Position numbers and translations under genes: made by a program. Source: Brassica napus (Eukaryota; Streptophyta; Magnoliopsida; Brassicales; Brassicaceae). From it: DNA of 64,000 nt. Positions 1 to 64,000 of the stretch are shown one piece after another. Below the pieces are notes generated by a model. It saw only the letters and a program-made list of their open reading frames with translations, ran no database searches and was not told the DNA's origin. Position 1 is the stretch's first letter, and each line of letters begins with the position of its first letter. The stretch lies in NCBI RefSeq assembly GCF_020379485.1, contig NC_063438.1, forward strand, positions 3,906,001 through 3,970,000, in the 5' to 3' direction.

Positions 1-1018
1 TATGTTTCTAAATAATATTATATTTTTTTTATTACTATTCATGTTTCAAATATTTCCTAAACGTACTTTTACTTTAAATAAGATTGATGATTTACACTAC
101 TAGACTAAAAAAACTTTTGAAGAAAAGCTGGCTGGATTTAGTTTATGTGTTTTAGAGCTGGAAGCCCATGATTTCTCAGCTTTACCTCGAGGTCGGGCCT
201 GACGACTTCTAGCCCCTTGTGCATATACTGAAAGTTTAATTGCAATTTTTATTTCTAAAAATTTGATTCACTCTTCTATAACAGAAAAGGCAATCAAAGT
301 TGTGTCTAGACTTTTGGGAACCGTATGCAAGTATAAATACTTCTGACATTTTCTTTAATAAGAAAATATCACAAGTAAATTATAAAACTAAATTAAGTGA
401 AAAGATAAATAACCTATCAATGATGAAAACATAGCCAAAATTTAAATAACAATATTATTTCTTAATGTTCATTCTATTTAATTGTCCAAATCATCATCTC
501 ATAAGTGATCAGTGTAAAGGCCAAATCGAATTAATAAATAGACCTCGAATATTTGTCACGGTTTTCCAAGGGTTGTCACGGTTCCTTGAAACAGTCCACC
601 ATTTTCTCGATTATCATAAGTCTAAACAAATAATTGAACAGTACCAACTACCAAGCGTGGGGAATGTCTTGTTACTTCATTTTCTGTAAAATTAAAATGC
701 TCCGTTACTTCCCAACTGTATTGCAAATTAAATATAATTTCCTTTTTGTTTATGTTTGATAATTTTTGTTCATAATTATGGAACTAAACTAACCTTCGGT
801 AAGAATATAGTAGAATAAAACGTAAATCTTAGATCTGAAATTCATATAACGTTGATTGTGAACATAGTACAGACGACCAAAGTAATAGGAACGTCACAAC
901 ATAAAAGACAGGAAACTGAAAAACTCTAAAAACAACAACCATGGAACATCTTATTTTAGTATTCGCTCATCCAATACATAATACTTGAACGTCTGCATTA
1001 GCTTCATCCGACCGCCGC
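1..1018. other. AT-rich intergenic region, no gene seen
   Basis: I see no coding region, RNA gene or element boundary here. The longest open frame is short and has no plant-gene features. The segment lies 3' of the lipid-transfer protein gene, so its right end probably holds the 3' UTR and polyadenylation signals of that gene. Confidence 0.6.
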
Positions 1019-1643
1019 TCATTTCACACTGTAACCACATACAAATAAACATAACACCGTTATAATAAAATACTCAAATCCCCATTATAATTTTTTTTAG
1101 TATATACTTGTTGCACCGGTATTATCCATCGGGATATGGTTAAACAGAACTTCAAATCGTTAATACAGTCTTTACTAAAACACTAAACTGTTAATATAAA
1201 AACTTAAGTTTTCATTTAACAAAAATAATCTTCATATTATCTACTTCTTGTTTAAAAAAACCACAGAGAGAGAAAGAGACAGATTAACATATATACCTGT
1301 TGCAGTTGGTGGTTTTGCTGATCTTGTAAGGAATGTTGACTCCACATGCCTTAGGAAGTCCAGCTGCACGGGCAGCGTTGAGAGTAGGGAAGGCGTTAGC
1401 GGCTCCTACAAGGCAACGGCAAGCTTGCTGACGGTCTGGGGTTGTACGGGCCAGGTTGTTTAGACTAGTAACGCCGCTGCAGCACGCTCTGGGAAGGGCC
1501 GGCGCACCCTGGGCCAGGTAGCCAATGCACGGTGCCACGTAGCCGCTAACGGTGCCACAGCTCAGAGCCGCGTTCGATGTGATTGGACCGGCCACGATCA
1601 TGCAGGCCAAGACCAAGCATGCCAACTTCATTAGACCAGCCAT
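1019..1643 (-). CDS. Non-specific lipid-transfer protein, type 1
   Basis: Small secreted protein that binds lipids in a hydrophobic tunnel in the apoplast and cuticle; LTP1 members act in cuticle deposition and defence. There are two exons: 1643-1297 and a 10-nt exon 1028-1019, which adds only Ser-Val-Lys and the stop. The intron 1296-1029 is GT-AG, and total length is 118 aa, the usual LTP1 length. Residues 1-25 are a signal peptide (hydrophobic core, cut after Ala25). Eight cysteines at 29, 39, 54, 55, 75, 77, 100 and 114 give C-X9-C-X14-CC-X19-CXC-X22-C-X13-C, exactly type I spacing. The TTPDRQQAC motif and the C-terminal IPYKIS motif are present. By memory it resembles Arabidopsis LTP1/LTP2 (At2g38540/At2g38530); which of the two is orthologous I cannot say. 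An unspliced reading would end in a false C-terminus RYIC. Confidence 0.95.
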
Positions 1644-1725
1644 ATTTCTCTCTTAGATTTTTTTTGTTTGCAAAATGAGATGTGTGTGGAATGATGAGTG
1701 ATGAAGAGAGCTGGGGAAGTGAGTG

Positions 1726-1733
1726 TTTATATA
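1726..1733 (-). promoter_or_regulatory. TATA box of the LTP gene
   Basis: On the minus strand the sequence reads TATATAAA, starting 90 bp upstream of the LTP start codon. The position and consensus suit the core promoter of a highly expressed plant gene. No transcription start was mapped. Confidence 0.7.
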
Positions 1734-2970
1734 GACAAAGAGAGTTTATGTTATGAATGTGAATGCGATTTAGAGGAAAGGAGTAGTTGGTTGGTTGTTG
1801 GTTTCATTTAATGTAGAGGTTTCCTAGCTAATTATGTAGGACCTCATGCACGTCTGCTTCGTTTGACATCTTAATTATTTTTATCTGAAATTTCTACAAC
1901 CTACGTTCTTGTTTTTGCTATTGCATCATGTCTTAGGACTTTTAATTTTAATAGATGCAGTACTGAAAAAACAAAACGGGAAATGCAGATATGGATGTGG
2001 AAATAGTTATTGTATATACAGCTATCATTAATTATCTATTTTAATCTCAACATCATGTTCAATCTCTTTTATATAATTAGAGTCATGCATGACGTACGTT
2101 GATTACCGGCAGTGCTCTCTCTCAGTTCAGTCTAAGACTACAAGATGTACGTGTTTGAGTACAAAAAAAATGTTTCACTCTCAATTTACAAAACAAGAAA
2201 GAACACATACGAGTTTCAAACTCTCATATTTATCATTGTCTTTCTCAAACAAACTCCAACTAAGTTGTAGGAACTGCCGATGTTATACTTTGAGAGCTAT
2301 GGATTTAAAAGCAATTCGTAAATGATCAAATAAGTTGCTTAAAAATATGTCAAACACATACTTTAATAGCTTACTGTATATTTTCTGTGCGATTATAGTG
2401 TTACGATCTAAAAATTGAGGACGAATAAAGAGTTATCAAAGGCTGTTTTTAACGAGCGAAAATCCAAATCCGATGTTTATAATCATTAACATAACATGAA
2501 TTAGAGGTTTTTGTTTTTATGATATGTCAAGATATATGATTAACTTAGTAAAAAAAGATATATGATTAACACAACGTGTGTCCAATACTCCAATATATGA
2601 TAAATCTGGTTTTAATAAATAATAAATATCATTTTTATTGTGTTTCTTCTATCCATAAAACTTTCTCCGTAAGGATAACATACAAAGAGAAGATGTAGGT
2701 TTGTCCTGCCATCCCATACCATAGAATGTATGTGGATGGTTCGTCATTATGTGAAAAAACTGACTGATACACATAGCAAAATTGAATGCAACACATGGGT
2801 AGGATGGAGTCACTGTCGGTTGATTTGCTTTTCAAGGCCATGGTCACTGTGATCTCCCCTCTCCCCCAATAATACTATTTTCTAGTCTTAATCTGGCAAA
2901 ACTAGGTGATTTACTTGTACAATTCACTAGACTTTTATCAGGTAGATTTTTCTATTAGAAAGATTTTATT
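1734..2970. other. Intergenic; LTP upstream region
   Basis: Probably holds the upstream promoter of the minus-strand LTP gene at its left end. No gene, RNA or transposon boundary is recognisable. Short open frames around 2089-2325 and 2635-2847 show no protein-family features. Confidence 0.55.
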
Positions 2971-3023
2971 AATATATAGTATGTCTTCTTTTTTTTTGTC
3001 ACAGAAAATATATAGTATGTCTT
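2971..3023. repeat. Poly(T) micro-insertion with 17-bp direct repeats
   Basis: A perfect 17-bp direct repeat (2971-2987 and 3007-3023) brackets 19 bp (2988-3006) made of a T run followed by GTCACAGAA. Read on the minus strand this is a short body ending TGTGAC plus a poly(A) tail. The same TGTGAC-poly(A) ending closes the retroposon at 12537. It looks like a 5'-truncated retrotransposition that kept about 10 bp of element. Confidence 0.7.
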
Positions 3024-4341
3024 TAGTTAATAAGACATGATTCGAACAACTCTATTAATTGACGATTACCTACTTTTTGTACTTCCTTGGACTCCCGACG
3101 GATCTTTTAAAATCCCAGAAATCTCAACACTTCCACTTTGGGTCACTTTGAAAAACATACCCGATTGCTGCTACTCTAGATTAGGAATTAGCCATGTGGC
3201 TTCAGGATTTGGAGAACCTATTCTAACGCACAAACCTCGCTTGGATCCTACAAGTATGGGAGAAGCAAAGGTGCTAGTTGAAATGGAACTAGATAAGGAT
3301 TTTCCAAAACTTATTACCCTTGATGATAAGCAGGGAAGTATATTTCTGGTTAATGTTGATTACACATGGATTCCATCTATGTGTGAAAGATGTGGAAACT
3401 TGGGTCATAAAGCGAAGAGATATCTTCTAACTTCTAAACCTCTACACGATACAAACCTGATGTCAACCAAAGATGGCAGCAATGACGTGATTCCTATTGT
3501 GGACATTGATCCCATATTAAAGCAAAGAGAGAAGGATCCCTCAACCGAAGCTTTCTCTCAAAAGAATCCGTTGGCTAATGGCACATGCTTGACCTCTACT
3601 CCAACTTCTGAAGCGCCTTTGTCTCAGGTAACTCATGTTGTCTCTAGCACTGAAATAAATCCACACTTGCCATCATGTTCAGAGATTGTTCCCCCACCGC
3701 TTATTTTTTCTACTGATATCTCTATGGAATGCCAAGACACATCACCCGCAAGGTGCATAACTCACTCTCTTACTTCACAGCCTCAACAAGAGAATACCAC
3801 AGCTTTGACAAATCTGTCCAACAGTTTATTCCCATTAGTAGATTCTGAATCTGCTCCCACTTCAACAAACTTTATGGAGTCTTCTCCATCAAACATTATC
3901 AACAATATTGTCCAAAAACCTTTAGTTGTTGATCCTTTGACTACAACACCACAAGCTGGTGCATTTGAGAGTCCTTCTTGCTCACTGTGTTAGGAGTTGT
4001 GGATGAAGCTGAAATGGAGCAAATAAGTTCTTTCAGCTTGACAAGAAGTGAGAGAGAGACCAAACCTCCTATCAAATACCGAGATTTAGAATGGAAGACT
4101 GTGCATGGGAGAGGTAAACATGGCCACCGTGGTCGTGGTTCTTCTCGTTAGTTATTGACTTATTTCTTTTACAGTTTTTTTTTTTGGCTTTGCTAGTTCC
4201 GGCCTAGGTATTTTCTTAGGTATGAGCTTGTTCGTATCATGAATTGTGTTTTATGTAAGCTTTTTCCCACTATAAGACTATGTTTGTTTTAAACGTTTGT
4301 TTTAATTTAAATTGAAAGCCTTTTAAAAAAAAAAAAAAAAA
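3024..4341 (+). mobile_element. LINE-derived fragment with poly(A) tail
   Basis: The segment holds part of a non-LTR retrotransposon ORF1, then roughly 330 bp of untranslated sequence ending in an A run at 4325-4341. No reverse transcriptase ORF follows, so the copy is non-autonomous. I found no convincing target-site duplication, and the 5' boundary is approximate (between the micro-insertion and the first codons of the ORF). Confidence 0.65.
3037..3993 (+). pseudogene. LINE ORF1 remnant: DUF4283 and zinc-knuckle protein
   Basis: An open frame of 318 codons. The N-terminal 110 residues match the second half of the DUF4283 domain common in plant LINE ORF1 proteins (for example a conserved SRLGISHVASG block and a LDPTSMGEAKV block). 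A CX2CX4HX4C zinc knuckle follows at about residues 116-129, but its last cysteine is replaced by tyrosine, so metal binding is probably lost. The rest is a Ser/Thr/Pro-rich linker. Stop codons lie just upstream of the ATG in the same frame and the expected N-terminal part of DUF4283 is missing, so it is 5'-truncated. The family would bind nucleic acid in the retrotransposon RNP; this copy is probably dead. Confidence 0.75.
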
Positions 4342-5231
4342 CTTGTAGCATTCTTAGTTTTATAATTATTTTTCTCTTAAAAAAAGTTAAAATAAATTTC
4401 ATATTAAGGTGAAATTATATAATAACAGACAAGTTTCTAATGTATGATGGTAAGTTGGCTTATTGTTTTACTGGCTTTATAAAATATCAAATACGAGAAT
4501 ATAACTTTTCAAATACGAATGATATATTTTGTAATTTATTACTAATATCGACCCTCGTTCAATATACACCAATAAATTTAATACTTTAATTTTTCTTATC
4601 TACCATCGTACTGCAGAATAATGATTTTGTTCTGTCTAGCATTAATATATGATATTCACATTCAAATTTGAAAATTTATAGACTAATAAACCATTTTTCC
4701 TATTTTGTAAGAATGAAACTTTCCGTTTGGATATATTTAAACTAGTAGTTTGTAGTTTATCTTTAGTAGTACTATGTAATTTTAAACACACGAGTTAAAA
4801 TATAGAGAAATTACCTAAAATATATTCAATAATAGTTGATTTCAAATTAGTTTATCAAATAACAAGTTCTGTAACATTCAATTTTAAAATAATTTTTACA
4901 ACTCATGTTTTAATAACTGTAGATTTTTCATTTTAGTACAAATTGTCTCAAACTCATAGTTGAATACACTATATCTATTTATTTACTTAGTGTAATATTA
5001 TTCTCTCTATTTTTTTACTTAGTGTAATATTGGTCAGACAATAATTTTAAATGTTCTCTGTGTAGCTATGGATAGCCAGATAGAATACGCCAAAGTAAGT
5101 TAATTTAGTTTCATTCATGTGTAATCATATTTACTTATGAAGATGATTTCTATTTACTGTATTAAATATGTCGGTGCCTAGAGGGCTACATAATTTATGC
5201 ATTTTTACTTTGTTTGAAAACTTGAGAATAA
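4342..5231. other. AT-rich intergenic region, nothing recognised
   Basis: No ORF of note, no repeats with clear boundaries and no RNA gene. It ends at the left terminal inverted repeat of the Harbinger element. Confidence 0.55.
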
Positions 5232-5838
5232 GAGCATCCGCATTAGCGGATTAATAGGAGTTCATGGGCTGGGGTTTATAGACCCGGAAAATAAAAAGAA
5301 ATGTTTTATTGAGTTTAATTGGGTGATCCGTCTCTTTGGAGTGAGCCCGTATGATACGGGTTCAAGCCACGCGTCGGACAGGCATTGGCCGCGTGTTTTC
5401 GCGTCGAGAGGGAGAAAAATAGGGTTACGCGTGAGATGATTCATTTTCTCTCCTTTTTTCGAAAGCTAGGGTTTCTCTCTGTGGGAGGCGATATCTCGTG
5501 CGACGCGACAGCCGGAGAATTTCTCGATTGAATCGACGTCGGAGACTCTCGTAAACGATCTGAGGTGAGTATCAACTACTTTTACGGTTTCATAGAATCT
5601 ATTTGGGGTCGAAAGGGTTATCGGTTAATTGAAAATCGATTTGGGGGTTTTGATGTAGGGTTCAAAATCGATATGGGGGTTTTGATTTAGGGTTAATAAT
5701 CGCCATGCGGGTTCAATTTAGGGTTCGTTTCTTGAGGATTTGAAATCGATTTGGGGGTTTCTACTTAGGGTTCCAAATCGAGTTTGGGGTCACGGTTTAC
5801 CGTTTATTTTGTTATAATCTTTGCTTTTTCTGGTACAG

Positions 5839-6453
5839 ATGGATCCCGCAGAAGAGAGAAGAGAGACAAAGAGGCAGTCGGAGTTGATCAACATGCAAGG
5901 ATACGTGGCAGATTCAGAATACGGGATTCCGACGAGGTGTCCCTGCGGAGGGAGAATCATTGACGAAGTTCGGGGGAAGGACGACTACGACACTCTTCCT
6001 GGGAAGCGGTTCTTCACCTGCAAAAACTACACGGTAAGCGCTTCTTCTCAATTTAATTATTTCCATTTAATTGAGTTTCGAACCAGATTCTCACATGTGT
6101 TTTGTGGTTAACAAGGCTGATGGGTTTCATTACCGTCAGCCTTGGGTGATTGGTGTCCAGGAGCATATCGAACGTCTCACAAAGCGTCTTGAGGAGGTTG
6201 AGTTGGTGATCAACGGACTCCCGGAGGTCAATTATCAGATTGAGAGGCTGGAGGTAATGTGACTTCCATTTTTTTTGTTTAAAATTTGTAATATTTTCCT
6301 TAATTTTCTATTAACGGACTAACAATTTGTGATTGTTTTTTCCATGTCCAGGCAGAGGTTAAAGCCCTCAATCGGGAGGTTGATAACCTCACTGGGCAGG
6401 TTTATAACCTCTCAGTGCAGGTCGCGCACTTGGAGAAGCTATGCTTCGACTGA
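5839..6453 (+). CDS. GRF-type zinc-finger, coiled-coil protein inside Harbinger element
   Basis: Three coding exons, 5839-6033, 6116-6253 and 6352-6453, all phase 0, give 144 aa. The ATG follows an AG acceptor (5838), and a good donor at 5565 suggests a 5' UTR intron 5565-5838. Residues about 25-65 form a GRF zinc finger (GIPTRCPCGG ... RFFTCKNY: Cys-x-Cys, then an aromatic-rich stretch and a third Cys). After it come a QPWV motif and a long heptad-rich helix to the C-terminus (LTKRLEEVE, REVDNL, QVAHLEKL), a likely coiled coil. GRF fingers bind single-stranded DNA or RNA in other proteins. Many short plant proteins of this form (At4g04775-like, from memory) are uncharacterised. It lies between the left terminal repeat and the Myb ORF, so it is either a third transposon gene or a captured host gene. 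Expression is unproven. Confidence 0.75.
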
Positions 6454-6823
6454 AAAAAGGTAACACTCAAGCTTAATCAATTGGAGTGCTAGTTATAGTT
6501 GCATTTGAACTGAACTATGTGTACTAGGTTGAGATGAATTTGAAATGAATGTTGATGAATGGTTGAGTGTGAAGCCCGTGTACTTGTGTTTTGGTTGGTT
6601 GTGTAATCAATTCGACTGCTAGGTAGAGTTGAGTTAGAACTGATTTGATGTTTATTGAATACAGTCTGTGTAGTAGTTGTAGTTTTAAAAACTTTAATCA
6701 ATGTTTGGTGGTTAGACCCACTTTAATTTTTTGTCCTTTCAAGGTCAAAACTAGTTTAAAATCATAGGCAATCTTCTTCTGAAAACACAAACCAAAGTTT
6801 AAACCCATTTATCTAAAATCTAA

Positions 6824-7588
6824 ATGGATCCTTTTAACTATAACTCTCCCGGGTTGGTTAACCTACTAGTCTCTCAGAGCAGTCAACCCATAGACTTAGG
6901 GTGTTCTGAGGTTCCTAAAGCGGCGTCAAAGCGTAAGTGGACAACCAAAGAAGACGTTGTCTTGATCAGTGCTTGGTTGAACACCAGCAAAGATCCAATT
7001 GTGAGTAACGAGCAGAAGGCAGGCACGTTTTGGAAGCGCATAGTGGAGTATGTCAATGCTAGTCCTCTGCTCATTGGCTCCATTCCTAGGGAGTGGAGTC
7101 AATGTAAGCAGCGGTGGGGAAGGGTTAATGAGCAGGTCTGCAAGTTTGTTGGAAGCCATGAAGCCGCGGTGAAGGAGCAAGCGAGTGGGCAAAATGAGAA
7201 TGATGTCATGAAGGCTGCCCATGACATCTTCTTTAACGACTATCATGTCAAGTTCAGTATGGAGCATTGTTGGAGGGAGCTTAGGTTTGATCAAAAATGG
7301 AGATCACATTCATTGTCGAAAGATGGTGCAAAGGAGAAAAGGAAGGAACCGGCTGAGGAGGTTCCTGCGGACCAAGATGTTAGGCCTCCTGGCGTTAAGG
7401 CAAGCAAAGCAGCCAAACGCAAGAAGCACACCAATGAAGCAGCTTATGATCAGATAGAGAGCATATTAGCTGCCAAAAATACTATATCTAAACAGAAAAT
7501 CCTTGATCGCTTGCTTGCAAAATCTGAAGCTACACTTTCTCCACAAGAAGTGTCTCTTAAAAATAAACTCATTTGTGAAATGCTTTGA
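6824..7588 (+). CDS. Harbinger Myb/SANT-like DNA-binding protein (ORF1)
   Basis: Single exon, 254 aa. Residues about 35-105 form a Myb/SANT (trihelix-like) domain with the expected tryptophans (KRKWTTKED, ISAWLN, FWKRI, EWSQCKQRW). After it come a NAM-associated-type region, a basic tract rich in Lys (about 165-205, likely nuclear signal) and a short helical C-terminus. In PIF/Harbinger transposons this protein binds the ends and carries the transposase to the nucleus. The same domain is fused to the C-terminus of some Arabidopsis GST theta proteins, so database hits may be misnamed GSTT3. It sits 1 kb upstream of the transposase on the same strand. No frameshift or stop is present. Confidence 0.85.
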   Translation: MDPFNYNSPGLVNLLVSQSSQPIDLGCSEVPKAASKRKWTTKEDVVLISAWLNTSKDPIVSNEQKAGTFWKRIVEYVNASPLLIGSIPREWSQCKQRWGRVNEQVCKFVGSHEAAVKEQASGQNENDVMKAAHDIFFNDYHVKFSMEHCWRELRFDQKWRSHSLSKDGAKEKRKEPAEEVPADQDVRPPGVKASKAAKRKKHTNEAAYDQIESILAAKNTISKQKILDRLLAKSEATLSPQEVSLKNKLICEML

Positions 7589-8592
7589 TAGGGTCAGTAG
7601 GTTAATTGCATTTCATATGAACTTTTTAAGTTAATTTTTTTGTTGGATAATGCTTGATATAAACTTGATTGCATTTGATATTTGCTGAAAATGTTTTGGG
7701 TTTGCAGGTTTGCAGGTCACGGGTTGCGGTAGGTGGATGCGTGCGTGTGGACGTGTTGTCAGTAGGTCTCAGCTTCTTTTGGTATCAGGTCACGGCTTTA
7801 CTGGGTGTATGTACCCACAGGTTCTGTTTTGAACTCACGGGTGTATGTACCCACGGGTTCTATTTTGTACTCACGGGTGTATGTACCCGATCACATTGTA
7901 AAATATGTGTCTTTATATAATCTATGTTTTTCACTTATGGAACTGCAACAACTCTTTCACTATAAATTGTTTCTTCACTCTAGCATTGATTCTTCACTTT
8001 TGATCTATGTTTCTGCTCAACTATCACCACTATAGTATTGATTCTTCACTCTAGCATTGATTCTTCACTTTTGCATTGATTTCTCTCAACTATCACCACC
8101 CTTTCATTCACTTCTCAACCATCACCACGATTTTTCTCAACCATCAGCACTCGCAAGTATCACCACACCTTCATACACTCCTCAACCATCAGCACTTGAA
8201 TTGATTCTCCACACTTGAATTGGTTAGTAATGTTTTATAAGTTTTTCAAAAAAGTTGGAAATAAGTGATGGAAAATATATACTAAATTTAAACTAAATTT
8301 AAACTAATAAGTTAAATGTTAATAAGTTTATAAATGTAATGTACTAATAAGTTAAATGTTATTAAGTTTATAAAAAATTTAAGTTATGGAAATTTAAACT
8401 AATATTTTTAAATTTAAGAAAAAAAATGATAAAAGACAACACTACATACCATATATACAAGGAAATAAATGTAATGTACTTGTGTATGATATATTTTAAT
8501 AAGTTTATAAAAAATTTAAGTTATGGAAATTTAAACTAATAATGTACTTATAAATCCCTTTTGCCCTTTATAGGAAGTAAATTGCTTCAACA
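7589..8592. other. Spacer between Harbinger ORF1 and transposase; short repeats
   Basis: Non-coding DNA within the transposon. It contains a 36-bp tandem repeat (7804-7890), then a run of related short phrases (ATTGATTCTTCACT and CTCAACCATCACCAC variants, about 7980-8215) and duplicated AT-rich phrases (about 8280-8540). It may hold the 3' end of ORF1 and the promoter or 5' UTR of the transposase. Confidence 0.6.
7804..7890. repeat. 36-bp tandem repeat, about 2.4 copies
   Basis: Units begin at 7804, 7840 and 7876, each with GGTGTATGTACCC followed by a variable GGTTCT(G/A)TTTTG(A/T)ACTCACG. The period of exactly 36 is a multiple of three, but no reading frame here looks like a gene. Confidence 0.8.
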
Positions 8593-9861
8593 ATGTCTTC
8601 CTCATCAAGTGATGAAGTAGATGAGTATTTAGAAGAAATGGTCGACGAAGTTGTTGATAATTTCATCGATTCAGTAGTTGATGGTCAAGCTAACAACCCG
8701 AAGAGACGAGCTTATATCGAAAGAAATCGGGAACGCGGACACAGTCAACTATTGACCGACTATTTCAACGAAAATCCCACATACCCACCGGAAATGTTTA
8801 GGAGGCGTTTTCGAATGAACAAGTCATTGTTCCTTCGCATTGTCGATCGCCTAAGTACTGAAGTGCCATACTTTCAGCAAAGAAAAAATGCTCACGGAAG
8901 GTTCGGGCTATCTGCACTTCAAAAGTGTACGGCAGCTATACGTATGCTGGCATACGGTCAATCGGGAGATACATATGACGAGTATCTCCGACTTGGTGAA
9001 AGTACGGCACGTTTATGTTTGGAAAATTTCACTGCTGGGATAATACAATTGTTTGGACCGGAGTATTTACGAAGACCTAATGAGGATGATCTTCAACGAT
9101 TACTCGATATTGGAGAGGTACGGGGGTTCCCAGGGATGATTGGCAGCATCGACTGTATGCACTGGGAGTGGAAAAACTGTCCAACGGCTTGGAAAGGTCA
9201 GTACACACGTGGTTCAGGAAAGCCGACAATTGTCTTAGAAGCTGTTGCATCACAAGATCTTTGGATATGGCACGCTTTTTTCGGATTACCAGGTACCCTC
9301 AACGATATCAATGTTCTTGATCGGTCACCAGTTTTTGATGATATTTTACAAGGTCGAGCACCAAAAGTGAAGTTCAAGGTCAACAACCACACTTATCGTA
9401 TGGCTTACTACCTTACTGACGGAATTTATCCAAATTGGTCAACATTTATCCAATCCATCCCACTCCCTCAAGGTCCTAAAGCAGAACTATTTGCCGAACG
9501 TCAAGAATCCACCAGAAAAGATGTCGAACGGGCTTTTGGAGTATTGCAATCAAGGTTCGCAATAGTTAAAAACCCAGCTCTACTATGGGACAAGGAAAAG
9601 ATAGGAATGATTATGAGAAGTTGTGTCATATTGCACAATATGATAGTAGAGAACGAACGAGACGGATATACCCAAATTGATACATCTGAGTTCGAGTCAG
9701 GAGAGTCAAGCAGAAGTTCCAAGGTGAAAACGAGAACAAGTTTTAATATCGGTAATATGTTAGGCGTTCGCAATGAAGTTCGGGATTCAGAGAAACATCA
9801 TCTTTTGAAAGCGGATTTAGTTGAAAATGTATGGAAAAAGTTTGGTAATGTAGATGAATAA
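8593..9861 (+). CDS. PIF/Harbinger transposase, DDE_Tnp_4 (HARBI1-like)
   Basis: Single exon, 422 aa, uninterrupted. The N-terminus is acidic (1-31). A helical region at about 105-145 resembles the HTH part of HARBI1 proteins, followed by the RNase H-like DDE domain. The catalytic triad is visible: Asp187 in IGSIDCMHW, Asp276 in YYLTDGIYP and Glu312 in DVERAFGVLQSRF. The conserved GLPGTLNDINVLDRSP block and the C-terminal CVILHNMIVEN helix are present. The family cuts and joins the terminal repeats and makes 3-bp target duplications. It lies downstream of the Myb ORF, as in other plant Harbinger elements. Domesticated relatives (ALP1/HARBI1) lack adjacent terminal repeats; here they are present, so a transposon gene is the better call. 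Confidence 0.93.
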   Translation: MSSSSSDEVDEYLEEMVDEVVDNFIDSVVDGQANNPKRRAYIERNRERGHSQLLTDYFNENPTYPPEMFRRRFRMNKSLFLRIVDRLSTEVPYFQQRKNAHGRFGLSALQKCTAAIRMLAYGQSGDTYDEYLRLGESTARLCLENFTAGIIQLFGPEYLRRPNEDDLQRLLDIGEVRGFPGMIGSIDCMHWEWKNCPTAWKGQYTRGSGKPTIVLEAVASQDLWIWHAFFGLPGTLNDINVLDRSPVFDDILQGRAPKVKFKVNNHTYRMAYYLTDGIYPNWSTFIQSIPLPQGPKAELFAERQESTRKDVERAFGVLQSRFAIVKNPALLWDKEKIGMIMRSCVILHNMIVENERDGYTQIDTSEFESGESSRSSKVKTRTSFNIGNMLGVRNEVRDSEKHHLLKADLVENVWKKFGNVDE

Positions 9862-10335
9862 TCTTTCTATGTTCATTAATATTCTTAATGTATTTGAATA
9901 TTTTTAATGTATTGAATAAAAAGTTTTCAAATATTTTTTTTTTAAAAAAATATTATTTTATTCCTATGAACCCCTTCTTCAGGTTCACTAATGCAGACAC
10001 ACAAACGATAGAAGTTCATCACTATTCATGGTCCCACCAAAAAATATTAAAAAAATCCTATGAACCCCAAGAGGGGGTTCATTGATGCGGATGCTCAAGG
10101 CACCGAAAATGCCACATGTAAAAATAGTATATGTGGCCACAAGACGTGTGAGCTAACTGTATATGGGTCTGTGTAAATACATATGACCCAAAAAAAGGTG
10201 TAGATCAACATATTTCATGAAACATCGTTATCAGTTTTAATTTACGTCGGGACGTCATGGGCCTAGAAATTCTGACAATTTATTAATGCTAACCGATATT
10301 GAGTTGAAAGTTTGTAAAACTCAACAATGATCTGA

Positions 10336-10624
10336 GAGCATGAGCATCAGTGAACCCCCTTTGGGGTTCACCTTCTTAATTTTTTATTATTAAAGTTTTT
10401 CTTTTTTTCATTTTGATTTTTTTTAAAAAAAAAAAAAAAAAAAAATTGACCAATCGCGGGCCGCCACGTGTCGTGGGGCCCGCGCTACAGTGATGAACTT
10501 TAGAAGAGAGGGTATCATGCAGAAGAGGTGAGAAGGGGTGAGTTCATCACTTTTGTTTTTTTTAATATTTTTTTTTCTCGTAAAACGTGTGAACCTCCCT
10601 CTTGAACCTCTAATGCTCTTGCTC
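10336..10624. mobile_element. Harbinger-type MITE with TGA target duplication
   Basis: 289 bp. The ends are GAGCATGAGCAT and its near inverse complement ATGCTCTTGCTC, flanked by TGA on both sides (10333-10335 and 10625-10627). The core has a GC-rich block with a CACGTG G-box (10465-10470). It is the same family as the MITE at 19763-20033, in opposite orientation. It contains an A run at about 10425-10445 and has no ORF. Confidence 0.8.
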
Positions 10625-10627
10625 TGA

Positions 10628-11440
10628 CTTGACCCAAACAAAACGAAACGTATAAAATTAGGATTCAAATTAATATGAACTGAAAAGCATCATTCGGAAG
10701 AGCTATGCTTAAAAATTACATCAAAGAGTTAAATAGTGTATGTATTTATCTTTTCTAATTATGGAATACTTGTCCTATTTAATGATCATTTAAAAAAAAA
10801 TTAAATAATTTAATTATATATTATATACTTCCTCCGTTCGTTTTTAGATGACATTTTATAGATTTTCACACAAATTTTGCCAAGTAACACAATACTTATT
10901 CTAACTTTTTTATATATTAATTAACTTTAGAACATTGTTATCACAGACCAACGTAAAACAATAAAATAAGTCATTTCGTGTTACTTTTTGCTTAGAATTT
11001 AGAGAACGACGAGTATATTGAAACAAAACAAATACTCTAAAACAAACAGAGGTAGTATTAATTTTGTATTGCTGAGAAATTCTATTGAAGTTGAGTTGGA
11101 AATGATTGATGTTGAAAAACAATCCTATGCAAAAAAAGTAGTCTAGTTTCAGCAATATATATCCCGCGTACATAAGAGAAAAAAAAACTATCCAAATATA
11201 TACTAATCAACGGTCCAAATATATCACATGTATACGATTAAGCAGGGATGGTTTGGGGCGAATCAGGCTTATTGCATGCATAATTTAAAGGCATTTGGAT
11301 GAATCACAAAACATTCAACTTACAATATACTTATGAGTCTGACTTACTTTACATAAAGAGGCAAATAATAATAAAACAACCATTCTACTAGTTTATGACA
11401 TGTTAGCAAAACTAAACTCTTTTACCAAAATATTGGTTAT
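10628..11440. other. AT-rich intergenic region, nothing recognised
   Basis: No gene or clear element. A TACTTCCTCCGTTCGTTTTTA phrase near 10827 resembles the start of Stowaway-like (Tc1/mariner) MITEs, but I could not find a matching second end. Confidence 0.45.
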
Positions 11441-11476
11441 AACAATTCGGATGCAAAACTAAACTCTTTTACCAAA

Positions 11477-12537
11477 CCTAGCCTTAAGGGCCGTGTCTCC
11501 ACCTCTGCAAGATTGGTGTAGTAATGTGGAGATTTTGGTTGAAGAAAACGTCTCCAGGCTGGTCTCTCTCCAACACTCAGCAGATCAAAGCTTTGAGGAC
11601 TGGCTTTTGATTGTTAAAGTATGGGTGGTGATTTGCTTCGTGGATGTTCAGCCCTTCCTCTTCACCTCCGGTGGTCTTTCAACCCGCTTCATCTACGAGA
11701 TCCGACGACATCGTGGGGTTGAGGCAAAGCTAAACCAGATCTGCCTTGCCGGTAGAGTCTACTGCTCCACCGTACTTGCTGCTCCCTGCTTCTCCACCGA
11801 CATTCATGTTGACCTCCTCCCCACCGGTAATGATAATACCACCACCGCCTCTACCTCACTTCGACGCAGTATACTTGTATCCATCTCCATTATGTGTGCC
11901 CTGCAACAACGATTCTCCCTTGTGCTCTGGACTACAACGACGAGTCCCACCGGACGTGGAGAGTTTGATTTATCATCGCTCTCTAGTGAGTAATCTGAGA
12001 ACGACTGGCGCGACATACCTCTCAGCAAAACCCTATATTGGAATTTTAAATCTAAATTCAGGCATTTCAGGCCTTCTGGTCACTGTTACAGAGTTTCTCA
12101 ACTCTTAACGGCCATGTTTTCCGACTTATTTGAGATTCACATAGTCTCGTCGGAAAGTTCAGTCGGTGTTAGTACCGATTTCGCTGGTCTAATGGGCTGC
12201 TCAGCCACATCCAGCTCCTCAACAGGTAGTTTTGCCGTCCAAACCTATCTGTTAGGTCTCTTCAACGTCGATTCAAACTATTTCTTGCTCACTGCTGTGA
12301 GCATTGTTTCAAGGGTACAAGTGAAGTCTTTTCAGAGGTTTCTTTACTTTGAGCAAGTCTCCCTTTGTAACATATCTATCCTTTGTGTTATTGTTCTACA
12401 TTTGTTGTTAGTCACACTCTCGAGTATACCTCCAGTTGTTATCTTCTTGATGTTGAACACTGTTCCAGTTGTAGTTCGTCTAAGCCGTAGGGCTTTTTAA
12501 TTTTAATATAACCAGTTTGTGACAAAAAAAAAAAAAA
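11477..12537 (+). mobile_element. Non-autonomous retroposon with 17-bp target duplication
   Basis: About 1.06 kb, ending in GTTTGTGAC plus an A run. A 17-bp direct repeat (11441-11457 and 12538-12554, the last partly overlapping the A tail) flanks it. The insert is much less AT-rich than its surroundings. Open frames at 11493-11993 and 12114-12500 give proteins I cannot assign, and no reverse transcriptase motif is visible. It is probably LINE-derived or an expressed RNA copied by LINE machinery. A 24-bp sequence from the left flank (11406-11429) is repeated at 11453-11476, at the 5' junction. Confidence 0.75.
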
Positions 12538-12659
12538 AACAATTCGGATGCAAATCTATCTTGGGTATTTGAGTTTGCTCAAACGGAAAAAAAAATCCTA
12601 AATACTAATTTTAACAATCCGTTAAAACTATCGACTGAATTCTAGACAAGTTATTTGTG

Positions 12660-15644
12660 TTATTGTAATAAACCAATCTCCAGATCATTGCTACCAACAT
12701 CATCACCATCTTCGACTTCAATATGGATGGTTTCTTCTTCCGAATGACTTCTGTCGGTGGCAGATGAGGTAAGTTCCTCCGCTCGCTTCACCTGGTGGGT
12801 CCAGTCCGTTCGAATCAACGTACAAAGCATCATAACCAAACATGTAATCTGCGCAGCCAAAAGTCCATACCATAGCCCACAAAACCCAACTTTAAACCCA
12901 AACGTGGTCGTGACTGCCACAGGCAAGCCCACGATGTAGAACGCGCAGAGGTTAACGCGTACTCCATCTTTAGGCCTCGCTGTGCCCGTCAACACCCCAC
13001 AAGCGGCCGTCTGTGGCGAGTTCCCGATCTCGCAAAGCCCCAAGATAGGAAGTGCCGATGAAATCAACCCGAGAATCTCTGGTTCGTCCGTGAACATCTT
13101 CCCCCAAACCGACCTAAGCGCGGTCACAAAAGCAGCAGCTGATAAACCATACGCTACCGCGAGTATCAAACCGATGACGGTCGTACATTGAGCTCTCGTG
13201 GGTTGCCCTCCACCAAGAGCGTGCCCTACACGGGTCGCAATAGCGCTGCTTATAGCGAACGGAACCACGTAGAGTATCCCCGTTGTCTGAATCAATATCC
13301 CCATGGCCGACACATTTGCTTTAGGGTTCCCGAGAAGCCCACAAAGGAAAAGCATGATCTCATACCACCAATACTCCAAACAAACCGAGATGGCGCTTGG
13401 TGCGGCTAGAGAAAGCAGCGGCCACCAGCCGCGGAAAAGCGACCGCAACGCAAGCCCTTGCCACGGTTTGATTAGAGAGTCCGAAAAGAACGTGTAAACG
13501 AGCAGTCCCACGTTGATGTTCATAGTGTTAAAAGCCATCGCGACCGCGACGCCTTTAACGCCTAAACGCATACGCATGACGAAGACGTAACTAAATAGAG
13601 GATGGAGAAGAATGGATACGATGGCAGATATCGTCAACGGTGACGTCAAGCCTTGCGTTCTTAGGAACGTTCGGAGCGGGTGGAGCATGGCTTGAGCCAG
13701 GAGCTCAGGGATGAAGAAGACCATGTAAGTTTTGGATACTTTCGTTATATCCGGGTCCTGGCCCAACATGAGGAAAATGGGCTCGACGTTGAGCCATGCA
13801 ACGGCGATTGGTATAGAAACGACGATTAGGAGACATAACATTTTCTGAAACGTGTGGCTAAGTACGGTCCAGCGTTTGGCTCCAAAGGCTTGACCGCAGA
13901 TTGGGTCCATACCAACGGAAAGACCTTTTAGTACGGAGACTCCTGTGATGTTACCAAAGCCCATGGCGAGTGCACCGCCAGCGAGCTCGACTTCTCCGAG
14001 GTGACTCAGGAACCACATTGAGATTATTGATCTCGAGAAGATGAGGAGTGACGTCATAACGATCGGGCATGCTATTTTTGTGAGCGACGCCACCTCCTCT
14101 CCCACCTGCATTGAAAATCATTAGTTGTGTTATTTTCGTTAGTTTTTTTTTTCAATTAGTGACCACTTTTATTATTTTACTGTTCTAGGCTTATAGCAAA
14201 GACACATGCGATATAAGTAAGTACATTGACAGTTAGACATAGAAAATAGGAATTTTGTTTGTGTATCTGTGTATAACGTTATGATGTTTCATACACATTA
14301 TATTTATACACACACTTTAGTACTTGTTATCTATACAAAGCTAAACAAGTGTTGAACAAAAAAGAATATACATATTTATTTTATAAATTAACAAAATGTA
14401 TAGAAATAATATTTGAATAATTTTCTACATTTAAAGTAAATAATATAAGTTTTATAAAAATAGAGTCTTGAAGAACAATTTGCTGTGATAAAACAGAAAA
14501 ATATTGCATATAATACGAAATAATATTTATTATTAAAAATAAAGAGCAATTTGGAAGCACGAGGAAGATGGCCGCATCACATGGCCACTGGGACTGGAAT
14601 GAGAAAGTTAAAAAAGAAGAAAAAAGGTTTAAATTCTATAACTTTTAGAACTGAATAATCAAACTCACAGGTGACAGAAAAGCGAATGACTAACTGTACC
14701 AACATTCTAGGATCTCTTAAAATGAAAATCATCATGCATGGGTTCTATAAAGCCTACATTAGCATCTTTCATTTCATGGACTTCACTAGACATACCAATA
14801 CTGTAGCATAAAATCGTCTTGGGAAAGTATATGTAACGAACAGGACTGAGTTTTTTAAATAAAAAGGATAAAGGATTTCAAGAAACTAAACAAAAGAAAG
14901 TAACTAGATTATTTTATAATTGAACTAATATAAGATAAATAAAGTACTTTGTACTAACTAAAGGAACTAATACAAAAACATTTGAGATATGGAAAACTTT
15001 CCTTAAGTACAACTCCAAAAAAAAAACATTATCTCAGTCGATGACCCTGCGGATACATATCATGCTAGTGACACTTTATGCATACATATGAATATCAATA
15101 TATACACAATCAAACATCAGATATACATAGACAATAATTACATATAATGTATTTGTTAATTAAGGAAAATATTGAGTTTCCTTCAAACTGATTGTTCTAA
15201 ACGAGATGCAATACTTTCCATACAAATGCTAGTATAAAACAGTCAAAAGCAGCATTCAATCCAGTCTAATATAAAGTTCCAAGAATTCCATATTATTTAC
15301 ACCCCCAAAATACTGTAAAAGTGACTGAAAATAATATAATCCACCAAATCAACTAGTTGGGTTGTTAAACATCGGAACAGTATAATCTTGAATATATATG
15401 AATTTCCCATAATATGTGAATATGATCCTAAATAATGAAAACTATGTGCATAGCAAAAACACACGAGAACATATGAAATCAAATAGTAATCTGAAAGAGG
15501 AAAAAGGAAAATGAAACAAACCTCATTGAAAGGGATGCGACGGAGACCAGCGGAGAATTTGGCTTTGCCGCTTGTTTCTTCCTTGACGGACGTTGAAACG
15601 TCGCATTCTACGTTTATAATCTCTCCAGATCCACTGCTATTCAT
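12660..15644 (-). CDS. DTX53: MATE efflux transporter (DTX53-like)
   Basis: Two exons, 15644-15522 (41 codons) and 14105-12660, joined in phase 0 across a 1416-bp GT-AG intron, give 522 aa, normal for plant DTX proteins. The first in-frame ATG that gives a typical N-terminus (MNSSGSGE) was chosen; in-frame ATGs further upstream are probably 5' UTR. The N-terminal 45 residues are polar; exon 2 then encodes about twelve hydrophobic segments in two similar halves, with the MATE signatures IFSRSIISMWFLSHLG, KGLSVGMDPICGQAFGA and GTARPKDGVRVN. The C-terminal 50 residues are acidic. MATE proteins export small organic compounds by H+ or Na+ antiport across plasma, vacuolar or Golgi membranes. The closest Arabidopsis match, by sequence class and gene order, is At2g38510. 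The substrate cannot be told from sequence. Confidence 0.92.
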
Positions 15645-17959
15645 GTTGGATCTGCACATGCTCATATATATAAATATTTCCGTATGAAATATATATATAT
15701 TATCACACTTCACTTAGTAACAAAAATAAATATTGGTAACTACGAAAAAAAGACTGCCATAGAAGCTCGGAACGAGTGTCTGTGTTTCTGTAGGTGTGTG
15801 TGAGTGAGTGTGATATAGAAGAATAATGTTGAAGTTCCTGCCTCTCGTATTTATGTACGCTTACATTAGTCCACCATCATTAATCTCTGTTATTTTACAA
15901 TTTTACAGAGATTAATTATGCATAGGAGTATAGGGGTATTTTTTTTACTTTCTTGCTGGAACGGTGGAACCTGTTCCCTTTCGTGTAATTATGTAGACAA
16001 AATACTTCCACATAGTTATCTACTTATCTCAGACTTGACCAATTAACTAAAGTCTTTCTTTAAACTTTATTTTCCACTTTTAGAAAGGGTTGACACTTGT
16101 AGTAAAAGATCAAATATATTATGAGTTCACCTTGGGGTTTTCTGAGCATAAAATATTTCCCAACTCGTGTTTCTATAATTATATTCGTCTCTTCAAGATT
16201 AATGTTTGAATATTTCTTACTATATATGACTTCGTACAAATGCAATTGTATATAATTTACTTCCTAATCTAGTACTTAAGACTAAACTTTATTATATTTA
16301 CATATATATATATATATAAAACAAATAAATGCTTATAAATTTGAATTCCTTATTATATATTAGAACTAAAAATAAAATAATTAATATGAAATATTTGTAT
16401 ACTAAATATTATTATAAAATAAAGCATTATATTTGGGGTTCCCCACTCCAATGTATAGTGTAGATTAATTTCTTCCTTTAGTTATTTTTCTATTGAATTT
16501 GTGCTAGTAGTGAAACATCGAAGAGTAATGTTGGAACCAAAATTTGTCTTGTGTTCTGTGTGAAAATTTTGGTTTTAAATTGGAATAAAAAATAAACATC
16601 ATTTATGTAAAACAAAAGTAAGTTAAAACGTTAACTGAAGTAAGAAATCAGCCGACTTGCTCAACTAAAAAAGATTATGACCATTGTGTTAGACATTTTC
16701 AGTTTGAGTGACCGCTGGTACGAAACTAATATTACATGTTGTGGTTTTGGCTCTGAGGAATTCGGCTCCAACTTCATGATAATTCCAAAAAAAAAAAAAG
16801 GAAATCAGCAGACTTTTATAAAAGAAAAAATGTATAAAACGTCAGTATAATTAAAGAGCCATGTCCCATGACCGAGTCATACAAGCATTTTTTCTTCATT
16901 TGCCCTATAATTTAAAATAATTGGCCTGCTTTTTAATATAGAAGTTTTTTGGTAAATTACTTGTAAAATGGGAACTAGGTTCTCTGACAATAATATGTAG
17001 AAAGATGTCTGGAATGAAGTACTAATAATCTAATATAATGTGTTTGGATCTAACAAGTACCCAATAATTTTGTTGATAATATGGTTTTATATAATTTAGT
17101 GAATTATTTGGAAGACATAGGATGTTTGATTTGGACAATCAAGAGAAAGACAACGAAGCAGTTATCCCCAATATTTTTATGAAAATTTTTGAACATATTT
17201 TTTTCAATTATCCCCTATATTATTTATCCCAAAAGGTAACTATCCCCTATATATATAACTAAAAAGCTCTAATGCCCTCAGATGAGAATGCCATTCATGA
17301 TAAAAGTGGAGAAGTAAAAAGGTTTAGGAACTCTAAGTATATTATCTTTAGGGAATAGGAACTCTAAGTATATTATCTTTAGGGAAACCTCGTTAAAATT
17401 GAATTGAATTGTTATTATCTGTGGCTGCACCTATTTTTTTCAATGAATGGATAAAAATTCGCAGCAATTGCAAGAACTAGTTACCCAGAATATTGAAGAC
17501 TTTTTTGGTTATCTGATTGATTATAAAAATATTAGCTACTTCACCAACTTTCCCAAGTGATTATAAAAATATTAGCTACTTTACATGTTTGAAGTTTATT
17601 TTTCCTTTTCTCCCAACTATAAATAGTGAAAAAACCTTGCCTGATTCTATGCATAGGTAAATGAGAAGATGTGATTGATATACATGGTAAATCTGATGAT
17701 TGTTGAGCTTGAGGCTTTAATGCAGCTAATGTACTTGTTGGCATTTTGGAGTGCCTCACGGCTAACAAGAGTTCGACTGATTGCATTGGATATTTCGTAA
17801 TTTCACCATTCGAAAACATTTGATGAGTTTGTCTCTCGGTAAAACTGATTTTCATTAGGGACTTGGAGCCTTTTAGCTTAATTATTGCTTTACATATCAA
17901 ACAAGACCAACAAGAACAAGAGTTAGAAAACTGATCATGTTAAATAGAAGTTTGGCTAA

Positions 17960-18010
17960 ATCACGAGAATTGGTTTTTTTTTTTTGTGAACTTTATCACG
18001 AGAATTAGTT
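17960..18010. repeat. Poly(T) micro-insertion with 16-bp direct repeats
   Basis: Direct repeats 17960-17975 and 17995-18010 (ATCACGAGAATTGGTT and ATCACGAGAATTAGTT, one mismatch) bracket 19 bp made of a T run and GTGAACTTT. Read on the minus strand the insert is AAAGTTCAC plus poly(A). It is interpreted as an extremely 5'-truncated retroposon. Confidence 0.65.
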
Positions 18011-18059
18011 GTTAGAATATTAGATGTATAGATTCTCCCATAATCCATAAAAACAATAA

Positions 18060-18115
<56 letters not shown>
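18060..18115. repeat. Compound (AC)n(AT)n microsatellite
   Basis: About 15 CA dinucleotides run directly into about 13 TA dinucleotides. A likely length-polymorphic marker. Confidence 0.95.
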
Positions 18116-19762
18116 TATCATCAGATAGTATCTTACATTTTCCATCAGATTCCATTTTAGCTCCAACTATGACGGTCAACTGATTTATCTATGTAGAACT
18201 CTTACCATTTTTGCTGTCCAAATCTATTTTATGACTTTAGACTAATTCTCTTCACATCCCCCTATTATTAGGTTTAATTATTGCCTCTTATGATAAATTA
18301 TTCATTCTAATGCGAGATAGCTGTTAATTTGTGGGAATAAATGGCTAATTACTAATACTATAATCAATTTTTTTTTTTATAAATTGTAAACTCTATAACC
18401 TTTTTCTTTAGAAAACTCAATCTAATGGCTAACTATTAACACAAAAAATGTCCAACTAAACATCTCTGGCCTCTATCTCTAGGCTAGTGTTTTTGCATAT
18501 TTTAGTAGGCATGATACAAAAATTATATTTTTTTTCTTTTTCTGATATATCCATTGGCTGATACGGTCAGTCTCGAGGAAACACATTTAGTGCTGTAAAA
18601 CGATCTGGTTATCACATTGTATGATTCCAGTTTAGAATATCTTTTTATTAATATCAAAAGATTAATTGATCGTCTTACATCTTACCATGTTAATTACTTG
18701 GACCGAAACCCAATCATATACTGGTCAGATAATTTAGTTCTAATAAAATTTAAAATCATGACTAATGTTGATACACATTAAGCCCTCAAAATTACTATTA
18801 GGCTACCGCAACTTTTAGTTTAAAAAAATCATGTTCTTTACTAGAAAATATCCAACCTCACGTTGTGTACTGAGCTATTTTGTCCATGCGTTTTTAATAG
18901 TTAATGGTTTTCTTTTCCTTGTTAATTGAGCGTCATTCCTTATTCATGTTATTTAGTTCAGTGGTGTATTTTAATTTTTTTTCATTTCCCAAGTTATTTT
19001 GTATGACATTTCCTACTTCCACGGGTTGCGCAAGGATATGGAGATAAGGTTTCATGTAGGTTTTGACAAGGGTACATTAGTTTTTTTCGGTAAAATGTTA
19101 AATTTACGTTAGTTTTTCTTTGCATATATGCATACGCGTTTAAAAATAATGCAGTTTTACATTGAGTATTCTTGTACCAGCATTTATTTGGTCTCTTTCA
19201 CAAAAATATTTGTATTTATTAAATTTTCTTAAAATAGTTATCGTTATAAAAAAGTATATATGCATGTATAACTGATGTACCCTTAACATTATCTATCAAT
19301 TTATTAAAACAAGGATCGAGTTCAAATATTTGATCTTTTGTATCATTTCGCCAAACGTTACATAAGGATGAACATATTTATCATTACATCGTCGAAAGAG
19401 ATCAAGGGCTTCTAGTTGCAATTTGCGTTTTGTTAATATAAATGTCCACAAATAATGCAAATGATTCTGGAAAACAAAGTCAATGATATTGTCATCTTAA
19501 AGACATTTTAGCTGCAATTCTCTAACATAAAAATAAATTTCTTCGATAAAGTGAAGAATTTTGAACTACAAAATCATTAGGGGAGGTTGTGTTTTGTCTA
19601 CTCGGACCCATACAAATGAGCTTATAAGCTATTTGATACTTTCATTACATCTTCTTTGATAGCGACAGCTTTGATGTCATGAAAACTTGTTCCATGTCTC
19701 CCTATTGCGACACCTACCTACAAGTATATAGGTTGTAATAAACAACTCTTTTCAATGTATTA

Positions 19763-20033
19763 GAGCACCCCCATTAATGAAATTATGGGGGGTTTACACA
19801 CATTCCAAAAAAAAAAAATATTAAAATAAGGAATAGTGATGAACCTGTCTCTCTTCACCCCTTCTCACTGAACCTGGTTCATCACTGTAACGCGGGTCCC
19901 ATGGCACGTGGCGGCCCGCGACTGGTCCGAAAAAATAATTTTTTTTTTTTAAAACAAAAATCAACCCAAAAAAAAAAAAATAAAAAAAATGCTTTGTGAA
20001 CCCCTTTCATGGGGTTCACTAATGGGGATGCTC
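19763..20033. mobile_element. Harbinger-type MITE with TTA target duplication
   Basis: 271 bp. The ends are GAGCACCCCCATTA and its near inverse complement TAATGGGGATGCTC, flanked by TTA on both sides (19760-19762 and 20034-20036), the standard PIF/Harbinger target. The GC-rich core with CACGTG (19905-19910) is the reverse complement of the core of the MITE at 10336. Its right-terminal 30 bp closely resemble the right end of the autonomous element at 10096. No ORF. Confidence 0.9.
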
Positions 20034-20062
20034 TTAGGTTTATTAAAAATCATCCTTCAAAT

Positions 20063-20109
20063 AGTTCTGCCTCCATAGTTTCAAAAAAAAAAAAAAAAGT
20101 TCTGCCTCC
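20063..20109. repeat. Poly(A) micro-insertion with 12-bp direct repeats
   Basis: AGTTCTGCCTCC at 20063-20074 and again at 20098-20109 flanks ATAGTTTC plus an A run (20075-20097, 23 bp). It fits the same mini-retroposition pattern as the other sites. Confidence 0.65.
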
Positions 20110-21828
20110 TATTCGTTTTGATATAGTTAAACCTGTCATCTTATTGCCCCTGGGGCAAATTATAAAGAGTAATCGAATGGGACCATAAGCTAAGCTTACT
20201 AACGTACGGAATGGAAGATGCTATGACTAACCAATTAGTGTATAATCACATGCATGCCCTTCAACTTCAATTATGCACACGCACCACACTTGCCAACTTT
20301 TCTTCTTCTTTTTTTCGCAACAATGTAAAATTTACACTTTGGTCCACTTATCCTAAACTCTTAAAAAACGAAAGTTAGTTGGTACAGATTTTATATTTTA
20401 ATTACTCCACAAAAACAAAATATAATGGAACTATGAGACAGCCAATAGATATAATTATATACACTCGTAATAACGGCCCTTCGATTAGCTTGGGGTTATT
20501 ATCAACTAACTTGAGAGTGTTTGTTTCTGTTAGATTTGATCGTTCATGTCAACGTCGGGTTGATGAACTATTATATTGTTCTTTCCATATTTTTCTTGGT
20601 TGGTAAATCGTAGTTTAGAGGGCTTAATTGTCTATATTACTAAAGGGGGAAATCATGAGAGTGTTTAAATGTTTTTATAAAATCTCATGTTTTTACATTA
20701 ATTTTAAGATTACTCTTCCTCTTATTTTATTAGATCTTTCGGAATAGCACACTTTAAGTTTCTGTACCAAACTAGCAAGTAGCATCACTGATAAATTTCA
20801 AATAATTGTACAAACTCAATATTTAAAAGAGTCAACACTCTTTCCTTATGACAGAAATCTAAACTTTTAAATTAAAAATAGGAACTCAAACATAGTTTTG
20901 TAATTTATTTAGGATAAATGAGTATTGTTGCATTAAAATTTGAGCTCTTTTAGAATTTTAAATGAAATGTGATAAATTTAAAACAAAAACTTAAACGTAT
21001 GCTATTTTAAGGTATTTTATTTTAATAAAAAATGATTTTTCATAATGTTACTGAGTCGATTGACCGGGTCACAGTCCAACAGAATTTGTGATACCCTCTT
21101 AATATAAGTCAAAAGCTCAAAAAAAAAACAAAACTATCCTCTGAAAATTTTAATCAGTTGACTCTATCATGAATTTGTATCTAAGTTTTTTTTTCAGTTT
21201 CCAACTTTGAATCTAAGTTTATATACAGAGATTTTGCATATGCTTTAAGCAAATGCCACCTTGTCCAACAAATATGTTATTCATCTACCAAATTAAATGT
21301 CTCAGCTTTTAGTAGTTCTTTTTCAAAAATATCATTTACCTCCAATGCTTTTAGATCTCTTCATAACTCAAAAAGCCCAAAAAACCGAACTCTCCTCTAA
21401 AACTGTTCAATTCGAAAAGCCTTTGTGGTTTTGTCTCTTTGTAATGTTTTAAAAGTTATATCCATCTTGTTCTAGAGATTAATTCGCAACCCACATTATA
21501 CCGGCTCAAACAATTAATGCAGCCCACATCATAGCCCAAGTCCAAGCTGGATATATCTTCAACTCTCAAAGCTCTCCCATCTGATATAATTCAAATCTCT
21601 TCACAGCTAAAATGAAGTTAGAGAACCATACGATCATCATTAAATTCAACATATCATAATAATTAAAAAAAGATAATGGACCCTCACTTTCTTTAGAAAA
21701 TCGAAGACAAAAATAATTAAAGAAACACACGATGAATATGACTCTCTAACAATCAAACAACTCTTTGCCATTTTTTTTCCTTTGGAGCCGAGTTTTATTA
21801 TTGAAACCGTCCCTTCTCTTCTCTTCCA
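20110..21828. other. Intergenic; upstream region of the 2OG oxygenase gene
   Basis: No gene seen. The 75-codon frame at 20379-20606 has no protein-family features. The last few hundred bases presumably contain the promoter and 5' UTR of the oxygenase gene. Confidence 0.5.
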
Positions 21829-23052
21829 ATGGCTCTGATGCGAACCAGGAGCCAGTTGAACGTTTCCTCACCACCACCTCTTCCTTCTCCGATCCCTAGA
21901 GCCAGAGGATCTCGTTCTGCCGCGAACGAGATCCTCACCGAGATCATAGAGAAATCGATCCAGGTTCCTGAGCTAACGCTCCCTGAATCACATTCCGGAG
22001 GTGAATCTTGCGGCGCACGTCACCTGATCCCTGCGGAGATTGATTTTCGGTTATTAACGTCCAGGAGAGAAGGATCCGTGGATCGTCTGGTAAGATCCGC
22101 GAGGGAGTTTGGAGCGTTTCGCGTGAGCTATCATGGGATATCGAGCGAGGAGATGAGGTCTCTCGTGAGAGAGTCGGGTCGGGTTTTCGGAGTTTTGGAG
22201 GGAAGAGACACGGGTTTTCGGAGAAGTGTTGTCGGAAACAGAGACGAGATCGTTTGGGTTCGGTCGTGGAAGGAACGTATGGAATGGGCGCGCGAGTATA
22301 TCGGACCGGAACGATACCGCTGCTTCAGGTATTGGGCCGTTAATGGGCCGTTATTAGGCTTTGTTTAGCAAACCTATATGAATCTTTGTTGAACTTATGT
22401 TGCAGCCAAGAAATGGAGAATGTAGCTGATAAGCTTGAAGGAGTAGCGAGGAAGCTAGGGCAAATAATGGTGGAGAACTCAAGGAGACAGACTGATAAGA
22501 GGATACAAATAGGAGAATCTGTTCTAAGTGTTTACAGGTACAATCATGAAAACGTTACAGAGCAAAGCCCTCCTTTGCCTAAAGAGACGACCGAAGAAAT
22601 GCTTCATTACACACTCAGCCTTCACCTTCCCGCTAAGAACTGCGAGTTCCGTGTCGATTCAGGGAAAGGCGGCGGTCCACTTTCTTTCCATGCTGATCCT
22701 GATACTATTCTTGTCACTTTTGGTCGTCAGCTTGAGGTATGTTATATGAACACTTTTATACATATGTTGCATGAATTAAAATATTGTTATATGATGTAAT
22801 CTTGTGATAAATTAGGAATGGAGTTTAGGAGAGTTCAAATGTCGTCAAGGAGAAATCATTTATCATCCAGATGTGTATGGCTCGCGCACTTCCTTTTCCG
22901 TAGAGCTCAAGTGCATGTCTCTTTTCTTATCGCATGCTTCTACTGCAACCACTTGCAAAACGTTCTCTTTAACCCATCAAATTTTCACTTCGTTACTCCT
23001 GCTCTTTTTCTTCCAGTTCTTTTGGAGTTATGTATCCCATACGGCCACTTAG
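21829..23052 (+). CDS. 2-oxoglutarate/Fe(II)-dependent oxygenase superfamily protein
   Basis: Three exons, 21829-22328, 22406-22736 and 22816-23052, give 355 aa with all phases closing. The N-terminus (1-60) is Ser/Pro-rich. Residues about 62-145 match the N-terminal DIOX_N part (IDFRLL, AREFGAFRVSYHG). The jelly-roll core is at about 245-312: an HxD motif in LSFHADPDT, a later His in GEIIYHPD and an RxS motif in GSRTSFS. Only about 30 residues separate the HxD from the second His, against about 50 in typical plant members, so the core is shortened and metal binding may differ. The last 30 residues contain a strongly hydrophobic stretch (IFTSLLLLFFFQFFWSYV), possibly a C-terminal membrane anchor. 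Gene order suggests orthology to At2g38500. The substrate is unknown. Confidence 0.85.
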
Positions 23053-23675
23053 AATTTCCAAATATATATTTATATACACTTGTTTTTTATGGGCGACATG
23101 CGTTTGATTGTTTATGGACTGGTATAAAGTGTGTATTAGGTTGAACCTTCGGTTGTACTTATATATGTAACACAAGTCAGCAAAAGAAACCAACACGAAA
23201 AGTTGTGTGCGCCTTTTATTAAATGCCAATATATAATTGTGTCTTTCTTTTTTTGCTTGAACTCAAAATTATCGACGTTTGAAACGCAAAATATTTGTTT
23301 TAAGCAATCTGCAATGCAGTTTTGTCCTTGTTAGTGTTCTTGATGGGTTTTAGGATTAAAATATGACATACATGACAAAAGACTTCGTAATTGAGTATGT
23401 AAAAATCGCAATACAAGATTTGGTTTCTTCTAATTTTTTAATCAATAATCCATTTTCGTTTTTCTTTTCTGAAACGTCCTATATTTGGAACTTCGCTTCC
23501 TCAAAATTTTAATATTTTTGAGGAAATCAAAAACTATGACGATGTACGTTTGGCGGAGAAGAACTTCCTAGACTGAGACTGACGGTGGTCGGTGGATATG
23601 GTTGACGAAGGCATACGTACTTAGATCATCACCATGTTAAAAATCCCATCACTTTTTTATCGTGAGAACATACAC

Positions 23676-23909
23676 TATTTAAAATATATAATATAAATAC
23701 ATATTTTTAAGAATATGACTGAGTCACATAGACGAGTCATTATACTTTCGCAAAACGTTATTAAATTTGTGACAATATAGCAAATACCATTATGTATTTA
23801 TAATATATAAAATAAATACATATTTTTAAGAAGATGACTGAGTCACATAGACAAGTCAGTATACTTTCGCAAAACGTTATTAAATTTGTGACAATATAGC
23901 AAATACCAT
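23676..23909. repeat. Tandem duplication, period 119 bp, two copies
   Basis: The block containing ATGACTGAGTCACATAGAC and CAAAACGTTATTAAATTTG occurs twice, about 95% identical, the second ending at 23909. Each copy includes a palindromic TGACTGAGTCA motif, which contains a bZIP-like TGAGTCA core. Confidence 0.85.
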
Positions 23910-24053
23910 TACGAAAGTTATCCCATTCATGAGGAAAAACATGAATGAGCAAGAACTTTTCTTTACTTGTTGTCCAGTTTTTGCCTTTCTATCTTTCATT
24001 AATTACCATTATTTTGTGAATATGATAGTTTTTGAACTAGTGTAAGGATTAAA

Positions 24054-24093
24054 GTTTGGCTTTTTCAGAAAAAAAAATGTTTGGCTTTTTCAG
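24054..24093. repeat. Poly(A)-only insertion with 15-bp direct repeats
   Basis: GTTTGGCTTTTTCAG at 24054-24068 and 24079-24093 flanks just ten bases (nine A and one T). This is the smallest insert of this class in the window. Confidence 0.6.
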
Positions 24094-25370
24094 CAACGTA
24101 ACGGGTCCGAATATTGTTTTACTCCAACCACAAACGACTTGGATCCACGAATCTAACTTCCAATAAATTATGACAAAACTTATCTATTATTAATCTTTTT
24201 ATTTTGATTTCCACCTAACAAAGAATAATTATTTTATGCTGACATTGAAGTTCAAACAGTATTCAAATGTAAATATAGTGTTGTCATTCAATTAAATTGT
24301 TATTTACTGACCGGAAAATGTTATTTTATCTGTTTTATAAAGAAAGTCATTTTGATAATTTTTAAAACCTTTTGTATTTCACGCAAACCAAAAGAATGCT
24401 CCAGTTAATAGAGGAACGAATGTTCCTTTTTAATCTTGATAGCAATCGTTATCCATTATGGAATAACCACTACACAATCAGAAAGTTGTGTGTTTATAAT
24501 GGAAGCGACCACTCTTGTCTATTCTATGCAAAAGAGTCATTTGCATGTTGAGGTATACCTCACATATTCAACCCGGTTTACTTCGAATCTGGTCTGGTTT
24601 ACTTAGGAACTAACTCAGTTCGGTTTGGTTTTTATGAATTTCGCAATGGGAGAATGTTAATCATCTATTTTAACGTAAAGCAGTTGTAAGACTCTACTTA
24701 CTCCGCAAGTGTATGAATCAAAAGAACAAAACACGCAGATTTTAGGGGTTCATAAAGATCGAGATGAATGTTATCTTGAGTTAAATCTCTGCTAGAGAAT
24801 ACTCCCAATAACCTAATATATTCACTTGAGATGATAAACCAAATCATAAGATCTGACATTTTCCTAACCAAATATCTTTTTTTTTTTTGGTTAAAAGAAA
24901 TATCATTTTATTTGCAGCAGAATAGACAAATTGTTCGAACAATCTCTAAACCAACTTAATTACCTCTAAATCAGTAGCGAAGCAAAAACCACCTACATGA
25001 ATATAACGTCGATCCACGTTATTGTTTTCCACATTATTCAAAGATTTTAAATTTCTTTTGATGTTGCATAAAAGTTTTTATAGTCAATAATGAATGTTTC
25101 TTTATTTTGTATGTCATCGAGTTTTCGCAGCTCCGATATAATTATAAAGTCTGAACCCACCTGGAATTCGAATATTTTGGTTGACCTCACAAGACAGATG
25201 TTTTTGACGACGTAATTAACAAAGAAAGAACATGAACCATATAATTAGGAAAATATTGAGAATTTATCTTTCAAAAAGAGATTATCTTTAACCTAAAACA
25301 AGCAGTAAGCATGTCTGTTTTCTTGATAAGGCAGGAGGAATGAGCCTCTTTCTTCCTAACCTGGTTAATA

Positions 25371-26112
25371 AAAGCAACACAACAATTTGTAAAAAAGCCT
25401 CCGTTCTCTCTCTTATCTCTCTCGTATCTTTCAGAGAGAGAACGTCGAGGCTTGATGGTCGGATCTTTTCCGATTCAACTCTCCCGATGTTCGGGTTCTT
25501 GTCTCTGGGAAGCGATGGATCCTTTATCACTGTCTTCGCCGGCTTTAGGTCTCCGGGAAGGGGTGGCTTCTATAGCACCTTTCTTCGCCGGCTTCTCACC
25601 GGAGTATTCCGGGTCGTCGCCATCTTCAAGCTTATTTGAATCATCAAAGATGGAGGTTTGCGTTTCAGGAAAATTGGATTCAAATCGATTGCAGACGATT
25701 GATGATTTTATGAAGCATAGATCTGTCAGCAAATCCTCTCGAAACGAATCTCTGTGAAGGCCGGTTTGTTTGATCGGCGTTTCATCGATTTTGCTTCGTC
25801 GTCGACGGTGTTCTGTCGCGTTTCTTCGCTGGCTCCTGAGGAAGAAGTTTGATCCGCGTCTTGACGCGTGTACATTGATCGCTGGGCGATCGTACACGTG
25901 GTGGCATCGTGTCACTTCTTCCCCAACGGGTTTTACTCTTGTGGGCTTTTATGGCCTCAAGATGTTTTGTTCTCTGGGCCTTGTGTGGGTCTTTAGTTTA
26001 TATTTCTTTGCCTGTAGTATGGGCTTTTTGTTATGTTGTTTTTAGCCCATTTCTTGGGTCTACTTTGTTTATGTTCTTGTTTAATAATTATCCAGTGAAA
26101 AAAAAAAAAAAA
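25371..26112 (+). mobile_element. Retroposon with 13-bp target duplication
   Basis: About 740 bp ending in an A run, flanked by AACCTGGTTAATA at 25358-25370 and 26113-26125. It begins with a CT-rich leader. A frame of about 100 codons (25452-25757) could be an ORF1 N-terminus, but I recognise no domain. The remainder looks like a 3' UTR. This could be an internally deleted LINE (5' leader joined to the 3' end) or a processed transcript. It lies 200 bp upstream of CIPK22, so it may supply promoter sequence. Confidence 0.75.
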
Positions 26113-26319
26113 AACCTGGTTAATATAAATTCCAACTAGTATTGGCATTGAAATTGTCGTATATGATGATTTTTTTAATTAATTTCTGTATCCATAGAAA
26201 GTCAAATAAATATTAAAAACCTTTTTTAATTAGCTGACGTGGCAAGTTGTGGAGTTTTAATAAAAAGAGGCACCGCGCGGCATGTCTTTTCAATTTTGTA
26301 TTACTGTTTTTATAAAAAA

Positions 26320-27603
26320 ATGGCCGGCGAAGACTCTTCCGATTCCATCATCGTCAACGTCGACGGAGACGATAACAAATCCGCGTTATTCGGCAAGTAC
26401 GACCTCGGAAAGCTTCTCGGCAGCGGTGCGTTCGCCAAAGTCTACCAGGCGGAGGATCTCCACAACGACCGCGAGAGCGTCGCGATCAAAGTCGTCCAGA
26501 AGAAGCGTCTGAAAGACGGACTCACGGCGCACGTCAAGAGAGAAATCTCCGTCATGCGCCGCCTCCGCCACCCTCACATCGTCCTCCTCTCCGAGGTCCT
26601 CGCCACCAAGACGAAGATCTACTTCGTCATGGAGCTGGCCAAGGGAGGGGAGCTGTTCTCGAGAGTCTCGAGCAACCGATTCACGGAGAAGCTCAGCCGG
26701 AAGTATTTCCGGCAGCTGATCTCCGCCGTGAGGTACTGCCACGCGAGGGGGGTTTACCACCGCGATCTCAAGCCGGAGAATCTCCTCCTCGACGAGAATC
26801 GCGATCTGAAGGTTTCCGACTTCGGTTTAAGCGCGATGAAGGAGCAGATCAAATCCGATGGGATGCTGCACACTCTCTGTGGGACCCCTGCTTACGTGGC
26901 ACCAGAGCTTTTAACGAAGAAGGGATACGATGGATCGAAAGCGGATATATGGTCATGCGGCGTCGTTTTGTTTCTTCTAAACGCGGGTTACTTGCCGTTT
27001 CGAGATTCAAACATCTCGGGACTCTACAGGAGAATCCGAACGGCTCAATACACCATGCCGGAGTGGACTTCTCCGGAGCTAACGAATCTTCTCCGCCGTT
27101 TACTGGAGCCGATCCCGGAGAAACGGATCACCGTCGACGAGATTTTAAAGGATCCGTGGTTTAACCACGGAGTAGATCCGAGCGAGATCGTCGGGATTCA
27201 AGTCGATGATTACGATCTGGAGGAGAGCGGGAAGAAGCTAAACGCGTTTGAGCTAATCGCGTCGTCGTCGACGGCGAATCTCGCCGGTTTGTTCGGGAAC
27301 TTCGTGACGCCGGATCATTGCGATCAGTTCGTTTCCGACGAGAGTCCGGCGGAGATTATGAGGAAGGTTGTGGAGGTTGCGAGGCAGCTGAATCTGAGGA
27401 TTGCGAAGAAGAAGGAGAGAGCGGTGAAGCTGGAAGGGTCGCAGGGAGTGACGAACATCGTGGTGAAGATTCGGAGATTGACGGATGAGTTGGTGATGGT
27501 GGAGATGAAGAACAAGCAACGAGACGTGGGCTTGGCTTGGGCCGACGAGCTCAGGCGAAAACTGCGTCGTATCATTAACCAACCGGTTAATAGGGGTCCG
27601 TAG
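26320..27603 (+). CDS. CIPK22: CBL-interacting protein kinase (CIPK22-like)
   Basis: Intronless, 427 aa. Ser/Thr kinase of the SnRK3 group, activated when a Ca2+-loaded calcineurin B-like sensor binds its regulatory tail. The start at 26320 was preferred over an in-frame ATG 27 codons upstream because the protein then begins as in the family. Kinase domain about 27-281: glycine loop GSGAFAKVY (34-42), Lys57, HRDLKPEN (148-155), DFG (167-169), and the [10 protein letters not shown] activation-loop end. The regulatory domain has the NAF motif (308-310, in [12 protein letters not shown]), which binds CBLs and blocks the active site, then a PPI-like helix (about 345-372) expected to bind PP2C. 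No key residue is missing. Gene order supports At2g38490. It lies just downstream of a retroposon. Which CBL and target it uses cannot be seen. Confidence 0.95.
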
Positions 27604-28491
27604 AATTGTTTCAACACTAAAACGAATTTTACTCGGGATTTTCAAATGAACAAATACAACCGGTTTTGATGAGGATTCGAGAAGCACTATAGTGAACCAG
27701 TTCGGTTTACAGTGGAGCAGAGAGTAATGGGAAGATTGGCCTCTCTCTGTATATAAAAAACAAGAAAAAGAAAATGAAGAATACTAGCCGGAATTACATT
27801 TTTTGTTTCTTTTTATTTTACAAAAGTATATTTTTAACATAATACAAAATTATGTGCTACATTCATTGGAGAGAATTTGAATAAGACTCTGATTTTTACG
27901 TGTATGTGTGATCTATGTGTGTTTTGCAAACTTGTGTCTTTGTTTTTGGTAATGAACATGCCAACCGTTTGTAATATTTTTTTTTGGAATCGGAAAGAAC
28001 CATTTGTGTATGTTATATGTATTTTACTATTTTGAAGCTATGCAAGTTTCTTTGCAACACTAAACTATATAATAAACTACAAAAGTATTGTCATATATCA
28101 TATATGATATATTCTTATGAAACACAAGATTAGTGGTGATTATATGCATAGTAAATTACTTTAACAAAACGAATACATTGCGTGCAAATGTCAATTCTTT
28201 TATGTGTGCATATAGGCTATAGCTGTTTATGTTCTTGTTTGATACATTGTACGAAGTGTAAAACTGAATGGCTTTATTCCATTTTAACTAGTTGTATGGT
28301 ACAAAAGAACTAAAGATATTATTACATTACAAGCGTGTGAAAGCCCTCGCATGAGCCACTAAAAAAACAAATGAAATAATTTTCTCTATGGACTATATAG
28401 ACTATAGTCTTAGTATCTGCAGGACCACTAGTAAGTAGTTAAATCCTTTTCTGCCAGAAATGTACAGAATGAAAAACGAATTTTCACAACT
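27604..28491. other. Intergenic between convergent CIPK22 and WRKY33; no gene
   Basis: Contains the 3' UTRs of the two convergent genes and AT-rich filler. In Arabidopsis I recall a CASP-like gene (At2g38480) at this point; nothing like it is present. Confidence 0.55.
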
Positions 28492-31400
28492 TCAAGACAA
28501 AAACGAATCAAAGAAAGAGGAGTCATCGTTTGGTTCTTCTTTTGCTCTAGAGAACCCACCACCAAGGAAGTTATTATTGTTCATAGCGTAACCAATAGAC
28601 CCGGCACTAGTGTTGTTGTTTTGGTGAAGCATTTGAAGCGTATATGGTGCTTGAGAAGTAGTGTAATTAGAGTGACCAGCAATAGCATTTGGTCTAATTG
28701 GTGCTGAAGAAGGCTCTTGTGCCAGTCTGTTTGTGGTGTATCCGCTACCACGAGCCGCAGGCACGTCGTGGTTGTGTTTCCCTTCGTAGGTTGTGATTAC
28801 TGCTCTCATATCGTGTGATGCTCTCTCAACATGTTTTCTCACCGGACAACCATTGGTTGTGCACTTGTAGTAGCTCCTGTTAAGATTATGGAAATAATTT
28901 AAATCACGGTGCACCATATATATATATATATTTAAGATAAGAAAACTACTTTTAATAGATGAATAATTTCTGAAAACCCTTTTATCAAAAAAATAGTAAA
29001 TATTTTTTTTTTCTAAAGGGATTAGTGTTTTTGAGACCGGATCAATACATATCTAATAGATTGTAAATTATTCATTCACATTATTAATATCTTTTCTATT
29101 AAAAGAGAAGTATCATTTTTTTTTTGATGAAATTTGAAATTTATTGATACTGTAAAAAGAATGAACATTTACAAGACTCTAAAGTGCCATTTTATAAGAT
29201 TTACAAGGCAAATGTTGCAAAAATAAGTTCTATCTAGGCGTTGTCCGAAACAACAAACCATCTCTGCATTAAGCCAACAAAAATAAGTACCATTTTTATC
29301 TACCACTAAAAACTCTTACTAAGTCCATTTCATTACATTAGTTGCATAATATGACATGATAATCAATAAGAATATTAATAATAAATCAATTTTAATAAAT
29401 TTGAATTTTAGTTATAAAAAATCTGTTTAGAGAAAATCTCAAAATCCCACTCAATTTTTTAAATATTTTTAATTAAATAGTGCATTAATTAATTTCGTAA
29501 TTAAGTAATATAATATTAGTATAAATTTATATAATTAAATTTTATATCAATCGGAAAAAGTATAAAGATTTCAATTTTATGAATTTGTAATTATATTCTA
29601 TATTATATTAAAATAGAAGTATTATATAAATTAAATATGATAAAATTATATTAATTTGGTAAATTAACCTATTTTTTTAAATGATTTCGTTTAAATAAAT
29701 TGTTATCAAATTTGTTAACCATGTCATATTTTTATACAAATAAAATTTATTAACATATGCTAAAATTTTATTTCTACAGCTATATATTTCCATAAATCAT
29801 ATGTTGAACACTATTATTTATTTGATTGTTTCAAATTATGAACACTCGAAAATATAAGAACAATTAATAAAAAGGTAAAATGTATAAAACAAATTACTTT
29901 ATTAACAAAGTAATAAAAAATATAAACAATAAAATTAAAGAGTTATACAATATATAACACTAAGATATAAATTGTATATTTAAAATTTTATGATAATATC
30001 AAAATTTAACATATATGAAATGAAAAATATACCCGCACATTTAAACTCTAGTACAAACTATAAGATAAGTATTTGACTCAGTCGTGTTCTGCTCTTTGAG
30101 TTTATTACTTTTGAAATTTTTCGGGATCTAATAGATCGTAATAATTAATATACAAACTATAAAATAAGTATTTGACTCGGTCATGTTTTGCTCTTTGAGT
30201 TTAATTATTACTTTTGAAATTTTTAGTTTGATTCCCGTTTGTTCTAGAACACTCTCAGTGACTTTTATTGTGATGATATGAAGAAGCTACAAATGTTTCA
30301 AGTTTTTACCTTGGATTAGGGTTTCCTTTAACGACTTTTTGGCCGTACTTTCTCCATCTGTAACCATCATCAAGAATGTCTATATCACTTGTTGTCTGCA
30401 CAACAATCCTCGGCTCTCTCACTGTCTTGCTTCCATTACCATTCCCACCGTTTGTTTCATTTTCTCCCTTCCTAAAATAAAACACACAAGAAACAAACAT
30501 TTTAAGAAACTTTCTAATTCAAGTAATGTTCAAAAAGAGAGTGATGTATGGATCTTTTACCATCTCTTTGCTTCAGGTTCACTCCCACAGTCTTCTTCTT
30601 CTCCTCTGCTCATAACCGATAACTCATCGTCTCCAAGAGAACCAGAAGTAGTATTATTATCATCTTGTTGGATCACAAAGGAATCAGAGTGATCACCATG
30701 ATGATCAAACACAGCTGAATGAAACGTCGACGAAGAAGAAGAAGATCTTCGAGTGGACTGAGGTTTAGGATGGTTATGGCTTCCTTTATACACAATCTCT
30801 GTGATCTGACCTTCCAAAGATGTTTCCACTTTCTTCTTAGTTGGACAGTTTGGGAAAGTACACTTATAGTAACTCCGAGGATTCTCGCTCCCTTTCACCT
30901 GTTTCTGTCCGTACTTTCTCCAGTTGTAACCGTCCTCTCCTTTCCTCTGCTCTCGCCCATTGTAAGATACAGCTTGATGATGAGTGTTGCTGTGTGGACG
31001 AGTTTCCTGAATACACAAAACATTTTAAATTTGAGGAAACACACAGATGAAAGTAAAAAGGTATTTGAAGATGGAGCTGTTGAGGAACAAACCTGTGACT
31101 GCAAGACAGAACTGTTTGTTGTTGTTCTTGTCGGAGCAGAAACTCCTGATGATTGTGTCTGAAATGAGAAATCAAAGAAGTTAACGTTGTTGTTGTTCTT
31201 CTTCGTCTTCTCTTCCTCGTTGATGCTTTTCTGATTATTTTCATATGTGAGAAGAGCTCCTGTGGTTGGAGAAGCAAGAACCTACAAAATAGAATCAAGA
31301 ATGGTTTTAATATAATCAAGAATGATTTTTATTTTTTTTTAAATGATTTTTATATAATCAAGAAAGGTTCTAATATAATCATTGCAAGAAGTGGAGTCAA

Positions 31401-31703
31401 TCCCATGTTATATCAATAGTTCTGTAATTGAAAAGAAGAAGAAAAACAGAGGAGGCTTACGTTAGCAGAGGAGGCAACAAAAGCAGGGGAATCAAGAAAA
31501 ATAGAAGGACTGAAACAAGTGGAAGGAGAGACAAGAGAAGGAGAGATTGAGATTGAAGAAGGAGCAAAAGATCTGAACTTCGGTGGGATCTCAAGATCTT
31601 CAAGAGATGCTGCTGATGATCTTATTCCGGACCAATTAGCAGAACCATTCATGTTTTGTCTGGTTCTGCTATTGTCCATAGTGAGAAGAGAAGAAGCAGC
31701 CAT
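28492..31703 (-). CDS. WRKY33: WRKY33 transcription factor, two WRKY domains
   Basis: Five exons: 31703-31461, 31281-31093, 31006-30561, 30471-30310 and 28876-28492; all phases close, giving 474 aa (Arabidopsis about 519). Group I WRKY factor that binds W-boxes in nuclear DNA and drives camalexin synthesis and resistance to necrotrophic fungi. N-terminal WRKY domain: WRKYGQK at 173-179, zinc ligands Cys193, Cys198, His221, His223. C-terminal domain: WRKYGQK at 332-338, split by intron 4 at the conserved Arg. The N-terminal SP cluster keeps Ser-Pro at 54, 59, 65, 72 and 85, the positions known as MPK3/MPK6 phosphorylation sites in Arabidopsis. Shorter homopolymer tracts explain the smaller size. 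Intron 4 is 1433 bp because of a Helitron-like insertion. Upstream W-boxes fit autoregulation. Confidence 0.97.
29090..30051. mobile_element. Helitron-like element in WRKY33 intron 4
   Basis: The left end TCTTTTCTATTAAAAGAGAA resembles the start of the Helitron at 41028 (both have TATTAAAAGAGAA), and it follows an A. The right end is CTCTAG followed by T, fitting CTRR and A/T insertion. The usual GC hairpin just before the end is reduced to CCCGCAC, so the 3' end is damaged or divergent. Non-coding and very AT-rich, with a LINE fragment nested inside. Confidence 0.6.
29121..29285 (-). mobile_element. 5'-truncated LINE or SINE fragment, nested
   Basis: About 165 bp on the minus strand ending in poly(A) (T run at left). 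The flanking repeats AAGTATCATTTTT (29108-29120) and AAGTACCATTTTT (29286-29298) differ at one base and look like a target-site duplication. No ORF. Confidence 0.65.
30052..30224. repeat. Direct repeat of about 71 bp in WRKY33 intron 4
   Basis: Copies 30052-30122 and 30151-30224 start with TACAAACTATAA and end GAAATTTTT, about 90% identical. Each carries TTGACTC (W-box core plus TGACTC). They begin directly after the Helitron 3' end. Confidence 0.75.
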
Positions 31704-31974
31704 ACAGAAAGGGGAAGTGTTTTTGTTTTATGAAGACCGGTTCAAGATATTTATAGAAAGTTGGAGAGCTTGGAGAAGGGGGCAAAGAAGAAGAAAAAAA
31801 GGGGAGAGATGTGATGGTTCTTGAAAATGTTTTTGTGTTTTTGTTAGTTATGTCTGTATATATAAAACATACTGCACGATCTGATTGGTTAGTTTTGTAT
31901 TTTTGATGGCATAAATGAAGGAAAAATGAAGAAAAAAAAAGAGAGTTGTAGTTTCTGAGAAGGTGATAAGAAGT

Positions 31975-32045
31975 TTGACCGTTGAAAAGATTAGAAAATG
32001 GAGGAGAAGAGGAGGAGGAGATGGTCAGACCATGTGTCCTTGACT
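31975..32045. promoter_or_regulatory. W-boxes upstream of WRKY33
   Basis: TTGACC at 31975-31980 and TTGACT at 32040-32045, 272-342 bp upstream of the WRKY33 ATG. W-boxes in this promoter are known in Arabidopsis to mediate WRKY33 self-activation; here function is inferred. They also lie upstream of the divergent small gene at 32496. Confidence 0.55.
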
Positions 32046-32495
32046 TTGAACGAGGCGAGCTTACGTCAGCTTCATGCTTTCGTCATCATTTTGGATGCCT
32101 TTGTTACGTACCGCCACGTTTAGTTTCTTGCCGTTCAATTCATTTGGATAAAAAAATACGATTTTCCATTAGGTTAGGTCGACTCTTTTCTTTAAAGTAC
32201 ATGAATAAAGATTAGGAGTGGGTTAATTAGCAAAACCTCCTAATTAAAGTTGTTATTAAATCTATGCGCGGCTATTTGGTTTCAATCTATTTGTTTACTC
32301 ATGTGCGTGTTACTTTAGTACACGCGTGTAACCTTCTCAACCTACACGTACAAAAGACGTGGCGTTGCTCTTGCTTCCAGAATAACTTGTGTTAAAAGAA
32401 TCTTTTGCACATGAAAGCAAGTGAGATACACACATCTCTCGTTGCCTAGCTAGCTTGCAACATCTCTCTTTTTAAACGCAGCGTTTAACGTCACG

Positions 32496-33172
32496 ATGCA
32501 AGAGGCTGACACATCGCAACCACGGCCGTCGAAGTCTCTGATGGATCGTATGAAGACGAGCTGTTTATCCATGGCAGTGACGTTTAAGGAGGGGCTAAGC
32601 TACGTCAAAGCCTTTTTTGTCGGCCAGGTACGTTTTCAAAATTGTCATTTATCATTCGTTAAGTTTTCTTGAGCTTCCGTGTAGTGTGTGGTTTAAGCCG
32701 CGAGAAGATATGATAGAGAGATTGATCTTAGGAATATCCTGTCCGGTTTTAACACGGTTCAGAGACTCATGGTATTGTCTTGAATCATGATCACATGACG
32801 CGTTTTGGGTGGCTTATGTAATACTTAATGAATTAAGTACTTCATATTATTATCTCTCTTTTTATTAGCCATCAAATAGTTATGTGCATTTACTGACTTG
32901 CATCCGCGTTGCTATCTAACAAGTTGTACATATAGAAGCTTCAAATAGTTTCATATTGTTATCGTCAAATACTAGAACCTGTTCAAGACTTCTTATTTTA
33001 AGTTTTGAGTAATATATATTAATTCATGACATTTTTGGTTTGAAAGACAAAGAGGTTGACGGCCAAGAACGAGAAAGAAGCAACGGATGCTCATCTAACA
33101 GAGACAAAAATGCAAGTTGAAGCAACCGATGAAGCAGAGAATGCCAAGAAAAGGCTTCATCAATCTTCTTAG
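32496..33172 (+). CDS. Small uncharacterised protein (At2g38465-like)
   Basis: Too short and too split for single-frame ORF finding. Exon 1 is 32496-32627 (44 codons), exon 2 33047-33172; the intron is GT-AG and the phase closes at 0, giving 85 aa. There is no signal peptide. Residues 1-15 are polar with Pro, about 16-44 form an amphipathic segment (LMDRMKTSCLSMAVTFKEG) ending in aromatic residues, and 45-85 are rich in Lys, Glu and Ala, likely one long charged helix. I do not recognise a domain. Position between WRKY33 and ferroportin matches the small unknown gene At2g38465 as I remember it. The ATG lies 793 bp from the divergent WRKY33 start, so the two may share regulatory DNA. Confidence 0.75.
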
Positions 33173-33317
33173 TGTTTTTTTTTTGTAATTAATTGTGTTT
33201 TTACTAATTCTAAGGGAATGTTCTTAACTCTATAAGAAGAAGAAATTAAAAGCCAAATCTTATTGATATTGATTATCATTGTTTGAGAAATAGTATGACG
33301 TATACCACACTATTTAT

Positions 33318-35958
33318 TCATGTTTCTCCACGAGAAGGAAGTATAAACTTGAACAAACATTTGCTCAATAAAGGAATCTTCTCAAAGTGAAAGATATGGT
33401 TACGGATTCGGTAGAGATGAACTGTATAGATTAATCCTGCTAACGTAACTGTGGAGAATGAGATGATCGTCAATATCCAGAAATCCTGAAAATCACAGTA
33501 CAATCACATTATGACCTCAAACGCAAATTATGTGTTTATATTGGCGTTTACATTATGGCGCAAACAACTAAAGCATAATAAAATGGGTTTGATAACAACT
33601 ATAGTCTATATTGTCTCTTAGAATGTAAGTGGAAACGTTGTTACCTTTGGATTGGATACAATGATACCTAGTACGTATGCCATCAAGTCAAGAGCCGATT
33701 GTAAAGAGTTTTGAACTCCTCCAACCACACAACGGTCGGATTCTGAAACTTGATCCTATTTTTAAGACCAAACATTATATCCAAAATGTTTTTGTAACTT
33801 TGAATATAATCACTAAACCGAAATAAATGTTTTACCTACCTGCATTTGCTGGATGACGGCAAGATCAAACATCCACAAGCCAAGCCTTGAAGCAGCAACT
33901 CCACCCATTAGCATGTAAGATGCTACGTTATCCCTTTTAACCCAAATCGATCCAACACATACCAAAAGGCAGCTCCACTGCAAGAACAAGAACTCTACTT
34001 TTGTGACTTTTGTTTTTCTCATGTCTCATATACAATTAATTCTTCTAAAGGATTACTCAAGTCACATAACACGTTCAAGTTCTACTAGATTCACATATAG
34101 TACACTTAGCAAATAAATATATCCAAGGAAGAATGGCAAAATGAATTGTTATAACCAATCAGATGAACCAGAATGTGGTACATATTTCTTGTTATTTCTA
34201 TTAGAAAGAGCACATACATTCATATAGTAAGCTATGAGAATCAAAAACCTAAATGCAAATAATTTATTATAATCTCATGATTATTGTGATTGCCATAGTT
34301 ATAGTGATTGACAATCTCTAACCTAACTCATTAAAATGGATAAGAAGTTTCAAGTTAGTAATATACCTGAGACCAGAATGACCAGAGACCGGTCCTCAGC
34401 GTTGAGATACGGCTTTGCATTAGAGGATAGACGACTGTAGCCGCTAGTCCAACCGTGGCACTTATTCCTCTGCCTATACCGATGATATATGTAGGTATCC
34501 CTTCCCACTGCAATGTAGCCGTCATCAATGTTCCAAAGCTGTATCAAGGCAGTAAAGAGATCCCATAAACCCTTGAAACTCAAAAACATTTTACTTGACA
34601 TCCACATGTGAACAAGTCCAAAACACAAAGAGAAAGCTAACCTGAGGACGTTGAAGAACAAGAGAGCTAGTGAAACCCCTGGGAGTACAACTTCTTGTTT
34701 GATATAAACTCTCCACGCACCAACAAAAGAGGATTTGGATACTCTATCAAAGACCTTCAGCATTGCGGTTCTACGTGGTGGGTTACCCTCCTCGGTCCCG
34801 CGGACAATAGAAACAGAAACAGGTGCATCTGTTTCTTCTACTGGATTTGTCATGGAACGCAAGATCCGTCTCTCATTGCTTTGAGCTATCGCAGGAACAC
34901 CACTATACACAGATATGAAGAGCCAATACTCAACCCAAGCGGTTATAGTGGCCCAAAATGCAAAAGTGATGGCTGATGCCTTCAGTGAGACAAAGCTAAT
35001 GATGAGACCGGTGATGACTGGAGACAATAGCTTTGAGCTCAAATCAATGCCTCTAATGACAGAGTTCATTCTTGTCAATACCGCTGGTGGATGACCTTCC
35101 GACATAACCACAGCCCTGTTTGGTAGTCAAAAGAGCAAAATAAAATTGCATGCAGTATGCAAAAATCATGTGAAAAGAACATTACCAGTCTCGTTCGATC
35201 AAGATGGTGCCACCAAGTGTGGAAAGCACACCAATGGCCCCAGCAACATTTGTCAACGCAACCAAGGTTGCAAAGACCGGGATGTTCCGGGGTTTAAGAT
35301 GGTAATCTAGTAGCAACTTGATGACTGCACCACCAGCAATGATGTAGGAGAGGTTCTGACATAAGAGCCAGAGTCTAAGAACTTTAACGTAGTCCATTCC
35401 CTCGATCCATCGCCCCACAATGGGGCCAAAGATCGCAGTTGAACCTGACTCTATCGCACCGTATATGGCCGCAAGAAGCAGAGAGTTTGGCCACAAGTAG
35501 ATCATATACAAAGCAACTGAGAATTCCCAAGTTCTGCATCAGAAGAAGAAACTCATACTTACCAAAATTGAAGTGTATCCACCATATTCAAATGATCTTA
35601 CATTATAAGGTGTTTTTTTCTTCTCTTTTGCTTTTATAAACCAACTTTGAAACTATTCAAGATTTCAAATCAACTAAGCAAACCAAGCATAAAATAAAAG
35701 AACTAATATTTTACTGAAAAGACCAATCCACAATTTTACCCTTTTCAGTTCTAAACAAAAAATGTTAGAGATGAAAATATTTATTTATTAATTTATATTT
35801 AACCTGGCACCCCATCTTGCAAGAAAATATCCAACGTAAAGAGATATAATGAAACGACGTCGTACGGGTGGCGGTGGGTTTTGTGGCTGCCCTAGTCCCT
35901 CTACTTCACGTTCTTCATCCTGTTGGACAACCGTCACCGCTTCTGCAGCATTCTCCAT
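33318..35958 (-). CDS. IREG1: Ferroportin, iron-regulated transporter IREG1/FPN1
   Basis: Seven exons: 35958-35804, 35533-35186, 35115-34642, 34538-34367, 33977-33840, 33755-33645 and 33485-33318. All junctions are GT-AG and the total is 521 aa, close to Arabidopsis FPN1 (524). Major-facilitator-type exporter of Fe2+ and Co2+; FPN1 acts at the plasma membrane of vascular cells to load metal into xylem. Residues 1-36 are acidic and Pro-rich cytosolic sequence. About ten to twelve hydrophobic helices follow, with family motifs YVGYFLARWGARTWEFSVAL, ESGSTAIFGPIVG, RGIDLSSKLLSP and MLMGGVAASRLGLWMFDLAV. A charged loop lies at about 245-290. Gene order supports At2g38460 rather than the vacuolar FPN2. 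A copy of exon 5 with intron flanks lies 3.2 kb upstream at 37065. Confidence 0.96.
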
Positions 35959-36607
35959 TTTCTGACAGAGAAAAATATTTCAGAACATAAACATGGATCA
36001 TGCATGCATGTGTTTTACTTTTCCAAAATCCAAAGTGAATTATGTTGTTACTTTAGCGTTTTACAGAACAACATTTGCATGTGTGTGAATATGTTACAGC
36101 AACAACAAAATCATTCATCGAAGAAGATCCATCACGATAATTTCTAGTAATAAATCAATCCAAAAAGAAAAACGATAATTCTAGCAATACATCAGTCTGA
36201 AAATTCTCAAATACGAATGAAACAAGAACCTTACTTCTGCGCCTCACATGAGCTTGAGAGAATGAATGATGGAAACAGAATCGTACAGTATCAGAATTGC
36301 TTTTTGAAGGCTAGTTTTGTTATTATTTGTGATATCAACAATGTCAATTGTTAATTTACAAAAAAAAAGAAAAACAATGTCAATTGTTGTGATGGAGTAA
36401 TAACAAAAATTTCCACTTGTGTTAAAAAGAGTTGTGGCAGTAGCAAGGAGTGATTCAAGAAGTATAAGAGCTTTGTTATCATAGGTGATATCACTTTTAA
36501 CGAAGGAATAATGACAAATATCCCCACTTGTGTTAAAAGAGTAGTGGCAATAGCAAGGTGTGGTTGAGGAAGTAATAAGAGTGTAGAAAAAAAAAAGATT
36601 CTTTATT
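35959..36607. other. Ferroportin upstream region with repeats
   Basis: Promoter and 5' UTR of ferroportin at the left. From 36337 on it holds a poly(A) micro-insertion and copies of an ACTTGTGTTAAAAGAGTAG repeat (about 36415 and 36526), the second of which recurs at 42281. Confidence 0.6.
36337..36388. repeat. Poly(A) micro-insertion with 16-bp direct repeats
   Basis: AACAATGTCAATTGTT at 36337-36352 and 36373-36388, perfect, flanks 20 bp AATTTAC plus an A run interrupted by one G. Confidence 0.7.
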
Positions 36608-37386
36608 CACTTTAATTTTTTTTTTGTGGTCTTTAAGCATAGTAGATTCTGTCAATTATTAACTCTATAAAACAAATATAAATTGGACTTTGTAAAACAA
36701 ATATAAATTAGACTTTAAGCTGATGGTAGTGCAATCGTAAGTGGATCTTCCTTTTTTGTGCAAATGATCATTTTACACCACCGGATTACATGATCAAGAA
36801 CAGAGGAAGCTTTTGTCGTCGAGAAAACATTCAAGGAAGGAAAGCATGCCTCGAACGCTCTTGACAGCGTTGTCTTCATTGCTGGCCACCACGCTTGTAC
36901 AAGACATCATTTACCAAACTACTAACGCTTGTCCTATTGGCAAAGCCTTTGAAGCAGCTTTCCAGAGATTTCGGAAAATATACTCTTTTTCCAATTAAAA
37001 TCCGTCTCATGTACAGCTAGAGAATTCAGTTTCTAAAGATTATACATTATACCAAAATGTTATAAAACCGAAATAAAAATGTTTTGACGAACCTGCATTT
37101 GCTGGATGACGGCAAGATCAAACATCCACAAGCCAAACCTCGAAGCAGCAACTCCACCCATTAGCATGTACGATGCTACGTTACCCCTTTTAACCCAAAT
37201 TGATCCAACACATACCAAAAGGCAGCTCCACTCCAAGAACAAGAACTATACTTTTGTGATTTCTGTTTTTCTCATGTCTATATACAGTTGATTCTTCTAA
37301 AGGATTACTCAAGTCACATAACATGTTCAATTTAGATTTTAAAAGAAGTGATAGAAAAACACAAAAATAATGAATTATAAAATATT
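36608..37386. mobile_element. 779-bp segment with gene fragments, absent from the paralogous block
   Basis: The flanks 36508-36607 and 37387-37806 are contiguous in a second copy at 42263-42769, so this segment was inserted here or deleted there. It carries a 133-bp fragment also found at 45784-45916 and a copy of ferroportin exon 5. The junctions are TTATT at left and AATATT at right; I see no clear terminal repeats. The mechanism is open: gene-fragment capture by a Helitron, or a patchwork repair insert. Confidence 0.6.
37065..37330 (-). pseudogene. Duplicated ferroportin exon 5 with intron flanks
   Basis: About 266 bp, over 90% identical to 33815-34079. The copied exon reads from WSCLLVCVGSIWVKR to LAVIQQMQ without a stop, and both splice-site dinucleotides survive (acceptor changed from GCAG to GGAG). 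With one exon only it cannot encode a transporter. Transcription through it into ferroportin could in principle add an exon, but only if the transcript started upstream of 37330. Confidence 0.85.
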
Positions 37387-37643
37387 ATCCCTGTATTCTC
37401 TTAGATTATATTTATTTTTATTATCTGTCAAATTTTAGTGTTATTTAATCATAGTTTTTCATGATTCTATATATTTTCAATATTTTAAGTTAATTTTCGT
37501 TTTGTAATTTATATAATATTTACTATTTTGGTTTTAAATATATTATTTTGATAACATTAATCATTATTAGCCGAATTGTTTTTGAAGTTCGTCTTATAAA
37601 ATATAATTAATTTGTTTCAGGATAGGAATATAATTGTTTAATA

Positions 37644-37684
<41 letters not shown>

Positions 37685-37806
37685 CTAATGTAAGTTTATA
37701 ATTTATATTTTACAAAATATTTTCAATGATGCTTCACCTTTAATATTGTAATAATTATTTGGATTATATTTCCAATAAAAAAACAGAGAAACTGGCTATT
37801 AATATT
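37387..37806. repeat. Paralogous block, copy 1 (matches 42370-42769)
   Basis: About 400 bp of AT-rich non-coding sequence, about 90% identical to 42370-42769, starting at ATCC(C/A)TGTATTCTC and ending GGCTATTAATATT. It contains the expanded TA microsatellite. Confidence 0.85.
37647..37682. repeat. (TA)n microsatellite
   Basis: About 17 TA dinucleotides. In the paralogous block at 42630-42645 the tract is much shorter, so it expanded after the duplication. Confidence 0.95.
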
Positions 37807-38793
37807 AGTCATTGCTTAAACTAAATATAAGATAAGTGTAATTATGATATTATTGGTAGATATTGTTAATATGTATTTATCAATTAAAAATTCTAATTAT
37901 CATGATAAGTGTATATATTAAAATATATTTTTAAATAATAGTATATATATCGGTTGGATAGGTTAATGTTTATTAACTATCTAAAATATCATGATATATA
38001 TATATATATAAATAAATTTTAAATAATAAAATGAATTAAACTTATAACTTATCTTAAAATCATGGAGAAGATGACAAGTGAGCAAATTCACTTCTCATAT
38101 AATATTGTAGATTACTATTTTAAGCTTTTTGGTTCATGATTTTAAAGCTTCATTGAAGTTGTTAAAAAGTTTGGATAGGGTTTTGTTCGGTTTTTTGGGT
38201 TTAATAAACTTCTTGAAACTCGTGTACATCCGCTACTTTTTTGGATTAGGGTTTCTTGGTTATTATTTTAGTATTACTATTTTAAGTTTTTTGGTTCGAT
38301 TTTAAACCCTCATTGAAATTGTTTGAAACTTCGGATATGGTTTGATTCTGTTTTTCAGGTTTAATAAATCTCTTGAAGCCCAAGTACACCTGCTGCCTTT
38401 TTGGATTAGTTTTTTTCGATATTGTCTTCGTTTAATAAGGCTGGGCAATAGGGGTACCAATCGGATTTTAGTTCAGGTTTATTCGAATTTTGAGTTTTGA
38501 GTTCATGAATTTTAGTCCCATTTAGATATTATAAAAATTCAGGTCAGATTCAGTCCGGGTTTAATCGGATTCGGTTCAAGTTTAGTTACATGTGCAATGG
38601 TTGAGTCCGAACTAGTTTCGATTTCAGATATTAATCGGGTTATCGATTTCAAAATGTTGATTCATACTTGATTAAACTTAACATATTCTAATCTTTTCAG
38701 TAAATTTGTATTTCGCTATTAATTGTATTTTTATTTTCACTATTAATTGTATTTTTGTTTTGGGGTTTGTTTTGACTGAAACATCCGATGAGT

Positions 38794-39372
38794 CTACAAA
38801 TCCTTTGCTAACCGGTCCAATACATCTGAATCTAGAACCATAACATCAATATCAATCGGCTCTTCTCTCAAACTCTCATTCACGCTAGGTAAGATTCTTC
38901 CTTTGAATAAGGCTATAGCCCAATATGTATCTGAAAAAAAAACAACAGTAGAGATCATCATTATCATCAGATTAAAACGTAAACAATGATCACAAAAGTA
39001 ATATAAATTACCTAAATGTTATTCTTGGACAAGAGGTTCAGGAACAGTGTCTTGCCTCTTTTCTCTCCAAGTAAAAAGAAACTCGGTAAAACTAGCATGA
39101 TGGATCTGATAACATAAAAAAATGTTTCAAAACCATTAAGCATTTAAGCCAAACAAGTCAACACCATCGTATCCAATTCATATGAAAATAGTATAACTGA
39201 AAATTGCACCACATACCTTCAATTTGTTGCAATCATCCGGACTAAGTCTTCCAAAGTAACTCAGAAGCTCGTTTTCTGTCATCAATTTGTTGTGGAATCG
39301 TTTAACAGTTGAGGCAATCTCTTTAAATAGTGTCATAAAAATAGTGTCAGTATTTTTATGCACAAATTATGT
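38794..39372 (-). pseudogene. Papain-like family remnant, copy A
   Basis: Minus-strand exon pieces: 39363 to about 39219 (TVKRFHNKLMTENELL, ends at a GT donor), about 39111-39009 (HHASFTEFLFTWREKRQDT, followed by an in-frame stop after PLVQE) and about 38930-38794 (TYWAIALFKGRILPSVNES to a TAG). The last exon sits where papain-like proteases have their Cys-Trp-Ala active-site helix; here the cysteine is Tyr. With a stop in exon 2 and no catalytic Cys it is a pseudogene. The family assignment is tentative. Confidence 0.55.
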
Positions 39373-41027
39373 ATTAATCAACACTGAACATAAAAATAGT
39401 ACTACTTCAATGATTTGATGTGATGGTCCGGACGCATAAACCTCACTAGAAAAATGATACCTCTTAATAATATCATGATGCTGAAATTTCACTAAGAAAC
39501 TTAATAATTTGATATATTATACTCATAAAATAGTTATTCTAAAACGTTTTTTTCATTTAACAAGTAAATAGAAAATACCATTGGTTCAGATTACACCAAT
39601 TTGTTTTATGTGAAGTATCCACTTAGCTGATTAAAATAACAATAAATTTTTTAGGCTTTAAAACTTGTAAATTTGATGTAGGTTCTAAGTTTATATATAT
39701 AAAAAATAATTGGGAGAAAAGAAGATAATTTAAAAGGAAACATGATTCATCTATCCCTAGTAAATAACACCAATTAGAAAAGAAAGTTAGACTTTTTGTC
39801 AACGAGAATATAAGCCCGTTGTTTTGTTTTCAAATTTATTTGTTTTATTTATATGATTATCATATAATAAATGTATAAAAACAGAAACTAAAATTGTCAC
39901 TAAATGGATTAAAATGAATCAGATTCTCTCATTTATTGTAAGAAAAAATAAGTGAATTCCAAGCACCATACCTGCATCCTCGAAGTATAAGGTCCATCAA
40001 ACGCTTTTTATATTATCTTTATGCTATTTTTTTAAAAAAAATACACATATTACACTATCTTTGCTGCACTGTTTATGCTTCAATTAGATTATGATCTTTA
40101 TTTAACAAACCTATGTTGTATAGCTAGGTAATGTATAGTAGTTTTGTGATGATTGTTTATGTTTTAATATGATGTTGATGATGATAATACTATTAACTTT
40201 TTTTTATAGATAATTCTTGTTAGTCAGAGATATTTTGGGAGAATTGACATTTTTATTAAAGGAAAAAAAGGAATGTTTACGTTTTAATATTATAAATTTT
40301 TAAGAAAATTAATATGTTTTAAAATAGCACCAAAATTGTAATGGATGTGTTACGTTTTTTAATGCTGTAAAATTTTATGGCAAAATAATAAATATTTAAA
40401 TATTAAGGTTAAAATATGCGATGTTGTTTTTTATTTACTTTATATAGTATACTATGTGGATTAAAATTCTAAATAAAAAAAGATTTGTTTCTGTAATTTA
40501 TTTACAAATTGTATATATAATATATTCCCAATAAAGTACAATATATCTGAAAATATATTCTAACAATCGACTTTCTTTAAAATGAATTCGAAATCAATAA
40601 AAGTGTTAATCAAGTAAATGAATATAATTAGCATATCGATAATATATTCTCTTTTGTTTTTCAAACTGATTGTTACAACCTACGCAATATCAGCATTGAT
40701 TTTAACAACCAAAATTTTAATATTTATTTGAATGAAACGTTTCCAAAATCTTTTCTATTGTTTCCAATGCCTATACTATTGTTAATGAGCAAAAACCAGT
40801 TTCTCTTTTAATAAAAGTATAGAAATTGACTTACGATACATGTTAGTTTCATTTAATGTTGTAATGAATTACCCATATTTGAACGTTAAACCTTTAATAT
40901 TGCTACAACCCGTGGTTGGGATTAATAAGTGATGTATTGATAAGAAGTGTGTTTTAATAAAATGAAGTGTATCATGTGGTATAATAGTTTCGTGTACCAA
41001 ATGATGCGGTCTAATAAATAAAGTATA
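39373..41027. other. AT-rich intergenic region, nothing recognised
   Basis: No gene, no repeats with clear ends. A 68-codon minus-strand frame at 40869-41075 runs into the Helitron end and is not credible. Confidence 0.5.
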
Positions 41028-42061
41028 TCCCCTATATATTAAAAGAGAAACATTACAACATATTTTTGTAGCCACATGTCATCACCACAATCATTTTTAG
41101 AATCCTTAGAAAAATATGTTGGTCTATATAAATATATAATAAGCTTTTTATTAACCTAACCATAAATTAATCATAAATGTTCTTCATTATTTCCTTAAAT
41201 AAGAATCACGGAATTACCTAATGTGGCTAAAGTATATATGACAATTAATGATTTTGAATAATAAAGATTTGATAAAAATTAGTCTATTCTTTATCATTTT
41301 TAAAAAATTTAACATATTAAAATAAATTAAATAACCACATTAACTATATAATAAAAATTTAGATTTTTTGTATATTATATTTTAAATTTTTTTAAACAAA
41401 TATAAATGACTAAAGTTGTTAAAAAATCTCACATTGAATTTTTTGTGATCAATGGTTTAAAATTTATGTTATAACAAGATACAAATGATTACGAAATTAC
41501 ATAAGTAGGAAGTCTAACTTAATAAATATTATATATGTATATTAATATTTTTAAAAAATAAGTTATATACCATATAACATAAGTATTTTAATTTTGAATT
41601 TTGTTTGATTTTTTTTATAAACATTTTGAAAAATTATTGACAATTTAATATTTAGATTTTAAACTTTGCATTGAATGCTTTTAAAATTATAAATTACTAA
41701 AAAATTTAAACATCCCACAAATTGTTTATTGTTATCATTGATTTAAAATTTTTGTTATACAGAAATACAAACGATCAAAATTAATATGAGTATAAAATAT
41801 TTTTAACAGATGTCAATATTAAAAATGTAATATATATCTATGTTAATATCATTTAAACTTAATTTTATAACATATAAAATAGAAAAAGTGTTTGTCAATT
41901 TATTTAAGTATTTGTACAAATTTAATTATATATGTAATAATTACTAAATTTTTTATTATTCAATATATATTTATTATTTCATAATATGCAAAAAATATAT
42001 AATACTAAAAAATAATTAATAATTAATATTTATTCCGCGCAGGGCACGGATCTTAACCTAG
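41028..42061 (+). mobile_element. Non-autonomous Helitron
   Basis: 1034 bp. It starts TCCCCTATATATTAAAAGAG after an A and ends in CTAG before a T. A GC hairpin (CCGCGC-AGG-GCACGG, 42035-42049, one mismatch) lies 8 bp before CTAG. These are the hallmarks of plant Helitrons, which move by rolling-circle replication and insert between A and T. No Rep/helicase is encoded. The interior is very AT-rich. Confidence 0.85.
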
Positions 42062-42262
42062 TATGTGGTATAATCAAATCGTGAACAAAAAGATATGGAC
42101 CTAATACATAAAAGTATTGACTGTATGATTGTTAAAGAAATATAATGTAACTAACTTTTAATTGAAATTTAAAGTAAGACCAAAATATTATTAGTTAATA
42201 AAAGGGTTCAAACAACTTTTTTAAGTAGATTTATTAAAACTCATTCCCTTTTAATAGTATTG
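42062..42262. other. Short intergenic piece after the Helitron
   Basis: The first 54 bp resemble 40974-41025 on the other side of the Helitron. Nothing else recognised. Confidence 0.5.
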
Positions 42263-42769
42263 ATAATGACAAATATCCTCACTTGTGTTAAAAGAGTAGT
42301 GGCAAACTGGCAATAGCAAGGTGTGGTTGAGGAAGTAATAAGAGTGTAGAAAAAAAAAGATTCTTTATTATCCATGTATTCTCTTAGATTATATTGTTTT
42401 TTTATCTGTCAATTTTTAGTGTTATTTAATCATAGTTTTTCATGATTTTATATATTTTTAATATTTTAAGTTAATTTTTGTTTTGTATTTTATATAATAT
42501 TTGCTATTTTGGTTTTAAATATATTATTTTGATAACATTAATCATTATTAGCCTAATTGTTTTTGAAGTTCGTCTTATAAAAATATAAATTAATTTGTTT
42601 CAGGATAGGAATATAATTGTTTAATATTATATATATTATCTAATGTAAGTATTTAATTTATATTTTACAACATATTTTCAATGATGCTTCACCTTTAATC
42701 TTAAAATTAGTATTGTAATAATTATTTGGATTATATTTCCTATAAAAAAACAGGGAAACTGGCTATTAA
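42263..42769. repeat. Paralogous block, copy 2 (36508-36607 joined to 37387-37806)
   Basis: 42263-42369 matches 36508-36607 and 42370-42769 matches 37387-37806, without the 779-bp segment in between. Identity is about 90%, with a 9-bp insertion (AAACTGGCA) near 42305. Confidence 0.85.
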
Positions 42770-42775
42770 TATTTT

Positions 42776-42909
42776 AAAAAAGTAGAGAAATGAGGAGGAA
42801 TCTTACCCAGCGTGAATGAGAGTTTGAGAGAAGATTCGATTGGTATTGATGTTACAGTTCTGGAGTCAAAAGTGCTCTATCAGATTCTTCCTCATTTCTC
42901 TACTTTTTT
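42776..42909. repeat. Inverted repeat (28-bp arms) around a papain-like exon piece
   Basis: Arms 42776-42803 and 42882-42909 match at 27 of 28 positions; the loop is 78 bp. The loop carries a plus-strand piece homologous to the last exon of copy A (SVNESLRED ... IDVTVLES). Bases 42863-42884 are antisense to 43450-43471 in copy B. Confidence 0.8.
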
Positions 42910-42956
42910 TTGCTCATTAAATGTTTTATTCTTTAGTATATAACGATGGTCCTTTA

Positions 42957-44010
42957 ATCACTTTTTAATTATCATGACATGAAATATGACACTATTTCAA
43001 GAGATTGTCTCAACAGTTAAACGATTCCACAACAAATTGATGACAGAAAACAAGCTTTTGAGTTACTTTGGAATACTTAGTCCGGATGTTGCAACAAATT
43101 GAAGGTATGTGGTGTAATTTTCAGTTGTCCTATTTTCATATGAATTGGATACGTTGGTGTTGACTTGTTTGGCTTAAATGCTTAATGGTTTCTAAATCTT
43201 TTTTTTTTATGTTATCAGATCCATGATGTCAGCTTTACCGAGTTTCTTTTTACTTGGAGAGAAAATAGGCAAGACACTGTTCCCGAACCTCTTATCCAAG
43301 AAGAACATTTAAGTAATTTATATTACTTTTGTGATCATTGTTTACGTTTTAATATGATGATAATGGTGATCTTTACTGTTTTTTTTTTTCAGATACATGT
43401 TTGGCTATAGCCTTATTAAGAGGTCAATCTGCATTGGTTAGGATAAAGGGATCTGATAGAGCACTTTTGACTCTCGCAATGCTCCTAGTTGGTGTGGATT
43501 CTCGATATCAATCTGAATCACACGCATGGAAGAAAATTATGTAAGGAGAATGATTGTCCACCACAGGCCAAGGGGATTCGTTCAAGTTGAGCAAGATCAG
43601 TTTGAGTTATTTATTGAAAATCTACTAGTTAAAGGGCCTGTTGTAGTAGCTTTCGATGTCTTTCCAAGCTACGAGAGACAAGTAAGTGTATTGTTAATTA
43701 TTCTCTTACATAGCTGTTATAAATGTTATAAAATTTATCTTGATATGTTGTGTAATAAGAATACAACTGAATTTCAGGGAATTTTTAGTCTAACAGATGT
43801 CGAGTATGAGATGCGTCTCTACCAGAGGTTTACCAAGCACTGTGTGGTTCTCTACGGAAAATGTGTAGAAGTGAAAAACCAAAAGATCAAATAATTCTGG
43901 GAGGCACTCGAATCTCGTGAGGATAAATTTGGGGATGCCAGATTCGTTTTCTTGGCTCGAGAAAAATGTCTCATCAGATAAGTGGTCGAGTTGAAGATAA
44001 ACTTCTCACT
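42957..44010 (+). pseudogene. Papain-like family remnant, copy B
   Basis: Recognisable exons: about 42990-43105 (similar to TVKRFHNKLMTEN), 43220-43312 (HDVSFTEFLFTWRENRQDT), 43394-43500 (TCLAIALLRGQSALVRIKG, retaining Cys), 43526-43682 (VHHRPRGF ... GPVVVAFDVFPSYER) and 43779-44010 (GIFSLTDVEYEM ... KHCVVLYGKC). The Cys-x-Ala helix, GPVVVAFDVF strand and HCVVLYG segment occur in the order of the catalytic Cys, the PVSVAI strand and the His-Ala-Val loop of C1A proteases. A frameshift between SESHAW and the next exon part and two stops in the last exon (after VKNQKIK and after KCLIR) make it a pseudogene. Function unknown. Confidence 0.55.
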
Positions 44011-44049
44011 CTTTCCATTTAAACTATAATATTGTGTATTAATTTCAAA

Positions 44050-45545
44050 ATCTGAGTCTTGATGATTGTAACAAATGGAAGGTATGTGTGTAATTTTCAG
44101 TTGTCATTTTTTCAAATGAAATTTGATATATGGTGTTTAATTGTTTGGGTAAAATGTTTAAGTGGTTTCAAACTTTTTTTAATGTTATCAGATCCATAAC
44201 GCCAGCTTTACATAATTTTCTTTGACATGGAGAGCAAAGAGGTAATACTATTGTTTAGATTATGTTTACCACTTTTTGTTATGATTGTTTATGTTTTAAT
44301 ACTTTTGTTATGATTGTTTATGTTTTAATACTATTGTTTATTATTGTTTTAATACTTTGTTGTGATTTTTTATAATTGATTATGATAGTTTATATTTTAC
44401 TATTTTTGTTTATGATTGTATATGATTGTTTATGATTATTTTGATACTTTTGTTATGATTTTTTATGTTTTAATATTTTTGTTTGGTTGTTTATGATTGT
44501 TTAGGTTTGCTCTAAATATAAATATTTGTTCTGATTGTTTATGATTGTTTATTTTTAAATAGTTTTGTTATGAATGTTTATTTTTAATAATTTTGTTAGG
44601 ATTTTTTATGTTTTAATATTTTTGTTATGATTGTTTATGACCAATCAAAACATTTAGATAATGTTTAATACTTTTGTTATGATTGTTTATGACCAATTAT
44701 AAGATTTAGATAATGTTTTATATTTTTGTTATGATTGTTTATGTTTTAATCTGATGATGATGATTATTATATTATTTACTAGTTCTTATAGATAATTTTT
44801 GGATTATAGTTCTCGAAAAATGTCAATCTGCATTGGTCAAAATAAATGGATCTCAAAGAACACTTCTAGATGCTGATGATTTAATGGAAGAAGTCCTTGT
44901 TCAATATCAATCAAAAACTTGCGATGCAGATTGTCTAGAAGATGTTAGTTCTTTTATGGTTAGACAATATGTACGGCAAATGACCGTTCACCACATGCCA
45001 CGAAGATATGATCAAGATGTTCAAAACGAGTTTGAGAAGCTAATTGAAAAACTATTAGTCAACAGACATTCTAGTAGTAGCGTCTGATGTTTTTCCAAGC
45101 TACAATGAAGAATTTTGGGACAAGTAACTGTATTTTCATAGACAAAACTATAATTATTCTCTTACATAGCTCTGATTAATGTTATATAATTTATCTTAAT
45201 ATCTTGTGTAGAAACAATACAAATGAATTTCAGGGAATGTTCAATCCAACAGAGGTCAAATGTCAAATGCGTGCTTATCAGAGATTTTCGAGACATTGTG
45301 TGGTTTTGTACGGGAAATGTGTACAAGTGCATGTTTCAGCGATCCGTGAATCATGGGAGGCACTTGAAAGCCGTGAGAAAGGTTTTAGAGATGAATGTTT
45401 CGTTCGATTGGTTCGGCACAAATGTCTAATCAGAAAAGTTGTGGAGTTGAAAGTAAACTTCTCACTGTTTGTTTCTATTTAAATAATAATATTGGTTTTT
45501 TAGTAGTTAATTAATGTATATATTGTTTATCTGTGTTTTAGGTAT
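44050..45545 (+). pseudogene. Papain-like family remnant, copy C
   Basis: Pieces in family order: SLDDCNKWK (about 44060-44091), HNASFT with a stop (44192-44250), a long intron swollen by a repeat (44262-44770), SALVKINGSQRTLLDADDLM through EKLIEKLLVN (44825-45063), a 1-base frameshift, then ILVVASDVFPSYNEEFWDK ending at a GT donor (45125), and from 45235 GMFNPTEVKCQMRAYQRF ... RHCVVLYGKC. The Cys helix is not preserved. It is the best-preserved copy at its 3' end, which helps define the family consensus. Pseudogene by stop and frameshift. Confidence 0.55.
44262..44770. repeat. Degenerate AT-rich minisatellite
   Basis: Some fifteen or more variants of TTTTGTTATGATTGTTTATG with ATTTTTAATA-type spacers, about 25-30 bp per unit, lying in an intron position of copy C. 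The G on this strand is almost confined to the TGATTG core. Confidence 0.8.
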
Positions 45546-45783
45546 GATCAAGAAGATCTCATCAATGGCATGACATCATTCTCTATCCAAGATTTTATTA
45601 TTTATCCAAGACTTCATTATCTATCGTTATTTATGTTGACTTTCTTAATTTATCTATCACTTCTTGTCTATATTGACTTTTTTAATGTATCTGTCACTTT
45701 AGTTAATTTTAATTGACTGTTAAGTAAATAATTATTCTCTTATTTTGTAGTATTTGGTCACAACAATTTGTAAGTTTTTCTTA

Positions 45784-45916
45784 ACCAAACTACTAACGCT
45801 TTTCCCATTGGTAAAGCTTTTACAGCATCTTTCTAGAGAATTCGGAAAATATATTCCTTTGCCAATTAGAATCCGTCTCATGTATAAGTAGAGAATTCAG
45901 TTTCTAGTGATTATAC
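45784..45916. repeat. 133-bp dispersed repeat, matches 36913-37045
   Basis: Same length in both places, about 85% identical, from ACCAAACTACTAACGCTT to GTTTCTA..GATTATAC. It may be a shared gene fragment (similar short frames in both), but I cannot assign it. Confidence 0.8.
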
Positions 45917-46014
45917 TATGAACCTATTGATTTGATTCATATAGATTTGGGGAGGGGACTCACACTGTAGATCAGAAACTCATACTAATCAAGCGATTGA
46001 TTCACCATTTTTCT

Positions 46015-46570
46015 AGTTTTATCTCGATATCAATCAGAAACTCACACTGTAGATCGTCTAGAAGATTTAAGTCATTTTGGAAAATACGTGAAGAGTTTTG
46101 ATACGTGGAATTCATATACGAACAACACTTGTTGTTGAGAGTTTTGATGAGAGCAGATGTTAAACTATCATCTTTTGGTGTTAAGTAGAGGTTGTTTATG
46201 TGATGAGATAGTTGGTGAAGGTCACACACACAAGTTTCATTGTTTTGTTAAGAGCTACAAAGATGAATGTATCATGAAGTTAAGAGATGTTGGTTTACAC
46301 TTATATTGTTCTACGGATCAGTGTCCCGACCTCCAGATTTCAAGCTACCACTTCCTTGGACACAACACCACGAATTGGAGCAGCTAAGTACTTATCCCAT
46401 GGGTAACTTCAACTGGAAGATTGAGCAAGTTGCATATGTTTCTTGGACTTTGAACAATATTATGGTTGCAGAGAAGAGGAAAACAACATCACATGGCGGT
46501 TTGAATTACATTGAAGGTTACTGACACAGCTAGGACATCCACCGAAGGGACATTTCATCTTGTAAGCTTG
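46015..46570 (+). pseudogene. Papain-like family remnant, copy D, plus unknown coding-like DNA
   Basis: 46018-46130 reads SRYQSETHTVDRLEDLSHFG, matching the SRYQSESHAW and QYQSKTCDADCLEDVSSF parts of copies B and C, and ends in a stop. The following 400 bp have short frames (46157-46387 and 46267-46524) that I cannot assign. Confidence 0.4.
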
Positions 46571-47226
46571 TGCTTGTTGTTTCCACTCTGATGCATTGGA
46601 CGAAATTCATGAGCTGATGGTGAAACAGAACTTGCCTCAAGTCTAAATGTTAGTCTATCCTTTTGATACATCTTTTTCAAAGGCTGTTTGCCTTGCCATT
46701 ATGGTTGGATATGAAATAACTAAAATTGAATATTTTTAATTTTATCCTGTTTGGTTTTTTTGTAATATAATCAAATTAGGTTCGGTTCTGAGTTTATATA
46801 AAAGAATACTTGGTTCAATTTCAGCTTAATTCGATTTGGTTTGAGATTACTTTTGGAGTAACCAAATATTGTGTTGGAGAACCACAAATACAAAAGGACA
46901 CAAACTATTTAGAGAAAACATTCCATTTCCATATCCAACAAAAATAATCTCATGAAAGAAAAAGAATGATTAGAAAAACCACGAACATACGTAAAAGTAA
47001 TACAAATTCCGGAGTTTACTTACAACATGCACACACACACCTATAAGTAAAAATAGTATACAGTACATATGATAACATATATTTAAGCAATGACAGTACA
47101 TATTTGATGTTTGTCTGACATATAAATTGTATAACCTACCTGACTCAGAGCGCTGCTTGGTGCACTCATCATCAAACAAGAACCAACACGACAGAAGAAG
47201 TTAATTATGTACCCAGCGACCATGAC
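46571..47226. other. Intergenic, SCAR2 3' side
   Basis: Nothing recognised other than the probable 3' UTR of SCAR2 near 47226. Confidence 0.5.
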
Positions 47227-50200
47227 TCAAGAATCACTCCAACTATCTGAATCTTCATCCTCATCGCTTCCAGCCATTGCCTGCACCAGTGTGTATCCAA
47301 CGATCATTACGTGTTTTCAGATGTGTAAGCCATTGAGAAAAACAAGTTGATATTGTATTTGGTCGAAACGCTTTGACATGAGGCCTTTAGAATTATGAAG
47401 GGCCACAAAGAGTAAAAATAAGGAGATTGAAAGAGAGACGACGGACCTGGCGTATTGTGTTTGCTTTTTCTAAGATTGCAGCTACCCTTAGGTTCGTTTT
47501 AGGACCAGTTTGAATGCTTGGACGTGTCGCTACAGCAGGCTTCAGACTAACGGACTGCATAAACAAACCAAGGTCATACAACTCCTGATCAAATTTTTCT
47601 GTGCAAGGTAAGAAGAATGTGAGTTACCTTGTTTCTTATTTGTGCAAGCAATGAATCTTTGTCATCTTGCTTTGATTTGATTGGTGGTTGGACCCTCTCA
47701 GAGACTTTCTTCAGCTGGCAAATCATTAGAACAAGGGATTTAGAGAAACATTTCTTTTAGCAAGAGTATGGTATTGGAGATGAGATGTAACTGTTACCGT
47801 GCGTCTGTCATGAGCTGCAACGGCATCGACAAGCGGACTTCTTGGACGGGGAAGTTTAACCATAGGGACCTCTTCTAGTTTATCTGTGTCCAATGTAGGT
47901 GCAACAGTGAATGCGTTGACAGGCCACATAGCATCTCCCACTGAAGCAGGAGTTATCTTCTGAACCGAAGAGTTTGATGGTTCTGCTATTTCTGCACTTG
48001 AAGCATCAGGATCGGAATGACCATTATCTTCCACCTTTGCTGACTGAGGTGGTGTCAACGCTTCGGTTTCAGGACAATCTTTCTGACCTCTTGAGGTTTC
48101 TGAAACCTGCACATCTGTGTCGTCTTCGAAATCTTCGTTTTTAGCTGAAGGCTCCTGAGGCAGCTGCAATGACGACTCTTGTGAATAAACGAGCTCCTGG
48201 TTCTGAGAAGTATGGTCAGCCAAAAGATTGTTCTCTTCAGAACCAACATCCTCTATACTCCCGTGGTTAGGAATTGCAAGGAGCTCAATAGAAGGATCCG
48301 CTGACTGAGTTCTCTGGGAGCCGAAACTGTCGTACTGACTATTCAAATCAGTGGCAACGGATGGGAACTGAATGGATGAATGCAACGGCTTTTCTGATTC
48401 ACTGGTCATAGACTCTCCAGGAAGTTGTTCTGATTTCTCCCTTCCTAGAGATTCTGACAGCTCTGGTGTTGACCACATTTGAACATTCAAGCTGGATCCA
48501 GAGGGTGGTGCGGCTGACGGAGCAGAACTACTGGTTTCGCCTAATTCTCCCATGAAGTTAGGAAGAAAAGATTGTGGAGCCTTTCCAATACGCCATTGCA
48601 TAGGAGGAAGGGGTGGGAGCGGTGGCATGTCCTCCTGATTAGGTGTAGTGGTCTCAGGGATCAGACCAAAGCTAGGGAAAATAGGATCCAGATTCAACTC
48701 TTGCTTAGGATTGTTCCATTCTATGCCTGCTGATTGTGGTACAAACTCTAAGCCCCTGGAAACACTTGACAGCTTCAACTCCTCATCTTCTAATGCATGG
48801 CTTACACAAGGCGTTTGCACTTTAACCGACGGCTCGGTAGTCAAACTCTCTGTAAGGTTCATATTATTCGCTGGCAAAGAGTCTATGCCATTTTCATCAG
48901 GAATGCTCTCACAAGGAGATTTGGTTTCTCTGTCTCTGTTACTTTGATCAAGAGATATCATGGGACTTACAGATTCACTACCTGCCAGGTCATTATTGTC
49001 TAGGGAAGTACCCAGACCTTCTGAAGACGCTTCCAGTGGGCTTTCCTGCACTGTTTTTTCTAACGCTGAATTATTCTTCGCTGGTAATATCCCGTTAGAC
49101 TCCACAGCTGTATCATGGCAGCTGTCTGTAGCTTCAGATGACGACTTAGAAGTATTGGTCGATCTCCAAGGCAGAGAACCTTTCATACTAGTGGATGACA
49201 GGCTAACAGCATGATCTTCATCATCACTGGAAATGTCAGCGTGATTATCTGATACAGCAAGGTCTTCCTTCGGGACAATGTCTGTGGATATGTTGTCCAG
49301 CCCAGGAAGGTCATGAACGCCTTCATCATGGATGTGACTGGAATGAAATTCAGCAGGTATATCAGAGATCTGTTCATCGAATCTGCTACAACTAGGTGAA
49401 GCATATCCCATCGATTTCTCTCCTCCTGAGTTAAAAGCAGAAGTCAGCATACTATCAAGTTCAGTAGGCGCGGACATTCCATTCTCCAGTGTGTCTTCAT
49501 GGGACTCTGAAACAGAGACCTCAGCAGTGGTACCAAAGGCACATGACTGTTCATTGTCAACATCAGCGCTTCGAGAATCAACGCCAGAAACTGCATTAGC
49601 CACTGTAACGGAAGGGGTTTCATCATCAAGAGTATCTTCAAAGAGACTTTCGTCTATCGTACCAGGAAGACAAACTTTGGAGGCAAAATCAGGTGAAACT
49701 TCCATCTCCATCCCAGCTGAGAAAGGTAACACTTCTCCTGTTCGGCTACTACCATCACAGCTTTCAGTATCGTTGCCTGAGTTTGCTGCAACTGGAGAGT
49801 TTGTCTCAACATCATTATCAGCGACAGGTAACTGTTCACCTGTTTGACTATCAACAAACACTGGAGGACCAGGGACTGAGTTTGCTACATTTGAAGAATA
49901 ATCAACCATGCAATTCTTCTGAACGGCCGTATCGTATTTGCTTCCTTCAGAAGTTGAACTAACTGACGAAGTTTCAGAAGGAAAGTTAGAGTTTTTAACA
50001 TCAAAAGACGCACCAGATCTTGAATCGACTGGATCCACCTCGCTTCCATCATTGCCCCCCTTAACCGGATTAATTCTAGCAAGTTCTACAGACGTTTCAA
50101 CGACTTCTGGTGCTAAAGATTGAACAGTCAGTGAACATGATTCAGCATTCTGAGAGACTGACCTTGGACTTGAACATGAATCATTGGAAATAAATGATGC

Positions 50201-52577
50201 CTGGCCGTCTGCATTGCTGCTACTAACTGATTCCTGAACATTAGAATCATGAGAAACTTTGTTGGCTTCAGGAGTTGCGGTAGACGAGGGACCAACCAGC
50301 TCACTTTTAACACTAGAAGTAGAAGGTAAACGTCCAGAAAATTTCTCTCCGTCAGACTGATCATCAATGGATACGCTTGCAGTGTCCGAGTAAGAAAAAC
50401 TAGTGCTCCGTTTCCCAAACGAGCCTTGCCCATTTTCTGATACTGGTGTGTTTCCAACTGAATGAAGAAATGAAAATTGAGGTGGGTTTTCCCTCTTTTC
50501 ATCCACATCAGAATATGTATGATGATTCCCATCATTCAACGCATCTGATCTATGCTTAAGTCTACTATACTCATCATCTGTTTCTGTTTCTGACTCCATG
50601 GTGGCTGGTGCATCAACATAATTGTCAGCCTCGCTGGTTAAATCTTCAGAATAACTCCTGTGTTGAAGAAATCCTTGCTTTCCATTCAAATTGGTCTGTG
50701 AATCCTTTGTTAAAGTCGTACCAGGGAACCCGTTGTGAGTAGATTCAGGCACAGTCTCTATGTCCTTTTCAATAAAACCCGCATTTTCCTGCTGATTTGG
50801 CAATGAAACATCTATTCTGGTTCCACCGTGAGACTTCTCCGGAGCATCCACCATACTGATTTCAGGTATATCGGTTACTACGTCTTTGGCACTATCTATA
50901 TTCCATGTCAACAATTCGGGCTGGTTCAGGGAAATATTTTCATAACCTGCTTCATTGTTGACAGATGTCTGCACAAATCTCCCCATGTAGCTTTCCCCTG
51001 ATTTTGAAATAAGGGAATAGCCATCCAGCTTTCTAGTTTTCAGCTTCACAACTCGCGCTGGATCTGAATGAATAGCCTCTAAATGCTCCTCCCTAAATAA
51101 TTCATGCAATCTGTGCCAGATAAATGATTTGAAGCAACCATCGTCAGTCACTAGTTAATTGGAATATAGCAACTTTAGGAAACTATATATAAAGCACAAG
51201 TGAAATGACAAATATACAACACAAAAGTAGATATTACTCACTTGGCATGTGATGTCAGTGCATTTTCGGGTGTTCCTCCATTCCTCCAGTGAGATGCTCT
51301 TCTCTGCATGAGATTAGAAGAAAAACTATGACAATCTGAGAACTACACGGAGGAAGATAATATTACACATTTAAAACACCAAGACCATGAGAATCGTCCT
51401 AGGACCTGTCTAACTTCAATGCTACGTTTAAACAAAAACATAGAAGAACAAATTCAACTTTTTAAAGCAAATCGACCATGTTACGAACACAAAAACAAAA
51501 CCAAGAAGGATCACACTGAAACGCACAAGCTACAGCCTCCCTTTTGTGGAAGTACTACATACCTTTGCTTTCAGTGATTTCTTCTCTCTCTGAATATCAT
51601 CCCACGACGCCTCATATGAAGATGTTTCGTGCCTAACAAATGATGGATCGGTGTAGCGTTTCAAGCATGCCCCAGCTCCCGAAATATCAAACCTAATCAA
51701 AACCCAAACAAGAGATGTCGTTACATCACCCCCATCTCTCACAAAACAACCAGAGAAACAAGATTTAAAAAAAAAAAAAAAAAAAATCATACTTGTCCAG
51801 AAGAAATAGCCGTGGGGGACCCCGAGATTCCTCATACGAATCCATAACACATCGGGGTAAGTCACCACGCGTAACCACACTCTGCTCCATTTGTAGATTC
51901 GAATGCCACTCCACACCTGAAACAGAGTTACAAAGCTCGCTTGAAGTAATCCAAAAGCATATAGCTGACAAGAATCAAGATCATAAAGGATCGATAGAGG
52001 ATTGAGCTCTTATTGATCTTATCTGTGAAATGAGTCAAAACGTAGCTAGTCTTATACATAATGAGCTTGTTCTTGGTTTACTAACCAGAAGCTAAACCAA
52101 ACTAAACCAACACTGATTACACGGTTAACTACACTAGAACCAATCAAGCTTATGATCGATCTGACCTTTATTGGAAAAGAAGGGTGAATGATCGGTCTGG
52201 CAGAGCAACGCCTTCTCAACGAACGGTAACTCAGATTCGAGCTGTTGAACACGAGCCATAAGACCGTGGCTTCTAGAAGCTGTAGCCATCACTTCTTCGT
52301 GCAAGTCATGGAACATCTCAGCAGCAAACCTATAAGTCAATTCCCGATCAGATTCGTCGAAACTAATTTCCAATTCGACGCGATTCGAGCTCAATTACGC
52401 TAAATCCACAAAAAAAACTTACTCGGCGAGGTCACCGAGTTGACGCAATAAGCCGACGAGACCAGCCATGGCGACGCCTTCGAGGAGAGCCTCGGGGTCA
52501 TCCTTATCGGCGGATTGGTACAGATCCGGATCTGCTAAACCGTACTCGTTACGAGACTGGTACCTCGTCAACGGCAT
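47227..52577 (-). CDS. SCAR2: SCAR2/WAVE actin-nucleation regulator (ITB1/DIS3)
   Basis: Nine coding exons: 52577-52423, 52329-52166, 51916-51793, 51692-51563, 51303-51242, 51110-47798, 47714-47628, 47554-47447 and 47280-47227. Every phase closes, giving 1398 aa; Arabidopsis SCAR2 is about 1399. Subunit of the WAVE/SCAR complex that, downstream of ROP GTPases, activates ARP2/3 to nucleate branched actin, shaping trichomes and pavement cells. Residues 1-190 are the SCAR homology domain ([13 protein letters not shown] start, [30 protein letters not shown]), which binds the ABI subunit. Exon 6 is one 3.3-kb Ser/Glu/Asp-rich disordered exon with a PPLPPLPP stretch. The C-terminus has the WH2/V motif ([15 protein letters not shown]), a connector helix and the acidic [12 protein letters not shown] tail with the ARP2/3-binding Trp. 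Intact. Confidence 0.97.
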
Positions 52578-53996
52578 TGGTGATTGTTTGATCAGCTCGA
52601 GAGGATGATGAGTTTGCTCGTTAGGTGGAAAGAAGTTTTAAATCGAGGTAGCTACTAGTTATCTGTCTCTCTCTCCATTGAATTAATGCCCGGCCACGTT
52701 GAGACGGTTAACCAATTTCGTGAACCGGAACGGATTTGCTGTGTGTGGATTCGATTCGAGCGGCGGGTGTTAAGACGGAGGAGAGAGAGAGAGGATGGAA
52801 ACAATATTGGACCGTGAAAGGAGGAAGGATTTTACAAAACAAATTGAAAAAATATTTTATTTATTATAGTTTGAGAATTTCGCACTTTTTTTTCTTTTGT
52901 AAACTGCATTCAGAATTTCGCACATTTGCATGCTTTTTTTCTCTCTGTAAAAACATTTTTAAACTACAGTTTACGTTTTAAACCTAAAAATCACTGAAGG
53001 TGTTTTAGTCATATAGTGAAATGTTAATTTATGTATGGTTTTTTCCACTGAATCGTATTTCTCTACTTTTGAAATTGGATTGTGTGAATTAATATATACA
53101 CATCGTTCTTTTTTACCAGAAATAAAAATAAGGGGGGGGGGGTGTATACAAAATTTTAGTGTAAAATAAATCTGAAATTTTGAATGTAATTTTTTATTCT
53201 TTTGATGTTTAAAATAAGATATTTGCTAGTAGACCGTTTTGCCGACCAACCCCATTTGGAAATGACTTGGCTATGTTTACACACCTTTTGTTAAAATTAT
53301 AAACAGTTGTAACTTGTATTGTTATTTTGGTTGACGTTACACTGGTGTTCAAAAAAAAAAGGTTGACGTTACACTTACATCTATATATTTATATTTTCCA
53401 GAATATAACAGTTGAAATGCTCAATGCAACTCACGCTATGTATCGCTTCAGCATATAAACATACCAAATCGAAAACATCAAATCTTATGGATAGTCTGTT
53501 TTTAACCACAGCTGCAAAATAACGTTATCATTTGAATATTTGCATGCGACTCCGAAGTCATTCATCTTACATTTTAACTAATGTTAAACAAAGGAAAAAT
53601 AGTTGACAAAACTATGTTAATTATACTGACCTTTAGAATGTTTGAAAACTATACGTACGGATCTTTATACCAAACACAACTTAATTACGTTTTGAAAGAA
53701 ACGATGCGTCAATTCAAAGATAAGAAAAAGGATTTAAGTCCCAAGAGACTCTAAGAGTCCGCTGTTATCTGCATGCAGGAAGATCAGAAGACGATACACC
53801 TTTTCCATCCTCATCTCAAATCTATTTCGTTTATACTTCCTTGGCTCCTTTCGATATATTTTGTAATCACTAAAAAACCTCTGCAGTCGCTTTCTGTAGT
53901 TTCCCTAAGGTATTGATTTATCTTTAAGCTTATTTCATTGTTCTTGAAACCGTATCTTTTACTTCTTATTTTGTTGTTGACTTTCAGGTTTTAGAC
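52578..53996. other. Intergenic between SCAR2 and the downstream gene
   Basis: Shared upstream region of two divergent genes. It contains an 11-base G run (53132-53142), rare in this AT-rich DNA, and a poly(A) micro-insertion at 53329-53375. A probable non-coding first exon and intron of the next gene lie at about 53880-53990 (AG just before the ATG). Confidence 0.55.
53329..53375. repeat. Poly(A) micro-insertion with 15-bp direct repeats
   Basis: GGTTGACGTTACACT at 53329-53343 and 53361-53375, perfect, flanks 17 bp GGTGTTC plus ten A. The short body resembles the GTTCAC-poly(A) body at 17976-17994. Confidence 0.75.
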
Positions 53997-55574
53997 ATGT
54001 CTTATGTTCCTCCACATAAGCGAAACTCGAAGGATCCAGTTCAACCTTCCCCTTTTCCTGATTCTCCTCTTCTTACAAAATTCAGAAGAAACATTGATGA
54101 CCTCAAAAGTACCTATTTTCAAGGAAATGGAATTGTATATTCAGGAAAATACTTCACCAAATGGTTTCTTGTTAGTTCAAATGGAATTGAGGACGAGGTT
54201 CCTCCGTCTGTTAATCTTGTGCCCCTTTCCTCGGATTCTTCTGACTGCATAAATGGATTGAAGGCTTTGGAACTGATGAACAACGACTTCCACAAAGGTT
54301 ATGTGTTTTGGAATGAACAACAGTAGTGAGTCTTTTTAGCTTAGTTTTTATTTGTTTATATATATTTGTTAGATATGATCACTGAAGAGAGCGAAGAAGA
54401 AAGAACTAGGTGGCTCTTAGTAGCAGAGAAGGTTGCTGATGATCTTGTGTTTGCATATGAGCAAGCTAATAAGAGAAAGGAGGATCATGAAATTTCAGAT
54501 AATGCTAAACTGAGACTGGTTGCTAGGTTCGGAAAAATAGTCTTTTATGGGTAAGCATTTTAAAATTTTAGTCTTATATATATGTGTGTTTTCAAAACCT
54601 CGTTTTCCCTTGTTTTATAATAACATATAATTAATGAACTAGGCGCAAAGCTGGTCCTGTGGTTGATTATTCCCTAAAGAACTCGAGAAGGATATTCTCT
54701 ACAGATGTTCCAACCTCTTTCATACAAAACATCAAGTCTAAGGCTATACCAAGCCATGAGTTCTGTATAGACGGAGAAAAGCAAAAATACATTGTGAAGA
54801 TTAATGGTCCCAATGGAATCATCAACTGTAAATGTACTGTGAAGGAAGATGGATGTCTCACTATGTACAAGGCAAGTCTTTTAGAAATATTGTTATGAGG
54901 ACTTATGATACATCTCATCATCTTATATAAATCATTTTTTCTTTTGCGCAGGCCGAGCTTCATCCTGTAAGGCATTTGACTATTGATGTGTCTTGCATTG
55001 ATAAGAATCTTGATATGAGGCTTATGCTCGCTGGCAAAAGAAAAATAAAGACTCTCACGGTTAGTTAATTTTGATATATGTATATGCCTCTCTTGTGCTT
55101 AGTTTAAGTACCATTTATATGATGGACAGGAGAAAGAGATAAGTAACATTCAAGGACTACTTGGTTCAGCAGTTGTTGATCTGAATGTGAAAGGCAGATT
55201 AAGGTGGCCACTTGGTAAAACATCATCCGAAGGTGGTTACAAAATATTTGAAGTTTGTCACGCTAGAGTTACTATCTACAAAAAGCATACTCTTGGGCTT
55301 AAGGTTAGAGAGACTAATAGATTTAATGAGAGGTATGCAACAGCGGAAATGGAGAAGGGGGTTACTCTTATACTTAAAGAGATGAACACTAAACTACAGG
55401 TAAAATTATTTTGCTTCTGCATAAAATATATTGGAGGCAAGGCTTATATTAATTATTATACTTGTGGGTCTGCAGGAACAGAACATTGAGAGGGTTTGTG
55501 TTTTGGAAATGCTCCGAGATGCTCTTGGAACTATATGGGACTTCTTGTGTTGCGATGCCAATCTTATGCAATAA
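53997..55574 (+). CDS. Uncharacterised plant protein (DUF7903-like)
   Basis: Six exons: 53997-54297, 54373-54550, 54643-54871, 54952-55059, 55130-55399 and 55476-55574. Phases close throughout, giving 394 aa. Intron 3 uses a GC donor (AAG|GCAAGT) with a normal AG acceptor. The first donor was placed at 54298 (GTTATG); the stronger GTGAGT at 54329 would put a stop in frame. The protein starts MSYVPPHKR, a motif shared by a family of Brassicaceae proteins of unknown function that I recall as DUF7903. Further family-like blocks are RTRWLLVAEKV, RLVARFGKIVFYG, STDVPTSFIQNIKSKAIP, LTIDVSCIDKNLDMRLMLA and GRLRWPLGKTSS. No signal peptide or membrane helix. I know of no function. It sits between SCAR2 and the PPR gene, where Arabidopsis has a gene of unknown function. 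Confidence 0.8.
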
Positions 55575-56404
55575 AGAACCATATGTTTTTGCTGGTGCTA
55601 CGTTGGGTTTCTCTTTTACATTCTGGTGTGTTTTGGTACTTTAAAATTCATGAGTTTTTTTTGTTTGGTTATGAAGATTAAACTTGTGTTTTATTCAAAG
55701 TAGAACACAACACATTAGCTGTGATGTTTTACATAATCTGTGTTTTGTATGCATGTCAATCTGTCTAGGTTGGCTTGTCCCACTCTGAAGCTCACATGTA
55801 TTATAGTCTGGTCCAGCCTGGCATTATTTATTTGGTATACTATGTTTGTTAGTTCGGTGTGTGAGGCTCACATGCTTCTCATGATTTAGGTTTTAAACAT
55901 TCATTGATCAATGTCAATCTAGACTTTAAATGGTTGCATCAGATGAGACGGTCTAAAACCATTTGCGGTTAAATAGTTTTGATTTTGAGTAAGACAAATA
56001 AACAATGCAACTATGATGGACATCAAAACCAAACATAATTTCTATTAAATCTTTGAAGAAACCAATACATACATTTGAAGATTTTTCTTCTGCTTAGAAC
56101 ATAAAGTCTGATCACTTCTATCAAATTCTAGCTACCATCCACAAGACCAAATACTCTCCTTATACTGGCGAATGGTGAGGAAAGTATTTGCACAGGACGG
56201 TGCCACTTTTGTACAGTACATGTATCGAGACAGGTTAGTCTAATACCTATGCAAACATTATTAAAAAACTATCTATGGCATTTGTGTTCTAACTACTGGC
56301 TTTTACAGGGGAGTGAGAAGGGTTAGTCACTGAAGAGTAAGAAGATTTATGGAGAATATTAAGAACACTTTATCTTTTTTAGAAAAACTATGGTTTGTGA
56401 TTTG
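55575..56404. other. Intergenic; possible 28-codon two-exon micro-ORF
   Basis: Mostly unassigned. An ATG at 56172 opens a frame (MVRKVFAQDGATFVQYMYRD) that can splice from 56233 to 56309 with GT-AG and end at TGA 56331-56333 after GVRRVSH. It may be the last exons of an older gene rather than a gene in its own right. Confidence 0.35.
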
Positions 56405-57410
56405 CTATTGTTGCTCTTGTTTTACAGTCATTTTTAAAAGGACGTACATTTCTACTTTTTTTTGTTGTTTGAGTGATTCCTCGTTTTCTGTCGCTGTCAG
56501 TTTGAGTGAATCATGTTTAACAAATGGAAAAAAAAAACAGACTCAGCAACGAACGAGATAAATAAGGCTTGTAACAAACAAACAAAATGAGTCAAATGAT
56601 TAACCACCAAAACTCAACTCACATATGTAAAGCTAAAGTTTTTTATATACGATGAACATGAAATTGTTTAGATATACTCAGAAAGGGGAAACCTCTCAAC
56701 CAAATTCAACACCAAATATTAGAATTTCGAAGAGAATGAATGATGAAACTATATCATATAGCATACATCTGAGAGAAACTGGGTATTTTTCTTGTGGCGA
56801 ACACATACAAAACGAACATATAAAGCTAAAGTTGAAGACACATGGAATGATAATTACAGCTGACAGTAATAGAAAACAGATCAGAAGAACTTTTCTTTAT
56901 GTTTTTCTTTTCTGTTGTTTGCGTGATTCCTCGCTGTCGTTTTGATTGAACCCTGTTTAACAAACGGAATAAAAAGACTCAGAACCGATCGAGATAAAAC
57001 ACATGGAATGTTATTATGGGCAATAATAATGAAATTCAGATTAAAGCAGTATCACATTCAGACAGCAACAGTAATAAAAACAGATCGAAAAAACTTATCT
57101 TTCTGATTTTTTTTTTCTGTAGTTTGCGTGATTCATGGTTTTCTGTCGTTTGCGTGAACCCTGTTTTACAAAAAGGAAAGAACAAAGACCCAAAAATCTA
57201 TACTAAAAAGGCTTGTCACTTAAAGCCAAGAAGACGCATGGAATGAATAATCAAACTCGGATTAAATCAGTTTCACATTCAGACAGTGACATCACATTCA
57301 AACAGCAACAGTAATAGAAAACAGATCGAAAGAATTTATCTTTCTGTTTTTTTTTCCTATAACTTGCGTGATTCCTCGTTTGCGTGAATCATGTGTTTCA
57401 AAAAATCTAA
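56405..57410. repeat. About four diverged tandem copies of a 150-250-bp unit
   Basis: Copies near 56405-56590, 56860-57000, 57050-57250 and 57290-57410 share ACAGATCGAAA, CTTATCTTTCTG, a T run, GTTTGCGTGATTC and GTGAA(T/C)C. Spacing is uneven. Short frames inside are repeat artefacts. Confidence 0.65.
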
Positions 57411-57486
57411 AATACTTATCTTTTTGAATGTGATGTCACTGTCTGAATGTGAAACTGCTTTAATCCGAGTTTGATTATTCATTCCA
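57239..57486. repeat. Long inverted repeat, 64-bp arms, 120-bp loop
   Basis: Arms 57239-57302 and 57423-57486 are complementary at 63 of 64 positions. A transcript would fold into a long, nearly perfect hairpin. The arm sequence CACATTCAGACAGTGACATC and the GTGAAACTGCTTTAATCCGA part of the other arm recur in the neighbouring array. Confidence 0.9.
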
Positions 57487-57529
57487 CAAGTCTTGCCAAC
57501 AAATTAATCTCCTTTCTAACAAATTCTAA

Positions 57530-57830
57530 ATATCATCCGAGTTTATGAATGTGAAACTGCTTTAAACCGAGTTTTTAACTGCTTTAATCCGAGTTTCTGA
57601 ATGTGAAACTGCTTTAATACGAGTTTTTTAACTGCTTTAACTGCTTTAATCCGAGTTTCTGAATGTGAAACTGCTTTAATACGAGTTTTTTAACTGCTTT
57701 AACTGCTTTAATCCGAGTTTCTGAATGTGAAACTGCTTTAATACGAGCTTTTAACTGCTTTAACTGCTTTAATCCGAGTTTCTGAATGTGAAACTGCTTT
57801 AATCGAGTTTCTGGAGGTAAATCAAACTGC
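57530..57830. repeat. 62-bp minisatellite next to the hairpin
   Basis: GAGTTTCTGAATGTGAAACT starts at 57591, 57653, 57715 and 57776 (spacing 62, 62, 61). Each unit also holds two or three ACTGCTTTAA sub-repeats. It ends near 57830, followed by two copies of an AATTAATCTCC(T/C)TTCTAAC phrase (57840 and 57962), which also occurs at about 57502. Confidence 0.85.
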
Positions 57831-58058
57831 TTTACCAAAAAATTAATCTCCTTTCTAACAAATTCTAAATATCATCCAAGTTTCGGAATGTGAAACTGCT
57901 TTTCAATTCTGTTTAAAGAACTTATCTTTCTGTTTTATTACTTCCAAAAGTCTTGCCAAAAAATTAATCTCCCTTCTAACAAATTCTAACTATCATCCAC
58001 AAGACCAAATACATTAAAAAAATTGCAGGTATAATAGAGTTGGTCAAACCAAGCCTCT

Positions 58059-59423
58059 TTAAACCAGGTGAGCTAAAAGTTCCAGTGCTTTATCCATCAA
58101 ACCTTTATCACACAACCTACAAATAACTTCCTCTGTTCTCGATCTCTTAACAACCAAGTTCCTGCTAAAAGCTTCCTCCAATAAACCCTGAGCATAACCA
58201 ACATCGTCTACTTCAACAAACCCACCAATCATAATATCATACGTGTGACTGTTCCTATCAACCCCATCCCTCTCCATCTCTTCCCAAACACTCTTCGCTC
58301 GACTCATATCCCCACCCTTAACCAACCCCTTTATCAATATATTATACGTAACCACATTAGCCTCACAACCTAGCTTCTCCATACAAGCCATCATCTTAAC
58401 CGCGCCGTCGATATCATTCTGCTTGCATAACCCGTTGATATACACATTGTAAGTATAAACATCAGGAGCCAAACCCAACAAGAGCAGCTCATCAAACAAC
58501 TTGTCTGCTCTCGAGTAATCCTCATCCGCGATAACTCCTTGCAGTATAATCGTGTAGCAAACGAGATCAGGCTCTATTCGATCACATTTCATCTGGTTCA
58601 ACACGCTCACAACCTCTTTCCCTCTTCCTCCTTCCACCAAGAACTTTAATACCACCGTGTAATCGCGCAAATCAGGCGAAAACCGAATCTTTCTGAGCTC
58701 TTCGACATATCCAATGACGTCGAAACATTTAGAGTCCTTGTGTTTACAAACAGAACTCAACAGCTTAGAGTATAAACTCGGATCAACGATATAGCTTTCG
58801 TCACTCATGTACTTCACTAACTCACCAGCACAATCCACCTCACCGATCTTACACAAAGCATCAACCAATATCTCGAAAGTAGATTCCTCTAACCTCACTC
58901 CCATTCCACTAGCTTTCACCAAAACCTCGGGAACCATCACAAGACTCTCTCTACTTCTAACGAGAACCGTGAGGAGAGCGTTTAGCGTGTAAGCAGAAGG
59001 CACGCACCTGAACTTGGGGATCTTGAAGAAGACTTCGATCGCTTCTTGGATCTTTCCGGAGAGCCCGTAAGCAAAGATGACGTCTTTGAATAAGTGTTCG
59101 GGCGTTTCGAACTTCTCGGAGGTTTCGAGGTGGTTGAGAACAGAGGCGATGCTCTCGAGGTTTGAGGATTTGGCTAGGGTTCTGACGACGAGTCTGTAAG
59201 CTTGTGGGGTGGGTTTGCAGTTGTGGATGTGGAATGAGTTTGTGAGTGTTTGTATAACGGAACCGTTTGAGGTTGGATTTGAGACGAGAGTGGTTCTTAG
59301 TTGTTCCATTGCGTGTTTGTGCTTGAGAGTTTCGTTCCATTTCGTTTGGAAGGAGGAGTGAGGGATCTTTCGGTACTTTCGAAGGAAGTTTGACATTCGA
59401 TGCCATGATGATGATCTTGTCAT
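58059..59423 (-). CDS. Pentatricopeptide repeat protein (At2g38420-like)
   Basis: Single exon, 454 aa, intact. P-class PPR proteins bind specific organelle RNAs and affect their splicing, editing or stability. The N-terminal 30-40 residues are rich in Ser, Arg and Lys without acidic residues until Glu31, suitable for a mitochondrial presequence (start MTRSSSWHRMSNF). About eight to ten 35-residue PPR units fill residues 80-450; clear ones include VYTYNVYINGLCKQNDIDGA, VVTYNILIKGLVKGGDMSRA and SHTYDIMIGGFVEVDDVGYA. No E, DYW or SMR domain follows. A close Arabidopsis match by position and length is At2g38420. The RNA target could be guessed only by code analysis of residues 5 and 35 of each repeat. 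Confidence 0.93.
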   Translation of the reverse strand: MTRSSSWHRMSNFLRKYRKIPHSSFQTKWNETLKHKHAMEQLRTTLVSNPTSNGSVIQTLTNSFHIHNCKPTPQAYRLVVRTLAKSSNLESIASVLNHLETSEKFETPEHLFKDVIFAYGLSGKIQEAIEVFFKIPKFRCVPSAYTLNALLTVLVRSRESLVMVPEVLVKASGMGVRLEESTFEILVDALCKIGEVDCAGELVKYMSDESYIVDPSLYSKLLSSVCKHKDSKCFDVIGYVEELRKIRFSPDLRDYTVVLKFLVEGGRGKEVVSVLNQMKCDRIEPDLVCYTIILQGVIADEDYSRADKLFDELLLLGLAPDVYTYNVYINGLCKQNDIDGAVKMMACMEKLGCEANVVTYNILIKGLVKGGDMSRAKSVWEEMERDGVDRNSHTYDIMIGGFVEVDDVGYAQGLLEEAFSRNLVVKRSRTEEVICRLCDKGLMDKALELLAHLV

Positions 59424-60129
59424 GGTGTGGATGAGTTCGAGGGTCGGCGTCGATTAGGATGTTCAGACCGGAACTCTGGAAGCTATGGAAGACATGTCGT
59501 TTCAGTCAAACTGTTAAACTATGGAAAATTTGCAACATTAGCCATCAATGTTTTTATAATTAAGAAATGGACTAATCAAAACAAATTTGCAATAATAACC
59601 TAACATTTGAGGATCAAAAACAATTTTATTTTAAAGTAATTTAAAAAATCTTTTTTATGTACGTTATTTCTTAAATAGGAATTTATTATTAATATTTCAA
59701 TTCGTTATGTCCAAAGTCCAATATTACTATGGCTTCAGAGTTGAGGAAAGACGAATGTTTTTGTAACGTCAGGTCCACTTTTACATTTACGTATGTGATC
59801 GAACTCGTGTGATATATTGTTTTCTCATTTGGACACTGCGTGGCTTAGCAGATACTGCGTGAACTCACAATAGGTTTCTTTAGATATTATTCTACGCAAG
59901 CTTGATCCACATCTCCGCATCCACTTCTCCTTACTCATGGTTTTCATGAGCGTTGTTGCCACAGCTTAAACCACTTTAGTCCTGACAAGCAGTTTACTTT
60001 CAGTTCAGCCACTTTACTCAATACAGCCGTTATAATTTTTTTCTTTTCTCGACCATCGGAACAACCGTTGAACCATCTTACCATCCACCTAATCTCTTTT
60101 TTTTTTCTCGACCATCCTTCCAATTTCCT

Positions 60130-60178
60130 CGACCAATATCTCTATCTTTTTTTTTTCAGCGACCAATATCTCTATCTT
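60130..60178. repeat. Poly(T) micro-insertion with 19-bp direct repeats
   Basis: CGACCAATATCTCTATCTT at 60130-60148 and 60160-60178, perfect, flanks only 11 bp: a T run and CAG. The longest repeat and almost the shortest insert of the set. Confidence 0.75.
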
Positions 60179-60265
60179 ACACCATATTTGACTTAATTTG
60201 GCTCCCTTGAGCTGACTCTGGCCACCTGGATCACACATTTCAACTATCTCGACCACGAAGTCAGC

Positions 60266-60308
60266 TGTTCTGGAAACATTTTTTTTAAACAATGTTCTGG
60301 ATACATTT
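60266..60308. repeat. T-rich micro-insertion with 16-bp direct repeats
   Basis: TGTTCTGGAAACATTT at 60266-60281 and TGTTCTGGATACATTT at 60293-60308 (one mismatch) flank 11 bp TTTTTAAACAA. Confidence 0.6.
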
Positions 60309-60514
60309 CCACAGACCATTTATAAATTTTCTTGGAGCATTTTTTCCAATCCTATGTCTTACCTTGGTCATTTCTAGTTCATAGCTCGACAATTTTTGGG
60401 AATAACTAGATATTGATGATAATTATAAAATAATTTTACAGAAGCATAATTGTATTTATAGATAATAGTCTCTAAATATTGAATAGCTATATAAATTTTG
60501 TAATTGTTTTTTTC

Positions 60515-60569
60515 TGTTTACAATACTCTTTTTTTTTTTGAGAAAGGGTTTGCTTGTTTACAAATACTC
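60515..60569. repeat. Poly(T) micro-insertion with 14-bp direct repeats
   Basis: TGTTTACAATACTC at 60515-60528 and TGTTTACAAATACTC at 60555-60569 (one extra A) flank 26 bp: a T run and GAGAAAGGGTTTGCT. Confidence 0.65.
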
Positions 60570-61381
60570 CGGTGAATTTTATCATATTTTTGAAAAATTA
60601 ACAGTTTTTGGAAAAAATTAGCAAAAAAGCAAATATATATGCTCATATTAGCATATTCTACTTTTCAACTATTAAATTTTAAAAAGAATTGTAACTTTTC
60701 CTTCTCTCTAATAATGATGGATATTTATTTCTGTTATTATTCATGAAAAACAGATTTGGATAATCGTATGCAATTCACAGGTTCTTTTATTTTTGGTTGG
60801 AATACATTTTCAAAGTTATAAAATTTATGTTATAACTTCCTTTTCATCTTTATCAAAGTGGCACCGACTTGAATCTACGTGTCGTCAATATCTAAATAAT
60901 TTGTATCCCAACTTTTGTTATATACTTTCAAAAACCTTTTGTATACACTTTGCTTGGCTGGGTTTCAACACGTAACCGTATAAATAATTAACCATATAAA
61001 TAAATAAATATATCAGATCACATTACAACAATGAACAACATATAAAAAGCGACGTAATGACACAGAAAAACAGCATTAAAAGCCGCATTATCCAGTATCC
61101 ACCTATAATTATCAGACTTTTCACGTTGACCACATTATACAATCGCGTGGCGTCACGCGCCAAAGAGGAGCGTGGAGCGAGAGGTTGGCCGTCCTTCAAA
61201 ATATAAGATCAGAAAAACAAATAAATAAAAGATTTTTCTTTTTCTTATTTTTCTTCTTCTTCCTTCCTCCTTAGATAGAAAAGCAAAGATTCCCGCTGAC
61301 TCCGTCTCTCTCTCTCTCTCTCTGCGCTGGAAAAAAAGATAGAAGCCGCAGATTATTCGTCTCCTCTCTCTCGGCGAAGGT

Positions 61382-64000
61382 ATGGCGTCGTCTTCAGCTT
61401 CGGCTACGGTGGCGGTTGATAAAGCAACGAGCGATCTTCTTCTAGGTCCTGATTGGACCACCAACATGGAAATCTGCGATTCCGTCAATTCTCTTCACTG
61501 GTAAAACTTTTGATCTTCGCTTTCGATTTAAGTGTTAGGATTCTGGAACTGTTTGATTGTTCTTCGGTAGAATTAGATTATGGTTTGGGTTGATTACCTA
61601 GGGGGCCGGTCCTAGGCATAGCCAGATGAAACATCCTTCTTGGTCCCTAGGTTAATATGCATAGAGGAGAAGCCCTGTAAATCCCAGGTCCGGTCCAGGG
61701 CCGGCCCTGTAAATCCCAGGTTCGGTCCAGGGCCGGCCGGTCCGGTCCAGAGCCGGCTTGTAAATCTCAGGTCCGGTCCAGGGCCGGCCCTGTAAATCTC
61801 AGAATCTCAGGTCCGGCTGGGCTGGCCCTATAAATTGCAGGTCCGGTTCAGGGTCGGCCCTGTAAATCCCAGGTCTGGTCCAGGACCGGCCCTGTAAATC
61901 CCAGGTCCGGTCCAGGGCCGTCCCAGTGTTCTAAAAGTAGGTCTAGGATTCCGCCTAAACAATAATTCTCTATAAGGCGCCTAACCACTTAGGCGCCTAG
62001 CTAGCAATTTTAGAACATTGATTGTTTTTTTGCTAGAATTTGATTTGATTATCTACAATCAGGGCCTAGGTATAGCTATAATCTAGATGATACCTTTGCC
62101 TTGGTCTCCGAAATTTAATTGGTTAATATGTACTATAGAGGTGTGGACTTAATTAAGAAAAAAATATATGTATTGATCATGTAGTTCCAGTGCACAATCA
62201 TTGATTGTACTGATTGCTCTACGCTAGAATTATCTGCAATTGACGTTTTTGTGCCTATTGACTTGCTCAGGCAAGCGAAGGATGTGGTTAAAGCTTTGAA
62301 AAAGAGGCTGCAACATAAGAGCCCGAGAGTTCAGCAACTTGCACTCACGGTATTGTGACTAGGGACCTTTTGTTCTTTGGCTAGTTATTTTGTTTGGACT
62401 CTTTTTGACTCTCTTTTGTGTTAGCTTTTGGAGGCGTTGGTGAAGAACTGTGGAGATTACTTGCACCATCAAGTTGCAGAGAAGAACATATTGGGGGAAA
62501 TGGTCAAGATTGTTAAGAAGAAGGTAGGTCTTGTTTAAGGGTTGTATGAATATGTTTTCCGTAGTTGTGAGTCTTCATATTGATTGCTGATGATAACTTT
62601 GGATCTTTTTTATAGGCGGATATGCAAGTGAGGGATAAAATATTGGTCATGCTGGACTCTTGGCAGCAGGCTTTTGGAGGTCCAGAGGGAAAGTATCCTC
62701 ATTATTATTGGGCGTACGATGAGTTAAGGGTGAGTAACTTGCTTGAAATTTACTTATTATCGGTCACCTTTCATAGACTTGCTTGTGATAAGTTTCCAAG
62801 TACTGTGTATTAGTAAAGATAATGGTTTTCGCTGCTACACCTCTTACGGGTTCTTAACCATGTTCTAAACGAAAGTTAGTTTATAGCTGTGGAGTCTTGT
62901 TACTATGCGCTTTTGATCTACTGGAGATCTCTATATAGATGCAGATTGTCATTTGCATGGAATTCTTATTCTTATGTTTGCTCTTGTATGTGTCAGCGTT
63001 CTGGAGTCGTGTTCCCTCAGCGTTCACCTGATGCGTCCCCTATAATAACTCCACAAGTGAGTCATCCAGCGGTAAGACAGCCTCAGGGGGCTTATGGATC
63101 ACCGCAAGCTGGTTATGGAGTACCGTATGCTGCTTATGGAGCACCGCCAGCTGGTTATGGACCACCTCAAGCTGGTTATGGAGTACCACCTCAAGCAGGT
63201 TATGGAATGCCTCAAGCAGGTTATGGAATACCTCAAGTGGGTTACGGAATGCCCAGTGGCTCCTCTAGAAGGCTTGATGAGGCAATGGCAAGTGAGGTTG
63301 AGGGCTTAAGGTAAGTCTATTTGTTATGTGGACTGGCAGCAGTTCTAGATTTTGTACATAGTTTTCATCAATTTCAATGCTCTTTTCTTTGTTAAACCGT
63401 AGCTTGTCAAGTATCGAGGCCATGAGGGACGTGATGGATCTCTTGGGCGACATGCTAAGCGCTGTGGATACCAGTGACCGTCAGGTATTGGAATGTGTTA
63501 TACAGCTACATTGAGGCTTTGGGAACGAAATCTAATGTTCTTACCTATGTTTTTCGTATTATGTAGGCTGTGAAAGATGAGGTCATTGTTGATTTGGTCG
63601 AGCGTTGTCGTTCCAATCAGAAAAAGCTGATGCAGATGCTAACCACCACTGTGTTAGTCTTCTATTCTTCAGGAATCACTTAGTATTTAAACATATTAGA
63701 ATGTGTTTGACTTGAGAGGTTCCATTGTTGTGCTAAACAGTTCTTGATTTATTTGGCAGTGATGATGAACTTTTAGGCCGGGGACTCGATCTAAATGACA
63801 GTCTTCAAATTCTGCTAGCTAGACATGACGCAATAGCTTCTGGTTCTCCTCTGCCAGTTCTAGCTTTAAAACCCGCTGATTCGAGCCCAAAATCTTCTGA
63901 AGCTAAAGATTCTAGCTCCATAGCTGGTTCTAGTTCCCCAGTACCCGCCACTGTTTCTACGGGGAAAAGCCCAGTTGATGAGGAAGACGAGGAGGAAGAT
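61382..64000 (+). CDS. VHS/GAT-domain protein, TOL6-like (partial, cut by window end)
   Basis: Exons seen: 61382-61500, 62271-62349, 62425-62523, 62616-62729, 62997-63310, 63403-63484, 63567-63652 and 63760-64000 (continues). Phases close, with intron 7 starting at 63653 (GTTAGT). TOM1-LIKE proteins bind ubiquitinated plasma-membrane cargo and hand it to ESCRT for vacuolar degradation, as for PIN2. VHS domain about 15-137 (DKATSDLLLGPDW, CDSVNSLHW, VQQLALTLLEALVKNCGDY, DSWQQAFGG). A GYG(V/M/I/A)P-type repeat, about eight units, lies at about 165-220, then the GAT domain from about 225 (MRDVMDLLGDML, QKKLMQMLTT), then a GLDLND motif and an acidic Ser/Pro-rich tail. Position and sequence class suggest At2g38410. 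A minisatellite and a small MITE sit in intron 1. Confidence 0.93.
61664..61923. repeat. GC-rich minisatellite in TOL6-type intron 1
   Basis: About seven units of 31-52 bp built on CCCTGTAAATCCCAGGTCCG followed by GTCCAGGGCCGG. GC content is far above the surrounding intron. Unit variants include TCTCAGG for CCCAGG and one unit with an internal duplication (TCTCAGAATCTCAGG). Confidence 0.9.
61924..62020. mobile_element. Small hAT-like MITE in TOL6-type intron 1
   Basis: 97 bp with terminal inverted repeats CAGTGTTCTAAAA (61924-61936) and TTTTAGAACATTG (62008-62020), one mismatch. CAGTG is typical of hAT ends. An internal palindrome of GGCGCCTA units lies at 61975-61999. I could not find an 8-bp target duplication. 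Confidence 0.65.

Follow-up and report, generated by a model that had tools for sequence, protein, structure and literature searches.

The window, a 64-kb stretch of Brassica napus DNA, contains a complete PIF/Harbinger element at positions 5232–10096 on the forward strand. Its three genes follow one another in the order GRF, Myb and transposase, and the whole unit is repeated at other loci. The first-pass annotation had described this stretch as a complete-looking Harbinger transposon carrying a third, spliced GRF-type gene, which agrees with the sequence and with the relatives of the element.

The element, its ends and its two usual genes

The element is bounded by 12-bp terminal inverted repeats (TIRs) at 5232–5243 (forward strand) and 10085–10096 (reverse strand), which match at 12 of 12 positions, as had been claimed. 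An exact-copy search of the 64-kb window with GAGCATCCGCAT returned only these two copies, and seven matches were found at up to two mismatches, compared with 2.05 expected. The left target-site copy, TAA, lies at 5229–5231, while the right side at 10097–10099 reads AAG, so that the target-site duplication (TSD) of the window copy is not clean.

Searching with the full 4865-bp unit recovered nine near-full-length places, including the window's own, at 90–100% identity, and the GRF stretch was covered in each of them. At the eight places compared (L001–L008) the flanks differ, indicating mobility of the unit; only L005/L008 and L006/L007 share theirs, which marks these pairs as duplicated or redundant places and not separate insertions. 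Clean 3-bp duplications were present at L003–L008: TTA at L003 and at L004, TAA at L005/L008 and TCA/TGA at L006/L007. L002 is flanked by TAA on both sides, and the last CTC of its element is gone. Short TIRs at both ends and a 3-bp TSD, typically TWA, characterise PIF/Harbinger elements, and the window family shows both features. The first-pass annotation had itself raised the concern that the terminal repeats could belong to two different insertions, and the imperfect duplication of the window copy would suit two adjacent insertions whose outer repeats merely resemble one element. We rejected this reading and regard its probability as negligible, because several loci carry this 4.9-kb unit as a whole, complete with both ends and flanked by clean 3-bp duplications.

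The two genes usual for the superfamily are both open in the window copy, confirming the earlier description of them as intact. ORF1 (6824–7588, forward strand) encodes a Myb/SANT protein of 254 aa that, at 26.5 bits (E 8.7e-6), falls just under the PF13837 cut-off of 27; a NAM-associated domain in the same frame is also below its own cut-off. ORF2 (8593–9861, forward strand) encodes a DDE transposase of 422 aa matching PF04827 (E 4.2e-111) and PF13359 (E 5.4e-10), with D187, D276 and E312 located where they had been placed before.

In its short TIRs, 3-bp TSD, Myb/SANT ORF1 and DDE transposase the window family resembles rice Ping/Pong, also of the PIF/Harbinger superfamily, but unlike Ping/Pong it adds a third, spliced gene for a GRF coiled-coil protein upstream of ORF1. 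It thereby departs from the two-gene pattern: according to the excerpted text of PMC2836001, virtually all coding Harbinger elements characterised have two genes. Since the wording there is "virtually all", we take a two-gene capacity to be a usual and not a defining trait of PIF/Harbinger. Coding capacity also varies by group within the PHIS superfamily, where ISL2EU carries a YqaJ gene and Spy a single gene (PMC4482050, excerpts); the main text of that paper on PHIS contains neither "GRF" nor "zinc finger".

The GRF gene and the identity of its finger

The third gene occupies the space between the left end and ORF1, on the forward strand. Its leader intron lies at 5565–5838, with a donor GT that is kept in 44 and acceptor AG in 45 of 46 aligned rows, four of which repeat loci already in the set and one of which (L055) is misregistered. 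Three coding exons follow: exon 1 (5839–6033) encodes residues 1–65 with the putative zinc ligands C34, C36 and C61; exon 2 (6116–6253) encodes residues 66–111 with H70 and the start of the coiled coil; and exon 3 (6352–6453) includes the stop codon. Both the three-exon structure and the separate leader intron proposed for this gene were borne out, the coding sequence at 5839–6453 specifying 144 aa with GT-AG junctions in phase 0. NCBI lists the protein as LOC111200803. A predicted fold model, weak in the finger, places a 65-residue coiled-coil helix at residues 79–143.

Assignment of the finger required comparison with relatives. With the whole window protein as query, the Pfam GRF family was absent from the 25 top-ranking families, and it gave no match to residues 1–79 even at E values up to 10. 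PF06839 was matched by 16 of 35 window-type relatives at E up to 10, below threshold and with a best E of 0.046. In the opposite direction, a window-type profile picked out a canonical GRF, L060, among 1069 reading frames (E 2.1e-5), and hhalign gave a probability of 96.4 for the window type against the L061-type alignment, in a single pairwise comparison. The GRF label of the window protein, as drawn from these comparisons, thus rests on relatives and profiles and not on its own Pfam score. The proposed GRF finger is upheld by profile homology to accepted GRF fingers, although the Pfam gathering score was missed.

The GRF finger of NEIL3 binds single-stranded and forked DNA, as reported in the part of PMC9266487 consulted. 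Compared with the GRF proteins NEIL3, APE2 and TOP3A, the window type lacks the fourth cysteine and has an invariant histidine beside that place; it also differs from them in being a small free-standing protein with a coiled coil.

Linkage, constraint and shared divergence

We compared the coordinates of the matches listed for each gene: 199 GRF exon-1 places (the union of two lists, without the rows that belong to later exons), 149 Myb genes and 99 transposases. A GRF exon lies upstream on the same strand of at least 112 of the 149 listed Myb genes, at 0.94–1.29 kb (median 1.05 kb), and of at least 70 of the 99 listed transposases, at a median of 2.81 kb (range 1.3–7.4). No pair in any other arrangement of GRF to Myb or transposase occurred among the matches listed. 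Seen from the other side, at least 134 of the 199 listed GRF places are tied to a listed partner and 65 have none among the matches listed. Reading of single loci gave two further cases: L039, a transposase without a listed GRF, has a three-exon GRF gene, and at L042, the only GRF place read that had no partner on the lists, Myb and transposase genes are present but decayed. Adjacency of GRF and Myb in other species is indicated by 4 of 257 fetched proteins (P0159, P0164, P0192 and P0239, from four Brassica species), whose gene models continue from the GRF into the beginning of the Harbinger Myb.

The GRF gene could alternatively have been captured long ago and retained for the benefit of the host, its linkage to the transposon being incidental. 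The NCBI listing of the window protein as a gene and the 65 of 199 GRF places without a partner among the matches listed are consistent with this. Against it stand the fixed slot over many insertions, the joint decay in the old copy L042 and the near-identical loci with different flanks (L001 and L002), and we consider it improbable.

Conservation of the gene structure was surveyed in 31 aligned GRF copies, which were the best-scoring copies rather than a random draw. At the four coding splice sites, 30, 31, 31 and 28 of the 31 copies are conserved. An internal stop was found in eight copies and none in the other 23; L027 has a 16-base insertion in a GRF exon, and L031 and L037 read past the usual stop. 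The length of the coiled coil varies among these copies by 7 or 14 residues per step.

Substitution patterns point to purifying selection on the GRF gene. Of the 18 copies whose dS from the window copy exceeds 0.2, 16 have an omega of 0.17–0.35 and the other two have 0.47 and 0.51, while nearer copies, with few changes, reached values up to about 1.1. Measured against L039, omega was 0.25 for GRF, 0.20 for Myb and 0.26 for the transposase. Median divergence in 18 GRF copies amounted to 0.28–0.29 in introns, 0.086 at first and second codon positions and 0.20 at third positions, so that intron divergence exceeds that of first and second positions more than threefold.

The earlier suggestion to compare GRF, Myb and transposase was followed using protein distances among 15 elements in which Myb and transposase are open; all but four were chosen because a GRF was known at the place (ten taken on that ground, and L039). 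The aligned GRF exons were free of stops in 13 of the 15. GRF tracks Myb with a Mantel r of 0.89 and the transposase with 0.76, compared with 0.77 between Myb and transposase, and window-type GRF proteins diverge by up to 43%. In L003 and L008 the GRF is interrupted by a stop while Myb and transposase are open, which may reflect weaker constraint or supply in trans. The GRF gene has a fixed place and strand, its exons are arranged alike in window-type members, and its divergence parallels that of Myb and transposase.

The question of whether the GRF gene is always present, raised by the first-pass annotation, has a divided answer in B. napus: the same slot is filled in most listed family members, but some Harbinger elements lack the gene. 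We read a sample of six elements listed by PF04827 without a listed GRF. In about 6 kb read upstream, neither profile found a GRF in five of them (L040, L041, L053, L054 and L056), while in the sixth, L055, a GRF of 39% identity was present, its exon borders coinciding with those of the window type. In the Myb tree, 18 GRF-bearing rows are split from three GRF-less rows at 100/100; in the transposase tree, 18 GRF-bearing and five GRF-less rows require one change, with weak support (73/54). With the root not fixed, the simplest history would be a single event, either a gain among the GRF-bearing elements or a loss among the others. Of the scenario of GRF-less related elements together with a host orthologue elsewhere, at most half was borne out: GRF-less elements were found, but those read form a separate group, and no host orthologue was identified in the comparisons made here.

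A second Harbinger group and the possible role of the GRF protein

Profile searches of the genome listed 149 rows for PF06839 and 150 for PF04827. Among these listed rows, four GRFs precede a same-strand transposase domain by 2.1–2.9 kb, whereas 0.45 pairs in any arrangement would be expected under uniform placement. The two that were read, L061 and L062, again show the order GRF, Myb and transposase, with Myb proteins 56–57% and transposases 70–73% identical to those of the window. In both, a single open frame encodes the GRF, the coiled coil and the hydrophobic tail, and the two introns of the window type are absent. The L061 GRF exceeds the Pfam cut-off (30.2 against 25.9 bits) and has a DUF730 match below cut-off. 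Its relatives (best 120 of 249) are partly named At4g04775-like or At1g43920-like, and the named taxa among them are Brassica, Raphanus, Sinapis and Eruca. These Brassicaceae proteins, often with DUF730, resemble the window type in having a GRF followed by a coiled coil, and their relatives fill the GRF slot of the second group in L061 and L062; unlike the window type, they have a canonical finger whose fourth site reads C-H and, in L061 and L062, a single frame.

The top 99 matches to the transposase of L061 include a few window-type copies; an L061-type GRF lies upstream in 44 of the 99 and any listed GRF in 50, and no L061-type GRF in any other arrangement was seen among them. From the GRF side, at least 46 of 150 L061-type GRFs are tied to a listed transposase and 104 have none among the matches listed. 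A strongly hydrophobic C-terminal stretch is present in 82 of 120 L061-type relatives compared with 0 of 137 window-type ones. Because the L061 type lacks the window introns and carries this tail, separate acquisitions of the GRF in the two groups are possible.

Of the two origins offered by the first-pass annotation, an element gene is favoured over a recently captured host gene by the shared slot, the second group, purifying selection and the divergence shared with Myb. Transposons do capture genes, and GRF genes are abundant in the B. napus genome, with 1053 first-look candidates, so that a passenger of recent origin deserved consideration. The GRF is, however, held across the window-type family to 43% protein divergence, a diverged GRF gene holds the one slot in a second Harbinger group, and the gene is under purifying selection with its coding introns retained in window-type copies. 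We regard recent capture as refuted by linkage, depth of divergence and the second group, and as very unlikely; ancient capture of a host GRF gene is possible. Most likely, the GRF protein is the product of a long-standing third gene of the element. In our view the window probably holds a Pong-like, autonomous-looking PIF/Harbinger element with three genes and not two, whose GRF gene has long belonged to the mobile unit and been kept there under selection.

What the protein does can be proposed from known systems. The available portion of PMC2836001 reports that two proteins are needed in rice Ping/Pong, that Myb and DDE mutations of Ping abolish or strongly reduce excision, and that in zebrafish Harbinger3 the ends are bound by the ORF1 protein, which also interacts with the transposase. 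The GRF protein might act as an accessory, with the Myb protein binding the ends and the transposase cutting. The 65-residue helix would suit self-association into a coiled-coil oligomer, and the finger could grip the element's nucleic acid where it is single-stranded, for instance at ends exposed in excision or donor-site repair; the element would thereby keep its own stock of a host-like single-strand binder. We put this forward tentatively, at somewhat less than even chances.

An anti-silencing role follows close behind and is nearly as likely. Here the GRF would again be an element gene, one that putatively counters host silencing or tunes expression via transcripts or chromatin-linked RNA and has no part in cutting. 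Consistent with this, the rRNA methyltransferase ZCCHC4 also has a GRF finger, as the source excerpt indicates, and Ping/Pong manage with two proteins (PMC2836001, excerpts). The anchor-like hydrophobic tail in 82 of 120 L061-type relatives points the same way, as a membrane-anchored GRF would be ill suited to a cutting complex. We rate this alternative as less likely than not, and the accessory single-strand binder remains our favoured reading.

On a broader view, a large Brassicaceae Harbinger clade may long have run on three proteins, the GRF being tail-anchored in one branch and a soluble C-C-C-H protein in another and serving as a single-strand transposition factor or an anti-silencing factor; much of the At4g04775-like/At1g43920-like family would then consist of transposon genes and not host genes. 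This seems possible, if short of an even bet; that 104 of 150 L061-type GRFs have no listed transposase, and that the window introns are absent there, weighs against it.

The Harbinger superfamily is already known, and its clade-wide third gene appears to be new: a search of open-access papers did not find a third gene kept by a whole Harbinger clade. Harbinger has been treated as a two-protein superfamily, and a selected third gene lets GRF-bearing and GRF-less elements be compared within one genome. Judging by the names of relatives, parts of two multicopy, uncharacterised Brassicaceae gene families sit inside Harbinger elements, with consequences for the annotation of rapeseed and cabbage that affect gene counts, pan-genome statistics and expression studies.

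Copies of the element and probable recent transposition

Among the near-full-length copies of the Harbinger transposon at window positions 5232-10096, flanks are shared within the pair L006/L007 and within the pair L005/L008, each pair having one member on a small contig. These shared flanks are assembly redundancy or segmental duplication, and copy counts are therefore inflated. Between a further copy, L002, and the window element, dS is 0.004-0.006 for Myb and transposase and the flanks differ, a combination pointing to recent transposition.

Short elements in the window

At window positions 10336-10624, 240 bp from the transposon, lies a short element of 289 bp with ends GAGCATGAGCAT / GAGCAAGAGCAT, related to those of the larger element, and TGA flanking both sides; it is probably a non-autonomous Harbinger relative. 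Another short element, of 271 bp (window 19763-20033), has ends GAGCACCCCCAT / GAGCATCCCCAT and is flanked on both sides by TTA.

Further GRF matches

The Brassica oleracea gene model P0239 is named glutathione S-transferase T2-like at NCBI; the stretch read is a Harbinger Myb fused to a GRF finger, and the model is probably a transposon under a wrong annotation. Two closely spaced GRF matches occur at each of L058 (C485:46.44 Mb) and L059 (C234:10.39 Mb), which may be host topoisomerase 3 genes.

Apparent module exchange between elements

At locus L051 (G000:C79:29931200-29936400), Myb and transposase group discordantly: the Myb clusters with the window element in the Myb tree (support 96/94), while the transposase clusters with L039, a GRF-bearing relative, and loci L046 and L048 in the transposase tree (99/98). 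Judging from these tree positions, gene modules appear to have been exchanged between elements.
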